From Chlorobiota bacterium (GTDB lineage Bacteria > Bacteroidota > Ignavibacteria > OLB7), in NCBI GenBank assembly GCA_016788565.1, contig JAEUSP010000112.1, forward strand, positions 1 through 64,000: a DNA stretch of 64,000 nucleotides. Reading direction: 5' to 3'. How positions within the stretch are numbered: the first letter of the stretch is position 1; each line of letters begins with the position of its first letter. The position numbers and the translations under genes are program-made. Below the pieces are notes generated by a model. The model had not been told where the DNA came from and ran no database searches. It was given only the letters and a program-made list of their open reading frames with translations. This document shows positions 1 to 64,000 of this stretch, piece after piece.

Positions 1-2169
1 GTAGGTGCTGACCGAATCCCATGCTTCGCTGATCGTGCGGAAGTGTTCGCCAAATCCAACGCGGTACGTCCCTGCGTACCGGGCTTTCACGTTAAAGCAC
101 CATGTCGTTGAGTTGTTCTCCGTCACCGGGTCTTGTGGGTCAGTTACGGTGACGGTCATGCAGTACTCTCCCGATCCATTCGGAATGAAGTCAGGGAACT
201 CCTGGCGGACGATGCCACCATTGCTTGGCACGCTGAGGATGGTTGCTTGGCGTGTGTACACGGTTTGCCCAGCAGCGTTTTTAATCACCACGGTTGCCGG
301 GACGTTGGTCGCGTCGGCGATGCCGTTGTTGTTGATGTTCGCAAACACCGGAATCCGGCGGCCATCTGGATAGGACTGGAACTCACGTGGTGAGTGTGGT
401 CCGGCAGCAGCTGGAAGTGCTGTCAACTCAATCTCGTAGTTGGCATCGAATGGGAAGCCAAGAGATTTCCAGTTTGGCAGTGTATCGTTCAGACGGTTTT
501 CGTCTTTATCCAAATTGGTGTAGATCTTGACGTAGTAGCGGCCTGGCTTGGTTGGAGTCCAAGTTGGCATGTTGATGTCGCGGAAGCTGGACGGGTCCCA
601 CGTTCCTGGGACGATCGTTTGTCCTTCGCCGACTTTGTTGCCGTTCTCGTCAAAGATCCAATATCCGACCGGAACATCTTTGACGGCGTTAAATCCGATG
701 TTCAGGAAGCGGGCTTCGATTGGGACACCGATACCGAGTGGATATTGGTATTTCAGCGGCAGCTTGTTCTCGTATGGTTGCAGCAAATTCCAGACAGCCA
801 CATCGAACGGCTTGGAGATAAAGAACTGGCCGGTGAGGGTATCGTTCGAAATGTCTTGCTCCACATCCAACATTGAGATCACCTTAACGGTGTAGATGCC
901 GGAGAGATCGGTCAATGGAGCCGTGATTGACGGAGAGAGAGTGACCTGTGATTTTCCTGTTTGTGCAGCAGGTGTTGTGAACGCTGTGCCAGTCACGGTA
1001 GCAACCGGGTTGGTCAGGTCTTGGTCACGGTAAATGAGAGCCTTCACTGGAACATTCTGGCGAATGTTCTTGCCGATGTTCACGAACTGAGCATTAATGG
1101 TGATCGTCGAACCAGCCAGATAGACGTTTGCTTTCCGTTCTGGAGTAAACCAGAGGGAATCTGGTGAAACGTCATCCAACACCGGGGTCATCCGATAACC
1201 AATCTGCTGGCCATCTTGCGTCGGGAACGCATAATGCCAATACGGCGAGCCGATGTAGTACGTGAAGTTTGCCGCATAACTCATGTAATACGGATAGGTC
1301 TCTGGGAAATTTGTCCATCCGTATGCAGCGATATTCATGGTACGCGCTGTAGTAATAGCAACGGTGTCGGGGACTTGTGCTGGATCGCACATCACCATAA
1401 ACTTGCTTTCGTCGTTTGCGGGTGGTGGGTTGGTTCCATAGTTCGTGTTTTGACCCAAATTCTTGATACCGACCAGCGCGCCATAACCGAATACATAATT
1501 CAGATCAGGCTTAGTGCGGTTGATCGAGTTCGGGCCATAGAAGATTTCGATTTTACCAGATGGTGACTCATACAGCTTACACTGGAAATTCCCAGGATTA
1601 GTGCTGGGATAGTATGAGCCAGCAACACGCCACTCGAAGGTCATCACGCGGTTTGGTGCGGTTCCGTCAACACGGTAATAGACACCACCGTCTGGACTGC
1701 TGACACCGCTTGAACGCAGGTCGCTCCAGTACACCCATAACACACGGTCATCGTAGGAATACCATGATGGATTCCAGATACCTGTTTGGTACTGAAGATT
1801 TGGGTAGGCCGAGCCATAGCCCCAGCCATAGCCAGCATAATTAGCTTGGTTAAAGCCAATGTACCCGGCGACATCCACTTGGACAACTGAGTAGTAGTTA
1901 CCCAAGAAAAAGAACGGGAAGCCGATGTTACCGCCTTGATTTGCGGTAATATCGAAGTTGTACGTTTGCGAACCACCATACATATAGGCAGTATTAGGAA
2001 CAAGTATTGTTCCCGCTGAGCCAATAATGGTTTGGTAGTTGTTGGCAATCCGCTGCGGCAGATAGTTGTTCCAGGGAACTTTCACCTGTGGAGGGGTGGT
2101 CTGAGCCATCAGCCCCGCCGAACTAACAATCAGCAGCATTAATACCGTAAGGACTTGTCTTACGCGCAT
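1..2169 (-). CDS. Large secreted protein with CARDB/Ig-like repeats, C-terminus beyond window
   Basis: The minus frame is open over all 723 codons from an ATG at 2169 to position 1, with no stop, so the gene continues past the left edge. The N-terminus MRVRQVLTVLMLLIVSSAGL ending in MAQ is a signal peptide. Residues about 30-260 are rich in aromatic residues and glycine, like the N-terminal modules of Bacteroidota adhesins. Three CARDB-like Ig modules follow, with starts near residues 346, 476 and 603, each with a phrase like FVNIGKN or FLNIGFN. Near residue 698 the text GTYRVGFGEHFRTISEA resembles the opening of a further beta-sandwich or beta-helix module common in T9SS cargo. A T9SS sorting domain would be expected beyond the edge but cannot be seen. 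It is probably a cell-surface or secreted adhesin; the function is unknown. Confidence 0.85.
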   Translation of the reverse strand, partial: MRVRQVLTVLMLLIVSSAGLMAQTTPPQVKVPWNNYLPQRIANNYQTIIGSAGTILVPNTAYMYGGSQTYNFDITANQGGNIGFPFFFLGNYYSVVQVDVAGYIGFNQANYAGYGWGYGSAYPNLQYQTGIWNPSWYSYDDRVLWVYWSDLRSSGVSSPDGGVYYRVDGTAPNRVMTFEWRVAGSYYPSTNPGNFQCKLYESPSGKIEIFYGPNSINRTKPDLNYVFGYGALVGIKNLGQNTNYGTNPPPANDESKFMVMCDPAQVPDTVAITTARTMNIAAYGWTNFPETYPYYMSYAANFTYYIGSPYWHYAFPTQDGQQIGYRMTPVLDDVSPDSLWFTPERKANVYLAGSTITINAQFVNIGKNIRQNVPVKALIYRDQDLTNPVATVTGTAFTTPAAQTGKSQVTLSPSITAPLTDLSGIYTVKVISMLDVEQDISNDTLTGQFFISKPFDVAVWNLLQPYENKLPLKYQYPLGIGVPIEARFLNIGFNAVKDVPVGYWIFDENGNKVGEGQTIVPGTWDPSSFRDINMPTWTPTKPGRYYVKIYTNLDKDENRLNDTLPNWKSLGFPFDANYEIELTALPAAAGPHSPREFQSYPDGRRIPVFANINNNGIADATNVPATVVIKNAAGQTVYTRQATILSVPSNGGIVRQEFPDFIPNGSGEYCMTVTVTDPQDPVTENNSTTWCFNVKARYAGTYRVGFGEHFRTISEAWDSVSTY

Positions 2170-2422
2170 AGATGCATCTCCTATTGTGAATGATTGAGTA
2201 TTGATAAGGCCTTTCACTGTAGCTATCTCTATTGGATCGAATGGCGTTGTTGAGGGGGGCAGGTACATCGTGCATCCATGATAGTTTCCGATGCCTGATG
2301 ACCCGAGAACCCAAGCACGAGAAAAAGGTTTCCATGCGAAGTGATTACTTTGCGATAGTTACATTTTTTTGAGCAAGGGTGCGTCATTCAACACGAGAAT
2401 TCTCTTTTTTCAAAGAGAAAAA

Positions 2423-2504
2423 CCTCCACCCTTGACTGGAACCGCAATCAAGGGTGGAGGGGTCAAACCCACAGAATAGCAGTAAAAACAGAGCTTTTAC
2501 TGCT
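2423..2504 (+). repeat. Double-hairpin element, copy 1
   Basis: Hairpin 1 has perfect 13-bp arms (2423-2435 and 2448-2460) around a loop containing CTGGAACCGCA. Next comes the 15-nt linker GTCAAACCCACAGAA (2462-2476). Hairpin 2 has perfect 10-bp arms, AGCAGTAAAA (2478-2487) and TTTTACTGCT (2495-2504). The same loop core and linker recur about 200 bp downstream with entirely different stem sequences, which points to conservation of structure. The plus orientation is assumed from the downstream gene. It could be a structured RNA leader, a small RNA or a mobile palindrome family. Confidence 0.65.
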
Positions 2505-2621
2505 TCTATAAACCTGATAACGAAACACAGAGTAAAAACATCACACCGTGACTTCAAAAAATTATTGGCTTGTAGGAATCACATGGGACGATGCTTATTC
2601 CAGAGGCATTGATTGCCCAAA

Positions 2622-2703
2622 ACTCCTTAGCCCTGGCTGGAACCGCAGCCAGGGCTTAAAGAGTCAAACCCACAGAACCATACAAGGTATATGCTGATGG
2701 TTC
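2622..2703 (+). repeat. Double-hairpin element, copy 2
   Basis: Hairpin 1 has perfect 10-bp arms AGCCCTGGCT (2629-2638) and AGCCAGGGCT (2647-2656), around the same core CTGGAACCGCA found in copy 1. An outer ACTC/GAGT pairing extends the stem. The identical 15-nt linker GTCAAACCCACAGAA lies at 2663-2677. Hairpin 2 has 7-bp arms GAACCAT (2675-2681) and ATGGTTC (2697-2703). It ends 169 bp before the ATG of the LVIVD gene, so it may lie in that gene's 5' leader. Confidence 0.65.
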
Positions 2704-2872
2704 CGTAACTGAGATAAAGAGCCTTTAATTTTAGAAAGGTCGCAGGACAAGAAGGCCAAAATTGTAACGCCCCTTATTGCTACTGTTCCTTGTTCTCCAT
2801 TGGTTACACGGTTATCGTTGGGGTGTCTTCGCACTGAATCAGTCAAGAGATAATTTTAAGCGGAGGAACTCC

Positions 2873-4000
2873 ATGAACCGGACTACTATCTTTTTGCTAC
2901 TGGCAGTAGCCTTCTTCTCCTTCGGTTATACCAAGGATTACACCAGCAATGATGTAATCTCAAAGATCTATTTGCTGGATCGAACCTTGATTCGAGCAAC
3001 GCCGGGCGAGGGGATCCGATTCTACGACATTTCTATCCCCACACTTCCACGGGAGATTGGGAAAATTGCCATGGAGGGGAACAACGATGTTGCCGTCCAA
3101 GGCCACTACATGTATGCCGACCGCTTCCAAGATTTGATTGTCTTCGACATTTCCAATCCTGCAGTTCCGATTGCAGTGGATACTATCGGGGCAGTGTTTA
3201 ACCGGATATATGATGGTGGGTGGATGGCCGACGATGTTCGGGTTGTTGAGGACAATTCCTCCGGTGGTTTCTCCGGCTGCAACAGCTGTAGCCAATCCGA
3301 AACTGTCAATGCCCCCGTTGCCCAACCAAACCGCGATGCAGCATCAGCGGGAAAAGCGGGGTCATTGGCTCGATTTATGGTTGTTGGTGATTACTTGTAC
3401 TGCTTAGATGGAGTCAATATCCTGGTGTTCGACATCAAAGAGCCGGCTCGCCCTCGCTACCGGAATGCAGCTTCTGTCAGCTGGGATATCGAGACAATCT
3501 TCCACAGCGGGAATCATCTGTTTATTGGTGCTGCTACCGGGATGTATATCGTGAACATAGATGACCCCAATAAACCTATGCTCACCTCCCAATTCACCCA
3601 CGCCCGCACCTGCGACCCCGTAGTTGTTGAAGGAAATCGCGCCTACGTCACCTTGCGCGGCGGAACCCCGTGTGGTGGATTCGCAAACCAGATGGATATT
3701 CTGGATATCAGCGATGTCAAAAATCCAAAACTGATCCACTCAATGCCGCTAACCGGCCCCTACGGACTGGCGGTGCGTGATGGCATTGCCATAATCTGCG
3801 ACGGCACAGCAGGGGTTCGTGTGGTGGATGCTACCAACCCCAACGCACCCCAACAAGTTGGGCAGATTACCGGGATGATCCCCCACGATGTGATTGCCAG
3901 CGGAAATTTGCTGGTGATTACGGCTCAAGACGGCTACCACTTGTATGACATCAGTGATATCCGCCAACCCAAACGATTCAGCACAATCCCGCTTCCATAA
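2873..4000 (+). CDS. Secreted LVIVD-repeat beta-propeller protein
   Basis: This is a 375-residue protein. The frame is open from 2777, but the ATG at 2873 is chosen because GGAGGA lies seven bases upstream and the protein then begins with a clean signal peptide (MNRTTIFLLLAVAFFSFGYTK). Seven repeats of the LVIVD type follow, recognised by phrases such as FDISNPAVP, FDIKEPARP, NIDDPNKP, LDISDVKNP, DATNPNAP and YDISDIRQP. They suggest a seven-bladed propeller, usually a surface or periplasmic binding platform. Between blades 2 and 3 there is a low-complexity insert with two cysteines (GCNSCS). The partner or ligand is unknown. A hairpin just after the stop may terminate transcription. Confidence 0.85.
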   Translation: MNRTTIFLLLAVAFFSFGYTKDYTSNDVISKIYLLDRTLIRATPGEGIRFYDISIPTLPREIGKIAMEGNNDVAVQGHYMYADRFQDLIVFDISNPAVPIAVDTIGAVFNRIYDGGWMADDVRVVEDNSSGGFSGCNSCSQSETVNAPVAQPNRDAASAGKAGSLARFMVVGDYLYCLDGVNILVFDIKEPARPRYRNAASVSWDIETIFHSGNHLFIGAATGMYIVNIDDPNKPMLTSQFTHARTCDPVVVEGNRAYVTLRGGTPCGGFANQMDILDISDVKNPKLIHSMPLTGPYGLAVRDGIAIICDGTAGVRVVDATNPNAPQQVGQITGMIPHDVIASGNLLVITAQDGYHLYDISDIRQPKRFSTIPLP

Positions 4001-4023
4001 CGGCTCAAAAAAATCTATTCACA

Positions 4024-4056
4024 GGAGGGAGGGGGAATTGAATGTTCCCCTCCCTT
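4024..4056 (+). terminator. Possible terminator after the LVIVD gene
   Basis: A G-rich arm and its complement (GGGAGGGG at 4028-4035 and CCCCTCCC at 4047-4054, loop of about 11 nt) lie 25 bp after the stop at 4000. They are followed by a short T-containing run (TACTCTATTTT). The hairpin is sound, but the T tract is weak. Confidence 0.5.
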
Positions 4057-4117
4057 ACTCTATTTTGGCCGAGTGCCTCTCTTATCAAACAATCTATCCA
4101 TTACTTCAACAACGTCC

Positions 4118-5614
4118 ATGCGAATACCTCACAACTTCCTTCGCTCACTTCTCTTGCTTTGCTCCCTTCCATTGCTGTTGATACTCAGTCTGCCAGTGGA
4201 ATTGCTATCGCAAGAATCTTTCCCCGCAACGCACATTGCGGTGCTGAGCGGAACCAACCAGCAGCCCCCGGTGAACGGCGCAGGGTATGGGTTGTTTATT
4301 GGGCGATTCGATCCAACCTCACGCTCATTTGAATACCGTGTTTCCGTCACTGGGCTTGGCGAAACTATTGCTGCGGCACACTTCCACAGCGGCGGGCCGG
4401 AGGCAACTGGGGACGCGGCTCATGCCATCACCTTCCCAAATGGGCGGCTGACCGCCACTGGCGTTTGGGAAAACATCCCGGCAGCAACGGCTGATTCTCT
4501 ACTCCGGGGACTGATCTACGTGAATATCCACACCGCAAGCGCGCCGGAAGGGAAAATCCGTGGACAGATTCAGCCGATTCCCAATGCAGGGGTGTATCAG
4601 CTTGACCCCGGCAATGAAGTCCCTCCAATTTTGCCAAGCAACTCCGAAGGAAGCGGCGATGCCACAATTACCGTTGATCCCCAAACCCGCACCGCACGCT
4701 ACGTTGCTCGCTGGTGCTGCATGACCGGCCCGGCAACCATGGCTCATTTCCACCGCGCAGCCCGGGGGGAAAATGGCGCGGTTGTCCACGCGCTAACGAT
4801 GAACCCGGGCGATTCGGTTGTGGAAGGGGTTTGGTCTGGCTTAAGCGACCAGGATATCGCCGACATCCGCAGCGGGAATATCTATCTGAACGTCCATACC
4901 GACCAGTATCCAAACGGTGAAATCCGCGGGCAAGTGATCCCCATTGCTACGTTCACTGCGGCTGTTTCCTCCAAGAATGAGGTTCCCGCAACCTCCACTT
5001 CTGCCGAAGGAACCGGCTTTGTGGGGGCCTTTGGCGAACAATCGCAGGAGTTCCCACTGTTTGGTGAGTTTGTGGTTGAGGGGCTGACAGGGCCGATCAC
5101 CATGGCGCATATCCATCGCGGAGCCGTTGGCACAAATGGAGGAGCAGCGTTCGACTTAGACCAAAGCAACTATCCAAATCTGTGGCACTTAGAAACGAGC
5201 ATCCCCGGTCCAACAAACCGTGCCGAACTGGTTGCCGGACGGATGTACGCCAACTTTCACACCGCCGCAAACCAGAATGGCGAGGCACGTGGCCAGCTTG
5301 TTCCGGCGTTGTTAAACTGGGATGCTATTTCGGCAGCCCCATCCGACCCCGTCACCGGGGAATCTCCAAAATTTCTTTCAGCCTTCGATAAAGTGAGCAA
5401 TCGCCTGCTGTTCCGCTGGAATGGCCGAAGCAACGAAGGGAAGGTGATACTGTTCAACTTGCTTGGCCGCCAAGTAGCGGAAGCAAACCTAACCGATGGA
5501 GCCACCGCCATTGATGCGGCCACACTTCCGGCAGCCCCCTACCTTGCCCAGTTACTGGTTGATGGAACCCCCACAGATGTGAGCCGGGTGATGGTGGCAA
5601 TCGGAGCACAATGA
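4118..5614 (+). CDS. Secreted protein with three CHRD domains and a T9SS-type C-terminal domain
   Basis: This is a 498-residue protein. The ATG at 4118 is preferred over upstream in-frame starts because it gives a signal peptide (MRIPHNFLRSLLLLCSLPLL, cleavage near LLSQ). Three CHRD (chordin-type) domains follow, each with phrases such as AAHFHSG, MAHFHRA and MAHIHRG and ending in INVHT- or NFHT-type strands plus a GxxRGQ motif. The last 75 residues (FRWNGRSNEGKVILFNLLGR onward, with an APYLAQLLVDG strand) resemble a T9SS type A sorting domain. CHRD proteins in bacteria are mostly uncharacterised surface or secreted proteins. It is probably a cell-surface protein exported by T9SS. Confidence 0.87.
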   Translation: MRIPHNFLRSLLLLCSLPLLLILSLPVELLSQESFPATHIAVLSGTNQQPPVNGAGYGLFIGRFDPTSRSFEYRVSVTGLGETIAAAHFHSGGPEATGDAAHAITFPNGRLTATGVWENIPAATADSLLRGLIYVNIHTASAPEGKIRGQIQPIPNAGVYQLDPGNEVPPILPSNSEGSGDATITVDPQTRTARYVARWCCMTGPATMAHFHRAARGENGAVVHALTMNPGDSVVEGVWSGLSDQDIADIRSGNIYLNVHTDQYPNGEIRGQVIPIATFTAAVSSKNEVPATSTSAEGTGFVGAFGEQSQEFPLFGEFVVEGLTGPITMAHIHRGAVGTNGGAAFDLDQSNYPNLWHLETSIPGPTNRAELVAGRMYANFHTAANQNGEARGQLVPALLNWDAISAAPSDPVTGESPKFLSAFDKVSNRLLFRWNGRSNEGKVILFNLLGRQVAEANLTDGATAIDAATLPAAPYLAQLLVDGTPTDVSRVMVAIGAQ

Positions 5615-5655
5615 CGACGAAAGTTTCCACGAGCGGAGGCGGAGTAGGACTTCAG

Positions 5656-5687
5656 CAGAGGGTGGTTCCGGGAGGAACCGCCCTCTG
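5656..5687 (+). terminator. Rho-independent terminator after the CHRD gene
   Basis: Arms of 14 bp with a single G-U type mismatch (CAGAGGGTGGTTCC at 5656-5669 and GGAACCGCCCTCTG at 5674-5687) enclose a 4-nt loop. The hairpin lies 41 bp after the stop and is followed by TTGTTATTG. Confidence 0.7.
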
Positions 5688-5806
5688 TTGTTATTGCCTC
5701 ACGCCGGGGGCGGCTATCTTCCCCAATATCAATCGGTGTAATCTTCCCCTGATCTTGATGCTGCTTTCGGGAAGTAGCGTATTTTCTGCGGCACTTTGGT
5801 TCCCGC

Positions 5807-6694
5807 ATGAACACAACCCTCCAATCATTGAACGCCCGCATCCGGCTGATGCGCCCATCCCACTGGGTGAAAAACGCCTTCATCTTTGCTCCGCTGGTCT
5901 ATGGCAAAGCACTGATGAACACCGAAAGCGACCTTCGGGCAGTGATGGCATTCTTTGCCTTCTGCTTCGTTAGCTCCAGCGTCTATATCCTGAACGACAT
6001 CGTTGACCGCAACGCCGATTCCCAACACCCAAAAAAGAAACACCGCCCGATTGCTTCCGGAGCGGTTAGCGTTGGCTCGGCTGTTGTGCAACTGGGGTTG
6101 GTGGCTGCCGTGGCGGTGGCGTTGGCATCGCAGCTTCCCTGGCAGGCAGGGGCTTGTATTGCCATTTATGCAGTGCTCAATCTTGGCTACTCCTTTGGGC
6201 TGAAGCACGTGGTGCTGTTGGATATTTTCATCATTGCTGCCGGCTTCATGCTGCGCGTGCTGACCGGAGCCAAAGCTATCCAGGTTGATGTCTCCGAATG
6301 GCTGATTATCTGCACCCTGTTCCTCTCCCTTTTTCTTGGGGTTGCAAAACGCCGAAGCGAGCTTGCGCACCTGGGCCGGGGCGACAGCCGAAAAGTGCTG
6401 GAAGACTACACCCCCGAACTGATTCGGGTGATCCTGAACGTCTCCGTTGCTGGCTCGATTATGAGTTACACCCTCTACAGCGTCAGCGACCACACGCAGC
6501 AATTTTTTGGGACCGACAAGTTTGTTTATACCGTCCCGATTGTGATGTACGGCATCTTCCGCTACTTGTACCTTGATGAAAAACGGCGCACGGCAGAAAA
6601 CCCTGTGGCGGTGATCCTTCGGGATCCATCGTTGATTGCCACCGGCATCATCTGGACTCTGGTTTCGGTTGCACTGATTTATTGGGGGCGATAA
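5807..6694 (+). CDS. UbiA-family transferase, decaprenyl-phosphate phosphoribosyltransferase-like
   Basis: This is a 295-residue membrane protein of the UbiA superfamily with about eight to nine hydrophobic segments. The first Asp-rich motif is NDIVDRNADSQHP (N63, D67, D71), followed by KKKHRPIASG. The N-terminal MRPSHWVKNAFIFAPL matches the MRPxQWVKN signature of the decaprenyl-phosphate phosphoribosyltransferase subgroup (Rv3806c type). That enzyme transfers phosphoribose from PRPP to a polyprenyl phosphate. In Bacteroidota-like organisms such genes occur outside arabinan synthesis, so the lipid product here is inferred. A different UbiA prenyl transfer cannot be excluded. No partner genes for decaprenylphosphoryl-arabinose synthesis are adjacent. 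Confidence 0.8.
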   Translation: MNTTLQSLNARIRLMRPSHWVKNAFIFAPLVYGKALMNTESDLRAVMAFFAFCFVSSSVYILNDIVDRNADSQHPKKKHRPIASGAVSVGSAVVQLGLVAAVAVALASQLPWQAGACIAIYAVLNLGYSFGLKHVVLLDIFIIAAGFMLRVLTGAKAIQVDVSEWLIICTLFLSLFLGVAKRRSELAHLGRGDSRKVLEDYTPELIRVILNVSVAGSIMSYTLYSVSDHTQQFFGTDKFVYTVPIVMYGIFRYLYLDEKRRTAENPVAVILRDPSLIATGIIWTLVSVALIYWGR

Positions 6695-6753
6695 CGCTGC
6701 CGCTGCTTGCACAGCAATGGCGGATACCTCACCGTAATCCAACACAACTCATC

Positions 6754-7179
6754 ATGGCGACTTCAACATTCAACTGCCTTGAGTGCATCGGCTACTGCTG
6801 CGCCATTTACGAACGGGTGAAGGTGACGCAAAAAGATATCCGCCGCCTTGCCAAGCATTTCCAGATTTCCGCTGCCGAAGCAAGGGAGCGATTCACAAAA
6901 GTGTGGTCCCCGCGCGAGCAGGTGCTTCGCCGCACTCCCGACCCAATTTTTGGCGAATCGTGCATTTTCCAGGACCCTGCCAAACGCCTCTGCAGCATCT
7001 ACGAAGCACGCCCCGAAACCTGCCGCCAATGGCCGTCGCATGGGGGTGGCGGGTGCGTGTACTACGACGTGTTGAAATTTGAGGAGCACCAGCAAGGGGG
7101 GCGTGATTTTCTTCCAATCGTGACCTTCATCCAGCTTCCTGCAACGCCCAGCAACGCCGAGAAAAATCATGGCAAATAA
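6754..7179 (+). CDS. YkgJ-family cysteine-cluster protein
   Basis: This is a 141-residue cytoplasmic protein of the YkgJ (CxxCxxxCC) family, thought to bind a metal or Fe-S cluster. The start at 6754 gives MATSTFNCLECIGYCC with Cys8, Cys11, Cys15 and Cys16. Further cysteines lie in GESC, RLC, PETC and GGGC, as is usual for the family, together with the ETCRQWP motif. An upstream in-frame start at 6682 would overlap the end of the UbiA gene and give an implausible N-terminus. The stop overlaps the start of the next gene by 11 bp, so the two are probably co-transcribed. The function is not known. Confidence 0.85.
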   Translation: MATSTFNCLECIGYCCAIYERVKVTQKDIRRLAKHFQISAAEARERFTKVWSPREQVLRRTPDPIFGESCIFQDPAKRLCSIYEARPETCRQWPSHGGGGCVYYDVLKFEEHQQGGRDFLPIVTFIQLPATPSNAEKNHGK

Positions 7180-7666
7180 ACATTCCGGCAACACGAACCA
7201 CCGCCTGTGTTCAGCCATGTTGCTGCTTGCTCTGCTTTCCGCTGCCTGCAGCCGCGACGACGCACCACGCCTTGACGACCAGGGGGAATCGGTGGAGCAA
7301 ACAGCCGAAATGGAGATTGATGTCGCCACGCCCTCGTTCGGGATCATCAATATCCTGCGGGCCAGCGGCAACCGGGTGAAAGTGATTGCCAAAGCCGAAG
7401 CCCCATTGTTTGCGGCAACAGGGTATCGGATTACTATTAACGGCACCCCAGCAGAGTTGTACGAGTTTGAAGATGGCGCGGCCACTGCCCAAGCGGCAAC
7501 AAGCATCAGCCCCGATGGGAAATCGGTTGCGGGGAAGGAAATGCCGAATGGTGGAGGTCAGTTTTTCAAAACTGAAAAAACGATTGTGGTGTGCAGTGCC
7601 GCCGACACAGCAGCGGCGACCGCGTTGGAATCAGCAATTGGGAAGGCGTTCGCGGGAAGCAGGTAG
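7169..7666 (+). CDS. Small putative lipoprotein of unknown function
   Basis: This is a 165-residue protein. MANKHSGNTNHRLCSAMLLLALLSAAC is a lipoprotein signal with lipobox LSAAC, so the mature protein would begin at Cys27 and be anchored to a membrane. The remainder is a small, mostly beta-type domain with no family I recognise. It overlaps the YkgJ-like gene by 11 bp, so they likely share a transcript. No catalytic motif is visible. Confidence 0.7.
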   Translation: MANKHSGNTNHRLCSAMLLLALLSAACSRDDAPRLDDQGESVEQTAEMEIDVATPSFGIINILRASGNRVKVIAKAEAPLFAATGYRITINGTPAELYEFEDGAATAQAATSISPDGKSVAGKEMPNGGGQFFKTEKTIVVCSAADTAAATALESAIGKAFAGSR

Positions 7667-7686
7667 GAAGGAAGGCCGTAATAATT

Positions 7687-8223
7687 TTATGGCCATTTTT
7701 TTTCGTTATCAGCCTGTGCCGGGGTGTGGCCGTTGCTGGTAGCGGGTGTGGTTCCGTTGTTTGTGCACTGGTCGGAGCCGTTGCAGTATCTCCCCAACAA
7801 CGCTTTCATCTCCTGGCGTTCTTCCTCGGATAGCTGGCTGCAGAGGTCGCGCCAAGAATTGTTGAGGGCCGATGGATGCTGCGCCGAATGCAACGAAGCT
7901 GGGACCTGCAAGCCGGGTTGGCGTGGTTTGCCGGAGGGGGTGACGCTGATGCGCTGGTCAGGAACAGCGGCTGCCGAAGATGGTGGGAATTTCAAAGGGC
8001 GTTTCCGCCCCAGCCCAGCCGACCGCAAAGCCATCGTGGCCATGAACGCAGCCGCCGAAACGCCAAAGACTTCCCAGAACTCAATGCTGGCTTCGTCGTC
8101 ACCGTCGCAGGCGCGAACAACCCCCCAGCAGGCGCCCGAAAACGCCATCAGCGCAAGCACAACTGTGCCCGCGCCGATGGAGTATAACATCACCTTTTTT
8201 CGATTGAATTCGTTCTGCGCCAT
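7687..8223 (-). CDS. Small membrane protein downstream of the ECF sigma factor
   Basis: This is a 178-residue protein with two hydrophobic segments: MLYSIGAGTVVLALMAFSGACWGVV (about residues 12-36) and FWEVFGVSAAAFMATMALRSAGL (about 49-71). A soluble C-terminal half contains a charged helix LCSQLSEEERQEMKALL. It starts 80 bp after the stop of the sigma factor on the same strand, a position where anti-sigma factors often lie. It lacks the ZAS HxxxCxxC motif and the usual cytoplasmic N-terminal domain, so an anti-sigma role is only a positional guess. The gene converges on the lipoprotein gene ending at 7666, 20 bp away. Confidence 0.6.
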   Translation of the reverse strand: MAQNEFNRKKVMLYSIGAGTVVLALMAFSGACWGVVRACDGDDEASIEFWEVFGVSAAAFMATMALRSAGLGRKRPLKFPPSSAAAVPDQRISVTPSGKPRQPGLQVPASLHSAQHPSALNNSWRDLCSQLSEEERQEMKALLGRYCNGSDQCTNNGTTPATSNGHTPAQADNEKKWP

Positions 8224-8303
8224 GGTTCCGTTTCTGGACGATCCGCTTCGTTGGTACTCTGTGGTCTCGCTGTTGGTTTCCCCCTATGACGCACAAGCCC
8301 TGA

Positions 8304-8855
8304 TTAGTCTTGCAAACTTTCGTACAAATCTTTGAGGCGTTTCCGCAAGTAAAGCACTGCGTAGCGTTTGCGGGCCAGCAGTGTGTTGATATTTTCCCCC
8401 GTTTCCTCGGCCATCTCACGGAAGCTGATCCCCTCAAATTCGTTTTTCACGAACGCATATTTCTGCTCTGGCGGAAGCTCATCCAACGCCGCGTTTACCG
8501 CCTCGCGGATGGTGCGGCTAAGCAAGCTCCGTTCTGGGCTGAAAGAAAGGTCGCTCAAGAAATTTTCAAATGCTGCAATGTCGCCGTCATCATCGCTGTA
8601 GATGGTGTCGGTGAAGGTTTGCGGGCGTTTTTTGCGGTAGCTATCAATGATGCGATTCCGCACCGCTGTGTAAACCCACGCGCCCACATTTTCAATTGGT
8701 TCCGTCACTTCAGTGGCTGCCGTTAGTACGTTGGCAAACACATCCTGAAGAATGTCTTCGGCTTCTTCTTTGGAGCGTACCCGCTCACGGATATACCCCA
8801 CCAGTTTGTTTCTGTCCCGCCGAAAAAGGTTCTCTATCTGCAGACCGAGTTCCAT
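8304..8855 (-). CDS. ECF-type RNA polymerase sigma factor
   Basis: This is a 183-residue sigma-70 family protein of the ECF type. Region 2 is seen in NKLVGYIRERVRSKEEAEDILQDVFANVL and VYTAVRNRIIDSYRKKRP. Region 4 is seen in LDELPPEQKYAFVKNEFEGISFREMAEETGENINTLLARKRYAVLYLRKRL. The frame opens upstream at a GTG (8873), but that GTG is itself part of the strong Shine-Dalgarno GAGGAGGT, which sits eight bases before the ATG at 8855. The ATG is therefore the real start. Targets cannot be deduced from the window. The membrane protein gene just downstream may be co-transcribed. Confidence 0.9.
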   Translation of the reverse strand: MELGLQIENLFRRDRNKLVGYIRERVRSKEEAEDILQDVFANVLTAATEVTEPIENVGAWVYTAVRNRIIDSYRKKRPQTFTDTIYSDDDGDIAAFENFLSDLSFSPERSLLSRTIREAVNAALDELPPEQKYAFVKNEFEGISFREMAEETGENINTLLARKRYAVLYLRKRLKDLYESLQD

Positions 8856-9094
8856 AATGCGTAACCTCCTCACTACTTGACGTTAGGTGGATATGAAAAC
8901 ATTTGTTGAAACACCGATTTTGATCCGAAGTTGCAGTCTGGGCTGTAACAGCGTGTGCCCCTACCGAACTTCATTACTACTGTTTCGATGCCCTTCATGC
9001 CCCAGATGTTCCCGCAGGAATCGTACCGAGGTGTGAAGGCTTGCCAATATCTGTTTTGCTGTACACTCATTAGAGGGGGTGACACGGGAAAATG

Positions 9095-10258
9095 TCACCG
9101 CAGAACACTGCGCGAAATCACAATCTTTTGTATCTCCGATGTCCCCTCCCCAATCGTCAGCAACTTGGCATCGCGGTAAAATTTCTCCACCGGATACTCC
9201 TTAATGTAGCCATACCCTCCATGGATTTGCACTGCCTCGTTGGCGCAACGAACAGCAACCTCGCTGGCAAAAAATTTCGCTTTTGCGGCCTCCACCGAGT
9301 ACTCCTTCCCGCCATCACGCAGGTAAGCGGCCTGGTAGGTTAGCAGCCGGGCGGCCTCAATCTCGGTGGCCATCATCGCCAGCTTGAATTGGATACCCTG
9401 GAACATCGCCAAATTTTTGCCGAACTGCGCCCGCTCGTTGGCATACTTAATTGCGGCATCCAACGCCCCCTGGGCAAGCCCTACCGATAAGGCCGCGATC
9501 GAGATACGACCTCCATCCAAAATTTGCAATGCCTGTTTGAATCCCTCCCCTTCGTTTCCAATCAGGTTCTTCCCGGGAACTTGGACCTCTTCCAACGATA
9601 AGCTGGAGGTATCGGAGCAGCGCATCCCCAGCTTGTTCTCCTTTTTGGAGGCAGCAAACCCTGGCATTGATTTATCCACCACGAATGCCGAAATCCCTGC
9701 GGCTTTTTTCTGGCGGTCGGTAACGGCCATAATCACCGCCACCGTGCCAACAGTTCCGTGGGTGATAAAATTTTTGGAGCCGTTCAGAATCCACCCATCC
9801 CCTTCACGGCGCGCCACGGTTTGCATTCCGCCAGCGTCCGATCCGGAGCCAGGCTCGGTTAGCCCCCATGCGCCCATTGTCTGGCCGGTTGCCAAGCGTG
9901 GGATATACTCCTGCTTCAGTTCCTCCGATCCGAACTTCAAGATATGCCCGGTGCAAAGCCCATTGTGAGCCGCCACGCCCAAAGCCACCGACGGATCAAC
10001 CCGCGCAATTTCTTCCACAATCAGCGCAGCCTCTAACGAGCCAAGCCCCGACCCGCCGTACTCTGGTGGGACCATAATCCCCAAAAATCCCAGCTCGGCC
10101 ATTTTGCCGAACAATTCGGCTGGGAATTCCTGCGATTCGTCGAACTCCATCACCACCGGGCGGATTTCCCCCTCGGCAAAATCGCGTGCAAGGTTCCGCA
10201 CTGCGGTTTGTTCGTCGCTTAGTTGGGTGCTGTAGCTGGCGGTAGCGGCTGTCTCCAT
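9095..10258 (-). CDS. Acyl-CoA dehydrogenase, short-chain/butyryl-CoA type
   Basis: This is a 387-residue FAD flavoprotein, the normal length for the family. All three domains are present: the N-terminal helical part, the middle beta domain with AWGLTEPGSGSDAGG and GSKNFITHG, and the C-terminal helical domain with RAQFGKNLAMFQGIQFKLA and QIHGGYGYIKEYPVEKFYRDAK. The glutamate of GEGTSEIQKIVISR (E371) is the catalytic base position of short-chain and butyryl-CoA dehydrogenases. It oxidises acyl-CoA to trans-2-enoyl-CoA and passes electrons to ETF. No other beta-oxidation gene lies nearby. The 239-bp gap towards the sigma factor has no gene that I can support. Confidence 0.93.
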   Translation of the reverse strand: METAATASYSTQLSDEQTAVRNLARDFAEGEIRPVVMEFDESQEFPAELFGKMAELGFLGIMVPPEYGGSGLGSLEAALIVEEIARVDPSVALGVAAHNGLCTGHILKFGSEELKQEYIPRLATGQTMGAWGLTEPGSGSDAGGMQTVARREGDGWILNGSKNFITHGTVGTVAVIMAVTDRQKKAAGISAFVVDKSMPGFAASKKENKLGMRCSDTSSLSLEEVQVPGKNLIGNEGEGFKQALQILDGGRISIAALSVGLAQGALDAAIKYANERAQFGKNLAMFQGIQFKLAMMATEIEAARLLTYQAAYLRDGGKEYSVEAAKAKFFASEVAVRCANEAVQIHGGYGYIKEYPVEKFYRDAKLLTIGEGTSEIQKIVISRSVLR

Positions 10259-10529
10259 CGTTGTTGTTGGGCTATGCTGAAGGAAAGATAGTGCGCAGTT
10301 AAAACCGATTCAGTTGGGGAGAATCCCCCACACTGAAACGGCGTGAACTTACGCAAAACATCACGTTCTTCCGCCATCACACTGTGCAACCGGAAGCAAG
10401 CGGTCTCCTCCCTCTTTTCCATGACATCCTTTTGACATCCTCCCAACGTGGTTCTGACACACGGCGGCTTGCTGCGGGGCTAAGTTTGCTGGTGAACAAA
10501 GCACTAACAAAAACCAACCAAACAACGCC

Positions 10530-10727
10530 ATGAAACGCATTTCCCTCGCATTGATTCTGCTTGTTGCAGCACTCAGCTTCACAGCCTCAAGCTGCAGCGT
10601 CCCAACCGAGCCGGTAAGAAACGCCACAAAAGGATTGGGTGGAGTACTCCGGTTCATGAGCATGTTCGGCAAATCAGCCGCCCCAGCAGTCAGCGATTCT
10701 ACCATTAGTAGCGTGCGCCGTTTCTAA
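10530..10727 (+). CDS. Tiny putative lipoprotein
   Basis: This is a 65-residue protein with signal MKRISLALILLVAALSFTASSC and a lipobox-like ending (ASSC at residues 19-22), then about 43 residues of no known domain. It lies just upstream of, and in the same direction as, the YadA-head-like gene. It is short, so the evidence rests on the signal peptide, GC content and context. Confidence 0.55.
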   Translation: MKRISLALILLVAALSFTASSCSVPTEPVRNATKGLGGVLRFMSMFGKSAAPAVSDSTISSVRRF

Positions 10728-10776
10728 CCATCACTTGCCCACTTTTTTGTCACCGAATCACAGGCATAGGAGCAGT

Positions 10777-13700
10777 ATGGATTCTCGCACAGGTTATCAT
10801 TGTTCTGCTGTTTTCGTTTTTGGGGTTCTGTTGTGCGTTGCGCAAACAACCGCGCAATACACCCCCGCCCCCCGCGATTATGCCGCACATCGTTTTTTGC
10901 TGGATGATGGAACCGGCAATGGGTTCCACGGCATTCTTCAGCTAAGCGGCACTTTGACCAACCACGTGTACTATACTTTCCCAGCTAACGCCAGCGGGGA
11001 TTTTATCTTCTCCAACTCCACCAGCGGCCAAACAATTAACGGTGGGCTAAGTGTGCTTGGCGGACTGAGTGCCGATATGCTAACGCTTACCACGCCACTG
11101 GCCGCCACCAGCGGCGGGACCGGCCTAAACAGCTATGCCGTCGGGGATTTACTCTATGCCGCCACGGCCACCACAATGGCCCGGCTTCCGATTGGAACCA
11201 ATGGGCAGATTCTGACGGTCAGCGGCGGTGTTCCGGTTTGGAGCAATCCTTTCAGCATCGTCTCCCTTCCATTTAGCCAGATTACCAACGGAACCAACAC
11301 CGGCCAGGCCAGCCTTGAAGTTGGGAGCGGTTCGGCGTTGTATCCGGTGGGAAGCGGGGCGATTACTGCCAACAGGTTTATCACAGCAGCATCGGCCACC
11401 AACGCTGTTGACCTTGCCACCAGCGAGGTTAGCGGAACTCTGCCCGATGCCAACGTGAGTGATGTTTTAACAATCGCCGGCGGAAGTATTGATGGCGCGC
11501 CGATTGGCAGCACCACGCCACAGAGCGGAGCCTTCACCCAGCTTCAGGTATTGGGAACGGCTGGCACGGCCAACGCCCGTATGGGGTCGCTGGGTGGCGC
11601 CTCACTTTCTGGAAGCTATTCCCCTGGGGCAACCGATGGCATGATCGTTGCCGACAACAATGGCGACCTGCTGAAACGCTCCTTTGCTGAGGCACTGAAC
11701 AGCACCGCGTGGCGAACCACCGGCAACAGCGGAACCACCCCGGGAACAAATTTTATTGGAACGACCGATAACCAAGCCTTTGAAATTCGGGTGGATAACG
11801 CTGGCGCGGCCACAGAAGGCCGCCAACGTGTGATGCGGTTTGAACCGAACGCGGCCAGCGCGAACATCATCGGTGGGTTCAACGGAAACAGCGTGAGTGC
11901 TGGGGCGGTTGGTGCGGTGGTTGTTGGCGGCGGAGCTAACGGAAGCACCAACCGTGCCACCGATAACTACGGGGCTGTCATCAGCGGAACAAACAACCAA
12001 GCGGGCGACAACGCAGGAACCACCAGCGATAAACCGTATGCCACCGTGATTGGGGGAAGCGGAAACGTTGCCAGCGGCAGTTACTCCACCGCAATGGGCT
12101 ACAACACAATCGCCAGCGGCGACACCGCCACGGCCATTGGATCCCACACCGTTGCCAGCGGCCAGAACTCGCTTGCCAGCGGCTATCAATCGGTTGCAAG
12201 TGGGTGGCTTTCGACGGCGCTGGGAGATAGTGCAGTTGCCAGCGGGTACGCAGCAACCGCAACTGGGTCGCGCACGGTGGCCAGCGGTTTCTACTCCACA
12301 GCAATGGGCTTACTCACCAACGCCAGCGGGGCTTTCGCGTCAGCGATGGGCATTGGCACGGTGGCGGCAGGGGATGTTTCAACCGCGCTCGGATTTGGCC
12401 TAACGCTGGATGCCAGTGCCGACCGCAGCTTCGGATTCCACGCCAACACCCCGGCTGCCGACCGAGCTATGACCATTTCAGCATCAGATGTCGTCGTCTT
12501 CGGCAACACCGATCTCTGGCTTGCCAACAACGACGGCAATCCCAGCGAGCTACGTTTCTTCGAAGCGTACAACGCTGCCGGAGCATTCCCGAACACCGCC
12601 AACTACACCGCATTGAAAGCACAAACGCAAACCGGAAATATCACCTACACCCTTCCGGCCAGCAACGGAACCGCTGGACAAGTATTGAGAATCGCCAGCA
12701 GCCCTACCCCCACATCTACCGATGCAACGTTGGAGTGGGCCGTACCCGGCAGCGGGTGGCTGCTGGCTGGTAATGCAGGAACCACCCCGGGAACAAATTT
12801 CATTGGAACCACCGATAATCAAGCCTTCGAGATTCGGGTGGATAACGCTGGGGCGGCCACAGAAGGCCGCCGCCGTGTGATGCGGTTTGAACCGAACGCG
12901 GCCAGCGCGAACATCATCGGTGGGTTCAACGGAAACAGCGTGACCTCTGGTGCGGTTGGTGCAACAATCGCAGGGGGTGGACGCAATGGAGCCACAAACC
13001 GAGCGACCGATAACTACGGAGTAGTTGGTGGCGGGGAGAACAATCGGGCAGGGGATAATGCTGGGACAACAACCGACCACACCCATGCAACGGTTGGCGG
13101 TGGCTTCGGAAACACGGCTTCGGGAATCTACTCAACGCTTGGCGGCGGATTCACCAACACTGCATCGGGAGAACACTCAGCGGTAGCCGGCGGCTGGAGT
13201 AACACCGCATCGGGGAACATTGCAACGATTGGCGGTGGAAGCACAAACACCGCTTCAGGACTCTATTCAGCAATCAGCGGGGGTTTTACCAACACGGCAT
13301 CAGGATATATTGCAACGGTCGGTGGTGGCTTCACCAACACAGTGGCAGGCGACTACTCAGCCATTGTGGGCGGTTACGGCCTAACGCTTGATGCCAGTGC
13401 CGACCGCAGCTTCGGATTCCACACCAACAACAGCGGCGGAACACGCAACATGACGATCTCGGCACCCAACGTCGCCGTCTTCGGCAATGCCGATCTGTGG
13501 CTTGCCAACAACGATGGCGCAGCAAGCGAGCTTCGGTTCTTTGAAGACTACAACGCTGCCGGAGCCTTCCCGAACACCGCCAACTACACCGCATTCAAAG
13601 CACAACCACAAACCGGAAATATCACCTACACCCTTCCGGCGGCTGCACCAACTTCCGATGGCCAGATGCTTACCAGCACCGCATTGGGGGCCATGAGTTG

Positions 13701-13965
13701 GGGGCGCAAAATCACCAAAGCAACCGTGGCCCAAAACATTGCCAGCGTTGCCGCAAACAGCCGCATCACCGAGACCTTCACGGTGGCGGGAGCTGCGGTT
13801 GGCGGGTCGGTGGTGGTTTCTCCTTCCGGCGATCTTACCGCCGGATTAGTCATCAGCTACGCACGGGTTTCGGCCAGCGGAACCGTCACTGTCTCTTTCC
13901 AAAACGTCACCGGCTTGGCCATTGATGAGGGAAGCCTGGATTGGGAGATCACCGTAATTGAATAA
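10777..13965 (+). CDS. Secreted YadA-head-like repeat protein with internal duplication
   Basis: This is a 1062-residue protein. The ATG at 10777 follows TAGGAG and starts a signal peptide ending near VAQTTAQ. Residues about 421-535 are runs of 14-residue head repeats of the YadA/LbR kind (TAIGSHTVASGQNSLASGY type). Residues about 769-865 are a second set with the variant GGGFTNTASG. Each set is preceded by a near-identical module (residues about 318-380 and 668-730) and followed by a shared module with LWLANNDG, so about 1 kb of the gene is a tandem duplication. No coiled-coil stalk or beta-barrel anchor is present, so it is not a classical trimeric autotransporter. It is more likely a secreted or surface fibre. 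Confidence 0.85.
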   Translation: MDSRTGYHCSAVFVFGVLLCVAQTTAQYTPAPRDYAAHRFLLDDGTGNGFHGILQLSGTLTNHVYYTFPANASGDFIFSNSTSGQTINGGLSVLGGLSADMLTLTTPLAATSGGTGLNSYAVGDLLYAATATTMARLPIGTNGQILTVSGGVPVWSNPFSIVSLPFSQITNGTNTGQASLEVGSGSALYPVGSGAITANRFITAASATNAVDLATSEVSGTLPDANVSDVLTIAGGSIDGAPIGSTTPQSGAFTQLQVLGTAGTANARMGSLGGASLSGSYSPGATDGMIVADNNGDLLKRSFAEALNSTAWRTTGNSGTTPGTNFIGTTDNQAFEIRVDNAGAATEGRQRVMRFEPNAASANIIGGFNGNSVSAGAVGAVVVGGGANGSTNRATDNYGAVISGTNNQAGDNAGTTSDKPYATVIGGSGNVASGSYSTAMGYNTIASGDTATAIGSHTVASGQNSLASGYQSVASGWLSTALGDSAVASGYAATATGSRTVASGFYSTAMGLLTNASGAFASAMGIGTVAAGDVSTALGFGLTLDASADRSFGFHANTPAADRAMTISASDVVVFGNTDLWLANNDGNPSELRFFEAYNAAGAFPNTANYTALKAQTQTGNITYTLPASNGTAGQVLRIASSPTPTSTDATLEWAVPGSGWLLAGNAGTTPGTNFIGTTDNQAFEIRVDNAGAATEGRRRVMRFEPNAASANIIGGFNGNSVTSGAVGATIAGGGRNGATNRATDNYGVVGGGENNRAGDNAGTTTDHTHATVGGGFGNTASGIYSTLGGGFTNTASGEHSAVAGGWSNTASGNIATIGGGSTNTASGLYSAISGGFTNTASGYIATVGGGFTNTVAGDYSAIVGGYGLTLDASADRSFGFHTNNSGGTRNMTISAPNVAVFGNADLWLANNDGAASELRFFEDYNAAGAFPNTANYTAFKAQPQTGNITYTLPAAAPTSDGQMLTSTALGAMSWGRKITKATVAQNIASVAANSRITETFTVAGAAVGGSVVVSPSGDLTAGLVISYARVSASGTVTVSFQNVTGLAIDEGSLDWEITVIE

Positions 13966-14095
13966 TTGCCAACACAACTCACTCCATGGCTGTGGGAAAT
14001 CACTATGTTTGAAGCATCGTTTTTGCTCCCTGTTCGTTCCCGCTCGGTAGCCCAGCCTGTGCCATAATTAGCCAACAAATTTCTTCCTTCTTCCC

Positions 14096-16666
14096 ATGGT
14101 GCTCCGCTCAAAAAAACAAATCCAGCCGCTGTTGTTGTGGAATATCCTGGTGGTGCTGTTGTGCGCTGCCGGGACGTGGCAGGCTGCCGAAAAAGCTGGG
14201 CTGGGGGGAACCTTGCTGTCGCATCGTGGGCATGTTGAAGTTGATGCCACAACGCTCGCGCCAGATAGTCCGCTTCGTTCGATTGTTCCGGCCAACCTCT
14301 CTGCCGATAGCTCGGGCCAACCAGCGGTAGTGGTCATCACCGCGCTGGATGGCTACCCGCTTGGCGACGACTTGAACATCCTTGAAACGCTGCTGGATCG
14401 GTTTGCTGTGGGGGATACTGTTCGGCTGGAATACACCATTGTGGCCCAGCCGGAACAACAGGTTAGCCAGCAACCAAAACCGCAGGTTGCTGCCGTCGTG
14501 CTGGTGGCCCACTACGGCGCGGAGTATCTGCTGATTATGACGTTGGTGGCCGCCATTTTTTTTGTGCTGGGTCTTATCGTCATCCTGAAACTGCCGCACC
14601 ACCACCATGCGCGTGTGTTCCACCACACCATGAACGTTGCGGCGTTGATGATTGCCTGCACGTCGGGCCGCTACACGGTTGACCCGATTGGGCTGGGGCA
14701 GCTTGTTCGTGCAGCGTTTGTTGTCAGCTACGTCATCATGCCGCTGCTGTTCGTTCACTTCACCTTCCTGTTTCCCGAACCGAAATGGAGCCGAACCCGA
14801 CCGGCCATGCGCGTTGGCTACATTGCCGGGGGGATTCTTGGATTGGGGACAGCATTCAGCTTTGCAATGGCCACGCTTCCCCATGTTCGGATGGGATGGA
14901 TGGCCGCTTACTCCGTTGGCTTCGAACTCTGCCGCTACGTCTTTATGGCCGGCTGCTTGTTCAGCCTTCTGAACCTTATCCACTCCTTCCGCACCGCCAG
15001 CGACGAACCGGCGCGGCGGAAGCTGCGGTGGCTGTTGTTGGGAAGCATGGTGGGGCCGTTTCAGTATATCCTGCTCTGGGTTGTCCCCTCCAAAATTGGC
15101 TTCATTATCGTCCCGGAAGAAGTGGTAATTCTGATGGTGGCCATTACCCCCATCACCTTCGTCATCGCCATTGTTCGCTACCGGATGTTGGATATTGATC
15201 TGATCGTCAATCGCACCACTGTCTATGCGGTGATGATCGGCCTGTGGCTGGCTATCTATCTAACGGTGGTGGGTTCGGTGGCAATGTTGCTGCAAAGCAC
15301 TCTAACACTCAGCAAGGATATCTGGCTTTCCTCGATTGCTGCGGTGATTGCCGCGTTGCTGTTCGAACCCGCACGCCGCCGCGTGCAGTCGTTTGTGGAT
15401 CGCCGGTTTTTCCGGGTGCAGTACAACTACCGCGTGGCCCAACGTGAGTTTGTGGAGGCCATCAACCACGCCATTGATGTTGAGCAGTTAGCGCAGTTGG
15501 TGGTGGAGCGGATTGCCCTGCTGATTCCGGTGGAGCGGATCGCGCTGTTCCGCATCCGTGGCGATGCCGGCCGGGCCTACCCGCTGGCGCAGCATGAGTT
15601 CCCGATACTTCAGCATCGCTCCGTCCCGTTCGATACCGCACGGCTGAACTGGGATGCGCGCCTTCCGGTGGGGATCGAGGAGCAGATTGAACCCGGCGTT
15701 CCCATCGTCGCCGCCGATGCGCGGATATTTCACCGCTGGGGGGTGGCCGTGGCGTTCCTGACGCTTTCGGAGCAAGGGAAGGCGTTAGGTTTTTTGGCAC
15801 TGGGTCCAAAAAAATCGGGGCGAAGATTCACCGTGGAAGATATTGACCTGCTGACCACCGTCGCACTGCAAGCCGGGCTATCCATCGAGCGGATCGAACT
15901 TCAGCAACGGCTGATGTTGGAACACGCCGAAACCGCACGGCTGGAGGAGCTAAACCGGATGAAATCCTACTTCGTGAGCAGCGTCAGCCACGAGCTAAAA
16001 ACCCCGCTGACCTCCATCCGAATGTTTGCCGAACTGCTGCAAGCCCGCCCAAACATTGCCAGCGAAAAATCGCAGAGCTATCTGAAAATTATTGAAGGGG
16101 AAACCGACCGGCTTACGCGGCTAATCAACAACGTGTTGGACTTTGCAAAGGTGGAGCGCGGCGTGAAAGAATACACCCTGATCCAGTGTGGCATCAACCC
16201 CATTGTGGATTCGGTGATTGCCACGCTTGGCTACCAGATTCAGATGCGGGGGTTTGAACTGGTGACCGATTTCCAAGAAGACCTTCCAGAAATTACTGCC
16301 GACCCCGATGCCGTCGCCGAATCGCTGGTGAACCTGGTGGCGAACTCCATGAAATACTCCACCGAGCATCGCTTCATCCGCATCGCCACCTTCCGCCGCA
16401 ACGGCCATGTTGGCGTGACGGTGGAGGATCGCGGGATTGGAATTGCGCGGGAAAATCTGCTCCACATCTTCGATCCGTTCTACCGCGTCCGCGAAGAAAC
16501 GGCGCACCGCGCCGGCGGGGCAGGGCTTGGGCTGGCGTTGGTGAAGCACATCATGGACTCGCACAACGGCACAATCCAAGTCACCAGCGCGCCCGGGCAA
16601 GGGACCACCGTCACCTTGCTGTTCCCAACCAACCATACTTCTATTCCACACTCTTCTCAGCCATGA
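14096..16666 (+). CDS. Sensor histidine kinase with PDZ-like, multi-TM and GAF regions
   Basis: This is an 856-residue membrane kinase. After TM1 (about 10-28) an extracytoplasmic PDZ-like segment (ITALDGYPLGDDLNILETLL...GDTVRLEY) occupies about residues 80-125. Roughly eight further TM helices follow up to residue 430, then a GAF-like domain, then HisKA with the phospho-acceptor H632 in VSSVSHELKTPLTSIR. HATPase_c follows, with NLVANSMKYS, DRGIGIARENL and GAGLGLALVKHIM. The layout resembles ComP-type kinases. It overlaps the response-regulator gene by 4 bp (ATGA), so the pair is translationally coupled. The signal sensed is unknown. Confidence 0.92.
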   Translation: MVLRSKKQIQPLLLWNILVVLLCAAGTWQAAEKAGLGGTLLSHRGHVEVDATTLAPDSPLRSIVPANLSADSSGQPAVVVITALDGYPLGDDLNILETLLDRFAVGDTVRLEYTIVAQPEQQVSQQPKPQVAAVVLVAHYGAEYLLIMTLVAAIFFVLGLIVILKLPHHHHARVFHHTMNVAALMIACTSGRYTVDPIGLGQLVRAAFVVSYVIMPLLFVHFTFLFPEPKWSRTRPAMRVGYIAGGILGLGTAFSFAMATLPHVRMGWMAAYSVGFELCRYVFMAGCLFSLLNLIHSFRTASDEPARRKLRWLLLGSMVGPFQYILLWVVPSKIGFIIVPEEVVILMVAITPITFVIAIVRYRMLDIDLIVNRTTVYAVMIGLWLAIYLTVVGSVAMLLQSTLTLSKDIWLSSIAAVIAALLFEPARRRVQSFVDRRFFRVQYNYRVAQREFVEAINHAIDVEQLAQLVVERIALLIPVERIALFRIRGDAGRAYPLAQHEFPILQHRSVPFDTARLNWDARLPVGIEEQIEPGVPIVAADARIFHRWGVAVAFLTLSEQGKALGFLALGPKKSGRRFTVEDIDLLTTVALQAGLSIERIELQQRLMLEHAETARLEELNRMKSYFVSSVSHELKTPLTSIRMFAELLQARPNIASEKSQSYLKIIEGETDRLTRLINNVLDFAKVERGVKEYTLIQCGINPIVDSVIATLGYQIQMRGFELVTDFQEDLPEITADPDAVAESLVNLVANSMKYSTEHRFIRIATFRRNGHVGVTVEDRGIGIARENLLHIFDPFYRVREETAHRAGGAGLGLALVKHIMDSHNGTIQVTSAPGQGTTVTLLFPTNHTSIPHSSQP

Positions 16667-17352
16667 ACACTATCCTTATCATCGAGGACGATCCCGCAAT
16701 TTTAACAGGGCTGGTTGCCAGCCTTCAGGAGGAACATTTCACCGTGCTGACCGCCACCGATGGGATCACCGGCCAGAAAATGGCGCTTGAGCAACACGCC
16801 GATTTGATTGTGCTGGACCTGATGCTTCCCGGCAAAAATGGCCAGGAGGTTTGCCGCGAAATCCGCGCCGCTGGCATCACCGTGCCGGTGCTGATGCTGA
16901 CCGCAAAAACTTCCGAGACCGACACCGTGCTTGGCCTTGAAATGGGCGCCGACGACTACGTAAAAAAACCCTTCAGCGTCCGCGAACTTATCGCCCGAAT
17001 TAAAGCATTGCTGCGCCGCACTACCCAGCCCGCGCCCGCGGTGGAGCAGTACCATTTCGGCAACGTTCTGGTGGATTTCAAAGGGCATGAACTACGCCAC
17101 GGAGCCGCCGTCCACAAGCTGGCAGGGAAAGAGTACGACGTGCTGAAATACCTGATTGCTCACGAAGGTGAGGTGGTCACGCGGGAAATGTTGCTGAACC
17201 AAGTTTGGGGCTACGAACGGTTCCCCACCACACGCACCGTGGATAATTTCATCCTCACGCTCCGCAAAAAAATCGAAGCCAACCCTTCCCAGCCGGAGCA
17301 TCTTCTGACAATCCACACCGCTGGCTACAAGTTTGTGAAGGAGAAGGGGTGA
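16663..17352 (+). CDS. OmpR/PhoB-family response regulator
   Basis: This is a 229-residue two-domain regulator. The receiver domain has the acidic pocket E8-D9-D10 and phospho-acceptor D52 (LIVLDLMLPG), T/S in LTAKTS and the conserved Lys in DDYVKKPF. A C-terminal winged-helix DNA-binding domain has LAGKEYDVLKYL, LLNQVWGYERFPTTRTVDNFI and IHTAGYKFV. Its partner is almost surely the overlapping upstream kinase. Target promoters are unknown. Confidence 0.95.
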   Translation: MNTILIIEDDPAILTGLVASLQEEHFTVLTATDGITGQKMALEQHADLIVLDLMLPGKNGQEVCREIRAAGITVPVLMLTAKTSETDTVLGLEMGADDYVKKPFSVRELIARIKALLRRTTQPAPAVEQYHFGNVLVDFKGHELRHGAAVHKLAGKEYDVLKYLIAHEGEVVTREMLLNQVWGYERFPTTRTVDNFILTLRKKIEANPSQPEHLLTIHTAGYKFVKEKG

Positions 17353-17387
17353 GGTGAACGTGTGAGGTGAACGTGTGAGGTGAACGT
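17349..17387. repeat. Three tandem copies of a 13-bp repeat
   Basis: Unit GTGAGGTGAACGT is repeated exactly three times (17349-17361, 17362-17374, 17375-17387). The first copy overlaps the TGA stop of the response regulator. A partial GTG begins a fourth copy. It may be a replication-slippage product. Confidence 0.85.
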
Positions 17388-17423
17388 GTGCGCAATCAAT
17401 GTTTGGAACAACGGTGAGTCCGT

Positions 17424-18284
17424 TTACTCATACTTCACGCCAGCCGTGTGTTTCCATTTTCGGTGTTGCCACATCCATTGCTCGGGGTGTTGGCGGATTG
17501 CTGACTGCAAGCAATCAACATAGCGTTGCGTGAACTGGGCAGCACCTTCTGGGGTGTCGGGCAGATCATCGTGGCGAAGCTCTTGCAGCTCCGCTTGGTA
17601 GCTTCCATCCGGTTGGCGCACGGCAAACCCAACAACCACCCGTGGGCGGAACCGGAGCGCAAGGCGTGCCGGGGTTGAGAAGGTCCAAGTGGGGATACCG
17701 AACATTGTGGTGAGGTGGTCGCTTGTGGTGGCCGATTGGTCGGCAAGAAGCGCCACCACGCCGCCATTGTTCAGAAGCCGCGCCGATTCCAACGCGCCCC
17801 GCTCGTAGGGGATCACGCGGTTGCCGCGTGCGATTCTGGTCTGGTCGGTTTCCCCCGCGTCCCGCTGCGGCTTCACGATGATGTTGAACGGCATTCCCGC
17901 AATGGCCGCCGTTCCAAACGCCAGCAACTCCCAATTCCCAAAATGTGCCGACAGCAGCAACGCCCCACGTCCATTTTTTTCGGGCGATAGAAGCTCAAGA
18001 TTGTTCACCTTCAGCACACGGCTCAGTTGGGCGTTGGTGAGGTAGCGAAGCGGCAACAGTTCCAGAAGTGTGGTAAGGGTGCTGGCAAAGGAGCGGCGGG
18101 CAAGCTGGTTCAGCGCCGGCTGGGCAAGCCCCGGGAATGCAAGGCGCAGATTGGCCAGCGTCACGCTGCGGCGCAAGCCCAGCTGGTAGAAGCACCACGC
18201 AAGCGGGCGGGCCAAGCGGCGCATTGCCCCAAACGGCACAACGCGCCCAACCACCCTAAATAGCAATCGCCAGATCAGCACCAT
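17424..18284 (-). CDS. Lipid A biosynthesis acyltransferase, LpxL/HtrB family
   Basis: This is a 286-residue lysophospholipid acyltransferase-like protein. An N-terminal hydrophobic segment (VLIWRLLFRVVGRVV) anchors it to the inner membrane. The catalytic HxxxxE motif is HFGNWE (H114, E119). The later ADQS and TPARLALRFRP blocks and the C-terminal HPEQWMWQHRKWK are typical of LpxL/LpxM late acyltransferases, which add a secondary acyl chain to Kdo-lipid A. It starts 13 bp after the stop of the GWxTD gene on the same strand and is likely co-transcribed. The acyl chain donated cannot be read from the sequence. A glycolipid acyltransferase role is possible. Confidence 0.87.
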   Translation of the reverse strand: MVLIWRLLFRVVGRVVPFGAMRRLARPLAWCFYQLGLRRSVTLANLRLAFPGLAQPALNQLARRSFASTLTTLLELLPLRYLTNAQLSRVLKVNNLELLSPEKNGRGALLLSAHFGNWELLAFGTAAIAGMPFNIIVKPQRDAGETDQTRIARGNRVIPYERGALESARLLNNGGVVALLADQSATTSDHLTTMFGIPTWTFSTPARLALRFRPRVVVGFAVRQPDGSYQAELQELRHDDLPDTPEGAAQFTQRYVDCLQSAIRQHPEQWMWQHRKWKHTAGVKYE

Positions 18285-18297
18285 TCTCTACAGCCTT

Positions 18298-19749
18298 TTA
18301 TCGGTTCCCCTGCAAGCCGTTGTTTTGTGGGGAGTCAAAGGCTCCGCGGTGCATTTCGGCGTAATCTTTCACCCAGTTTTCGTTGCGCGGTTCGCCGGGT
18401 GCGGTGGAGTGAACAAGGTTGAAGGCCTCGGTTTGGCTGCGATCCACAAACACGAACTGATAGTTGAGATTGTAGTAATTCCAAACTTGGTACGGCTTCA
18501 GGTTGAATTCATTCACGTGGCGTTCGATGTTATCGGGTTTGCCATATTTCAGCAGCACCCGCCCGCGGTCGCTTTCCCACCCGTTCGGTGCCATCGCGTA
18601 GGCGTATGCCGATGCCGTGCGCAGCCGCCCGAAATACTCCTCCTGAAATTCGTTGGCGGGGGTGCCGATGGTTTGGTCCCGCTTCAGCCAAAATTGAGTA
18701 AGGAATCTTCCCTTTGCTTCGGCCCCTTGCAGCGCGCTCCAGATATGGAGTTCCTGCTGGGTGGCGATAGGCTTAGCTTTTTCGAACTCGGTTTCCAACT
18801 CACTCTCCTTCAATCCGGCGAACATCGGGTCCAACAAATCGGCCTGAAGCAGGACGTTGCCTTGCTGCTGGGTGATGGCAAAATCTTTATCGGGATTGCG
18901 GATGGTGATGGGAAGCACCACTTGCACACTATCAGTGGCGGAACTGATGTAGCCATTGAAGACGGTGGCAACCAGATAGTACTCGCCGCTGCGAAGCTCA
19001 TCCACCACCATCGTGTGAAGTTCCACAATGCCGCCCGCCGCTGTTGCTCGCTGGCGTTTTACATCTTCCTGCTGCACCCTTCGCCCGGTGGTGTCGGCAA
19101 TGCTGTATCGGATAAAAAACTCGCTGGTGGGGACGCGGTTCGCGTGGTACAACTCCATGTAGCTGTTCACCACCAAAAACGGGGCGGCAATCACCGTGGC
19201 AATGTTTGGGCGGATCAAAAAACCATTTTTGTAGAAAGGGTTATCGGTGGCCTCGCTTGGTTCAAGATCGGTGGAGATTTGGATATCGCTGGCTTGGATT
19301 GTGGCCCCGGTAAACGCACGAACTTTCATGGTGAAACTTTGGGAATCAACCGCCCCACCCGAAGCCATATCACGGTACAAAATCTGGGCGGAATACACGC
19401 CCGGCCGCAGCGCAAGCCGCTGAACCCCCATCAGCACCCGCCCCGGCTCGGCACCGGTGGTTGCGATTTTCACCTCGCTGATCCAATCGGTGCTGGCCAC
19501 CACCACCCCCTGGAAGTTGCGCAACTTCAAGCGTTGGTACAGCCGCCCGGTCTCGTTCGGCTTCCCAATCAACCCACGCTCGCTGAATTGGCTGGTGAAC
19601 TCCACCAACGTCAGTGAGTCGTTGTAGGCAAAGTTGCTGTAGGTGTACAGGTAGTTCATCGGGCCGGGGGTGTCGGCAGCCGCAGCCACCGAAACCGACA
19701 TCAGCCCAACGATGGCAATCATCAGCATTCGATTCATGGTTTTCATCAT
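18298..19749 (-). CDS. GWxTD-domain secreted protein
   Basis: This is a protein of about 483 residues. Several in-frame ATGs cluster at 19749, 19746 and 19737; all give a signal peptide (MLMIAIVGLMSVSVAAAA). The mature part has beta-rich domains. From about residue 370 there is a GWxTD domain with SAYAYAMAPNGWESDRGRV, then LLKYGKPDNIERH and YQFVFVDRSQ. The usual T of the GWxTD motif is S here. GWxTD proteins are common in FCB-group bacteria and their function is unknown. This one sits between a PorV-like gene and an LpxL-like gene, which suggests an outer-membrane role. An in-frame start at 19800 would make the signal peptide worse. Confidence 0.85.
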   Translation of the reverse strand: MMKTMNRMLMIAIVGLMSVSVAAAADTPGPMNYLYTYSNFAYNDSLTLVEFTSQFSERGLIGKPNETGRLYQRLKLRNFQGVVVASTDWISEVKIATTGAEPGRVLMGVQRLALRPGVYSAQILYRDMASGGAVDSQSFTMKVRAFTGATIQASDIQISTDLEPSEATDNPFYKNGFLIRPNIATVIAAPFLVVNSYMELYHANRVPTSEFFIRYSIADTTGRRVQQEDVKRQRATAAGGIVELHTMVVDELRSGEYYLVATVFNGYISSATDSVQVVLPITIRNPDKDFAITQQQGNVLLQADLLDPMFAGLKESELETEFEKAKPIATQQELHIWSALQGAEAKGRFLTQFWLKRDQTIGTPANEFQEEYFGRLRTASAYAYAMAPNGWESDRGRVLLKYGKPDNIERHVNEFNLKPYQVWNYYNLNYQFVFVDRSQTEAFNLVHSTAPGEPRNENWVKDYAEMHRGAFDSPQNNGLQGNR

Positions 19750-19839
19750 CGCGCTCACAAAAAAATGGAAGTTGCAGCAACCCGTGGATTGCGGTTGCAA
19801 AAGTACGAATGGGGGGGGCGGGGCTACCGAACAGCGAAC

Positions 19840-19898
19840 AGGCCCCGGCCAAGTGTTGGTGAGTACCGTGTGGGCATCACGTGACTTGGCCGAGGCCT
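19840..19898 (-). terminator. Long hairpin after the PorV-like gene
   Basis: Arms of 15 bp with one mismatch (19840-19854 and 19884-19898, carrying GGCCAAGT/ACTTGGCC) lie 52-110 bp after the stop at 19950 on the minus strand. There is no clear T tract, so it may slow or end transcription before the GWxTD gene, or protect the mRNA 3' end. Confidence 0.5.
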
Positions 19899-19949
19899 GG
19901 TTATCGGTTCATGCGGTTACTGCCAGGTTGCTGGCAGCAGGTTAGTGGA

Positions 19950-20996
19950 TTACTGGAACCGCACCGAAGCGGTGACGGTGTTAATCAGCCCCAACGTGCT
20001 GTGGGGGCGGATGCCGTAATCAATTTGGCCCAAGAACGAACCGGACTCATACTTCAGCCCAACGCCACCGCTGATGTTGTACGCATCGGGGGAACCAACC
20101 AACATCCCAACCCGTGCGGCAAGGAAGTTGTTCCACACATACTCAGCCCCGATCGAGACGTGCTCGCTGGAAGCAGAGCTGGTATTGAATTCAAGCGCGG
20201 CCAGCAGTGAGTTCATCTCATCCCCTTCAAGGATATCCGAAGAAACACCGGCGCGGAACGTCAGCGGCAACGAGGCTTCAAGAGCTTCCAGCTGAACGTC
20301 GGGGCTTTGGTTTCCCGTCACAGGGTCCACTTGCCCACGCGAGGTGAGCTGCGACCCGGTGTATTTGATTGGAGATGAAAGGTTCTGCACGCCGAAGCCA
20401 AGTCGCATCCCCAAAATTCCTGGTTTGTACATGGTGCCAACATCGAACGCGATGCCGGAAGCCGAGACGTTGGCAATCCCCAAGTTCACCAGTTTCCCGG
20501 TGACACCGAAGGAGAACTGGTCGGTAAGTTGGCCGGCAAAGCTAATGCCGAAGGCAAGGTCGGTAGCACTGTACCGCCCGCCGGTTCCTTCTTGTTGAAA
20601 AATCGTGGTTTCGTCAATATCGCCACTGCTGTAGGCGTTGGCGCTGATGCCACCTTTGTAGTTTTCCCCTAACGGGAATGTTACTCCAGCAAAGTTGTGT
20701 GTGGTCCCAGCGAACAGCGATCCGAAGCTGTAGGCAGCACTTGCCCCTGGCGATAGAGTAATGCCGGCGGGGTTCCAGTACAGCGCGGTAGGGTCATCGG
20801 CAATGCCGGTGAAGCCGCCCCCCATTCCGATGGCACGCGCGCCAACGGGAAGGGTCAGCATCACCCCGGTTCCGGCACCGATCTTCGAGACCTCCTTTGT
20901 GGTTAACACACCAGTATTGTCCTGTGCAACGGCAGTGCTGGCAAAGATGCCGCCAGCGATTGCCGCAAGGATGCAGAGTCTGTATGCCTGTTTCAT
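19950..20996 (-). CDS. PorV/PorQ-family outer-membrane protein
   Basis: This is a 348-residue beta-barrel of the PorV/PorQ (UPF0164) kind. The ATG at 20996 gives the signal peptide MKQAYRLCILAAIAGG ending AVAQ; an in-frame start at 21080 would spoil it. The family signature is VGARAIGMGGGFTGIADDPTALYWNPAGI. Alternating beta strands follow to a C-terminal ASVRFQ with terminal aromatic spacing typical of barrels. In T9SS, PorV shuttles cargo from the translocon to the sortase, while other family members are uncharacterised. Its place right after the giant secreted protein suggests a role in that protein's export or display, which is inference. Confidence 0.88.
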   Translation of the reverse strand: MKQAYRLCILAAIAGGIFASTAVAQDNTGVLTTKEVSKIGAGTGVMLTLPVGARAIGMGGGFTGIADDPTALYWNPAGITLSPGASAAYSFGSLFAGTTHNFAGVTFPLGENYKGGISANAYSSGDIDETTIFQQEGTGGRYSATDLAFGISFAGQLTDQFSFGVTGKLVNLGIANVSASGIAFDVGTMYKPGILGMRLGFGVQNLSSPIKYTGSQLTSRGQVDPVTGNQSPDVQLEALEASLPLTFRAGVSSDILEGDEMNSLLAALEFNTSSASSEHVSIGAEYVWNNFLAARVGMLVGSPDAYNISGGVGLKYESGSFLGQIDYGIRPHSTLGLINTVTASVRFQ

Positions 20997-21090
20997 AGTT
21001 GATAAATTCCTCTGGTTGAATGCTTGGTGCCGCACTACCGCAGCCACAAGCAGGTGTTGATTGATGTCACATCGCAACATCGTGGCAGTT

Positions 21091-21123
21091 CGGCTGGGGA
21101 AGGTTACGTACCCTCCCCAGCCG
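21091..21123 (-). terminator. Hairpin after the 1335-residue protein gene
   Basis: Perfect 10-bp arms CGGCTGGGGA (21091-21100) and TCCCCAGCCG (21114-21123), extended by GGT/ACC, lie 27 bp after the stop at 21150. No T run follows on the minus strand, so it may be a partial terminator or a stabilising 3' structure within the operon. Confidence 0.5.
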
Positions 21124-21149
21124 CGCTACCCCCGTATCACCGTCATCGC

Positions 21150-24100
21150 TTAGTTGCCCACGATCCGGAATCCGCCAACAACAATCGAGAATTTCTCGAT
21201 TACCTCGGCACCATTTGGCGTTGTGATCCGGGCAATCAGCAACTGCGATTGCACTTGGCGATTGCCACTGCTGACAAGGTCCCAAGCGTTCACAGCCACT
21301 TTGCCGCTCGAGTCGCTGGCCTTGTGGTTGATCGTTTGCAGCAGCTCACCGGCGGATGTATAGATTTCAATCTTACATTCTACTGGCAAGTGCGTGAAGT
21401 AAATCTGACGATCGTTGTTGGAGCGTTGGCCCAGGTGGGAAATCAGATATGGATTTGGAACCACCTTGATTTTCTCCAACATGTCATCGGTGTACTGGTC
21501 AAGCACCGGGGCAACGTTCGGGACCGCCACCAGCACTTTCGCGCCTGGTTCGGGCAAGCCCAAGGCTCCACCGGTAAAGTCAACCGTGAATTTATCGCCG
21601 GCCTTGAAGTCCGTTGTTGGCTGATCCTGCGGCACAAGCTGGCGAAGCGTTGAGTTCAACTGTGCAATGGCGTTCCCCATGCCGGCAGCGTCCAGCACAA
21701 CTTCGGCACCGTTGGCCATCAGCACTTGGCCGAAGGTGATGACGTGGGTTTCGCTTCCCCCGACTTGCGTGAAGGTGACCGGCCCGACGTAGTAGCGGCT
21801 TCCCTCGGTCATTGGCGAATTTCCTGTGGAGTAATTCAGGCGGCGGGTTTGCGACAAGCGGTCGCTTAACGCAAGGCCACCAACATCAATCCAGCCATTG
21901 GTTGTTGTGCCGTATTTGCCTAACTGCAAGGTTGCCGCGGTGAAGTTCAGCGCGGTATCAAGATAGGCACTCATGTTCGGGTCCGGCTGGAACTCGTAGT
22001 TGTACTTGATCGCCTCGGTCTTCTTCGCTCCAGTTTCATCGTACAACTCGCGATCGTAGCTGGCAATGTTTTTCACCCGAAGGTTCAGATATGGGACATC
22101 AGCAGCGAAGGTTTTCCCCCCCTTCGTGTAGGTAAGCCTATCGGTCCCACCCGGCAGGAACTCTACTTCCAACTTCACCTGGCCAATGTTTGGCAGTGGG
22201 GTGTAGTTGTTCAGTGCGCGGCCTGCGCTATCGGTGTAGAACGTGTTGCCCAAGTTCTGCTTGCGTGCAACGATGTTCACGTTTGGTCCTGGCGTAATGA
22301 TCGTTGCGGGTCGTAGGCCGCTTGAGTCTTCGCCAAACCGTCCAAACCGTAGCGAGTCGCCGAACTGAATGAAGGTGTAGTCGAAGGCAAGGCCAAACGT
22401 CCCGGCGTAGATTCCAACGGTTCCGTACTGCGGGCGTTGGGCGTTCGGGATATGGGTGGCGTTGAAGACCGACTTCACCTTTTTCTTGTTGTAGAACTCA
22501 ATATGATCGAACACGCCATTGTTGACGAAGATCGAATCGTGCCGTGTGACGAACGTGGTATCAAGGTTTTGGCGGGCACTGTCGGCGCGGTCGCTGAAGT
22601 TGCGGTCGTAGTCCAGATAGAACTGCTGCACAACGTTTCCGGTACGCTTGCTGCGCACGGTGACTTCGGTTGCATACCACAGGTTCAGGAACAACGCTTT
22701 GCGTAGGTCGGTTGGCTGGAATTCAAACTCCAGCGTATCGCCGCCAAACAGCTGGCCAAGCCGCTGCTCGTCGTAGGTAAGGAAGCGAACGTTGCGAATC
22801 CCCCCCAACCCGTTCGATGAGACCACAACAGGGGTGGGCGTTGGTCCGGCAGCCGGAGCTTCCGGTGTTGCACGGATTTCGTTTTTCCCTTCAATGCCGG
22901 TATTGAGCTTCGATGGGGTTCCCTCTGACACGCTCCCTTCGTCGAAGGCTAGCACGCGGTAGTAGTAATCAATGTTGTTCACCAACCGCTCGTTTTCGCT
23001 CAGCTTTTCTTGGTTGGAAACCACGTTGCCGTCGCCGTTATCATCCCCCACATCAATGAAGGTTTTGCCATTGGTGATGCTATCCATCACCTCGCTAATG
23101 GCTTGGCGAACGATGTCGCGGATTGCCTTGTTACGGAAGCGATCGCCCCACACCGCTTGATTTCCCCATTCGGTGTTATGGAATAACGTTGAGTCGTTGT
23201 TGCTGTCGTCGTAGGGATCGAAGGTGAGATGATAGGTCATCACCGTGTCGAAAGGACGGTTTGTCTGGATCAGAGAATCGGGCTGCCCTGGCCGACGCAA
23301 GGTATCTACACGGTTGCGAATTGTGCGGGTAGCACCGATTGGGCGACCATCAGACTGCAGGTTCCCCTTTGTTGCATCCACATCCATCAACATCGGCAAA
23401 CGCCACCATGGTCCCAATCCAGCAAGGCTAGTTTCCCCTTGCAAGTTGCGGCGGAACCAGACGGTATGCCGGGTAGCGCTATCTGGCAACAGGGGAAGCG
23501 CAATTTGCCCGATCGTCTTCCAACCCAAGTTCCAGCCACTGATGGAGTCGCTGGTGGTTGGGGAGTAATTCTCGGCAGCTTTACGGGTACGCTGAATCGT
23601 GTATCCGCTGAAGTCAAGGCCGCGCTCCAGAAGGTCAAGCGACATTTCCGAGCCGTTATCCCAGGAGAGCTTCACCCCTTCGTTCAACGGAGACCATGAA
23701 ACGTTGCATGGCTCTGGTGGGCGTGGTGCGCGGAAGTTGTTGTCATAGACAAACTGCGCAAACGTGTCCAAACTCACCAATCTGCTCATGTTGTCCCATG
23801 CCCCGGTAGCCGCAACATTTGTCGCGCCTGGCTGTCTTGGATCGTAGCCATAAGCACAAAGAATGGCACACACCACACGGGCGGTATCGCCCGGGCGCAT
23901 ATTGAACACACCGGTGGACATCAGGAATCGCTTATCGCCGCCGCCGTTATCAATATCACGCTGAATACGCGCCATGAACTCGTAGCGTTCTTCTGGCGTT
24001 TTCGGGTCAATGTCAATAATCCAGTTCCGGAAAGTGCGCAAACCAAGTTGCTCGTGTTGCTGGTAGAATGGCTTGTCCTTGCGGATAAAGTTTTTGCCAT

Positions 24101-25157
24101 CCACTGCTGGGCTTTCCAAGAAATCCATGCCGACGTAACCAAAAATTCTGTTCCCTTCGCCGGTCGTCTCGGACCACTGAACGCCAAGGTTCAGCGTGTC
24201 GTCGGCTTTGTCGGGAATGGCAATCGAGGTGTGGTCGTTAGCAGGCGCGCCAATGTCCATATCCATGGCCGGAGCCATCACGCAATCGAACAGCGTATCG
24301 CTGGATTGATTGATGATGTCGTACTTCAAGAAGATGAAGTCCTTATACTGGCCGAACCCCCAAGAGTAGATCGTTTGCTCAACTTGGATTCCCAACGGAT
24401 ATCCCTGACGTTGGGCAAGCCCTTTCCCGATCTCGTAGCGCCCTAAATCGGTGTCCTTAAATGTGGAGAAGATGTCCTCCTGTGAAATGACCGCTGGCCC
24501 CTTGCTGTACGTAGTCCGGTTACGCATGGTGATATCATCAACATAGTATCCCAGATAACGATTCACCTTTAAAGTATCAGCAGGGTTGGTATCCCACACT
24601 GGCCAATTGGGTCCGCCGGTAAGCCGGTCGCGGTTGTCAAATGGTTCCCCCGTAAAGTTGCTGTAATCGGTGGAGAAGTAGATGCGGTTTTTGGAAACTC
24701 CGGCTTGGGTTTCGTCAGTCCCCGACTGGCTTAGTGGCTGGGTGATGCGCCCCGGCACCATCCATGAAGTTCCGGAGTTTGGGTTGTAGCTGATAATAGC
24801 CATCTTCCGAAGGCTATCGCGCACACGCTTTTGCGCGCCAAACCAGATGCCACCACCAAAGATGTAGGCATTCCCCGACCCGCGTGGCCAAAGGCCACCG
24901 GCACGGCTGCCGGTAACGTTCAAGCCAAAAATTCCATAGTTCGAGCTAACGAACTCTACATTGGAAATTTTGTTCTTGATAATCTCGAACGCGCTTGAAG
25001 GGACGCGCTGAATTTCTGGGCCATCTTCCCCCTTCTCCGTTTTCTCCCCTTGTTGTTGGCCATCCTTTGTTTTGGCAGTAGCCTGCTGCGTGGGTGTTCC
25101 AAGGAACATCGCCAACAGCAGCACCAGCCACCAGCCTGTTATTGTTCGTAGTTTCAT
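21150..25157 (-). CDS. Very large secreted protein, probable T9SS cargo
   Basis: This is a 1335-residue protein with signal peptide MKLRTITGWWLVLLLAMFLG ending TQQATA. The first 450 residues (GGGIWFGAQKRVRDSLRK, QYKDFIFLKYDIINQSSDTL, MAPAMDMDIG) match a recurring but unnamed module in FCB-group surface proteins. Around residue 490-540, CNVSWSPLNEGVKLSWDNGSE suggests a fibronectin type III-like module. The end (VVPNPYLISHLGQ... then IEIYTSAGELLQTINHKASD) looks like a C-terminal T9SS sorting domain. It begins 36 bp after the receptor stop, so the two genes form an operon, with the PorV-like gene 153 bp further on. The cargo function is unknown. Confidence 0.85.
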   Translation of the reverse strand: MKLRTITGWWLVLLLAMFLGTPTQQATAKTKDGQQQGEKTEKGEDGPEIQRVPSSAFEIIKNKISNVEFVSSNYGIFGLNVTGSRAGGLWPRGSGNAYIFGGGIWFGAQKRVRDSLRKMAIISYNPNSGTSWMVPGRITQPLSQSGTDETQAGVSKNRIYFSTDYSNFTGEPFDNRDRLTGGPNWPVWDTNPADTLKVNRYLGYYVDDITMRNRTTYSKGPAVISQEDIFSTFKDTDLGRYEIGKGLAQRQGYPLGIQVEQTIYSWGFGQYKDFIFLKYDIINQSSDTLFDCVMAPAMDMDIGAPANDHTSIAIPDKADDTLNLGVQWSETTGEGNRIFGYVGMDFLESPAVDGKNFIRKDKPFYQQHEQLGLRTFRNWIIDIDPKTPEERYEFMARIQRDIDNGGGDKRFLMSTGVFNMRPGDTARVVCAILCAYGYDPRQPGATNVAATGAWDNMSRLVSLDTFAQFVYDNNFRAPRPPEPCNVSWSPLNEGVKLSWDNGSEMSLDLLERGLDFSGYTIQRTRKAAENYSPTTSDSISGWNLGWKTIGQIALPLLPDSATRHTVWFRRNLQGETSLAGLGPWWRLPMLMDVDATKGNLQSDGRPIGATRTIRNRVDTLRRPGQPDSLIQTNRPFDTVMTYHLTFDPYDDSNNDSTLFHNTEWGNQAVWGDRFRNKAIRDIVRQAISEVMDSITNGKTFIDVGDDNGDGNVVSNQEKLSENERLVNNIDYYYRVLAFDEGSVSEGTPSKLNTGIEGKNEIRATPEAPAAGPTPTPVVVSSNGLGGIRNVRFLTYDEQRLGQLFGGDTLEFEFQPTDLRKALFLNLWYATEVTVRSKRTGNVVQQFYLDYDRNFSDRADSARQNLDTTFVTRHDSIFVNNGVFDHIEFYNKKKVKSVFNATHIPNAQRPQYGTVGIYAGTFGLAFDYTFIQFGDSLRFGRFGEDSSGLRPATIITPGPNVNIVARKQNLGNTFYTDSAGRALNNYTPLPNIGQVKLEVEFLPGGTDRLTYTKGGKTFAADVPYLNLRVKNIASYDRELYDETGAKKTEAIKYNYEFQPDPNMSAYLDTALNFTAATLQLGKYGTTTNGWIDVGGLALSDRLSQTRRLNYSTGNSPMTEGSRYYVGPVTFTQVGGSETHVITFGQVLMANGAEVVLDAAGMGNAIAQLNSTLRQLVPQDQPTTDFKAGDKFTVDFTGGALGLPEPGAKVLVAVPNVAPVLDQYTDDMLEKIKVVPNPYLISHLGQRSNNDRQIYFTHLPVECKIEIYTSAGELLQTINHKASDSSGKVAVNAWDLVSSGNRQVQSQLLIARITTPNGAEVIEKFSIVVGGFRIVGN

Positions 25158-25193
25158 GGTTGTATCCTGAGTAATATGTCGTGTATTTCTGGC

Positions 25194-28100
25194 TTAGAAC
25201 GTCAGGCGGATACCGACGGCGATGGTGCGTGGCGCTGCGTAGTTATTACGGAAGCTTTGAATCGTGGAGACCAGCCGCTGATACCCCTCATACTTCTCCA
25301 ACTGTGTCACCACGCCATCAAGGTTTGTGTCCCCGTACGGGTTGTACAGGCGTTGGCCGTAACGGTCGTATTGATTTGTTGAGAAGGTCTCAGGGCGGGC
25401 GGCGTCAATCTCACGGAAGAAGGTAAACGCCGTGAAATCCCCCAGCTTACGATCCAGCGATGTGCCGTTGTTGTCGGGGCTGCCGGTTGTTGCGTAGTAG
25501 CTAACCGCCGCGGTGTTGTTCAACACGTTGAAGATGTCAGCAAAGAAGCTGATCTCCGAGCTTCCAAGATCATCACCGAACCAATCGCTCAGCTTAAATC
25601 CTTTTTCAATGTGGATATCTGTGTTGAAGCCTGATGGATAACGCTCCCCATTGTACTGCCCAAGCTGCTGCCCTTTTGTGTCGGTGCGCGTGTAGGGAAG
25701 CCCTGTGCCATACACCGTTGTAAACTGGATATAGGCGTTCTCCAGCGGCTGGATACCGCCAATGGAGGGCCCTGCATCGTTCCCCCAGTTTGCCGTTAGC
25801 TGAACGTTCATCTTGTGGGTTTGGTCGTAGCTTAACGGGAACTCAAACAGCGAGACCTTGCGCTCCTCCCCCGTGTATGGATCTGGCGTTTGCTGCACCC
25901 CATAGTTCGAGTTTGGGTTGGAGGCTGTGCCCACCGCTTTTTGCAGCGTGTAGTTCAGCGCGAACGACAGGTTCTCGGTGAAATTGCCATTTGCCTGCAA
26001 CTCAATACCACGCACGTTCCCGTACTCCTGAACAGCGTAGATGTTGTATGGGCTAGGAATGACAGGGACATACACAATCCCGGTTTGATTGTAGATATCA
26101 CGGTAGAATGCGGAGATATCTACGTAGTAGTTTTCGGCGATTTGTGCCTGGTATCCCATCTCATAATTGAAGACCTTCTGCGGTTCAATGTCGGGATTAC
26201 CAAAGACCTGGTTTCCGCGCTGTGCATCACCATAAGCGTTGTCGTACATCAGGTTGAAGTCCGGCATCTTGAACATCATGGCGAAGTTGACGCGGAACTG
26301 CGATTGAGCCGTGATCGGATAGCTAACGCCTAAACGCGGGCTTACTTGGAATTTCATGCTGGCATCGCCAACTGAATCCAACGAGGCAAGAACATCGCTG
26401 AGTCGCTGCCGATTTAATGGCGACGATTGTGTGCTTGGATTCATGAAGTCAAAGCGGACACCAGGGGTTAGCACAATTGATTTGTAGCTAAACTGAGTGC
26501 TGAGGTAGAACGATCCTTTCCACGGGTGGTAGGGTTCTTTCAAGTAACCGCTCAACCGACCTGTTGGATCCTTGGAATCCAGCAATGGGCTTTCATAACC
26601 ATAAATATCGAAGAATGGGTTCTGGTCGTATGGAAGTCCTATGTTATAACGCTGCAAGGTGAAGTAGCTGAAATCACCACCAACTTTCACCAGCGTACGA
26701 ACATCGCTAAGGTCAACGAACGTCTCGTATTTCCCGGTAAAGGTCAACGTGGTGGATTCACGCTGATCAATGCCGCCACTGGCCCCGTGCACTGGAAAAT
26801 TCCCATCGGAAAGACCATACGGGTTATGGCTTGCCCCTGGTGCTTCCTCCCCTTCATAAAACCCCGTGATGCTGTTGCGGCTGAAGCTGCTGAACGATTC
26901 CGGAGTGAACTGGTTCACGATAATTTCCTGCGTCGGAAGCTCGTAATCGTCAATGGCATTGTTGACGTTCGCATCAACTGGCTCGGGGATGTCGAACTGT
27001 GAGAAGAAGCCATACGACTTCGTTTCATCCTTGCGGCCAAATTGATACGTGTTCCGCACGTATGCCCCGGTCACTTCAAGGAACGATGCTTCATCCAACG
27101 TCTGGAAGTACCGCGCCAACCCACGGGTAATCACCGTGTTCTCATCCCCCGACTGCCAGTCGCGCTCCAGCAACGATCTGTTCGTATCAAACCGAGCCAC
27201 GCCATTCAAGGAATCAATGAACTTGATCGGGTTATCGGTCTTGTAGTAATCTCCCCAACCACCACCTTCGCGCGTTGTCAGCCCTCGCTCAAGGCCAAGC
27301 TCAGCAAAAATTGAGCTTGAGATGTTGTACTTCAACTTCAGGTTTGCGTTGTAAATCCGCGCTTCTTGGTTCGGTAAACTTCCCAAGTCGGTTGGGCTTA
27401 GTGCTCGCCCTTGCCCCCACAACTGCTCGGCGATTGTGCGCCGGGTCTCGGCATATTCCGGTGTCATGTCGAACACCTTGTAGTTGGCCCCGGTGAAATC
27501 TACCGGCTGATATGATCCCGTCAGGAAGAACGTCAGCCCGTCAATGATTGGCCCACCGAACGCAACATCAAACAACTGCCGCCCCGACCCGTTCACCTCC
27601 AGCCCAGGAAGCGTGGTGTCCTGAACGGTACCCGCTTTCTTCACCGTAATCGCGTCGCTCATCCCATACAGCGATGGCACTTGCGTGCGGAAACGGATGC
27701 TCCCTTCGTAGCGGTCGTTCCGCCCCGATTTCGTCACCGAGTTGACAACGCCCGAAAGAATGTCGCCATACTGGGCATCGAAGCTGGAGGCGATAACCTG
27801 AACTTCCTGCACGGCAAGCGCAGAAACGGTGGGATAGTAACGGGCACTGGTTGAGCCAAATCCGCCGGTAAATGGGTCGCCAACGTTCACACCGTCCACA
27901 CGGACGGAGGTCTCGCTTGCGCGCCCACCACGGATGCCAAAACCGTTCTGCCCTGTGGTGTTTACCGAGCTTGTTAAGGCCACGGCATCAATCACCGAGG
28001 TCCGCGACCCCTTGGCCAACGCATCGCCATCGACTTTGCGGACGGTTCCCGTTTGCTCCGGGACGATTACGTCTCTTTTGGCAGTAACTTCGATTGTCTT

Positions 28101-28424
28101 GCCAACCACTGCTTTTGTGGTCAGGGTCGCTTTCAATTCAGTTACCTGATCCACCGAGATGCGGACGGTTCGTTTGAATGGCTGGAAGCCGACACCGGTT
28201 ACGGTGACTTCGTAATCACCGGCGCGGATGCCGTTAATCAGGAATTTCCCGTCTGGTTTGGAGATACCACCTTGTGTGGTTCCCCCAATGCGGATGGTCG
28301 CGCCTGGGACCGGTTTGCCGTCGTCGTCCGTTACTTTCCCCGCCAGCGTGCCCGTGATTTGGGCAAGCAAGGAAGCCGGAGCAAGGACAAGGCATGCTGC
28401 TAAACAGAGTAGCCTGCGGTTCAT
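25194..28424 (-). CDS. TonB-dependent receptor with N-terminal carboxypeptidase-regulatory-like domain
   Basis: This is a 1076-residue outer-membrane receptor. Start ATG 28424 follows AGGAG at a normal distance. The signal peptide is MNRRLLCLAACLVLAPASLLAQ. Residues about 25-105 form a CarboxypepD_reg-like domain (GTLAGKVTDDDGKPVPGATIRI). The plug domain follows (SVNTTGQNGFGIRGGRASETSVRVDGVNVGD and VQEVQVIASSFDAQYGDILSGVVN). The rest is a 22-strand type barrel ending in GIRLTF with terminal Phe. No SusD-like partner is encoded; the neighbour is the 1335-residue protein, so this is not a classical SusCD polysaccharide system. The substrate is unknown. Confidence 0.92.
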   Translation of the reverse strand: MNRRLLCLAACLVLAPASLLAQITGTLAGKVTDDDGKPVPGATIRIGGTTQGGISKPDGKFLINGIRAGDYEVTVTGVGFQPFKRTVRISVDQVTELKATLTTKAVVGKTIEVTAKRDVIVPEQTGTVRKVDGDALAKGSRTSVIDAVALTSSVNTTGQNGFGIRGGRASETSVRVDGVNVGDPFTGGFGSTSARYYPTVSALAVQEVQVIASSFDAQYGDILSGVVNSVTKSGRNDRYEGSIRFRTQVPSLYGMSDAITVKKAGTVQDTTLPGLEVNGSGRQLFDVAFGGPIIDGLTFFLTGSYQPVDFTGANYKVFDMTPEYAETRRTIAEQLWGQGRALSPTDLGSLPNQEARIYNANLKLKYNISSSIFAELGLERGLTTREGGGWGDYYKTDNPIKFIDSLNGVARFDTNRSLLERDWQSGDENTVITRGLARYFQTLDEASFLEVTGAYVRNTYQFGRKDETKSYGFFSQFDIPEPVDANVNNAIDDYELPTQEIIVNQFTPESFSSFSRNSITGFYEGEEAPGASHNPYGLSDGNFPVHGASGGIDQRESTTLTFTGKYETFVDLSDVRTLVKVGGDFSYFTLQRYNIGLPYDQNPFFDIYGYESPLLDSKDPTGRLSGYLKEPYHPWKGSFYLSTQFSYKSIVLTPGVRFDFMNPSTQSSPLNRQRLSDVLASLDSVGDASMKFQVSPRLGVSYPITAQSQFRVNFAMMFKMPDFNLMYDNAYGDAQRGNQVFGNPDIEPQKVFNYEMGYQAQIAENYYVDISAFYRDIYNQTGIVYVPVIPSPYNIYAVQEYGNVRGIELQANGNFTENLSFALNYTLQKAVGTASNPNSNYGVQQTPDPYTGEERKVSLFEFPLSYDQTHKMNVQLTANWGNDAGPSIGGIQPLENAYIQFTTVYGTGLPYTRTDTKGQQLGQYNGERYPSGFNTDIHIEKGFKLSDWFGDDLGSSEISFFADIFNVLNNTAAVSYYATTGSPDNNGTSLDRKLGDFTAFTFFREIDAARPETFSTNQYDRYGQRLYNPYGDTNLDGVVTQLEKYEGYQRLVSTIQSFRNNYAAPRTIAVGIRLTF

Positions 28425-28971
28425 TCAATCACTCCTGTCAAAATGGATTGATGATGTGTATTGCTGTTTTCGAGAGAGAATGTCAGATTTCGGTTGTCGG
28501 GCGGCACGCGCTTTCTGGTTCGGCTTGGGAACAACCAAGCCGGGCGTGCGTCAAGTCGTTGTCAAAATGCTGGTAAGATTGGCCGGTTTGCGGCTAGTGT
28601 GCCGAAAGGGGACGAAGCAGGGAAGCAGCCGGTATCGGCCAACGCCTCGTTCGGAATGGCAGGGCCGAATATAGCCCCACGCCTTGCTAACCACAAAACA
28701 AGTTTTCAAGTTCTCAATATTCTTTTCACCTCACCCGCTTTTGGCGTGTTTTCGCCAGTTCCTTCCCCCAACCGCACAACCTAACCACCACAGCGGCCAA
28801 AGTTACTTGCCGAAGCATGGGGGAATTTCTGCGCCGTGATCCCCTTTTGCCCCACTCAACTCTCCTTTTTTCCCGCATCTTCCTGAGAACAGAAGCAACC
28901 TAACCAGCAAAGGGGAAGAAGGTTACTTGGGAATGGCAAATGCAGAATGCCGAATGCCAAATGGTGGATGC
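28425..28971. other. Intergenic region upstream of the TonB receptor
   Basis: No gene is supported here. Two related direct repeats start CAACCTAACCA and end in GTTACTTG (28777-28809 and 28896-28929). The rest carries the receptor promoter (minus strand) and a low-complexity segment with repeated AATGCC words (28935-28965) leading into the MITE-like element. Confidence 0.6.
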
Positions 28972-29086
28972 TATACTCGGCGCAAATTGGTTTGCGAAAC
29001 TCTACTCAGCCAGGTGTGGTGTGGATTCCCGCTTTCGCGGGAATGACAGCGCGGGTTTTGTCGCAAACCACGTTCGTGCGAGTATA
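28972..29086. mobile_element. MITE-like element A, 115 bp
   Basis: Terminal inverted repeats of 26 bp begin TATACTCG and end GGTTTGCGA; 20 of 26 bases match between the two ends. The interior carries the palindrome ATTCCCGC-TTTC-GCGGGAAT (29033-29052), a REP-like hairpin. Compared with element B at 49962-50399, the left end matches at 24 of 26 bases. TA is present just at both tips, consistent with TA target duplication, but the element itself begins with TA so this is not proven. No coding capacity. Confidence 0.7.
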
Positions 29087-29260
29087 AATGGTGAATGCCA
29101 AATGGCAGAGGGTAAATTCACTCTGTATCGAACAGCCCCCCCCATCCCTTTTCTCCACTCACATCCTTTTTCCAACTGCTACCCAACTGGTCGGGGTGTG
29201 GGCGGTATATTCGCGCCGCGCTGCTGCTGGTAACCGCAGAACTTCACAACATTTTTTTCG

Positions 29261-30406
29261 ATGCTATCTCCTCAATCAACACCGTACGACTGGTGTATTG
29301 TTGGTGGCGGGATTGCTGGATTAACCGCAGCCCGCGCACTGGCCCAGCATGGACAGCGCGTTGCCGTACTGGAGCAAGGAATTATTGGGAACGGGGCCAC
29401 CGCTGCCGCAGGCGGAATGCTGGCCCCGTTGGTGGAAGCACGCAGCGCCGAGCCTCACGCCGTGCAGTTCGGGATGGAGGCACTCCGTTTCTATCCTGAG
29501 TTCGTGGCCCAGCTTCAGGCCGAAGCGGAGATGAGCGTGGGCTACCGAACCGAAGGGACGCTGGTGGTGGGCCCCGACCGTGACCAAACCGAGCAGCTAC
29601 GCCATCTGTTTGCCGAACAGCAGCGGCTGCAACTTCCGGTGGAGTGGCTAAGCGGGTATGAGTTGCGCCAGATTGAGCAGTATCTATCCCCCACGGTTGC
29701 TGGCGGCATCCATTCCCGGCACGACCACCAAGTGGATAACCGATTGCTTGCGGTGGCATTGGCCCGCGCGGTTGCTCGGCTGGGGGGTGATGTGGTTGAA
29801 AATGTTGGCGAACTCCATCCAAAACGTGTTGGCCAAACGTGGCGGGCGGAAGGAAATGGAGTATCTATCGAAGCGGCCAACATCCTGCTGGCAGAAGGCG
29901 CGGCGGCCAAAGCGTTGCGGCAGATGCTGCCAAATCTTTCGCCCCACCTGCGCCCGGTGAAAGGGCAATTTCTGCGGCTGGATCAGCGCGAACTCCATCT
30001 GCTGGATCACGTTGTCCGGAGCACCGAGGTCTATCTGGTCCCGAAAAACAACGGGCAGATAGTGGTGGGGGCAAGCGCCGAGGAACGGGGGTTCGACAAC
30101 CGGAACACCGCCGGCGAAATTTTCGAGCTGCTGCGCGCTGCGTGGGAGTGTGTTCCGGCAATCCGCGAGCTTCCGATACTGGAGATTGGGGTTGGGTTCC
30201 GCCCCGCAACCACCGACCATCTTCCGCTGCTTGGCCGCACGAAGATTGACGGGCTTGCGGTTGCGGCCGGGTACTATCGGCACGGCATTTTGTTTGCTCC
30301 GTACGCGGCGCATCTGCTGGCCGAACATCTGGTTCAGCAAACCAGCAACCAATGGATTCATACATTTTCCCCTGAGCGATTCCATGAACCTAATCGTCAA
30401 TGGTGA
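29261..30406 (+). CDS. thiO: Glycine oxidase ThiO (thiamine biosynthesis)
   Basis: This is a 381-residue FAD-dependent oxidase of the DAO family. The N-terminal dinucleotide-binding motif is CIVGGGIAGLTAARAL. GAAAKALRQ, VKGQFLRL and GVGFRPATTDHLPLLGRT are typical of ThiO. It converts glycine to the imine used for the thiazole ring. Its 3' end overlaps thiS by 23 bp. The ThiO route means the organism needs no ThiH radical SAM enzyme. The start ATG at 29261 is preceded by a weak Shine-Dalgarno. No thiamine (TPP) riboswitch is seen upstream. Confidence 0.9.
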   Translation: MLSPQSTPYDWCIVGGGIAGLTAARALAQHGQRVAVLEQGIIGNGATAAAGGMLAPLVEARSAEPHAVQFGMEALRFYPEFVAQLQAEAEMSVGYRTEGTLVVGPDRDQTEQLRHLFAEQQRLQLPVEWLSGYELRQIEQYLSPTVAGGIHSRHDHQVDNRLLAVALARAVARLGGDVVENVGELHPKRVGQTWRAEGNGVSIEAANILLAEGAAAKALRQMLPNLSPHLRPVKGQFLRLDQRELHLLDHVVRSTEVYLVPKNNGQIVVGASAEERGFDNRNTAGEIFELLRAAWECVPAIRELPILEIGVGFRPATTDHLPLLGRTKIDGLAVAAGYYRHGILFAPYAAHLLAEHLVQQTSNQWIHTFSPERFHEPNRQW

Positions 30407-30587
30407 GCCGGCGGTGCTGCAATCCAGCACCCTGGCCGAACTGCTGGAGCAGCAAGGAATAGCACCAACCCAGCAAGGGATTGCCATTGCCATTAACGAC
30501 AACGTTATCCCCCGCCGCGCCTGGCCAACACACCAGCTGCAGGAAGGAGATAGAGTAGAAGTGATTACCGCAATGCAGGGAGGGTGA
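30384..30587 (+). CDS. thiS: Sulfur carrier protein ThiS
   Basis: This is a 67-residue ubiquitin-fold sulfur carrier ending in the required GG (AMQGG). The start ATG at 30384 lies inside the end of thiO, where the overlap of 23 bp implies translational coupling. The opening MNLIVNGEP and the late GDRVEVITAMQGG are family hallmarks. After adenylation and thiocarboxylation of the C-terminal glycine it donates sulfur to ThiG. A longer frame from 30150 would be an artefact. Confidence 0.9.
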   Translation: MNLIVNGEPAVLQSSTLAELLEQQGIAPTQQGIAIAINDNVIPRRAWPTHQLQEGDRVEVITAMQGG

Positions 30588-30693
30588 GCTTCAGGAACCA
30601 AACGGCTGATAAAAAAAATCTGCCCCCACGTTCTTGCAACTGACCACTGCCAACTGACAGACAACCGACCTTTCCCCCCCCCTTTTTCAATCC

Positions 30694-31482
30694 ATGCCTG
30701 ACGACCCTTTCATACTTGGCCCGCGCAGCTACTCTTCCCGATTAATTTTGGGGACCAGCCGCTACCCGAACCCTAGCATCATGGCCCAGGCGTTGCGGGC
30801 TGGGTGGGCCGAGCTTGTGACCGTCTCCATCCGGCGGCTGAACTTGCGGGATCGGAACACCCCTTCAATCCTTGATGCTATTGACCGCAGCCGCTACGAC
30901 CTGCTGCCGAACACCGCCGGCTGCTACACCGCAAAGGATGCAATCTTGACCGCGCAGCTGGCGCGCGAAGCGTTGGAAACCGACTTCATTAAAGTGGAGG
31001 TGATTGGCGATGAGGACACCCTGTTCCCCGATGTCGAGCATCTGCTGAAAGCCTGTTTGGAGCTTGTCCGCGACGGGTTTGTGGTGCTTCCCTACTGCAA
31101 CGACGACCCCGTGACCTGCATGAAACTGCAAGACATCGGGTGCGCCGCCGTGATGCCGCTTGCCGCGCCGATTGGCTCCGGCATGGGGATACGCAACCCG
31201 TACAACCTTCAGATTATCCGTGAAAAAATCAAGATACCGATGATTATTGATGCCGGAATCGGGACCGCATCGGATGCTGCCCGGGCGATGGAGTTGGGGG
31301 CCGATGCAATCCTGCTGAACAGTGCTGTTTCCGGGGCGCACGACCCCGTTGGAATGGCAACCGCAATGCGCATGGCGGTGCAAGCCGGGCGGCTGGCCCA
31401 CCAAGCCGGGCGCATCCCCACCAAGCTGTATGCCACCGCTTCCTCTCCGGCCCAGGGGACAATTCACACCAGCGGAGCCTAA
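30694..31482 (+). CDS. thiG: Thiazole synthase ThiG
   Basis: This is a 262-residue TIM-barrel enzyme that makes the thiazole phosphate of thiamine from 1-deoxy-D-xylulose 5-phosphate, dehydroglycine and ThiS thiocarboxylate. The Schiff-base lysine lies in FIKVEVIGD (K100). [32 protein letters not shown] and [26 protein letters not shown] are all conserved. It is about 106 bp from thiS and 5 bp from the next gene. No thiF or thiC lies in this cluster. Confidence 0.95.
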
Positions 31483-31487
31483 CCCAG

Positions 31488-32102
31488 ATGGAACCAATTT
31501 TTCGGATGCTGGCAATCGCACAAACGCCAGCCGATATGGAGCGATACGTTGACGCAGCCCGCGCCACCCCGCAGCTGCGGCTTGGCCTGATGGCGCGCGA
31601 CCCCGCACACCGCCGCGACGGCGTGGAGGACCTTATCCGCACCGCGCTGGCACGGCACGCACCACACAACCTCACGTTAATCAGCAATGCCTACCCTGTC
31701 CCCGGCTCGCAGTTGCTTCACCTGACGGCGTTGGGATTGAAGGAGCTTTCGTCGGCTGGCGGCGGCGGGTGTTTGCGGCGTGCGTTTGGGGCATCCACCC
31801 ACAGCGTTCAGGAAGCGTTGTTGGCCGAGCGGATGGGGGCGGAATACATCACCCTTAGCCCGCTGTTCCCAACAGCTTCCAAGCCGGGGATCACCGGGGG
31901 GGGATTGGAGTTGCTGGCTGAAGTCTGCGCGGCGGTCGCGGTTCCGGTGTTCGCGCTTGGCGGGGTGACGTTGGCCAACGCGGCCAGCTGCATTGCCGCC
32001 GGTGCCTACGGGGTTGCGGGAATCGCCCTGTTCGCCCAGAACAACATTGAAGAACTTCACGAAGCCATGCAGGTGGCCGAACAGCATTCATCACCGAACT
32101 AA
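31488..32102 (+). CDS. ThiE/TenI-like thiamine-phosphate synthase family protein
   Basis: This is a 204-residue TIM-barrel protein of the ThiE/TenI family. GASTHSVQEALLAERMGAEYITLSPLFPTASKPG and VFALGGVTLANAASCIAAGAYGVAGIALF are diagnostic. The usual GQxDxP/GQED segment for HMP-PP binding is not obvious (there is HLTALGLKEL instead), so it may be TenI (aminopyrimidine-independent thiazole aromatase) or a divergent ThiE. It is placed between thiG and thiD in a likely single operon. No other ThiE is in the window. Confidence 0.75.
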   Translation: MEPIFRMLAIAQTPADMERYVDAARATPQLRLGLMARDPAHRRDGVEDLIRTALARHAPHNLTLISNAYPVPGSQLLHLTALGLKELSSAGGGGCLRRAFGASTHSVQEALLAERMGAEYITLSPLFPTASKPGITGGGLELLAEVCAAVAVPVFALGGVTLANAASCIAAGAYGVAGIALFAQNNIEELHEAMQVAEQHSSPN

Positions 32103-32114
32103 GCCGTGCAGCCC

Positions 32115-32882
32115 ATGGATCAAGCAATTCAAGACCGCGAGAAGCAATTCTACGATGAGGAGTGGAAGAAGATAAAAGTGCGGGAAATTCGTGGGCGTGT
32201 GGTGATCCCCGAAATCCCCACCCTTGCCGGAAAGCGCGTGCTGATCTGCTCCTGCGGGACCGGAATTGAGGCGGTGCAAGCTGCGCTGGAGGGGGCCGAT
32301 GTTTATGCCTTCGATATTTCCGAAACAGCGGTCCACAACGCCCGCGCAATGGCCCAGCACAACAACGTCCAGATGCAGGTTGCGGTGATGGATTTCCACC
32401 AACTCACCTACCCCGATAACTTCTTCGACATCGTCTATGGCTCGGCAATTCTGCACCACATTGATTGCGACCGCGTTGGCCGCCACATCCACCGCGTGCT
32501 GAAACCAAACGGGATTGCCTACTTCCTGGAAAACAGCGACCGGAACCCGCTGCTACGCTCGGTCCGGCGGCTTGCGTTCGGGAAACCGGGGGGCTATCAA
32601 CGCCAGAAATTCCTGTTCTTCCGCCGCAACGGAACCACCGATGAATACCCCTTGACCGAGGAAGAAGTGAGCACACTGCGGAACATCTTCCACGGGAACT
32701 TGCGCCGCTTCAACCACACCTTCGAGTTCTTCTACTTGCTGAACTCCATGCTGATAAAGAAGCGCTCGGTGGGGCGCAAACTGCGGGCGTTCGACCGTTT
32801 TGTGGTTCGGATATTTCCCTTCCTTCGCTCCTACTCCTTCCAGCAAGAAATCTGGATGCAGAAGCCAGCAAGCAAGCCATGA
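32115..32882 (+). CDS. Class I SAM-dependent methyltransferase, within the thiamine operon
   Basis: This is a 255-residue methyltransferase. Motif I is [17 protein letters not shown], with the acidic binding residue in VYAFDISE. Motif IV/post-I is [14 protein letters not shown], followed by [16 protein letters not shown], as in UbiE/type-11 methyltransferases. The ATG at 32115 is preferred; a GTG at 32106 is possible. It overlaps thiD by 4 bp (ATGA). The substrate is unknown. Nothing in the sequence links it to thiamine except its position. Confidence 0.85.
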
Positions 32883-33706
32883 CCGTTGCATTATCCATTG
32901 CCGGTTCCGATAGCGGCGGCGGCGCGGGAATCCAAGCCGATCTGAAAACGTTCCAGGCGTTCGGCCTGTTCGGGACCACAGCAATCACCAGCGTGACCGC
33001 CCAAAACAGTTGCGGCGTGCGCGCCGTGGCCGATGTTCCGGTGGAGGTGGTTGCCGCACAAATCCATGCGGTGCTTGATGATTTTCCGGTGGCAGCAATC
33101 AAACTTGGGATGATGTCCTCGGCAGCAATCATCCAGACTGTTGCCGATCTTCTGAAAACCCGTGCGGCGGCCATCCCGATTATTCTGGACCCAGTGATGG
33201 TGGCCACCAGCGGCGACCGATTGCTGCAACCCGATGCCGTGCGGGCGATGATCGAGCAACTGATTCCGCTGGCAACCGTTGTCACCCCAAACCTTCCGGA
33301 AGCTGAGGTGCTGACCGGACACAGCATTGCATCACCCCAAGAAATGCGCCAAGCGGCGGCCCGCATTGCAAGCATGGGGCCAGCCGCCGTCCTGATGAAA
33401 GGGGGGCATCACCCCACCGCCGACCTCCATCCCGCTCCAGCGGAAGCGGTTGATCTTCTGCTGCACCAGGGTGAGTTTCATCAGTTCAGTTTGCCCTGGC
33501 TTCACACCAACAACACGCACGGAACTGGCTGCACCCTTTCATCGGCGGTTGCTGCGTTGGTTGCGTTGGGGCATCCGCTGCCGGAGGCTGTGTTGCGCGC
33601 CAAACGGTACGTCCACAACGCAATGCGGCTGGCACCAAATTTGGGGCACGGGAACGGCCCGCTACTCCATTTTTGGCAATCGGAATTCCCGAACCAGCAG
33701 CCGTGA
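32879..33706 (+). CDS. thiD: Hydroxymethylpyrimidine/phosphomethylpyrimidine kinase ThiD
   Basis: This is a 275-residue ribokinase-fold kinase that phosphorylates HMP twice to HMP-PP. The start [25 protein letters not shown] is the family signature. Later blocks are [43 protein letters not shown] and the anion-hole [12 protein letters not shown]. It starts inside the stop of the methyltransferase gene (ATGA) and is the last gene of the thiamine series. Confidence 0.95.
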
Positions 33707-33870
33707 GTTCTTGATAATTGCTCTTCTGGCCAACACCGCAACCCGCCCGGCCCACCGGCGTAGCCGACCGGCTGATGTGGTGGATCATTAGCTCCTTCAC
33801 TCACCTCACCAATCCCCAAAACTCCATGGATGGCATCCCCCCTTCCCGTGCCCATCCACCTCTTAAAATT

Positions 33871-33891
33871 CGACATTCGACATTCGACATT
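33871..33891. repeat. Three tandem copies of a 7-bp repeat
   Basis: Unit CGACATT is repeated exactly three times, just upstream of the GNAT gene start (33905). Similar simple repeats are frequent in intergenic DNA of related genomes. No function is apparent. Confidence 0.7.
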
Positions 33892-33904
33892 CCAACATTT
33901 TCCC

Positions 33905-34396
33905 ATGCCTGAACCGAACCTCCAAATCCGCCCAGCAACGCCCGATGATGTTGGAGTAATCCACGCGCTGATTGCCGAGCTTGCCGAGTACGAGCGGCTG
34001 CGCCACCAGATGGTGGCAACCGAGCAGGATATTCAGCAAGCACTGTTTGGGGAATCCCCGCGGGCCGAAGTGATCCTTGCGTGTGTGGGCCAAACGGTGG
34101 TGGGGTTCGCCCTCTTCTTCCACAATTTTTCCACTTTTTTGGGGCGTTCAGGGGTGTATCTTGAAGACCTGTTCGTCCGCCCCGAACATCGCGGCAAAGG
34201 CTACGGGAAAGGACTGCTTCAACGCTTGGCGCAGATTGCCGTCGGGCGCGGCTGCGGGCGGATGGAGTGGAGCGTGCTGGACTGGAACCAACCCTCCATT
34301 GATTTCTACAAAAGCCTGGGGGCAATTCCCATGCAGGAATGGACAGTCTATCGGCTGGCCGGAGCGGCATTGGAGCAGTTAGGGGGAAGCGAGTAA
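33905..34396 (+). CDS. GNAT-family N-acetyltransferase, polyamine-type
   Basis: This is a 163-residue acetyltransferase. The start at 33905 is preferred because it gives the typical entry MPEPNLQIRPATPDDVGVI; an in-frame start at 33830 runs into repeats. The acetyl-CoA loop is VRPEHRGKGYGKGLLQRLA, with LEDLFV before it and SIDFYKSLGA after it. Overall similarity is to the spermidine/diamine acetyltransferase (SSAT/PaiA-like) subfamily, but the substrate cannot be deduced. It stands alone after thiD, separated by 199 bp. Confidence 0.85.
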   Translation: MPEPNLQIRPATPDDVGVIHALIAELAEYERLRHQMVATEQDIQQALFGESPRAEVILACVGQTVVGFALFFHNFSTFLGRSGVYLEDLFVRPEHRGKGYGKGLLQRLAQIAVGRGCGRMEWSVLDWNQPSIDFYKSLGAIPMQEWTVYRLAGAALEQLGGSE

Positions 34397-34402
34397 TCCA
34401 AG

Positions 34403-34660
34403 TCCTGATAACTGAGGTAAGTCATTAGTCAGTGGTCATTAGTCATTAGTCAGTTGCAAAGAAGAGAGTGAGTTTTTTCTTTTACTGAGATTGCTCATGG
34501 CGCTCAAGTAACCGATTCTCGACAGTCATTAGTCAGTGGTCAGTTGCAAAGAAGAGAGTGAAATTTTTCTTTCAGTGAGATTGCTAATGGCACTCAATTA
34601 ACCAATTCTCGAAACCTGACAACCGAGGTAAGTCAGTGGTCAGTAGTCAGTTGCAACGAG
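34403..34660. repeat. Degenerate tandem repeats of about 100 bp
   Basis: Two units (34451-34540 and 34541-34640) each begin CAGTTGCAAAGAAGAGAGTG and contain GAGATTGCT and ATTCTCGA. Each unit is embedded in shorter AGTCAGTGGTC words that recur before, between and after the units. A third partial copy starts at 34649. The rest of the 34397-34890 gap has no supported gene, apart from the short palindrome listed next. Confidence 0.8.
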
Positions 34661-34730
34661 GGGGAGCTTCTGCCAATTCATTGCATTGCCCCAGCATTAT
34701 TGAGCCTTTCTGCTGGTAGTGGAAGGCGTT

Positions 34731-34753
34731 CATGGTTCGACAAGCTCACCATG
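34731..34753. repeat. Short REP-like palindrome
   Basis: CATGGT at 34731-34736 and ACCATG at 34748-34753 flank TCGACAAGCTC. A related segment (GCTGAGCTTCGTCGAA) is at 43046-43061. Such palindromic words are common intergenic repeats in many bacterial genomes. Confidence 0.5.
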
Positions 34754-34890
34754 ACGCTGTGGGGTTCGTGGCTCAGTCGAATGAGTGAGATGAAGAGAAT
34801 GGCTACTTCTTTTTCTTTCCCAATTACCAATTACCAATCACCTTCAAGCAACCGATTTCCGAAGGGACCAATACATAACCAACAATCAAC

Positions 34891-37722
34891 ATGATTATGA
34901 AGCGAACAATCACAGGGCTGTTTGCCGCCGCGCTCATGGTGGCGACGCTGGCATCGGCCATTGCGCAAACCAGCGGCGGGGCCTCGCTGGACCTTGATGC
35001 AAAATTGCCGTTCGACCCCGCAGTGCGGCGCGGCACGCTGCCAAATGGCTTGCAGTACTTTATCCGCGCCAACAAAAAGCCGGAAAACCGTGCCGAGCTT
35101 CGGCTGGCACTGAACGTTGGTTCCACCAGCGAGGACGACGACCAGCAGGGGCTTGCCCACTTCGTTGAGCACATGGCGTTCAACGGGACCAAGAACTTTG
35201 CCAAGAATGATATTGTGGGATTTCTGGAATCCATCGGCATGAGGTTCGGCGCCGACCTGAACGCCCACACCAGCTTTGATGAGACTGTCTATCAGTTGCA
35301 GCTGCCAACCGAGGATATGAAGATCGTGGATAAGGGAGTTCAAATCCTGGAGGATTGGGCGCACAACATGTCAATGGAGGATGTGGAGATTGACAAGGAG
35401 CGGGGGGTGATTATCGAAGAGCTTCGGCTGCGGCTTGGTGCCGAATTTCGGATGTCGCAGAAGCAATATCCCATCTTGTACTACGGCTCGCGCTTTCCAC
35501 AGCGGTGGCCGATTGGGAAGAAGGAAATTCTGGAAACCTTCAAACACGATGTCATCAAGCGATTCTACCGCGACTGGTATCGCCCCGACCTGATGGCGGT
35601 GATTGTGGTGGGGGATTTCGACCCGGCAAAAGTGGAGGAAATGGTGGTGCGCCACTTCTCCAAAATCAAACCCGCCCCAAAGCCACGGGCCCGCGAATGG
35701 TACCCCATGCCCGATCACAAGCAAACGCTGTTTGCAATCGCCACCGACCCCGAAGGGACCCGCAGCAGCGTTTCGGTGATGTACAAGCATGACTACAAAC
35801 CCGACGTTACCGTCGCCGATTACCGCCAGGGAATTGTGGATGCCACCTACAACCAGATGCTGAACCAGCGCCTGTACGAACTCAGCCAACAGCCAGACGC
35901 TCCGTTCCTCGGTGCCTTTTCCTCCAAAGGTTCGTTTAACCGCGCCAAGGAGATTTACCGGCTTAGTGCTGGCGTAAAAAACGGGGGGATTGAGCAAGGT
36001 TTGGAAGCAATTTTAACCGAAGCAAAACGGGTGGAAAAATTTGGATTCACCCCCACCGAATTAGAGCGGGTGAAGAAAGATATGCTCCGGAGTTTCGAGC
36101 AAGCATACGCCGAGCGCGACAAGATTGAGTCGGGGCAGTATGCCGAGGAATACGTCAGCTACTTCACCAACTTGGCCCCCGCGCCGGGGATTGATTATGA
36201 GTTCGCCCTCTATCAGAAGTACGTCAACTCCATCACCCTTGACGAAGTAAACCGCCTTGCTGCCACGCTGATCCGCGACGACAACCGCGTATTCAGCGTC
36301 AACGCGCCGCAGAAAGAAGGGGTGGCCGTCCCCGACAGTGCGGCACTGCTGGCGATTGTCAAAAAAGTGGAAGGGAAAGAAGTGACACCCTACGTTGACC
36401 ACGTCAGCGACCAGCCATTGCTGGCAGCCAAACCAGCGGCGGGGAACGTGGTGGAGACCAAAACCATCCCCGAACTTGGCGTGACCGAGTGGAAGCTCTC
36501 CAACGGCATTCGCGTGGTGATGAAGCCGACCGATTTCAAGAACGATGAAGTCTCCTTCACCGCCTACAGCCAGGGGGGAACGTCGCTTGCTTCCGATGCC
36601 GATTTCATCCCCGCCTCCACCGCTTCGGCAGTGATTCCGCTGGGGGGCGTTGCCCAGTTCGACCAAATCGCCTTGCAGAAAATGCTGACCGGAAAAGCTG
36701 CGGGCGTTTCCCCCTACATCAACGAGCTTCAGGAAGGGATGAACGGAAGCGCGTCGCCAAAAGACTTGGAGACGATGTTCCAACTGATCTACCTGTACGC
36801 CACCCAGCCACGCATGGATCCAAAAGCGTTCGAGACCTTCAAGGCCAGCCAGCGCGCCAGCCTGCAGAACCGGAACGCACGCCCAGAAACCGCATTCCAG
36901 GACACCGTCACCAACGTGCTGTCGCAGTACAACTTCCGCCGCAAGCCCTGGACCGAGGAGACGTTGGAGAAGTTAGACCTGCAAAAATCGTACGACTTCT
37001 ACCGCCAGCGGTTTGCCGACATGGGGGATTTCACCTTCGTCTTTGTTGGCAACTTCAAGCCGGAAGAGATCAAGCCGATGATTGAGACCTACTTGGGCGG
37101 GCTGCCCTCGAAAGGGGCCCAAGAGAACTGGAAAGATTTGGGAATCCGCCCGCCGACAGGGGTCATCAACAAATCCGTGCGGAAAGGGGTGGAGCAAAAA
37201 GGGCAAGTTCGGATTGCCCTTACCGGGCCGTTTGAATGGAGCCGGAAGAACCGCCTGGACATGCGTGCACTGATGGACGTTGCGGACATCCGCCTTCGCG
37301 AAAGCCTTCGCGAGGACAAAGGTGGCGTGTACAGCCCCGCCGCGTTTGGCTCGGCATCGCACTATCCCGTGCCAACCTACTCCATCAACATCCTGTACGG
37401 CTGCGATCCCAAGCGCGCCGACGAATTGGTGGAAGCCACGCTGGAGGTGATGAAGCAGTTAAAAGCCAACGGGCCATCGGCAGAAGATCTGCAGAAAGTG
37501 AAGGAAATGTTCCTGCGCGAGCGGGAAACCAACCTGAAGAACAATCAATACTGGTTGGGCACGTTGCAGTACTACTACCTGAACCAAGAGGACCCGATGC
37601 AGATCATCCGCGACGAGCAGATGATTAAAAACATCAGCGCCGAGGATGTGAAGCGTGCGGCCAATCTGTACTTCAACATGGACAACCGCGTCACCGTGGT
37701 GATGTACCCAGAGACCATGTAG
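34891..37722 (+). CDS. M16-family zinc metallopeptidase (pitrilysin/PqqL-like)
   Basis: This is a 943-residue secreted zinc protease with signal peptide MIMKRTITGLFAAALMVATL ending ASAIAQ. The inverted zinc motif is HFVEH (H90, E93, H94), with the third ligand further on in EIDKERGVIIEELR. The second M16 half begins around residue 530 (LGVTEWKLSNGIRVVMK) and lacks a zinc motif. The closing clamshell is as in pitrilysin or PqqL. It probably degrades peptides in the periplasm or outside the cell. A start at 34897 is equally possible. A clear terminator follows. Confidence 0.92.
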   Translation: MIMKRTITGLFAAALMVATLASAIAQTSGGASLDLDAKLPFDPAVRRGTLPNGLQYFIRANKKPENRAELRLALNVGSTSEDDDQQGLAHFVEHMAFNGTKNFAKNDIVGFLESIGMRFGADLNAHTSFDETVYQLQLPTEDMKIVDKGVQILEDWAHNMSMEDVEIDKERGVIIEELRLRLGAEFRMSQKQYPILYYGSRFPQRWPIGKKEILETFKHDVIKRFYRDWYRPDLMAVIVVGDFDPAKVEEMVVRHFSKIKPAPKPRAREWYPMPDHKQTLFAIATDPEGTRSSVSVMYKHDYKPDVTVADYRQGIVDATYNQMLNQRLYELSQQPDAPFLGAFSSKGSFNRAKEIYRLSAGVKNGGIEQGLEAILTEAKRVEKFGFTPTELERVKKDMLRSFEQAYAERDKIESGQYAEEYVSYFTNLAPAPGIDYEFALYQKYVNSITLDEVNRLAATLIRDDNRVFSVNAPQKEGVAVPDSAALLAIVKKVEGKEVTPYVDHVSDQPLLAAKPAAGNVVETKTIPELGVTEWKLSNGIRVVMKPTDFKNDEVSFTAYSQGGTSLASDADFIPASTASAVIPLGGVAQFDQIALQKMLTGKAAGVSPYINELQEGMNGSASPKDLETMFQLIYLYATQPRMDPKAFETFKASQRASLQNRNARPETAFQDTVTNVLSQYNFRRKPWTEETLEKLDLQKSYDFYRQRFADMGDFTFVFVGNFKPEEIKPMIETYLGGLPSKGAQENWKDLGIRPPTGVINKSVRKGVEQKGQVRIALTGPFEWSRKNRLDMRALMDVADIRLRESLREDKGGVYSPAAFGSASHYPVPTYSINILYGCDPKRADELVEATLEVMKQLKANGPSAEDLQKVKEMFLRERETNLKNNQYWLGTLQYYYLNQEDPMQIIRDEQMIKNISAEDVKRAANLYFNMDNRVTVVMYPETM

Positions 37723-37755
37723 CACAGCGGGTGAGCAACAGAAGCAGAAAGCAAC

Positions 37756-37789
37756 CAAAGGGCTTCGGCAGAAATGCTGAAGCCCTTTG
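37756..37789 (+). terminator. Rho-independent terminator after the M16 gene
   Basis: Arms pair CAAAGGGCTTC (37756-37766) with GAAGCCCTTTG (37779-37789), with inner GCA/TGC around a GAAA tetraloop. The hairpin lies 33 bp after the stop and is followed by T-containing sequence. Confidence 0.8.
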
Positions 37790-37822
37790 TTGTGCGGCCC
37801 TGCCGCTGGCGTATTTTGGGAC

Positions 37823-38281
37823 ATGAACCCGCACGAACACTTCATGCAACTGGCCTTGGAAGAAGCGCGGATTGCCAGCCAACAGGGCGAGGTCCCAATC
37901 GGCGCGGTGCTGGTGCGCGAAGGGGTGGTGATTGCGCGAGCGCACAACCGCGTGGAGCAACTGCGAAACCCCGCCGCCCATGCCGAGCTGCTGCTGATCC
38001 AAGAAGCAACCGCAGCCACGCAGCAGAAATGGCTTCACGAATGTGCGTTGTACGTCACTCTTGAGCCATGCCCGATGTGCGCCGGGGCAATGCTTCTTGC
38101 AAGAATCCCCCAACTCTATTTCGGTGCGTTCGATGCAAAAGCTGGCGCGGCGGGAACGCTCTTCTGCCTAACCGCCGATCCCCGGCTGAACCACCAAGTG
38201 GAAACATGGGGAGGAATTTGCGCCAACCAAAGCATTGCACTGCTTCAGCAATTTTTCCGGGAACAACGGGGAACGGCGTAG
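37823..38281 (+). CDS. tadA: tRNA adenosine(34) deaminase TadA
   Basis: This is a 152-residue zinc deaminase that converts adenosine to inosine at the wobble position of tRNA-Arg(ACG). Motifs are HAE (H53, E55) and PCPMC (C83, C86), which together bind zinc, plus the surrounding AIGAVLV-type strand (PIGAVLVREG). The start at 37823 gives MNPHEHFMQLALEEAR; an earlier in-frame ATG at 37787 lies in the terminator region. It runs just ahead of rsmI on the same strand. Confidence 0.92.
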   Translation: MNPHEHFMQLALEEARIASQQGEVPIGAVLVREGVVIARAHNRVEQLRNPAAHAELLLIQEATAATQQKWLHECALYVTLEPCPMCAGAMLLARIPQLYFGAFDAKAGAAGTLFCLTADPRLNHQVETWGGICANQSIALLQQFFREQRGTA

Positions 38282-38347
38282 CAAGCCAACCGGCGCGGCG
38301 TATCTCACTGCTTATTTGAACCATTCATCATCATCAAACATCGTCCT

Positions 38348-39028
38348 GTGGCAACCTTGTACATCGTCCCAACACCGATTGGGAACCTTGAAGACATCAC
38401 GCTGCGGGCGTTGCGAATACTGCGCGAAGTTGCGGTGATTGCTTGCGAGGACACCCGCGTCACCGGGGCATTGCTGAAGCATTATGGAATTGAGCAGAAA
38501 CGCCTGGTAAGCTGCTACAGCGGCAACGAAACCGGGCGGATACCCGGGCTGATTGACCTGCTGCAATCGGGCCACGACGTCGCGCTAACCAGCGATGCCG
38601 GAACCCCGGGCATCAGCGACCCCGGCGTGCGGCTGATTTCCGCAGCGATTGACGCGGGCATTCGGGTGGTTCCGCTTCCTGGCGCGTCGGCGGCCATCAC
38701 CGCAGTGGTGGCGGCCGGGTTGCCAACCGACTCCATTGTGTTTGAAGGATTCCTTCCCCACAAGAAAGGCCGCCAAACCATGCTCCGCCGTTTGGCCGAA
38801 TCCGAAAGCACCATCATCTTGTACGAATCCCCCTACCGTGTGGTGAAAACCTTGCGCGAACTTGCCGAGCATCTTGGCCCGGAACGCCGCGCCGCCGTCT
38901 GCCGCGAACTGACAAAGATGTTCGAGGAGATCACCCGCAACACGCTTGGCCAGCTTCACGACGACTACGCAAAACGAAGCAGCATCAAAGGGGAGTTTGT
39001 GCTGGTGATTGAAGGGAAACGGAGGTGA
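38348..39028 (+). CDS. rsmI: 16S rRNA (cytidine-1402 2'-O)-methyltransferase RsmI
   Basis: This is a 226-residue SAM-dependent methyltransferase of the tetrapyrrole-methylase fold. The start codon is GTG (38348), giving MATLYIVPTPIGNLEDITLRALR. The signature EDTR (ACEDTRVT), SDAGTPGISDPG and PLPGASA blocks are present. It is slightly shorter than the E. coli protein (286) because it lacks the C-terminal extension. It converges with acpS, 22 bp away. Confidence 0.93.
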   Translation: MATLYIVPTPIGNLEDITLRALRILREVAVIACEDTRVTGALLKHYGIEQKRLVSCYSGNETGRIPGLIDLLQSGHDVALTSDAGTPGISDPGVRLISAAIDAGIRVVPLPGASAAITAVVAAGLPTDSIVFEGFLPHKKGRQTMLRRLAESESTIILYESPYRVVKTLRELAEHLGPERRAAVCRELTKMFEEITRNTLGQLHDDYAKRSSIKGEFVLVIEGKRR

Positions 39029-39050
39029 GGTGAAGGTCCGGATTTCACCC

Positions 39051-39428
39051 TCAGCCTGCATCCTCCAACACCACCACCGCCCCGGCAGTGGTGTCGCTGT
39101 GGGTTAGCGATACGTGGGCGCGCAAGTGGCCGTAGCGTTCGGCCATTCCCCCCGTTAGCAGCAGCTCCGGCTGCCCGGTTGGAAGGTGCCGGATTGCAAC
39201 CTCGTGCCACTTGAACCCACGGGTGATGCCGGTCCCAATCGCCTTGGAGAACGCCTCCTTTGCCGCAAACCGTGCCGCAAAATGCTGCCCCGCACCAATC
39301 TTAAAACTGCGGCAATACTGGCTCTCTTCCTCGGTGAAAATGCGGCGTTCAAATCGCTCGCCATACTTCTCCAACGCCTCCTCGATGCGGTGGATGTCGG
39401 CAAGGTCAATTCCAATTCCCACAATCAT
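39051..39428 (-). CDS. acpS: Holo-[acyl-carrier-protein] synthase AcpS
   Basis: This is a 125-residue phosphopantetheinyl transferase that activates ACP. MIVGIGIDLADIHRIE carries the Mg-binding D8, and RFAAKEAFSKAIGTG the E58 partner. VSLTHSDTTAGAVVV is the conserved C-terminal segment. The ATG overlaps the stop of the HAD gene by 4 bp, so the two are coupled. Confidence 0.94.
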   Translation of the reverse strand: MIVGIGIDLADIHRIEEALEKYGERFERRIFTEEESQYCRSFKIGAGQHFAARFAAKEAFSKAIGTGITRGFKWHEVAIRHLPTGQPELLLTGGMAERYGHLRAHVSLTHSDTTAGAVVVLEDAG

Positions 39429-40138
39429 TCTGTGCCTCCATTTGTGGCGTTGTGGGGCGCGGCTTTGCCATCCAGCACAATCGTCAGCAAATCCTTGATG
39501 TCGTGCAGAAGGTAGTCGGCGTTCACCACTTGGTTGCCGAACGTGTCGCCATATTTTGCAAACGCGGTTTTCATCCCAACTGCGGCGGCCCCCACCATGT
39601 CACGCTCGGCCCAATCCCCCACCATAATTGCTTCGCTGGGGTCCACCTCCAATTTTTGCAGCACCAGTTGGAATGGCACTGGGTCCGGCTTCCGTTTTCC
39701 GGTGTCGTCGAAGGTGACGACGTGGTCGAAGATGTGGTGGAAACTCATGTAGCACAATCGCAACCACGCCTCGCGCGTGGGGGCATCGGAAAGAATGCCA
39801 AGGCGAACGCCATGCTTCACTAACTGCATCAGCGTTGCGCTCACGTGGGGGTAGGGCTTCAAGGCGGCTTCGCGTGCGCGGCGGTAGGCAACAATCCCGG
39901 CCGATAGAACCTTGTAATCAATCCGCCCCAACACCTCCACCAACAACTGATCGAACACCCGTTGGTACTCGATTCCCTGCTCCTGGTAGATTTTATCAAC
40001 GCTCCCCTTCACGTCGTCGAACGTCATGTTCAGCCCTGCATCAATCATTGCCGTGATTGCGGCATCCACCGCCTGGCGTTTCATTGCCATGAAGTCAACC
40101 AGCGTGTTGTCAAGATCGAACACCACCGCTTTAATCAT
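39425..40138 (-). CDS. HAD-superfamily hydrolase
   Basis: This is a 237-residue HAD phosphatase-like protein. Motif I is VVFDLDNTLVDF with nucleophile D8 and D10. A helical cap follows (residues about 20-80), then motif II (GILSDAPT), motif III (KRKPDP) and motif IV (MVGDWAERDMVGA). The YjjG/GpH-like subgroup is likely. The substrate is unknown. The 4-bp overlap with acpS implies co-translation. Confidence 0.85.
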   Translation of the reverse strand: MIKAVVFDLDNTLVDFMAMKRQAVDAAITAMIDAGLNMTFDDVKGSVDKIYQEQGIEYQRVFDQLLVEVLGRIDYKVLSAGIVAYRRAREAALKPYPHVSATLMQLVKHGVRLGILSDAPTREAWLRLCYMSFHHIFDHVVTFDDTGKRKPDPVPFQLVLQKLEVDPSEAIMVGDWAERDMVGAAAVGMKTAFAKYGDTFGNQVVNADYLLHDIKDLLTIVLDGKAAPHNATNGGTE

Positions 40139-40304
40139 TGCGAACTCCTACGTTGTTTGATGGCACAAGATAGCGAATCAACAAAGGGCTGCCGGAGCTT
40201 CGCAGAAATTTTGCGGATTTATCCCAAGCAAGGGGCCTGCACTATTCGGCCAAACGGTATTTTTTACTCCATGCTTTCTGGCCCCCTTCCCCGCATCGCG
40301 TATC

Positions 40305-42893
40305 ATGCAGCAACCCAACGGCCAACGAACTCAATCCCAACAACATTCTTTACCAAGCATCGCCGTGGCAACCGATTCACAACCGTCAGCAGAAACCTTC
40401 CCAAGCATTCACATGGTTGGAAACGCCCACTTGGACCCCGCTTGGATGTGGTGCTGGGGGGAAGGAATGGAGGCGTTTTTGGCCACCTGCCGCGCCGCGT
40501 TGCAACGGATGGAGGAAACCCCGGAGTTCATTTTCACTTGCAGTTCGGCGGCGCAGTATCGCTGGGTGGAGGAGGTGGAGCCGGAGTTGTTCGCCGCAAT
40601 CCAGCGGCGGGTGGCCGAAGGGCGTTGGGCTGTTGTTGGGGGGTGGTGGGTGCAGGCCGATTGCAACCTTCCCTCGGCAGAAGGATTTGCGCGCCAGGCG
40701 GTTCTTGGGCAGCAGTATTTCCTGCAGAAGTTCGGAAAAATTGCCCGCGTTGGCTACAGTCCCGATGCCTTTGGCCACGCCTTAGGATTGCCCCAGTTGC
40801 TGGCCCGCTCCGGAATGACCGGCTACATTTTTTGCCGCCCCGACCCCACCGAACTCCCCCTTCCTTCCCCGCTACTCCGCTGGTGCTCGCCCGATGGGTC
40901 GTCGGTGCTTGGCTACCGGGTTCCGTTCCACTATAACATGTATGAGTCGTCGGTGCCGAAGAAGGTGAGGGACTTGATGGAAGCCTTCGGCACGGCATCT
41001 TCGTTAGCGAATCCCCCAGCGCCGCTTGGCAGTTTCGGCAACGATTGGTGCTTGTTCTACGGCGTTGGGAATCATGGCGGCGGGCCAACCCGTGAGCATA
41101 TCCAGCAGATCATCCAGATTGCCCAAAACCCGCAGATGCCCGAACTGATATTCAGCACTCCCGACCAGTTTTTTGACACGGCTGCGGCCCGTTCCCAAGC
41201 TGGCAATATCCACATCCCAGAATGGCACGATGACCTTCAGCTGAACGCCCCCGGCTGCTACACCGCCCACTCGGAAATAAAAAAACTGAACCGCAAAAGC
41301 GAGCATCTGCTGATGCAGGCCGAGCGGTTATCGGCCATTGCCACCTTGCTGGGCGGGGCCGAATATCCCGCTGCCGAATTGCGCGTAGCTTGGGAGCAAG
41401 TCTGCTTCAATCATTTCCACGACATCATCTGCGGGGTGGCCATTCGCCAGGCGTTGCAGGAAGCAATCGAGATGTACGGCCACGCCTTGCACGCCGCACG
41501 CAAAGCCACACGCTACGCAGTGCAGCGGATTGCCAGAGCCCTCAACACCAACGGCGAAGGGCAAGCGGTGCTGGTGTTCAACCCGCACTCGTGGCGGCTG
41601 AAAGAACCGGTGACGGTGGAGCTGTGGCACGACATTGACAAATCACTCTGGACCCAGCCGGTGAACGTCCACGTCAGCGACGCCTGGGGGAAGGGCCTCC
41701 CCTGCCAGCTTGGTTTCACTTCGGGAAAAATTGGGAAAGATAGGATTGCCATCACCTTCCCAGGCGACCTGCCAGCATTTGGGTGGAGGTTGTACCGCCT
41801 GCTGTACGGAACCGAATCGCCACACGCTGCCAGCCGTGGAATCGTGCGCGAGCAAGATGATGGTATTCACGTTGAGAATTCCCACCTCCGCATTGCCATC
41901 TCCGCCCGCAACGGATGCCTGACCGAACTCTATCACAAAGGAGCGGGGATCAATGTTGTGCGGGGTGAGGCGGCGTGCGGGCTGGTCATCAGCGACCGCT
42001 CCGACACGTGGGGCCATGGGGTGACGGCCTTCGATGCGGTGATCGGAATGTTTGATGATGCCGAGGTGAGCCTGGTGGAAAACGGTCCCACACACGTCAC
42101 GGTTCGCTCGGTGACTCGGTTCGGCGCGTCGTGGCTTCAGCAGGATATTCGGCTGTTTCATCACGCCCCCCAAATCTCCGTTTCGGTGACGCTCTTCTGG
42201 GCCGAACAGCACCGGATGCTGAAGCTCTCCTTCCCCACCCCGTTCGCCAACGCCACCAGCATTGCCGAAACCGCCGGGGTAGTAACCAGCAAGCCAGCCG
42301 ACGGAACCGAACGGCCATGCGGTGTCTGGTTTGCCGCCTGCGGAACGGTTGGCCAAACGGAGGCCACGCTGGGGATTGCCACCGATGCCAAACATGGTTT
42401 TTCGCTAACGCCCGACGGCGATCTTCGGATGTCGGTAGCGCGTTCGCCGGCCTATGCCTTGCACACGCCGCATCCATTTCACCCGGATGAGAATTTGGAT
42501 TTTTTGGATCAAGGAATTCAGCGGTTCCACTATCTGCTCCGCCCCGTGGTGGGGGCCGGCGCACCGGAGCAATTAGCAAACGCTGCGGCGGTGCTGAACC
42601 TGCCGCCAATCCCACATTTGGAATCAGCCCACGGCGGGGCCGGCGATTGGGAACAACAGGGAATTGAGATAGGCGCGGAAAACGTTGTGGCAACAGTGCT
42701 GAAACGGAGCGAGCGAAACGACGGCTGGATTGTGCGGCTGCACGAAACCGGGGGGAAGGAAACCGAAACAACCGTTCGTGTACTTGTTGCTGATATTGGT
42801 TGGAAGGCCAAGCTGCATCCGTACCAACTATCAACCTGGCTGCTGCGTAACGGAGAAGCAACGGAGGTGAATCTGATTGAAGGCACAGATTGA
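40305..42893 (+). CDS. Glycoside hydrolase family 38 alpha-mannosidase
   Basis: This is an 862-residue GH38 enzyme that cleaves alpha-mannosides. The zinc-site motif is GNAHLDPAWMW (about residues 39-49). YSPDAFGH (D154) carries the catalytic nucleophile region. GGWWVQADCN and HFHDIICG are further family blocks. There is no obvious signal peptide, which suggests a cytoplasmic location, as for the bacterial MngB-like subgroup. The start at 40305 is by frame; no downstream ATG looks better. Substrate origin (host or polysaccharide) is unknown. It stands alone between divergent neighbours. Confidence 0.92.
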   Translation: MQQPNGQRTQSQQHSLPSIAVATDSQPSAETFPSIHMVGNAHLDPAWMWCWGEGMEAFLATCRAALQRMEETPEFIFTCSSAAQYRWVEEVEPELFAAIQRRVAEGRWAVVGGWWVQADCNLPSAEGFARQAVLGQQYFLQKFGKIARVGYSPDAFGHALGLPQLLARSGMTGYIFCRPDPTELPLPSPLLRWCSPDGSSVLGYRVPFHYNMYESSVPKKVRDLMEAFGTASSLANPPAPLGSFGNDWCLFYGVGNHGGGPTREHIQQIIQIAQNPQMPELIFSTPDQFFDTAAARSQAGNIHIPEWHDDLQLNAPGCYTAHSEIKKLNRKSEHLLMQAERLSAIATLLGGAEYPAAELRVAWEQVCFNHFHDIICGVAIRQALQEAIEMYGHALHAARKATRYAVQRIARALNTNGEGQAVLVFNPHSWRLKEPVTVELWHDIDKSLWTQPVNVHVSDAWGKGLPCQLGFTSGKIGKDRIAITFPGDLPAFGWRLYRLLYGTESPHAASRGIVREQDDGIHVENSHLRIAISARNGCLTELYHKGAGINVVRGEAACGLVISDRSDTWGHGVTAFDAVIGMFDDAEVSLVENGPTHVTVRSVTRFGASWLQQDIRLFHHAPQISVSVTLFWAEQHRMLKLSFPTPFANATSIAETAGVVTSKPADGTERPCGVWFAACGTVGQTEATLGIATDAKHGFSLTPDGDLRMSVARSPAYALHTPHPFHPDENLDFLDQGIQRFHYLLRPVVGAGAPEQLANAAAVLNLPPIPHLESAHGGAGDWEQQGIEIGAENVVATVLKRSERNDGWIVRLHETGGKETETTVRVLVADIGWKAKLHPYQLSTWLLRNGEATEVNLIEGTD

Positions 42894-43153
42894 GTTTGTG
42901 AGAAAAATATCAGCCCAGCCACGGGGTAAAAAAACCACAGAGACACAGAGGTCACAGAGGGAAGAAAAAAAAGAGAGTTTGGCTCATCTATCGTTAGCGC
43001 GCGAGCGATGATCCGAGCCACCACCGAACAGCGTCCCCGCTTATGCTGAGCTTCGTCGAAATATGAATCGCCCCCCTGCGGTTACATCGTTCCCGCCGCG
43101 TCGTCATCGGCACAACACACCTTGTTGGACTTCAAATCTGGAGGAGAAAACCG
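42894..43153. other. Intergenic region before the VWA lipoprotein gene
   Basis: No gene is supported here. A simple-sequence stretch (CACAGAGACACAGAGGTCACAG words) lies at 42938-42960. An imperfect stem (TGGCTC 42980-42985 with GAGCCA 43015-43020) and a short GCTGAGCTTCGTCGAA palindrome-like word lie near 43046. The strong Shine-Dalgarno GGAGGAGA is immediately before the ATG at 43154. Confidence 0.6.
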
Positions 43154-45343
43154 ATGACGACACGCACTACCCACCTACGCCAGTTGTTCCTGTTTGGGCT
43201 GATGTTCTTGCTGCTGATTGCGGCCTGTTCATCGAACAAAGAAACGGCTCGCCGCGAAGCCCCACCCCCACCCGATGCCAGCCCATCACCCTGGGCACTG
43301 ATTGCCGACGGCGCAGTAAGCTCGGCAGAAATTGCCGATGATGAGAGTGGCACAGTAGAAATTTCTACTGATGTTGTTGGCACAGCAATCATCACAGAAA
43401 AAATCACCGATGGCTCCGTTGCCGCGCTCCAAATCCCCAGCGGTTATTACTCTGGCGGCTATCCCGCAGCCTTTGGCAATGTTCCCGCCGTCGAAGGGAG
43501 CTTGGCTATCCGGGATATGCTGGATAACTCAATCACCAGCTATGATATTCAGGATCATGATGTTCTTGTTATTGGCAGCACCTCAACATCAGAAGATGCG
43601 GTGACAACAACAGAAATTTTGCATGAGAGAATTTCACGTGTTGATGTTGCTGAAGAGTCCGTACAACCTGCCGTTGCAACCGGACGCGGGGCCGTTGCGC
43701 CAAAGGCCGTGACCGCAAGGGGGAAATTGGGCGCGGTTTCCGGCACAACAACATCTGCCCCCAAGAACAAACTTGCAAGGCCAAGCGCACCCACAACCGT
43801 TAAGGGGCTGAAAAAAAAGAGCAAGCTGGCAAAGCATGATGAGCGTGAGGCCATCACCGAAGTGATTGCAACGCCCGAACCAGTTACCTCCGAAGAGTAT
43901 CACCCAATCACCGAGAACAATTTTCTTTCCCCCGCCAAAGCCCCACTCTCCACCTTCTCCATTGACGTTGACGCAGCCAGCTACAGCAACGCCCGGCGGT
44001 TTATCAACAATGGCTCGCTTCCCCCGGTTGATGCTGTGCGGATTGAGGAGATGGTGAACTACTTCAGCTACGATTACTCCGATCCCGTTGGCGACAATCC
44101 TTTTTCCATCAGCACCGAAACAGCGGTTTGCCCGTGGAATCCGAAGCATCGTTTGGTTCACATCGGCTTGCAGGGGAAGCGCATCCCCATGGCCAACGTT
44201 CCCCCCAGCAATCTTGTGTTCCTGATTGATGTTTCCGGCTCGATGGATGTTCCCAACAAACTTCCACTTCTACAACAATCGCTTGGGTTACTGGTGGAAC
44301 AACTGCGGGAGCAAGACCGTGTTTCCATTGTGGTGTATGCGGGCCAAGCGGGGTTAGTGTTGCCGCCAACGTCGGGGGCAAAAAAGGAGAAAATTATGGA
44401 GGCGATAGAGAACCTTTCTGCAGGTGGGTCCACCGCTGGCGGGGAAGGGATTGAGCTTGCGTACTCCATCGCCAAACAAAATTTCCGCAAGGATGGAAAT
44501 AACCGCGTGATCCTTGCCACCGACGGCGATTTCAACGTGGGTGTGTTCAGCGATAGCGGGTTGGTGGCGCTGATTGAGGGGAAGCGGAACGACGGGATTT
44601 TCCTGACGGTGCTGGGCTTCGGTTACGGCAACTACAAGGATTCCAAAATGGAGCAACTTGCCGACAAAGGGAACGGCAACTACGCCTACATTGACAACCT
44701 GAAGGAGGCGCAAAAAGTTCTGGTGACGGAGCTTGGCGCAACCCTGTTCACGATTGCAAAGGATGTGAAAATTCAGGTGGATTTTAACCCGGCAATGGTG
44801 GCGGCATATCGGCTGCTTGGCTACGAAAACCGCGTGCTGGCCGCGCGCGATTTCGACGACGACACCAAGGACGCTGGCGAGCTTGGCGCGGGGCATTCGG
44901 TGACGGCGTTGTACGAAATTATTCCGGTGGGCCAGGCCCCAGAATTTGCCATTGAGACCCCAGCCGACAGCAGCAAGTACCGCCTAAGCGATGGCCGCCC
45001 GTCGGCCTACGGAGTGCGTGATTTAATGGAGGTGCGGCTACGGTTCAAACACCCAAAAGACACCACCAGCAACCTGCTGGGAAACGTTGTGGTGGATAGC
45101 ACCGCCGCAATTGAAACGGCATCGCAGAATTTTCGGTTTTCGGCAGCGGTGGCCGAATTCGGATTGCTGCTGCGGAACTCACGCTACAAAAGCGGGGCCG
45201 ACTACGGCCACGTTCTAACGATTGCCACCGGAGCCGCCGGAAAAGATGAAGAAGGCTACCGGGCGGAGTTCATTGAGTTGGTAAAAAAAGCGCAGACGAT
45301 TGCTGAAAAAAAAGGGAGTGGGGTGGAGGTAGCGATTGAGTGA
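43154..45343 (+). CDS. VWA-domain lipoprotein (YfbK-like) with an extended N-terminus
   Basis: This is a 729-residue lipoprotein with lipobox LLIAAC (signal MTTRTTHLRQLFLFGLMFLL). The VWA domain (about residues 350-540) has an intact MIDAS motif FLIDVSGSM and DRVSIVVYAG, then ILATDGDFNVG, and is followed by a DUF3520-like C-terminal region. Before it a YfbK-type segment is visible (SIDVDAASYSNARRFINNGSLP). The first 250 residues hold low-complexity repeats rich in D, E, S and T, which are unusual for YfbK. A binding or assembly role at the outer membrane or periplasm is likely. The start follows GGAGGAGA. Confidence 0.88.
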   Translation: MTTRTTHLRQLFLFGLMFLLLIAACSSNKETARREAPPPPDASPSPWALIADGAVSSAEIADDESGTVEISTDVVGTAIITEKITDGSVAALQIPSGYYSGGYPAAFGNVPAVEGSLAIRDMLDNSITSYDIQDHDVLVIGSTSTSEDAVTTTEILHERISRVDVAEESVQPAVATGRGAVAPKAVTARGKLGAVSGTTTSAPKNKLARPSAPTTVKGLKKKSKLAKHDEREAITEVIATPEPVTSEEYHPITENNFLSPAKAPLSTFSIDVDAASYSNARRFINNGSLPPVDAVRIEEMVNYFSYDYSDPVGDNPFSISTETAVCPWNPKHRLVHIGLQGKRIPMANVPPSNLVFLIDVSGSMDVPNKLPLLQQSLGLLVEQLREQDRVSIVVYAGQAGLVLPPTSGAKKEKIMEAIENLSAGGSTAGGEGIELAYSIAKQNFRKDGNNRVILATDGDFNVGVFSDSGLVALIEGKRNDGIFLTVLGFGYGNYKDSKMEQLADKGNGNYAYIDNLKEAQKVLVTELGATLFTIAKDVKIQVDFNPAMVAAYRLLGYENRVLAARDFDDDTKDAGELGAGHSVTALYEIIPVGQAPEFAIETPADSSKYRLSDGRPSAYGVRDLMEVRLRFKHPKDTTSNLLGNVVVDSTAAIETASQNFRFSAAVAEFGLLLRNSRYKSGADYGHVLTIATGAAGKDEEGYRAEFIELVKKAQTIAEKKGSGVEVAIE

Positions 45344-45362
45344 GTGAGTGGTGGAGTGATCA

Positions 45363-45782
45363 TTAGCTGGGCGTATCAGGCGACGATTCCTCGGCAGGGG
45401 GATCGTCGCTTTCATGTTCGCGGGCTTCGCGGTAGCGGCGGCGCGTTTCCATGATGTGATGAAATCGCTGGATCACTTGGTCGGCAAGGGCGTAGGGAAT
45501 TTCGCGCTGGGGAAGCGTGGTGAAAATTTCATCAACGATTCGTTCATCCAAATCAATCCGGTAGAACAGCGAAGCAAGGCGGCTGAAATGGAAATCAATG
45601 ATATGCCCCAACCTCTGGGCCAACGCCTCGCGGAACTCCATCATGGTTGCCTGTGCTTCGGCTTTTGCCTCGGCATCCCACTCCACATCAAAGCGGTCGG
45701 CAATGGCTTGGAGCATGGCAACATCCTGATTCTCCGGTGCATTGCTCGGAGCATGAAGTGGTTGATCTTTTTCTGTGCTCAT
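45363..45782 (-). CDS. Small hypothetical protein
   Basis: This is a 139-residue, charged, soluble protein (MSTEKDQPLHAPSNAPENQD...), mostly helical with HIIDFHFSRLASLFYRIDLDE in the middle. I do not recognise a domain. It converges with the VWA gene, 19 bp apart. Its length and codon usage match the neighbours, and both ends are framed by clean starts and stops. Confidence 0.65.
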   Translation of the reverse strand: MSTEKDQPLHAPSNAPENQDVAMLQAIADRFDVEWDAEAKAEAQATMMEFREALAQRLGHIIDFHFSRLASLFYRIDLDERIVDEIFTTLPQREIPYALADQVIQRFHHIMETRRRYREAREHESDDPPAEESSPDTPS

Positions 45783-45815
45783 GTTTGAACTCTCCCACGA
45801 TAAGCATAGCCTTTT

Positions 45816-47147
45816 TTAAAACCCCACTTCCTCCAACCGCTCCTTCACTTCCCCCAGAAAGATGTTTACCGCGTCGCCGTAGTGGCGGTCGTCGGGGACC
45901 AACACCAGCGCGCCGAAGGTTGCCGGCTTTGCGTCCTCAAAACGCTCGCTGCTGGCCATTGTGGTAATCTCTTCCGGACGGTAGATGTTGTCCATGTCGT
46001 GAACCACTACCGTTGCCCCGAACTCAGTTAAAGCGGAGTCGGCCGCGGGGCGTTCGGTAAATCCCAAAAAATCCCAGGGGATGCGAACTTTCACGGTGTA
46101 GCCGCCCTCGGTTTTTGTTGCCACCGCTTTGATTTTTTTTGCCGCAGCCGTTTGCCCGGGGTCCAGGTAGTTGCTGGTGCGTGGCTGCACCGTTGCGGGC
46201 TTGTCCAGCAAGTCCCCCAAGCCAATATCGAAGGCGTAGATGTTGGTGTCAGTTTTGGTTCGGAAATCGCGCGAACGTTTCCCAACCCGAAGGCGATTCC
46301 CCAGCGTGTACATATCCAACCAAATTTCTAGCTGATCCACCGCTGTGTCGTTATCCTTTGGTGGGATTGCAATCACTTGGTCATCGTGGCAGAAGATGTT
46401 GAAGTAGAGGTAGTCGTTATCGTGGGCCGAGCGGACGTTGAACGAGAGGTCATCGGCACCGGTCCAGTAGTAGGAGCCGCTTTGGATAAACCGCGACATC
46501 TGCGTGGTGGAGTTCGCCTGGTATCCGCTGCTGACATCGCGCCCACGGCTGTAGCTGGGGATGGTCATAAACCCGGTCTCGAACACCGCCTCGCCGGTGT
46601 TGGTGTTGCGGTAGCGGTCGTTCCCTTCAAGGGTTTGGTAGTTGCGGTATTCTTCGTGAGTGGTGTTCCCCTGTTGGGTGGTGGTGAAATCATCCACCAG
46701 CATAATCACCCCGTCGCGGTACCGGTAGCCTTCGATGCTCCACTCGGTTGGGCTTTGCTTGCGGGCGATTGAGGCGTTCCCCTTTCCGATCGTGACCCCA
46801 ACCTCAATCGGAAGCTCCACAAAGCTGGTGGTGGTCTGCTTCACCAGCCGCATGATCCCTTCTTCATCAATGAAAAAGCAGACTTGCATCCGCCGTTTGT
46901 TGTCGGCTTTCAGGCGGTAGCAGACGGCAAAATCGTAGGCACTGTCCCCGGTGAAATCCCCAACGTCGTAGCCCCAAATATCGAACGGGGCTTGCGGAAG
47001 CGCGTCGCGGATGTCTTGCACCAGCTCGGGCGCGAAGTACGGGTCTATCCGTTCGGCCAGTTGCTGGAAGGTGATCGCCTCCTGTGCGGAAACGGAAATG
47101 GCCGAAAGAATCAGTAGCAGTAGTGTGGTTCGGATCATCATCATCAT
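45816..47147 (-). CDS. Secreted protein with CBM9-like/DOMON domain
   Basis: This is a protein of about 443 residues. Four consecutive ATGs lie at 47147-47138; any gives the signal peptide MIRTTLLLLILSAISVSAQ. In the C-terminal half a CBM9-like (family 9 carbohydrate-binding) or DOMON sandwich is visible, with YTVKVRIPWDFLGFTERPAADSALTEFGATVVVHDMDN and VFETGFM. The first 150 residues form a separate beta-rich domain. The protein is probably periplasmic or surface-exposed and may bind carbohydrate or haem. No partner is seen. Confidence 0.8.
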   Translation of the reverse strand: MMMMIRTTLLLLILSAISVSAQEAITFQQLAERIDPYFAPELVQDIRDALPQAPFDIWGYDVGDFTGDSAYDFAVCYRLKADNKRRMQVCFFIDEEGIMRLVKQTTTSFVELPIEVGVTIGKGNASIARKQSPTEWSIEGYRYRDGVIMLVDDFTTTQQGNTTHEEYRNYQTLEGNDRYRNTNTGEAVFETGFMTIPSYSRGRDVSSGYQANSTTQMSRFIQSGSYYWTGADDLSFNVRSAHDNDYLYFNIFCHDDQVIAIPPKDNDTAVDQLEIWLDMYTLGNRLRVGKRSRDFRTKTDTNIYAFDIGLGDLLDKPATVQPRTSNYLDPGQTAAAKKIKAVATKTEGGYTVKVRIPWDFLGFTERPAADSALTEFGATVVVHDMDNIYRPEEITTMASSERFEDAKPATFGALVLVPDDRHYGDAVNIFLGEVKERLEEVGF

Positions 47148-47291
47148 GCCGCAAAGTACGGTAAAAAGCCACGCACGAAGGCGAGCCGGATTGAATATCA
47201 CGGTTGATTGTCGCCGTTTCGGTTGCGCCAACATCTGGTGGTGGTCGCATCACCCAAAACGGCGACATCGCAAGCACGTTCGGCCTTCTGC

Positions 47292-48683
47292 TTAAAACTC
47301 CGCCGATCCCGGTGTCCGTGGGAATGGGATCACGTCGCGGATGTTTTTCATTCCGGTGAGGTACATCACCATCCGCTCAAGGCCAAGCCCAAACCCCGCG
47401 TGCGGTGCCGACCCGTACTTCCGCAAATCCAGATACCACCAGTAGGCTTCTTCCGGCAGATGCTGTGCGCGGATTTTTTCCAGCAACACATCGTGCCGCT
47501 CCTCGCGCTGGCTTCCGCCAATGATCTCGCCAATCCGGGGGGCCAGCACGTCCATGGCGCGTACGGTTTTGCCGTCGTCGTTCAGCCGCATGTAGAACGC
47601 CTTGATCTCCTTCGGGTAGTCGGTGACCACCACTGGCCGCTTGAAGACAACTTCGGTTAAGTAGCGTTCGTGTTCGCTTTGCATATCTATCCCCCACGCA
47701 ACTGGGAACTCCCAGGATTTATCGGCCTTCAGCAACACCTCTATCGCCTCGGTGTAGGTGACGTGTTGGAAGTCGCTTTCGGCAACGTGCGTGATGGTCT
47801 CCAGCACGGTGTCGTCCACCCATTTGTTGAAGAACTCAAGGTCGGGAAGGCAGGTGTCCACAACGTGGGCGATGATGTATTTCAGGAACTCCTCGGCAAC
47901 GCGGCGGTTGTCGTCCAGGTCACAGAAGGACATCTCCGGCTCAATCATCCAGAACTCCGCTAAGTGGCGCGGGGTGTTGCTGTTTTCGGCGCGGAAGGTG
48001 GGGCCGAAGGTGTAGATATTGGTGAACGCGCTAGCAAAAATTTCCCCTTCAAGCTGGCCGCTGACGGTCAGGTAGGAAGGGCGGCCAAAGAAATCTTCCG
48101 CGAAGTTGATGCCGCCGTTTTCGGTGCGGGGAAGGTTCATCAAATCGAGCGTGGTGACACCAAACATTGCCCCGGCGCCTTCAGCATCGGAAGCGGTGAT
48201 GATGGGTGTGTGGACGTAGAGGAATCCCCGCTCCTGAAAGAATTTATGGATGGCATAGCAGACCGCGTTACGAACCCGGAACACCGCGCCGAAGGTGTTG
48301 CTGCGTGGGCGCAAATGCGCAATCTCCCGCAGGAACTCCATGCTGTGGCGTTTCGGTTGCAGCGGGTAGGTGGTGGGGTCGGCGGGGCCATAAATCAGGA
48401 TGTCGCGAACCTTCAGCTCCACCGATTGCCCCGCGCCAAGCGATGCCACAAGCTCGCCACTGATTTTCAGGCAGGCCCCGGTTCCAATCTGCCGCATGGT
48501 CTCTTCTGGGATTGCCCCTTGCTCCACCACTGCCTGCAGGTCCTTAAAACATGAACCATCATTAAGCTGGATGAAGATGACACCTTTGCTGTCGCGGCGG
48601 GTTTTCACCCAGCCACGCGCTTGGACAGCAGTGCCCACCGCCATTGTGAAAATATCCTTGATGTACTCCCCGGTTCGAATCAT
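47292..48683 (-). CDS. asnS: Asparaginyl-tRNA synthetase AsnS
   Basis: This is a 463-residue class II aminoacyl-tRNA synthetase. The start at 48683 gives [20 protein letters not shown]; an in-frame frame from 48827 has an unnatural N-terminus. The N-terminal OB-fold anticodon-binding domain ([15 protein letters not shown]) is followed by class II motifs: [15 protein letters not shown] (motif 1 region), [13 protein letters not shown] (motif 2) and [15 protein letters not shown] (motif 3). Its presence implies a direct AsnRS route for this organism. Confidence 0.95.
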
Positions 48684-49029
48684 GGCTAACGAATGTTGAA
48701 TGTGAACGGAAACAGTGGCAAACGCTGGGTAGCAGAAACGATACTGCGTGAAGGTAGCCGTGCGTACCTCAATATCCATTCTGCACCGATTACTACGCCG
48801 CCAAAATAGAACCCACCCCACCACCACGCCAAACAGCGATACAACTCACCACACAGGCCAGGGTTTCGGGGTGGCAGTGGCGTAGTAATGGGAACATCTA
48901 TTTTTCGTGCTGCTTCGTAGTAACCTCATCTTCTGCTGTCCGGTATTTTACGCGCCACCTGTGTGAGGCGTGATGTCAGCAACAGAAAGAACATCAACCA
49001 AAACAACATCAATCAAAGCAAGGTGAGGT
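48684..49029. other. Divergent intergenic region with an 11-bp inverted repeat
   Basis: No gene is supported here. ATTACTACGCC (48789-48799) and GGCGTAGTAAT (48879-48889) form an 11-bp inverted repeat 79 bp apart, and a third related word CGTAGTAACC is at about 48916. These could be operator-like sites for the divergent promoters of asnS and the lipoprotein gene, but no known motif matches. Confidence 0.4.
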
Positions 49030-49953
49030 ATGTGGGTATCAACAACGCTTGGGCGTGCGCGCAACCTGGGGTGGGTTGCGGCTTGCGCAATGTTCATCGG
49101 CTGCAGTTCGGATGAAGTCACCGGGCCAGCCACCAACAACACTCTGTTCACCAGCGTCACGCTTGCCACCGCGCCGGGGGGGCTTACCGATCTGTCATCG
49201 TCGGTTCCCGATGCCGCCGACCAATTCATCTACTTCGTGGCGAAAAGTCCGAACGGAGCTGGAGTATTTAAGGTTCCATCAACTGGGGGTTTGCCAAGCC
49301 AGGTTGCCGCTGGCAGCCCCTTCGTCCAGCCAACAGATATTGTTCTGACAACCGACAATCAAACCATCGTTGTTGCCGACCCCGCAGCAGGGAGCATCTT
49401 CCAAGTAGCGATTGCGGACGGCCACACCACCGCTATTTCCGAAACATCCCAGACCAACCCCGTGGCGTTGGATCTGAAATCGGAATCAGGGAGCGATGCC
49501 ATCTACTACTGCGGAATAAAAGATGGCCAGAAGGCGATTTTCAAAAAAACAGCATCGGGGCTAACAGTGCTGCACAGTGGCCCACCGCTGAGCGCCCCCA
49601 CCGGAATTGTGGCCGCCAACGATGGCGCAATCTACATTGCCGACCAATCGGTAATTCACCGGCTTTCCGGCGGAACAATTACCCAGATTGCAACCGGGCT
49701 CACCCTGGGTTCGCCCGCCGGAATCACGCTAACGCCGGATGAGAAAGCGGTGGTGGTTTCCGCCAAAAGCAGCAGCGGAAAATCCCAAGCGACGATCATT
49801 GCCATTGCAACCGGGGAGCAAACGGTGTTCAACAATATCATCGGCGCGAACAGTGCCCCCGCCGGGCTGCATGGCGCACGCAACGCCAACGGGTTCACGG
49901 GGCTGTACAGCTGGGCCGATAGAGTTGGAGGTATTTATCGGCTGAAGCCGTGA
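49030..49953 (+). CDS. Propeller-type lipoprotein (NHL/SMP-30-like)
   Basis: This is a 307-residue lipoprotein with lipobox FIGC (signal MWVSTTLGRARNLGWVAACA). The rest is a beta-propeller-like repeat region with phrases such as PTDIVLTTDNQTIVVADP, PTGIVAANDGAIYIADQS and PAGITLTPDEKAVVVSA, which suggests four to six blades. A binding or sensing role at the outer membrane or periplasm is inferred. It ends 9 bp before the MITE-like element B. Confidence 0.75.
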   Translation: MWVSTTLGRARNLGWVAACAMFIGCSSDEVTGPATNNTLFTSVTLATAPGGLTDLSSSVPDAADQFIYFVAKSPNGAGVFKVPSTGGLPSQVAAGSPFVQPTDIVLTTDNQTIVVADPAAGSIFQVAIADGHTTAISETSQTNPVALDLKSESGSDAIYYCGIKDGQKAIFKKTASGLTVLHSGPPLSAPTGIVAANDGAIYIADQSVIHRLSGGTITQIATGLTLGSPAGITLTPDEKAVVVSAKSSSGKSQATIIAIATGEQTVFNNIIGANSAPAGLHGARNANGFTGLYSWADRVGGIYRLKP

Positions 49954-49961
49954 GCACTGGC

Positions 49962-50399
49962 TATACTCGGAGTAAATTGGTTTGCGAGAATCAGGCCATG
50001 TGGGAAGTATCGTCCGGGTCAAGAATGCCTAGATGTTGATACTCCCCGTAGCGTCATCACCCCGTCATCGCAAGGAGGGCTGTTAAGTGTTCATCTGATA
50101 AATTTTTCTTGCCCCCCCTCTCCCGCCGTGAGGTTGGTTGCAGCATCGCGGCCAATCGGGAGAGGGGTTGGGGGCCAGGGGACCGGCTGCCGGCGCGCAG
50201 CCGAGAATCTTGATCTTCCCCTGCCTCCAACCTCGTTCTGCGGCTGCCTTGCGCCCCTCACCCCAGCCCTCTCCCGGGGGGAGAGGGAGCCAAGAGGGAG
50301 AACGTAACAGCCCTGCGACTGGTCGGGGCGATGACGAATAGGTGATATCGTCCCAACTAATGCCTTCTCACATTCGCAAACCACTTTGCTCGGAGTATA
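49962..50399. mobile_element. MITE-like element B, 438 bp
   Basis: Terminal inverted repeats of 26 bp begin TATACTC and end GGTTTGCGA; 23 of 26 bases match between the two ends. Inside lie further imperfect inverted repeats: AGGGCTGTTAAGTGTTC (50076-50092) with GAACGTAACAGCCCT on the right, and the arms CCCTCTCCCG/CGGGAGAGGG. It fills almost the whole space between two convergent genes, starting 9 bp after one stop and ending 11 bp before the other, so it may also act as a bidirectional terminator. The left end matches element A at 24 of 26 bases. No ORF is supported inside. Confidence 0.7.
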
Positions 50400-50409
50400 A
50401 AATCCCCAC

Positions 50410-51663
50410 CTACGCCTGGCGCAGCCACCGCAGCAGTTCGCGGAATGTTGGGCGTTTTCCGTACATCAGAATTGCGGTGCGGAAAATTTTTCCCGATGCC
50501 CAAATCACAACGCCGATAGCCGCCACCATCACCGCAATCGTTCCGGCAAGCTCCGCCGGCGAAGGCATTTTTGTCACCAGCCGGATCATCATCAGCGTTG
50601 GCGTTAGGAACGGGACGTAGCTAAGCGCAGCAACCGAAAACGAATCAGGGTCCTGCATCACCACAAACGCAAACGCCATTGGCGCAACCAACACCATCGT
50701 GAGATAACTGGTGATGACCTGCGACTCCTGCTCGGTTGTCACCAGCGACCCAATCCCGATAAACAGCGAAGCGTAGAAGGCATAGCCCAACAGTAGATAG
50801 AGCAAAATTAGCGGGAAGGAAGCAAGGATATCGGGGGAGATAACAACGGCGAAATATCCAACCGAGGCCATCCCAACAATCACCCACGCGGCAACTTGGG
50901 TTGCGCCCAACGCGCTTAGCCCCAGCAGCTTCCCCCACATCAATTCTTGCGGAGTTCCGCTGCTCACCAGAAGCTCCATGATTCTGTTCGACTTCTCCTC
51001 CACCAGACTTCGGACCAGCGATTGCCCTGTGGTCATCACCAAAATCATAAACAGGATGATGCCGATGTAGGCCGCAAAAAATGTCTGCAAAAACCCCTCC
51101 GATTTCTCCCCCCCTTTCTCTGTCACCTTCACCGTCTCCATCGTCAGGGATTGGTTGGCGCGGCCCCATGCGGCGGTGTCAATCCCGGCGGCAACCATCC
51201 GCTCGGTGTTCAAGATTTTTTCGATGTGGTGCTCGAACTTGTTTACCAGCCTGATGTTGCTTGGGTTTGTTGAACGATAGCTGACCACCACCCGCCCTGC
51301 GCTGTCGCGAATCACCACCGCACCCTCCATCGTTTCGGCAAGGATTGCGCGGTCGGTAGCGGCGATTGCTGAATCAATCGGGGTGTTTGTTGTCGGGTAA
51401 CTCTGCAGCACAAACTCCGGCTGGCCGTTGGGGAGCGTGTCCAATTTCAGCTGCTGGGAAAGCGGCATCATCACGCTTCCGGTGCTGTCAATCAGGCCAA
51501 TCACTTTGGTGCTGCTGTTCCCTTTGTCGGCCAGCATGGAAGGAAGCAGGCCGAACAGCAACATCATGGCCGGGGTCAGAATCAGCGAAATAATGAACGA
51601 CTTCGCCCTGGCTTTTTGCGTGAACTCCCAGCGGGCAATCTGCAGAATGCGTTTCCAGTTCAT
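50410..51663 (-). CDS. ABC-2 type transporter permease (NatB-like)
   Basis: This is a 417-residue membrane permease. TM1 is FIISLILTPAMMLLFGLLPSML; a long extracytoplasmic loop follows (residues about 45-175), then a group of five or six TM helices. It is the partner of the ATPase gene immediately upstream (7 bp apart). Together they form a Na+/drug or lipid exporter of the NatAB/YhaQP kind; the substrate is unknown. Element B ends 11 bp downstream of the stop. Confidence 0.87.
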   Translation of the reverse strand: MNWKRILQIARWEFTQKARAKSFIISLILTPAMMLLFGLLPSMLADKGNSSTKVIGLIDSTGSVMMPLSQQLKLDTLPNGQPEFVLQSYPTTNTPIDSAIAATDRAILAETMEGAVVIRDSAGRVVVSYRSTNPSNIRLVNKFEHHIEKILNTERMVAAGIDTAAWGRANQSLTMETVKVTEKGGEKSEGFLQTFFAAYIGIILFMILVMTTGQSLVRSLVEEKSNRIMELLVSSGTPQELMWGKLLGLSALGATQVAAWVIVGMASVGYFAVVISPDILASFPLILLYLLLGYAFYASLFIGIGSLVTTEQESQVITSYLTMVLVAPMAFAFVVMQDPDSFSVAALSYVPFLTPTLMMIRLVTKMPSPAELAGTIAVMVAAIGVVIWASGKIFRTAILMYGKRPTFRELLRWLRQA

Positions 51664-51670
51664 GGTTGGT

Positions 51671-52627
51671 TTAGGTGGTGGAGTTGGTGATTGAATGGGT
51701 GATAGAGTTGGAGTTCGTGGCGGGGATCGCTTCCCCGGTGGCGCGGCGGACGGTCTGGATAAAAATGCTGTTCAGCGATGGCCGCACCCGCTCTATCCGT
51801 GTGATCTGAAGCTGCCCGCTAATGTGCGGAAGCAGGTCGTTCAGCGTGGCGGCGGGCTGCAACGCAAGCTCGGCTCCGTTCGGGTAGATGTTGGCATCCA
51901 ACACCATCGGAAGCCCACGCAGAAACCGCCCATCCCCTTCGAACTCCATCGCCACATTGTTCCCGCCATGCTCTTCTTTCACTTGCTGCACGGTCCCGGC
52001 CAGCACCACTTTCCCTTTGTTGATTAACGCGATCCGGTTGCAAAGCCGCTCGGCTTGCTCCATCTGGTGGGTGGAGTACAGGATGGTCCGCCCATCGTCG
52101 CGAAGCTGATCCAAAATTGAGCGGAGCAACTCCTGATTGACAGGATCAAGCCCGCTGGAGGGTTCGTCAAGGATGATGTACTGCGGCTGATGAATCAACG
52201 CAATGATCAGCTGAACTTTCTGCTGGTTCCCTTTGGAAAGCTCCTCAACACGGCGGCGTTCGCTTCCGGAAAGCTCAAACCGCCGAAGCCAATCGGCAGC
52301 GCGGCGGCGTGCGGTGTCCGGGGCAACGCCACGCAGCGCGGCAAAGTGGAGAATCGTTTCCAGGATGCGAGATTTTTGGTACAGCCCCCGCTCCTCGGCA
52401 AGGTAGCCGATGGAGGAACGGATGGAGTCGGAGAATGGAGCACCGGAATAGGTGATAGAGCCGGAGTCGGGGTGGATGATGTTGGTAATCATCCTGATGG
52501 TGGTGGATTTGCCAGCCCCGTTCGGGCCCAGCAGACCAAAAATTTCCCCTTGCCGTGCCTGGATCGTAACCCCGTTTACCGCGTGGACGGTTGCAAACTG
52601 CTTGTGCAATCCTTCGGCGTGGATCAT
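51671..52627 (-). CDS. ABC transporter ATP-binding protein (NatA-like)
   Basis: This is a 318-residue ABC ATPase. Walker A is GLLGPNGAGKSTT (residues 31-43), the signature is LSKGNQQKVQL, Walker B is YIILDEPSSGLDP and the switch His lies in YSTHQMEQA. A C-terminal domain of about 90 residues follows, as in NatA-type exporters. The LSKGNQQ signature is the NatA variant. It is transcribed with the permease downstream. Confidence 0.92.
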   Translation of the reverse strand: MIHAEGLHKQFATVHAVNGVTIQARQGEIFGLLGPNGAGKSTTIRMITNIIHPDSGSITYSGAPFSDSIRSSIGYLAEERGLYQKSRILETILHFAALRGVAPDTARRRAADWLRRFELSGSERRRVEELSKGNQQKVQLIIALIHQPQYIILDEPSSGLDPVNQELLRSILDQLRDDGRTILYSTHQMEQAERLCNRIALINKGKVVLAGTVQQVKEEHGGNNVAMEFEGDGRFLRGLPMVLDANIYPNGAELALQPAATLNDLLPHISGQLQITRIERVRPSLNSIFIQTVRRATGEAIPATNSNSITHSITNSTT

Positions 52628-52746
52628 CTGAGATTTTTTGAAAAATGAGTTGAAGTGAATCTGCGGTTGCAGAAACGGGGGCCGCTACGGCAGTGGCGGA
52701 ATGGAGGTTGCGGAAGCTCTGCGCCGGCCCGGCAGAGTGCGGAAAC

Positions 52747-52986
52747 TCACCTCACCCGCTCCACGCGGCGGATTTCGGGGACGTGATAGATCAAGGCTTT
52801 CTCAACCCCGGCCCGAAGCGTCAGCGGGGCAAGCGCGCAATGCTCGCAGCTTCCAACCATTCGGACTTCGCAGGTGCGGGTCTCCTCCTCAAACCGAACA
52901 AACTCCAAGTCCCCCCCATCCTTCTGCAAGTAGGGGCGAATGCTGATAATTGCTTGCTCGATTCGTTCGCTGATGGAAGCAGACAT
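52747..52986 (-). CDS. NifU-like (Nfu-type) Fe-S scaffold protein
   Basis: This is a 79-residue NifU C-terminal-type protein. RPYLQKDGGDLEFVRFEE and MVGSCEHCALAPLTLRAGVEKAL carry the CxxC pair (C47, C50) that binds a bridging Fe-S cluster. Such small Nfu proteins deliver clusters to targets. No SUF or ISC genes are adjacent. It is short but covers the whole family domain. Confidence 0.9.
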   Translation of the reverse strand: MSASISERIEQAIISIRPYLQKDGGDLEFVRFEEETRTCEVRMVGSCEHCALAPLTLRAGVEKALIYHVPEIRRVERVR

Positions 52987-52990
52987 CGTT

Positions 52991-53029
52991 CGGTGAGTAG
53001 CTTCGGTGAGTAGCTTCGGTGAATGGCTT
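52991..53029. repeat. 13-bp tandem repeat, three copies
   Basis: The exact unit CGGTGAGTAGCTT is present twice (52991-53003, 53004-53016), then a variant CGGTGAATGGCTT (53017-53029). It lies just upstream of the Nfu-like start (52986). The 13-bp period matches the repeat at 17349. Confidence 0.8.
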
Positions 53030-53242
53030 CAGTGGAAACTCCGCGACAAATTAGCCACCCTCTCCATACTGGCCACTCATGCTTCCAGAATGGAGGTTCG
53101 TTCCAAAAAATTTGGATGAAAGAGGGAGGGAGATTTTTTTTGAGATGGATGGCCAGTGGCATTGTGAGCCATGCGGGGAAACAATCCACCGTTTACTCAC
53201 TCACCTTCGCAGAATCAATCTCCAACAACCAATTTCCAAACC

Positions 53243-54124
53243 ATGACTTCACACCTTGATCGCCTGCTTGCTTTGGCCCGGCGGAATGCCGCAACCTACG
53301 GCGCAAACCCCAACGTGGCGGCGGTGCTGCTGGTTGGTTCGGTTGCGCGCGGCAATCCCGACCAGTGGTCCGATATTGACTGCACCGTTCTGTGCCACGC
53401 AATGCTTACGCCGCAGGAGCGGGAGGAATTGATGCTGGCCAACGGAGGGAGCAATCGGTTCACGTTGGGGGATGAGAGTGGCGGGATGGATCAGTACGTG
53501 GTGGAGGGCGTTGTTTGCCAATTTGGCATTGCGACTATCCAGCAGACTGAAGAGATCATCAACAGTGTGGTGGTGCTGAACAACACCGACCCCGACAACC
53601 ATTGCATCATGGGGGGATTGCGCGAGGCGTTGCCGTTGCATGGCAATCACATCGTGGAGCGGCTTCGTTCAGCAGCGGCGGAGTATCCGCCCCAGCTTGC
53701 GTTGGCAATGGTGAAGGCTCATCTGAACTTCCGTCCCATCTCCTTTTTCCAGCATCGCCTTGCTGGGCGGGATGATATTTTTCTGCTGCACGAAATGCTG
53801 ACCGCTGCCTGCCGCAACATCATGGGGGTGCTGGCGGGGCTGAACCGGATGTACCCGGAACACAACTACAAACGTGCCGACCGTTTCATCAGCCGGATGG
53901 AGGTTGCCCCGCCAGACCTTGCCGAAAGGCTCCGGCGCATTTTGGGAACCGAGGCGTTCGGGCCGTTTACAACGTTGGGCCAGGTGATCGAAGAGCTGTT
54001 CCAGATAGTCCGCCAGCAGATGCCGCAGGTTGATTGGCAGCCGGCATACGAACGGTTCACCGAAGCCGTGGGTGGCCACCAGCCCAGCGGCCAGGATGAA
54101 AGCTGTTCAGATGAAAAAGGCTAA
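53243..54124 (+). CDS. Nucleotidyltransferase-domain protein
   Basis: This is a 293-residue protein with an N-terminal NTP_transf_2 domain: the motif LLVGSVARGNPDQWSDID (residues 30-47) has the GS and DxD elements (D44, D46) that bind Mg-nucleotide. The rest is helical with no known domain. Aminoglycoside nucleotidyltransferases and minimal nucleotidyltransferases share this fold, so the substrate is open. The start at 53243 gives a clean N-terminus (MTSHLDRLLALARRNAA). It runs 46 bp ahead of the RidA gene. Confidence 0.8.
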   Translation: MTSHLDRLLALARRNAATYGANPNVAAVLLVGSVARGNPDQWSDIDCTVLCHAMLTPQEREELMLANGGSNRFTLGDESGGMDQYVVEGVVCQFGIATIQQTEEIINSVVVLNNTDPDNHCIMGGLREALPLHGNHIVERLRSAAAEYPPQLALAMVKAHLNFRPISFFQHRLAGRDDIFLLHEMLTAACRNIMGVLAGLNRMYPEHNYKRADRFISRMEVAPPDLAERLRRILGTEAFGPFTTLGQVIEELFQIVRQQMPQVDWQPAYERFTEAVGGHQPSGQDESCSDEKG

Positions 54125-54169
54125 GTTCTGGCCACGAAAAAAAATCACACAGGCAGCTTCAAAACTTAC

Positions 54170-54589
54170 ATGAACGGAACCGCATACATTCTTGGGGATC
54201 GCGCACAGGCGCTGGCCAACTACCCACACGCACGCAAAGTTGGCCAGTTCATCTACGTCTCTGGCGTTTCCTCGCGCCGGTTCGATAACACCCATGCCGG
54301 CGTGCAAATCAACGGTGATGGAAGCGTGGAGTTGGATATTCGCGAGCAAACCCGCGCGGTGATCGAGAACATCAGCCTGATACTGGAATCCGCCGGGGCT
54401 ACGCTTGCAAACGTGGTGGATATTCTGGTGATGTTGGTGGATATGAACGACTACGCCGGGATGAATGAAATCTACAACCACTACTTCCATGCGGAAACCG
54501 GGCCGGTGCGCACCACCTGCGCGGTGCACCAACTTCCCCACCCGAACCTGCTGATTGAAATGAAAGTTGTGGCTTGGGTGGGGGAATAG
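54170..54589 (+). CDS. RidA/YjgF-family protein, possible 2-aminomuconate deaminase-like
   Basis: This is a 139-residue RidA-type enzyme. The family blocks YPHARKVGQFIYVSGVSSRR, TRAVIENISLILESAGATLANVVDILVML and AETGPVRTTCAVHQLPHPNLLIEMKVVA are all present, including the Arg of PVRT that binds the substrate carboxylate. RidA proteins hydrolyse reactive enamines/imines; the GVSSRR/TTCAV subtype resembles 2-aminomuconate deaminases. No tryptophan or aminophenol degradation genes are nearby. Confidence 0.87.
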   Translation: MNGTAYILGDRAQALANYPHARKVGQFIYVSGVSSRRFDNTHAGVQINGDGSVELDIREQTRAVIENISLILESAGATLANVVDILVMLVDMNDYAGMNEIYNHYFHAETGPVRTTCAVHQLPHPNLLIEMKVVAWVGE

Positions 54590-54610
54590 TGGGCGTGGAT
54601 TTTGGCCCTT

Positions 54611-55879
54611 CTAACTGATCACATACAACGGTGCCTGGCGGGGGCAACCAAGCCGGAAAGGGAGCCAGTGGCCAACCCCGGCCGAAGTATAAAGTTGGGA
54701 ATTCCCCCGCTGGTAATGTCCCCAGATGTAGTTGTTTGGGGTCAGCGGCTCAATCACTCCATGCCCGCCAAAACCGATCTGAATCCCGCCGTGGTAATGC
54801 CCCGCAACCGTTAGTTCAATCCCTTCTTCCGCCGCCCGATCCCACCCTTCCGGGCGGTGGCTCATCAGGATGTGGAAGGCATCGGACGGCGCGCCATCCA
54901 ACGAAGCATCCACCGTGCGTTGCAAAAATTGTGGACGGTTTTTCTCACTTCCGCTTCGTGCTGGGTCGTCGGCACCGGCGATAAACAGTTGGCTTCCCCC
55001 CACTTTCACCGTTGCCCCTTCCTCGCGCAGCAACGGTATCGGGCCGCGGTCAAACGCTTTCTGGACAGTCTCAATCCCCCGGTAGTACTCGTGATTTCCC
55101 AACGAAGCAAAGGTGCCGTAGCGTGGTTTCAACTCCGCAATCATCCGCAGCGCGTCGGGAAGCTGATGGAGTTCGTCGGCAACGTCGCCGCTCACCAGCA
55201 CAAGGTCGGGGCGGGCGTGCTCGGCAGCAATCATGCACTCCTCCAGGTCTTTCATAAAAATGAAGGAACCCAAATGGATGTCGCTAAGGTGAAGGATACG
55301 CAGCCCGCGAAGCTGGGGCGGCAGGTTTGGATAATGCAGTGGAATTGTGGGAATCTGAACCGCGCCCCAAGCGCTTGCAAGCCCCCAAGCGTTGGCCGCC
55401 AGCAGGGTGCCGGGAATCACCACAGCCCCTTTGGCCAGAAGCGAACGCCGCAACGGAGATTGGAGCGTTTCGGCCCCAAGCGTTTCGGCCACAGCGGAAG
55501 CAACAGATGGAAGGGATGGCTGGGGCTTATCACGCAGATTACTTTTCTGCGACCACTTCGCCAGCATCCATTTCACCAACCGCTCGGCTGAAAGAAGCAC
55601 CCCGCTAAACGGCAACGACAGCAACAACGCCAAGCCAGTGGTGATAACAGCAATGGTTCCGATTGCAGCCGCCAACGCCAACCCAGCCAGTGAAAGCCAA
55701 TCGCCCAGCAACCACAAGCCCACAAACAGCAATCCGGCCAGCGGAACTTGCCACGATAACCGCCGCACCCAACGCACCCACCACCATTGCCGATGCAACG
55801 CCCACAACAGAAACACCGCCAGCCCCCACGACCCAACCACCAACACCGCGCTACCAATTTGAAGAAAGTAGTTTCTCAT
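54611..55879 (-). CDS. Membrane-anchored metallophosphoesterase (YkuE-like)
   Basis: This is a 422-residue protein. Three or four TM helices fill residues 1-105 (VLVVGSWGLAVFLLWAL, LAGLLFVGLWLLG, AAIGTIAVITTGLALLLSLPF). From about residue 185 a calcineurin-like phosphoesterase domain follows, with DIHLG, GDVADE, GNHEYY, ILMSHRPE and AGHYHGGQ-type (AGHYHGGIQIG) metal-site motifs. It likely acts on lipid or nucleotide phosphates at the periplasmic face. It converges with the RidA gene (21 bp). Confidence 0.88.
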   Translation of the reverse strand: MRNYFLQIGSAVLVVGSWGLAVFLLWALHRQWWWVRWVRRLSWQVPLAGLLFVGLWLLGDWLSLAGLALAAAIGTIAVITTGLALLLSLPFSGVLLSAERLVKWMLAKWSQKSNLRDKPQPSLPSVASAVAETLGAETLQSPLRRSLLAKGAVVIPGTLLAANAWGLASAWGAVQIPTIPLHYPNLPPQLRGLRILHLSDIHLGSFIFMKDLEECMIAAEHARPDLVLVSGDVADELHQLPDALRMIAELKPRYGTFASLGNHEYYRGIETVQKAFDRGPIPLLREEGATVKVGGSQLFIAGADDPARSGSEKNRPQFLQRTVDASLDGAPSDAFHILMSHRPEGWDRAAEEGIELTVAGHYHGGIQIGFGGHGVIEPLTPNNYIWGHYQRGNSQLYTSAGVGHWLPFRLGCPRQAPLYVIS

Positions 55880-55948
55880 CAGCCTTGAAGAACATGCTCC
55901 GTTTACTCAGCTTGGCATAGTCCCGCACGTGGTTCCGCAGTTGGTTGC

Positions 55949-57592
55949 TTACCAGCCGCGGCGCACCAGAATGCCAATCAGCCCGTTGGTGGACCCATCG
56001 TGAGTCGCCACCGGAGCGGCGGCTTGAAGCTCGCGAAGGATATTTCCAGCAAGCTGCTTCCCAAGCTCCACCCCCCATTGGTCGAACGAGTTGATGTTCC
56101 AGACGATTCCCTGCGTGAAAATCTTGTGTTCGTACATGGCAATCAACATCCCCAACGTGTGGGGCGTTAGCCGGCGAATCAGGATGCTGTTGGTGGGGCG
56201 GTTCCCCGGGAACACTTTGTGCGGCAGCAGTTCTTCAATCCGTTCGGTTGGGGTTCCGCTGGCTTCCAATTCTGCGCGAGCTTCTTCGGCGGTTTTTCCG
56301 CGCATCAGTGCTTCGGTCTGTGCCAAGAAATTGGCCATCAGCATCTGGTGGTGTTCCCCGGTTGGGTTCAGCGTTTCAATCGGGGCAAGGAAGTCCGCCG
56401 GAATCAGCTTGGTCCCCTGGTGAATCAGCTGGTAGAAAGCATGTTGCCCGTTAGTCCCCGGCTCGCCCCAGATAATCGGGCCGGTGGAGTAATCAACGCG
56501 GTTGCCATCTCGATCCACTCCCTTCCCGTTGCTCTCCATATCCCCCTGCTGGAAATATGCGGGGAAGCGGTGGAGGTATTGATCGTACGGCAAAATTGCG
56601 TGCGACTGCGCGCCAAAAAAATTGTTGTACCACACCCCCAGCAACCCCAACACCACCGGGATATTCTGGTGCAGCGGCGCAGTCCGGAAATGTTCGTCCA
56701 TCTGGTGCGCACCTTCAAGAAGCTGGATGAATTGATCCATCCCAATCGCCAGCGCGATGGAAAGCCCAATGGCCGACCACAACGAGTACCGCCCCCCAAC
56801 CCAATCCCAGAACTCGAACATATTGGCGGTGTCAATCCCGAATTTTGCAACCTGAGTCGCGTTGGTGGAAAGTGCCACAAAGTGCCGCGCCACCGCCGCC
56901 GTGTCGGCTGCCGATTGCAGGAACCAATCGCGCGCGGTGTGGGCGTTGGCCAGCGTCTCCTGCGTGGTAAAAGTTTTGCTGGCGATGATGAACAGCGTCC
57001 GCTCAGGGTTCAGCCGCTTCAGTGTCTCGGCGATATGGGTTCCATCCACATTGCTGACAAAATGGAGGTGAAGGCTTGGCGTGGCGTAATGCTTCAGCGC
57101 CTCGGTGGCCATCACCGGCCCCAAGTCCGATCCCCCAATTCCGATATTCACCACGTCGGTGATGCTCTCCCCGGTCCACCCCTTCCACTCTCCACTCCGC
57201 ACCAGCTCAGTAAATCGGCGCATCTGCTCCAACACGCGGTTGATTTCTGGCATCACATCGGTTCCATCCACCACCACTGGGTTGCCCGATCGGTTCCGCA
57301 GCGCGGTGTGCAGCACGGCTCGCCCCTCGGTGTTGTTAATTTTTTGGCCGGTGAACATCCGCTCGATCCACGCGGGAAGATCACGCTGGCGCGCAAGCTC
57401 CAGCAGCAGCTCCATTGTCCGCTGGGTGATGCGGTTTTTGGAGTAATCCAGGAACAGATCGCCGTGGGAAAGGCTGAAACGGCGGAAACGGTCGGGGTCA
57501 TCGGCAAACAGTTGGCGCATCGGCAGGTCGCGCAGTTCGGCATGATGCTCGGCAAGGGCTTGCCACGCGGCAGAAGAAGTTAGTGAGGACAT
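55949..57592 (-). CDS. pgi: Glucose-6-phosphate isomerase Pgi
   Basis: This is a 547-residue enzyme, essentially full length for the family (E. coli 549). It interconverts glucose 6-phosphate and fructose 6-phosphate. [68 protein letters not shown] and [19 protein letters not shown] are conserved sugar-phosphate-binding blocks. The start is the ATG at 57592. Confidence 0.95.
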
Positions 57593-57675
57593 GGTGTGGT
57601 TCTACGAATGGGAAAGTTGGAAGAGAAGGTTGGAAACGTCCGTCGTTGTCACCGTCGTGTAGCTCTGTTTTTATG

Positions 57676-58371
57676 TCAGTTCAGCCGTTTGATTTCAGCA
57701 GCAATCTGTTCAATTACTTCTTCATTGCTAATCTTGTCGTCAATGCTGAAAACTACGAACACTTGTCCACCGAATTTTTCAGTGAAGTCATCAAAACTTG
57801 CTCTCATTCTTTCAGTTGGGGAGTAGTTGCCGAAATTGGCTTTTGCGGTTACAGGCTTGATTTGAATCCCAAACGCTTTTGTACCAACCCAGCCGAGATA
57901 GTCAATATCACCTGCATGGTCAAGTTCGGGATCGCTTTCTTCAAACTTCACATCCGGGAATTTTTTCGCGAGGTTATCTTCAATCACAGATTTTTCACGA
58001 ACGAAACCGTCGTACGTCCTGTTGATTGTGAGATTGAAAATGTAATCCACACAATCTTGCAACGTCAGTTGGTTAAAGGCTTCTGTCCATTCGGGGATTA
58101 CGGTTTCTTTGATTTTTGAATGCAATCTTTCGCCAAGTTCCTCTAAACCTTCCTTCGTAATTTTAGTTGGTGTTTTACTGTCCGTGCTGGCATTCTCGAA
58201 ATACCATTTCTCCCATTGTTCAATATCTTTTGGTTGGCACTCACGAATAAGAGCCATTACAGCACCGACTTTGTTGGGTCGTGATAACTGGTAGGTTTGC
58301 GTAGCATAATTGAGAACTTTCTCTTTTTTGCCGAACTCTTTTGAAACGCGTTTAATGTTTGATTTAGACAT
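57676..58371 (-). CDS. MjaI-family restriction endonuclease
   Basis: This is a 231-residue protein resembling MjaI-type type II restriction enzymes, which cut CTAG. The start at 58371 is preferred over 58431 since it lies 8 bp inside the methyltransferase stop. The conserved end (DPELDHAGDIDYLGWVGTKAFGIQIKPVT) carries a D...Q-x-K-like nuclease core (DIDYLG ... IQIKP). The gene is AT-rich compared with its neighbours, and the codon usage differs, which points to recent transfer together with the methyltransferase. The CTAG specificity is inferred from the family. Confidence 0.82.
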   Translation of the reverse strand: MSKSNIKRVSKEFGKKEKVLNYATQTYQLSRPNKVGAVMALIRECQPKDIEQWEKWYFENASTDSKTPTKITKEGLEELGERLHSKIKETVIPEWTEAFNQLTLQDCVDYIFNLTINRTYDGFVREKSVIEDNLAKKFPDVKFEESDPELDHAGDIDYLGWVGTKAFGIQIKPVTAKANFGNYSPTERMRASFDDFTEKFGGQVFVVFSIDDKISNEEVIEQIAAEIKRLN

Positions 58372-59659
58372 GTGCTTCGTGAAATAAGTTTTGAAATTTT
58401 TGTTTGTATTTAAAATCCATACTGCTGTCAACCCCCACTAAACCGTTTTTGATTAAATGAGCATTGATGAACGTTTTATTTTCTAAATATAGATAACAAA
58501 GTAAATTGTTTTCGCTGTCGTGTTTTGTGCTATCGTATTTTAGGAAAACCCTTTTCCCTTTTGTTTTATCAATCAGGAATTTTTTTGCTTCTCTCTTAAT
58601 AACAGGGTCTTCTTTGATACCGATCAGTCTTATAGTTAGATCATTACTCAAACGAATCAACTCTGGGCTAATGACTTCCTTAATCGTGAACAACTCTTCT
58701 CGTTTAGCGGAACTATCCTTATCAATTTTAGAGCCGAACTGTATTTTTTTTACATCAATTTTCTTATCAAGTGCATGTGGGTCTTTGAATATGTAGGGCA
58801 GTTTTTGAATTTCCTTTTCAAAGTCAGTAGCTGGCGGCCGTTGGGTTGTAAATTCATACGTTGTACCGTTCAAATCCATTTGATAAACCTCTAATTTTTC
58901 TTTGATGTAGGGAATAAATTCGGCGTTAATTTCAAAGCCAACAGAGTTTCTATCAGTATTTTTAGCAGCCAAGGCAGTTGTCCCGCTGCCAGCAAACGGA
59001 TCGAGAATTGTTTCGCCGACGAAAGAAAACATTTTTATTAAGCGTTTCGGCAATTCTTCGGGAAACATGGCAATGTGTCCATTTTGTCTTGCTCCTGCGA
59101 AGTTCCAATGGCCTGCAAAGTTTGTGTTCCATTCTTCGGGGGTCATTTTTGAAAGTTCTTTTTGCTCTTTGGTCGGTTTGGGTGCGTCACCCAATTTTTT
59201 AAAAATCAAAATAAACTCATAATCAAGTTTCAAAATTCCGTTTCGTGGATATGGATAAGAACCCATTTGAACACCTCCACCTGTGGTATTGGAGGTCGTG
59301 ACTTTCTGCCAAATGATAGCACCCATGTAATCAAATCCAATATTCTCACAGAACTTGATAATCTCCTCACGAATCGGAATGACCTTATACCGTCCATAAT
59401 AAATCGCTCTTGCAAATTGGTCGCCGATATTGATACACAACCTGCACCCATCGTGAAGAGTACGGTAGCACTCCTTCCAAACTAAATTCAGGTTATTAAT
59501 GTATGTTTCGTAGCTATCATGGAAACCGATTTGGTTGTCCGTTCCGTAGTCCTTGAGTTGCCAATATGGCGGCGAAGTAATAGCCAAATGAACCGAGTTG
59601 TCAGGCAGTTCGGCCATGTGTCGGCTGTCGCCGTTTATTATTTTATGGTGAGTTTTCAA
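58364..59659 (-). CDS. Beta-class DNA methyltransferase with C-terminal SNase-like extension
   Basis: This is a 431-residue DNA methyltransferase. Motif IV is TSPPYW (residues 28-33) and motif I is DPFAGSGTT (220-228), in the order of beta-class enzymes; TSPPY fits N4-cytosine methylation. The residues 325-428 resemble a staphylococcal-nuclease-like fold (LTIRLIGIKEDPVIKREAKK, then a YLYLENKTFINAHLIKNGL strand), though the arginine equivalent to R87 looks lost, so a catalytic role is doubtful. It overlaps the endonuclease gene by 8 bp. The region is AT-rich, unlike both flanks. It protects the host DNA against the restriction enzyme. Confidence 0.85.
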   Translation of the reverse strand: MKTHHKIINGDSRHMAELPDNSVHLAITSPPYWQLKDYGTDNQIGFHDSYETYINNLNLVWKECYRTLHDGCRLCINIGDQFARAIYYGRYKVIPIREEIIKFCENIGFDYMGAIIWQKVTTSNTTGGGVQMGSYPYPRNGILKLDYEFILIFKKLGDAPKPTKEQKELSKMTPEEWNTNFAGHWNFAGARQNGHIAMFPEELPKRLIKMFSFVGETILDPFAGSGTTALAAKNTDRNSVGFEINAEFIPYIKEKLEVYQMDLNGTTYEFTTQRPPATDFEKEIQKLPYIFKDPHALDKKIDVKKIQFGSKIDKDSSAKREELFTIKEVISPELIRLSNDLTIRLIGIKEDPVIKREAKKFLIDKTKGKRVFLKYDSTKHDSENNLLCYLYLENKTFINAHLIKNGLVGVDSSMDFKYKQKFQNLFHEAHV

Positions 59660-59881
59660 GGTCTGTTTGTTGAGTTAGGAAATGGGTTTTGCTTGTGATG
59701 ACATCTGTCCTAGGTTATGCAGCATGAGTCTAAAACAAAAGCTCCGATGAACCACCCGACGTAGCACACATCACTGTTTGCAGATAGTATAGCCACACTC
59801 GATATGATGGAATTACTGGCAGCTCACCGGAGCTAATTTGTCAGCGTAAAAAAATCAATGGAACTACTTTCAAGACTGAGA

Positions 59882-60595
59882 TTATTCATCATCAACCGAG
59901 CGGCTGCCGAACAAAATAGCCGCGCCAACCTGAAGGTAGCGCATCCCATTTTCGCCATCATCCTGGGTGAGTAGGTTGGCCAAGTTGTAGCGTGCGCCAA
60001 TATCAATTGTCACCTTACCCAGGGCGATGTCCACCCCGGCATTTAACGCCACACCGAACTCATTCTCCCCCGCCGAAGCATTGCTGATGGTGACGCTGTT
60101 CAGTTGGTCCGAGCCACGAACGAACGCATAGGTGCGATTAACGAAGGTGTACGAAAGCTGCGCACCAGCGTACGGAATAATCACCGTGGAAGGGAACGAA
60201 AGCTGAACGCCAAGATTGAGCGGAATTAGCGAGGTGCCAACTTCAAACGTTGCTTGCGCGGTGCTGTCGGGGTTTACGGCTAAATCGGTCAGAACCATCT
60301 CCTCCTTTTGGAAATAGATGTAGTTCGCATCGCCGGTGATGGCCAGAATTTTGGCAACTGGCAGCCGGCCACGCACCGTGAAGTAGCCACCGATTGTTCC
60401 GCTAACATCGCCAGCAGTGATGCTGTCCTTTTTGATTAAATCTGCCAACGCCCCACCAGCTTGCTGGATGTTATCGCCAGCGGCGGCCAGCCCCGCACCA
60501 ACTCCAATCTGTGAGTATGCCGCCGAAGCAGCCATTGCCAGCCCAGCAGCTGCGGTTGTGAGAATGCGCGTGACAGTTTTTAAGATAGTGTTCAT
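59882..60595 (-). CDS. Outer-membrane beta-barrel protein, small
   Basis: This is a 237-residue protein. The ATG at 60595 gives a signal peptide (MNTILKTVTRILTTAAAGLAM... ending AAYSQ); an alternative ATG is 6 bp upstream. The rest has alternating beta strands (GTIGGYFTVRGRLPVAKILA, IPLNLGVQLSFPSTVIIPYAGAQLSYTFVN, VDIALGKVTIDIGARYNLAN) typical of an eight-stranded OM barrel of the OmpA/OprF-like kind, without an OmpA peptidoglycan domain. Its role is unknown. The gap of 222 bp towards the methyltransferase gene is AT-rich and shows nothing else. Confidence 0.75.
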   Translation of the reverse strand: MNTILKTVTRILTTAAAGLAMAASAAYSQIGVGAGLAAAGDNIQQAGGALADLIKKDSITAGDVSGTIGGYFTVRGRLPVAKILAITGDANYIYFQKEEMVLTDLAVNPDSTAQATFEVGTSLIPLNLGVQLSFPSTVIIPYAGAQLSYTFVNRTYAFVRGSDQLNSVTISNASAGENEFGVALNAGVDIALGKVTIDIGARYNLANLLTQDDGENGMRYLQVGAAILFGSRSVDDE

Positions 60596-60613
60596 CGTCA
60601 TTGTTCGGTTTTG

Positions 60614-60679
60614 TTGTGATGTTGATCCCCGGCGGAAACTACCGCATTGCCGGAAATATACCGCCCAACAACATCACAA
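60614..60679 (-). terminator. Hairpin after the SurA-like gene
   Basis: Perfect 11-bp arms TTGTGATGTTG (60614-60624) and CAACATCACAA (60669-60679) enclose a loop of 44 nt that contains an inner GC-rich stem. It lies just after the stop at 60688 on the minus strand and before the barrel gene. A terminator or a processing site is possible. Confidence 0.45.
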
Positions 60680-60687
60680 TTCTTCCG

Positions 60688-62853
60688 CTACGGCTGTTGC
60701 TGCAACACCATCTGCATGGAGGGACGAAGGTCCACCACTTGGGCCATTGCACGAGCACGCGATAACACCTCCGTTGCCCGCTGCTGCTGGTACTCCTGCC
60801 GATAGCCTTCGGCAAACTGTGCTCCGTCGCGGCGGTAGTCGGCTTCGCTTGGCGAGCTTTTGTACTCGGCACGAACGAAGTAGTAGCCCCATTTTCCGCG
60901 AACCGGGCCGGTTACGCCCCCCCCCTGCACTGTTGTAATCAAGGAATCCAGAATCGTCGGGTCTTCGTCCGGCGGGGAATCCACGGTTTTATCTTGAACA
61001 AGGAAAATTTCCGCCATTGGCGCAATCTCCCGCATGGGGCCAATCAGCATATTCCATTTCAGGGAATCTTTCAGTTGCTCCACACGTGGTTTCAGCATCT
61101 CCATTTTTTTATCCAGCTTGGCAAACGCCGTCACGTAGCGGGGAAATTTCTCGAACGGCGGCAGCCCTCCTTCGCGGACATCCAACAACTGCACAACGGC
61201 AACACGCTCGAACGGGAGCGTGAACAGATGGACATCCCCCACCGCAGCATTAAAAGCGAACTCGCCAATGGCCAGAATGTCCCCATACTTCTGCATCCGT
61301 TCGATGGTGGAGGTATCGGTGACAACGCCACGGTAGCGGGATTTTAGCTCCAACTGAAGCGAATCAACGCCGCTGTGGGTGCGGAGCGCGTTGGCGTAGC
61401 GGCGGGCATCGGCCAGAACCGATTGCACCGCTTCTGCCGAAATTGGCATCGGGAACCGAAGCTCACGAATGCGGTAGCCGGTGGTTGAACGCTTGGAAAC
61501 GCGCAGCAAGTGATATCCAAACGAAGTCCGCACGGGGCCAACCACCGTTCCCGGCTTTGCCAAAAAGCTCACGCTGTCGAACTCGTGGATCATCTTTCCC
61601 CTTCCGAACCACCCCAAGTTGCCACCGATGTTCGCGCTTCCATCTTGGCTGTAAATCTGGGCGGCTTGGGCAAACACGGTGTCCTCGGTGATCTTCTCTT
61701 TCAGCTTCAGCATCAGTTCCAGCACCTCGCTAGTTCCGGTGGTGTCGGTGCCGGAGTTGGCGCGGAACAGGATGTGGCGCGCTTTCACAACGGTGTCGCG
61801 CAGTGGCTGGACCCCTTCGATGAACAGCATCACAATCTCCCCATCCCGCTCGAACGGGCCAAGCAAATCGCCAGCAGACGCGCCGGCAACAGTGTCGGCA
61901 AACTCGGGGGGAATTTGTGCAAGGGAAATGGCCTGATCGGGATAGCGGCCCGGCGGTAACCCCGCCGCAATGGCGCGCACCACTGCCGAACGGCGCGCAA
62001 CGGTTGCCTTGCGGATTGCCCGCAACACCGAATCCACCCGCTTGCGGCGCGTGACAGTGTCGGCAGCCAACGGCGCGACCGGAAGGATGATGGTTCCGAC
62101 TGAGCGGGCCGCCGCGAAGGTGAGTTGCGGTTTGTGCGATTCGTACCACGTGCGCGCTTCGGCTTCGGTAACGGCCACCGCGCTATCGGGAATGGTGGAG
62201 TGATAGACCCGAACGAACGAACCGTTCAGCAGAGTTTTGCTGGCGAAGTAGTGGTTCTTGATCTGCGACTCAGTCAGCGGTTGCTCCTTGTAGATGGCTT
62301 CCACCAGAAGTTCGCGGGTGCGGCTGTTTTGCACGTAGCGGATCACCTTTTCAAGATCACGCTTCCAGTTCTCCACCATCTGTTGGCGGTTTTGGCCGGG
62401 CTGCGCAAACTCGGTGATTTTTTGCGGGTTGGTGGCCACAGCGCGGAATCGCTCTTTTTGATAAACCCCTTTCTCATCAACAAACGTGCTGCGGATAAAA
62501 TCGGGGGGTGATTCGATCATCACGCGGATTGCTTCGTCGCGGGTCACAACAACGCCCCGTTTCTCGGCTTCCTGGCGAACAAGTTCTTCATCAACCAGGC
62601 TGCTGAAATACTCGTCGTCGGTCACTTGATCTATGTTTTCCGGCAACCCTTGCTGGCGTTGCGCCATTGCGTGGTCGTTCAGCAGATCAATGTACCAGTC
62701 GGCAGGTATCTTCCCCCCGTTGACGGTTGCGATGTGGCGGTCGGTTTGCGGCGCGGGCGCGCCACCGCCACCCCGATTCTGCGCCGATGCTGAAGCTGAT
62801 GCTGAAGCCGCAAGAAGAAGTGCGAACAAGAAGTTGAAAAAGGATCGGACCAT
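60688..62853 (-). CDS. SurA/PpiD-type parvulin peptidyl-prolyl isomerase
   Basis: This is a 721-residue secreted chaperone. The ATG at 62853 gives a signal peptide (MVRSFFNFLFALLLAASASASASAQ); an in-frame start at 63141 would prepend unrelated sequence. An N-terminal SurA_N-like region (GKIPADWYIDLLNDHAM... to residue 200) precedes a parvulin (PpiC) domain with VKARHILFRANSG, SQDGSANIGGNLGWFGRG and GYHLLRVSKR near residues 360-460. It probably aids folding of outer-membrane proteins in the periplasm. The length is unusually large (E. coli SurA 428). A second parvulin-like end (GGGVTGPVRGKWGYYFVRAEY) is partial. Confidence 0.87.
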   Translation of the reverse strand: MVRSFFNFLFALLLAASASASASAQNRGGGGAPAPQTDRHIATVNGGKIPADWYIDLLNDHAMAQRQQGLPENIDQVTDDEYFSSLVDEELVRQEAEKRGVVVTRDEAIRVMIESPPDFIRSTFVDEKGVYQKERFRAVATNPQKITEFAQPGQNRQQMVENWKRDLEKVIRYVQNSRTRELLVEAIYKEQPLTESQIKNHYFASKTLLNGSFVRVYHSTIPDSAVAVTEAEARTWYESHKPQLTFAAARSVGTIILPVAPLAADTVTRRKRVDSVLRAIRKATVARRSAVVRAIAAGLPPGRYPDQAISLAQIPPEFADTVAGASAGDLLGPFERDGEIVMLFIEGVQPLRDTVVKARHILFRANSGTDTTGTSEVLELMLKLKEKITEDTVFAQAAQIYSQDGSANIGGNLGWFGRGKMIHEFDSVSFLAKPGTVVGPVRTSFGYHLLRVSKRSTTGYRIRELRFPMPISAEAVQSVLADARRYANALRTHSGVDSLQLELKSRYRGVVTDTSTIERMQKYGDILAIGEFAFNAAVGDVHLFTLPFERVAVVQLLDVREGGLPPFEKFPRYVTAFAKLDKKMEMLKPRVEQLKDSLKWNMLIGPMREIAPMAEIFLVQDKTVDSPPDEDPTILDSLITTVQGGGVTGPVRGKWGYYFVRAEYKSSPSEADYRRDGAQFAEGYRQEYQQQRATEVLSRARAMAQVVDLRPSMQMVLQQQP

Positions 62854-63167
62854 TGGGCTGTTGTTGAAAGGAAGGTCAGGTATCACACGCCAAAACTGCC
62901 ACCATACTAACACAAGAAACAAGGGGAAAGTTAGTGGGCATCCGAAACAGGAAGTGTAGAGGTGGCTTCGGTGAAGAACGCGACCGGGCGGTGAGTTGGG
63001 GGCAGAGGTTGCGGAAAAACTCCAACCAAACCCTGCGTAGCGGCACAAAAAATTTTTCCCCTGGGTGAGAACATTGGCATGGTTTGTTGTCTTCAGTAGG
63101 TGCGGTTGGCGTAAGTTCTTGGCAACCGCTTTGCTCCCCAAGTATAACCAACATTCTTCTCAACATC
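62854..63167. other. Divergent intergenic region with a degenerate MITE end
   Basis: No gene is supported here. ACTAAC (62917-62922) and GTTAGT (62931-62936 region) form a short inverted repeat. The word GCAACCGCTTTGCTCCCC with AAGTATA near 63122-63145 resembles the right end of MITE-like element B (GCAAACCACTTTGCTC...AGTATA), so it may be a solo decayed end; a matching left end is not seen. Confidence 0.4.
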
Positions 63168-64000
63168 ATGCTCAACAGCACCAACAACATCAGCCTTCTC
63201 AAGCTCCACCTCAAGTTCCACAGCCTTGCTCTGCTCTGTCTGCTTTTCCCCTCCCTCATTTCGGCGCAAACCTCGCCTGGTGGATCGGGTGGTTGGGTAC
63301 GGCCAAGCGGGTGCGGACTTGATCTTGAGGTCTATTTTTTCGATTCGGTTGCCTGTGCCGATTGCCCGCTGCGGTTTGCCAAACTTGCTGGCGGAACATC
63401 CCGCAGTAACGATGCAGAGTGGGGCAACAACAGTTTTCCGTTGCAGGAGCGCATCTACTCCCAGCGTGACAGCACCGTTGCCGGAACGGTCATCGCCGAA
63501 GGGCTTCGTGGAACTGGGCTGCAGGGTCGCGAGCCACATTTTTTGGTGGTTCGGGGCCACCTGTTCGAACTTGGAGTATCGCTGGACAGCGCGGTGTTGA
63601 TCGAAGTCCGTTTGCAGCGGAAGCCGGAGAATCCGAACGCAGCAACGGCGGCAACCGACACCATCCTTCGGATTCGGAAAAGAGAGTTGCGGCCGGCCTT
63701 TGGCGGGCGTTACGGCCAGTACCAGGAGCTTGCAATCCCGTTGCCCCAGTGGTGGGTGCGTGGGGTGTCGCTGCCGGGGGGAGTTGAGCAAGCGGGGATA
63801 GCGGTGAAGTGGGTCGGCGGCGAAGCCGTGGGGTTGCGTTCAATTGGGTTTCGCGATAGCCTGGGCCAGGTGATCCGAAGCTTTGCGCCAGATTGGAGTG
63901 CATGGCGCGAGCGGTTGATCGGCTGGCTGGAAGCGCAAGTGAAGTCGCGCCCGAAGGTCTCCGCCGAAGCAATGGCGCAGGAGGTGTTCGGCAGCCGAAG
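63168..64000 (+). CDS. Secreted protein, C-terminus beyond window
   Basis: The plus frame is open from the ATG at 63168 to the right edge (277 codons, no stop), so the gene is cut. The N-terminus (MLNSTNNISLLKLHLKFHSLALLCLLFPSLISAQ) is a signal peptide, and the mature protein begins TSPGGSGGW. Two cysteines in SVACADCPL may form a pair. I recognise no domain in the visible 245 residues. It may be a periplasmic or surface protein. It is divergent from the SurA-like gene, which suggests shared regulation. Confidence 0.75.
   Translation, partial: MLNSTNNISLLKLHLKFHSLALLCLLFPSLISAQTSPGGSGGWVRPSGCGLDLEVYFFDSVACADCPLRFAKLAGGTSRSNDAEWGNNSFPLQERIYSQRDSTVAGTVIAEGLRGTGLQGREPHFLVVRGHLFELGVSLDSAVLIEVRLQRKPENPNAATAATDTILRIRKRELRPAFGGRYGQYQELAIPLPQWWVRGVSLPGGVEQAGIAVKWVGGEAVGLRSIGFRDSLGQVIRSFAPDWSAWRERLIGWLEAQVKSRPKVSAEAMAQEVFGSR

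Follow-up and report, generated by a model that had tools for sequence, protein, structure and literature searches.

Two tandem units in the window (the whole 64,000-nt stretch of Chlorobiota bacterium DNA analysed here) are real and far more structured than chance. The spacer that holds them is flanked by a minus-strand gene with its start codon at 2169 and the plus-strand LVIVD gene starting at 2873. Our best explanation, to be taken as tentative, is that the units encode tandem trans-acting sibling small RNAs (sRNAs) on the minus strand. A paralogue of the minus-strand gene, located on contig C9, would be their likely target, and they would act by blocking translation of its mRNA. The observations behind this explanation are that the element is present twice, that it folds on the minus strand and has U-runs there, that it is complementary to the C9 leader, and that the target-side motifs are conserved in a second species; from these we infer transcription, strand, target and direction of regulation.

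Units 1 and 2 can be aligned without gaps over 47 nt, with 79% identity and an offset of 201 bp, at the place and spacing given in the preliminary description. Each holds the 11-nt loop core CTGGAACCGCA (2436-2446 in unit 1, 2637-2647 in unit 2) and, exactly 15 nt further on in both, the 15-mer linker GTCAAACCCACAGAA, read on the plus strand (2462-2476 and 2663-2677). Both elements are identical between the units, as had been reported, and the exact 15-mer occurs in the 4.58 Mb genome only at these two places. Outside the loop and the linker about 11 of 21 aligned columns are identical, so the stems, described earlier as completely different, are only partly so, while their continued pairing was described correctly. 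Hairpin 2 has the claimed 10 bp in unit 1 and 7 bp in unit 2, and hairpin 1, given as 13 and 10 bp, has 13 bp followed by a C.A mismatch and 2 more bp in unit 1, whereas in unit 2 it has 11 bp, all perfect. Beyond the units the comparison at offset 201 drops to background, and the units are thus not simply a long recent repeat. Two isolated matches were set aside: the sole near-match of the linker in the genome, on contig C80, lies in coding-looking sequence without a hairpin, and an exact match of the loop core at 19953 of the window has no linker. The features are as follows, in window coordinates:

2416..2524, minus strand: unit 1, candidate small RNA core (from the fold; the true 5' end is probably further upstream)
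2463..2517, minus strand: unit 1 hairpin P1, with the linker as its 3' arm and a G.U-rich lower helix (fold and alignment)
2462..2476, minus strand: unit 1 constant element TTCTGTGGGTTTGAC, the proposed seed, identical in both units and complementary to the paralogue leader
2423..2460, minus strand: unit 1 terminator hairpin of 16 pairs with loop CGGTTC (terminator scan and fold)
2439..2444, minus strand: unit 1 conserved 6-nt loop CGGTTC, GAACCG on the plus strand (sequence)
2418..2422, minus strand: unit 1 U-run TTTTT (sequence and terminator scan)
2617..2721, minus strand: unit 2, candidate small RNA core (fold of 2617-2716)
2664..2714, minus strand: unit 2 hairpin P1 (fold and alignment)
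2663..2677, minus strand: unit 2 constant element TTCTGTGGGTTTGAC, the same as in unit 1
2629..2656, minus strand: unit 2 terminator-like hairpin of 11 perfect pairs with loop CGGTTC and a bulged extension to about 2667/2620 (fold)
2640..2645, minus strand: unit 2 conserved 6-nt loop CGGTTC (sequence)
2619..2622, minus strand: unit 2 short U-run TTTT, weak and without a call in the terminator scan (sequence)
1..2169, minus strand: adjacent gene downstream of the units, secreted, with a signal peptide and weak CARDB/MG2 similarity, running off the contig

In regard to the strand, folding of the plus strand gave -41.4 kcal/mol for unit 1 and -37.3 kcal/mol for unit 2 (z of -6.5 and -5.3), and folding of the minus strand gave -53.0 and -47.6 kcal/mol (z of -8.6 and -6.2). 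The gain of 10-12 kcal/mol comes largely from G.U pairs. Shuffled sequences favour the minus strand by 5-6 kcal/mol anyway, and the observed difference was reached by 12 and 34 of 300 shuffles, respectively; part of the gain is therefore due to base composition, and the preference is only moderate after this correction. Other features point in the same direction. The C.A mismatch in hairpin 1 of unit 1 becomes a U.G pair on the minus strand, where the constant UUCUGUGGGUUUGA also pairs with the 5' flank, namely with UCAGGUUUAUAGAA in unit 1 and GUUACGGAA in unit 2. In this P1 helix the arm is fixed and its partner changes at two positions, from A to G opposite U and from U to C opposite G, so that pairing is kept on the minus strand and broken on the plus strand. 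The unit 1 hairpin followed by TTTTT was called as an intrinsic terminator on the minus strand, its weaker counterpart in unit 2 was not called, and nothing comparable to these U-runs follows the hairpins on the plus strand. A promoter scan of positions 2100-2950 recognised no sigma-70-like promoter. We conclude with moderate confidence that each unit corresponds to a minus-strand RNA of about 105 nt, composed of a 5' hairpin and a terminator. The earlier proposal of a structured RNA with paired stem changes and fixed elements is thus well supported, while its strand and anatomy were probably misread: the linker between the hairpins is unpaired on the plus strand only, and on the minus strand it forms the 3' arm of the other hairpin. 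The case illustrates that a repeat should be interpreted as structured RNA only once its strand is established.

Another minus-strand hairpin, TTCTCTTT-GAAA-AAAGAGAA, is located at 2400-2419 of the window, directly after the unit 1 terminator. Among the perfect hairpins of at least 7 bp in the window and 400 kb of its own genome, GAAA/TTTC is by far the commonest loop (17 of 261), and it is likely the house style of terminators in this genome.

According to the proposed mechanism, each sRNA would start with a 5' hairpin carrying the constant UUCUGUGGGUUUGAC as its 3' arm, followed by a Rho-independent terminator whose loop is the constant CGGUUC. As nothing but pairing is required of the stems, they would be able to undergo compensated drift, while the arm and the loop would stay fixed because both base-pair with the target. 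The most likely target would be the mRNA of the surface-protein paralogue located downstream of alaS on contig C9, where the arm would cover CAAACCCACAGGA at the Shine-Dalgarno site and translation would be blocked. Provided that the GAACCG-loop hairpins upstream of the C9 gene are transcribed, the terminator loop could additionally contact them loop to loop through six pairs. That RNAs encoded beside one copy of a surface-protein gene silence its paralogue through both contacts, the arm over the ribosome-binding site and the loop-loop pairing, is a doubtful extension of the proposal. A pair of sibling RNAs implies at least two homologous copies, which are present at the DNA level, and a stable fold with an intrinsic terminator, which both units have, that of unit 2 being weak. 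No Hfq was found in the genome.

Within the N-terminal 390 residues, the C9 paralogue is 70% identical to the adjacent minus-strand gene. An orthologue-like gene of the sister species G001 (contig C66) occupies the same place after alaS. The window gene is nearer to this sister-species gene (77%) than to its own C9 paralogue (70%), and yet the sister-species gene is found in the C9 context; the window and G001 genes both lie near contig ends. Such a pattern suggests recombination or gene conversion between the paralogues.

The leaders of the C9 gene and of its G001 counterpart both read ACTAACAAACCCACAGGAGCATCGGTAATG, and CAAACCCACAGGA at the C9 Shine-Dalgarno site forms 13 bp with UUCUGUGGGUUUG of the units. 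When linker duplexes were ranked over 304 leaders, the C9 leader, a target found after the fact, was the best and the sister-species orthologue equalled it (-21.3 vs -17.8 kcal/mol for the next one). The opening costs, about 9-13 kcal/mol for the RNA and about 3-4 kcal/mol for the mRNA, are more than repaid by duplexes of about -26 kcal/mol, and the energy balance is thus favourable. The C9 leader did not rank high for whole-unit duplexes, computed by a method that ignores internal structure. There are 12 AAACCCACAG sites in the genome: 2 in the units, 9 in open frames and 1 at the C9 ribosome-binding site. Of random 109-nt pieces of the genome, 0.13% gave an 11-nt match within the 60 nt that immediately precede the C9 start codon. 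The units would accordingly carry a conserved seed predicted to be complementary to the translation start of a target.

The spacer between alaS and the surface-protein paralogue contains two hairpins with the identical loop GAACCG (G000:C9:20821-20846 and 20904-20929), complementary to the terminator loop CGGUUC of the units. The one with the structure GCGATTTT-GAACCG-AAAATCGC is apparently the alaS terminator, and the second, CTTCTT-GAACCG-AAGAAG, stands out as 19 nt perfectly conserved between C9 and G001 within a poorly conserved stretch of the spacer. A hairpin model, built from these same hairpins, finds only four strong GAACCG-loop hairpins in the genome (the two units and the two of the C9 spacer) and one in G001, and a direct count in a 464-kb sample gave no other with a stem of at least 5 bp; on this count, the idea that terminators of this genome commonly have the loop GAACCG was rejected. 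Between the hairpins and the C9 start, a promoter-like block, TTTGAC-16 nt-TACAAA, could be read by eye; since it lies downstream of the hairpins, these may not be part of the C9 mRNA, and the loop-loop contact becomes more doubtful. G001 has the target-side motifs and lacks the RNA units, which means that these motifs do not depend on the RNAs in their role, or at least in their history.

Considering distribution, the units do not represent a broad conserved RNA family. A covariance model built from the two units, which by construction matches them with 126.5 and 103.8 bits, finds only the units in their own genome, apart from the weaker reverse strand of unit 1 and one match with E = 0.37. 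The preliminary description had looked to further copies in related genomes, and counted their lack as evidence against it; none was found in four family members, 294 genomes of the class or 395 of the phylum, the larger runs using stricter filters. The covariation therefore rests on two copies, and the earlier claim is in part weakened by its own standard. Degenerate patterns searched in GTDB contigs and IMG/VR gave three matches, about the chance expectation for the first pattern and none supported by the covariance model; plasmids gave no match, and phages a single 28-nt match with E = 0.3. That no known family fits agrees with our Rfam search at a permissive threshold, where nothing exceeded any family's gathering score. 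The best match, RybB (23.1 bits against a cut-off of 40), reflects the terminator shape only. The plus-strand TGGAACCGCA resembles the T-box sequence UGGNACCGCG. The T-box leader (RF00230) is, however, absent among Rfam matches up to E = 10, and the units have neither stem I nor an antiterminator, the resembling motif being placed in a hairpin loop.

Several other explanations have to be weighed against sibling sRNAs. It is also possible, with a modest chance, that the units are a plus-strand or double-stranded cis-element common to several genes. The GAACCG hairpin and CAAACCCACAG would then form a single regulatory motif, placed in the same orientation upstream of the C9 gene and, twice, of the LVIVD gene, and its reader would be either a protein that binds RNA or DNA or else an RNA. 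On their plus strand the units agree in sense with the C9 leader, the hairpin precedes CAAACCCACAG at both loci, and the sister species, devoid of the units, keeps the GAACCG hairpin. Complementarity to a homologous strand is also homology, so sequence alone cannot separate an sRNA target from a shared cis-element. Nevertheless, the U-runs and G.U pairs favour the minus strand, the distance between hairpin and linker is about 130 nt in C9 and 15 nt in the units, and the linker is not positioned at the LVIVD ribosome-binding site. Moreover, the LVIVD gene does not accompany the element elsewhere: the upstream spacers of its orthologues in three family members carry none, and the informative partner is the paralogue of the minus-strand gene instead. 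With a comparably small chance, the units could be ordinary terminators or hairpins of a duplicated intergenic stretch, without a regulatory role and with their common bases left over from a recent duplication. The presence of only two copies in one species and the commonness of intrinsic terminators would suit such an origin, but apart from the loop and linker, and in the sequence that separates the units, similarity is near random, while the loop and linker are identical and recur at a second locus, and the stems are still paired despite their changes.

A role in cis for the minus-strand RNA is less probable again. A long 5' UTR of the gene at 2169 could hold the units as tandem attenuators or riboswitch-like leaders, with a ligand or an RNA on the constant arm controlling the terminators. 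This would explain why both terminators lie upstream of that gene in the same direction and why the constant arm directly precedes them. On the other hand, terminator 1 is about 250 nt from the start codon, and the leaders of the paralogue and the orthologue lack a comparable element in that orientation. Nor could a conserved antiterminator partner be seen, and none of the riboswitch or leader families in Rfam scored above its threshold. A small coding gene, finally, is very improbable. Both units read FCGFD-x5-CGSSQG on the minus strand in a common frame that spans the loop and the linker, and three stem differences are synonymous; a 57-aa frame with a TTG start runs through unit 1 (2384-2557 of the window, minus strand). 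However, the frame of unit 2 has no ATG, GTG or TTG, conserved bases upstream are out of frame between the units due to a 4-nt gap, and Pfam gave no match.

As sibling sRNAs, the units would join two known kinds of regulators, adjacent siblings that block ribosome-binding sites and multicopy repressors of surface proteins. In Neisseria gonorrhoeae, the adjacent siblings NgncR_162 and NgncR_163 are 78% identical, share a similar stem-loop fold, and use a loop and a single-stranded connector to cover the ribosome-binding sites of the mRNAs that they repress (PMC9973317). The likeness lies in two adjacent copies with a similar fold, and no sequence relation is claimed; the gonococcal RNAs fold into three stem-loops, are demonstrably expressed and act on many metabolic targets, whereas the units have one predicted target and are known from sequence. 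The FopS family of Bacteroides thetaiotaomicron comprises multicopy paralogous sRNAs that block the translation starts of mRNAs for SusC-like surface proteins (PMC11697453). It has 14 members, bound by the protein RbpB, while the units, likened to it by description, are two tandem copies with a proposed seed placed in a helix arm next to the terminator. With intrinsic terminators the units share the GC-rich hairpin and the U-run on the minus strand, clear in unit 1 and weak in unit 2, but in the units the loop and the upstream arm are conserved from copy to copy, and termination by itself would not call for this.

If the proposed explanation is right, a poorly studied lineage would have a pair of regulatory RNAs whose target is named and can be tested, and pairing with that target would show why the loop and the connector stay fixed while the stems change. 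If the two-point contact is true as well, this lineage, in which no Hfq was found, would switch between paralogous surface proteins by means of RNA.
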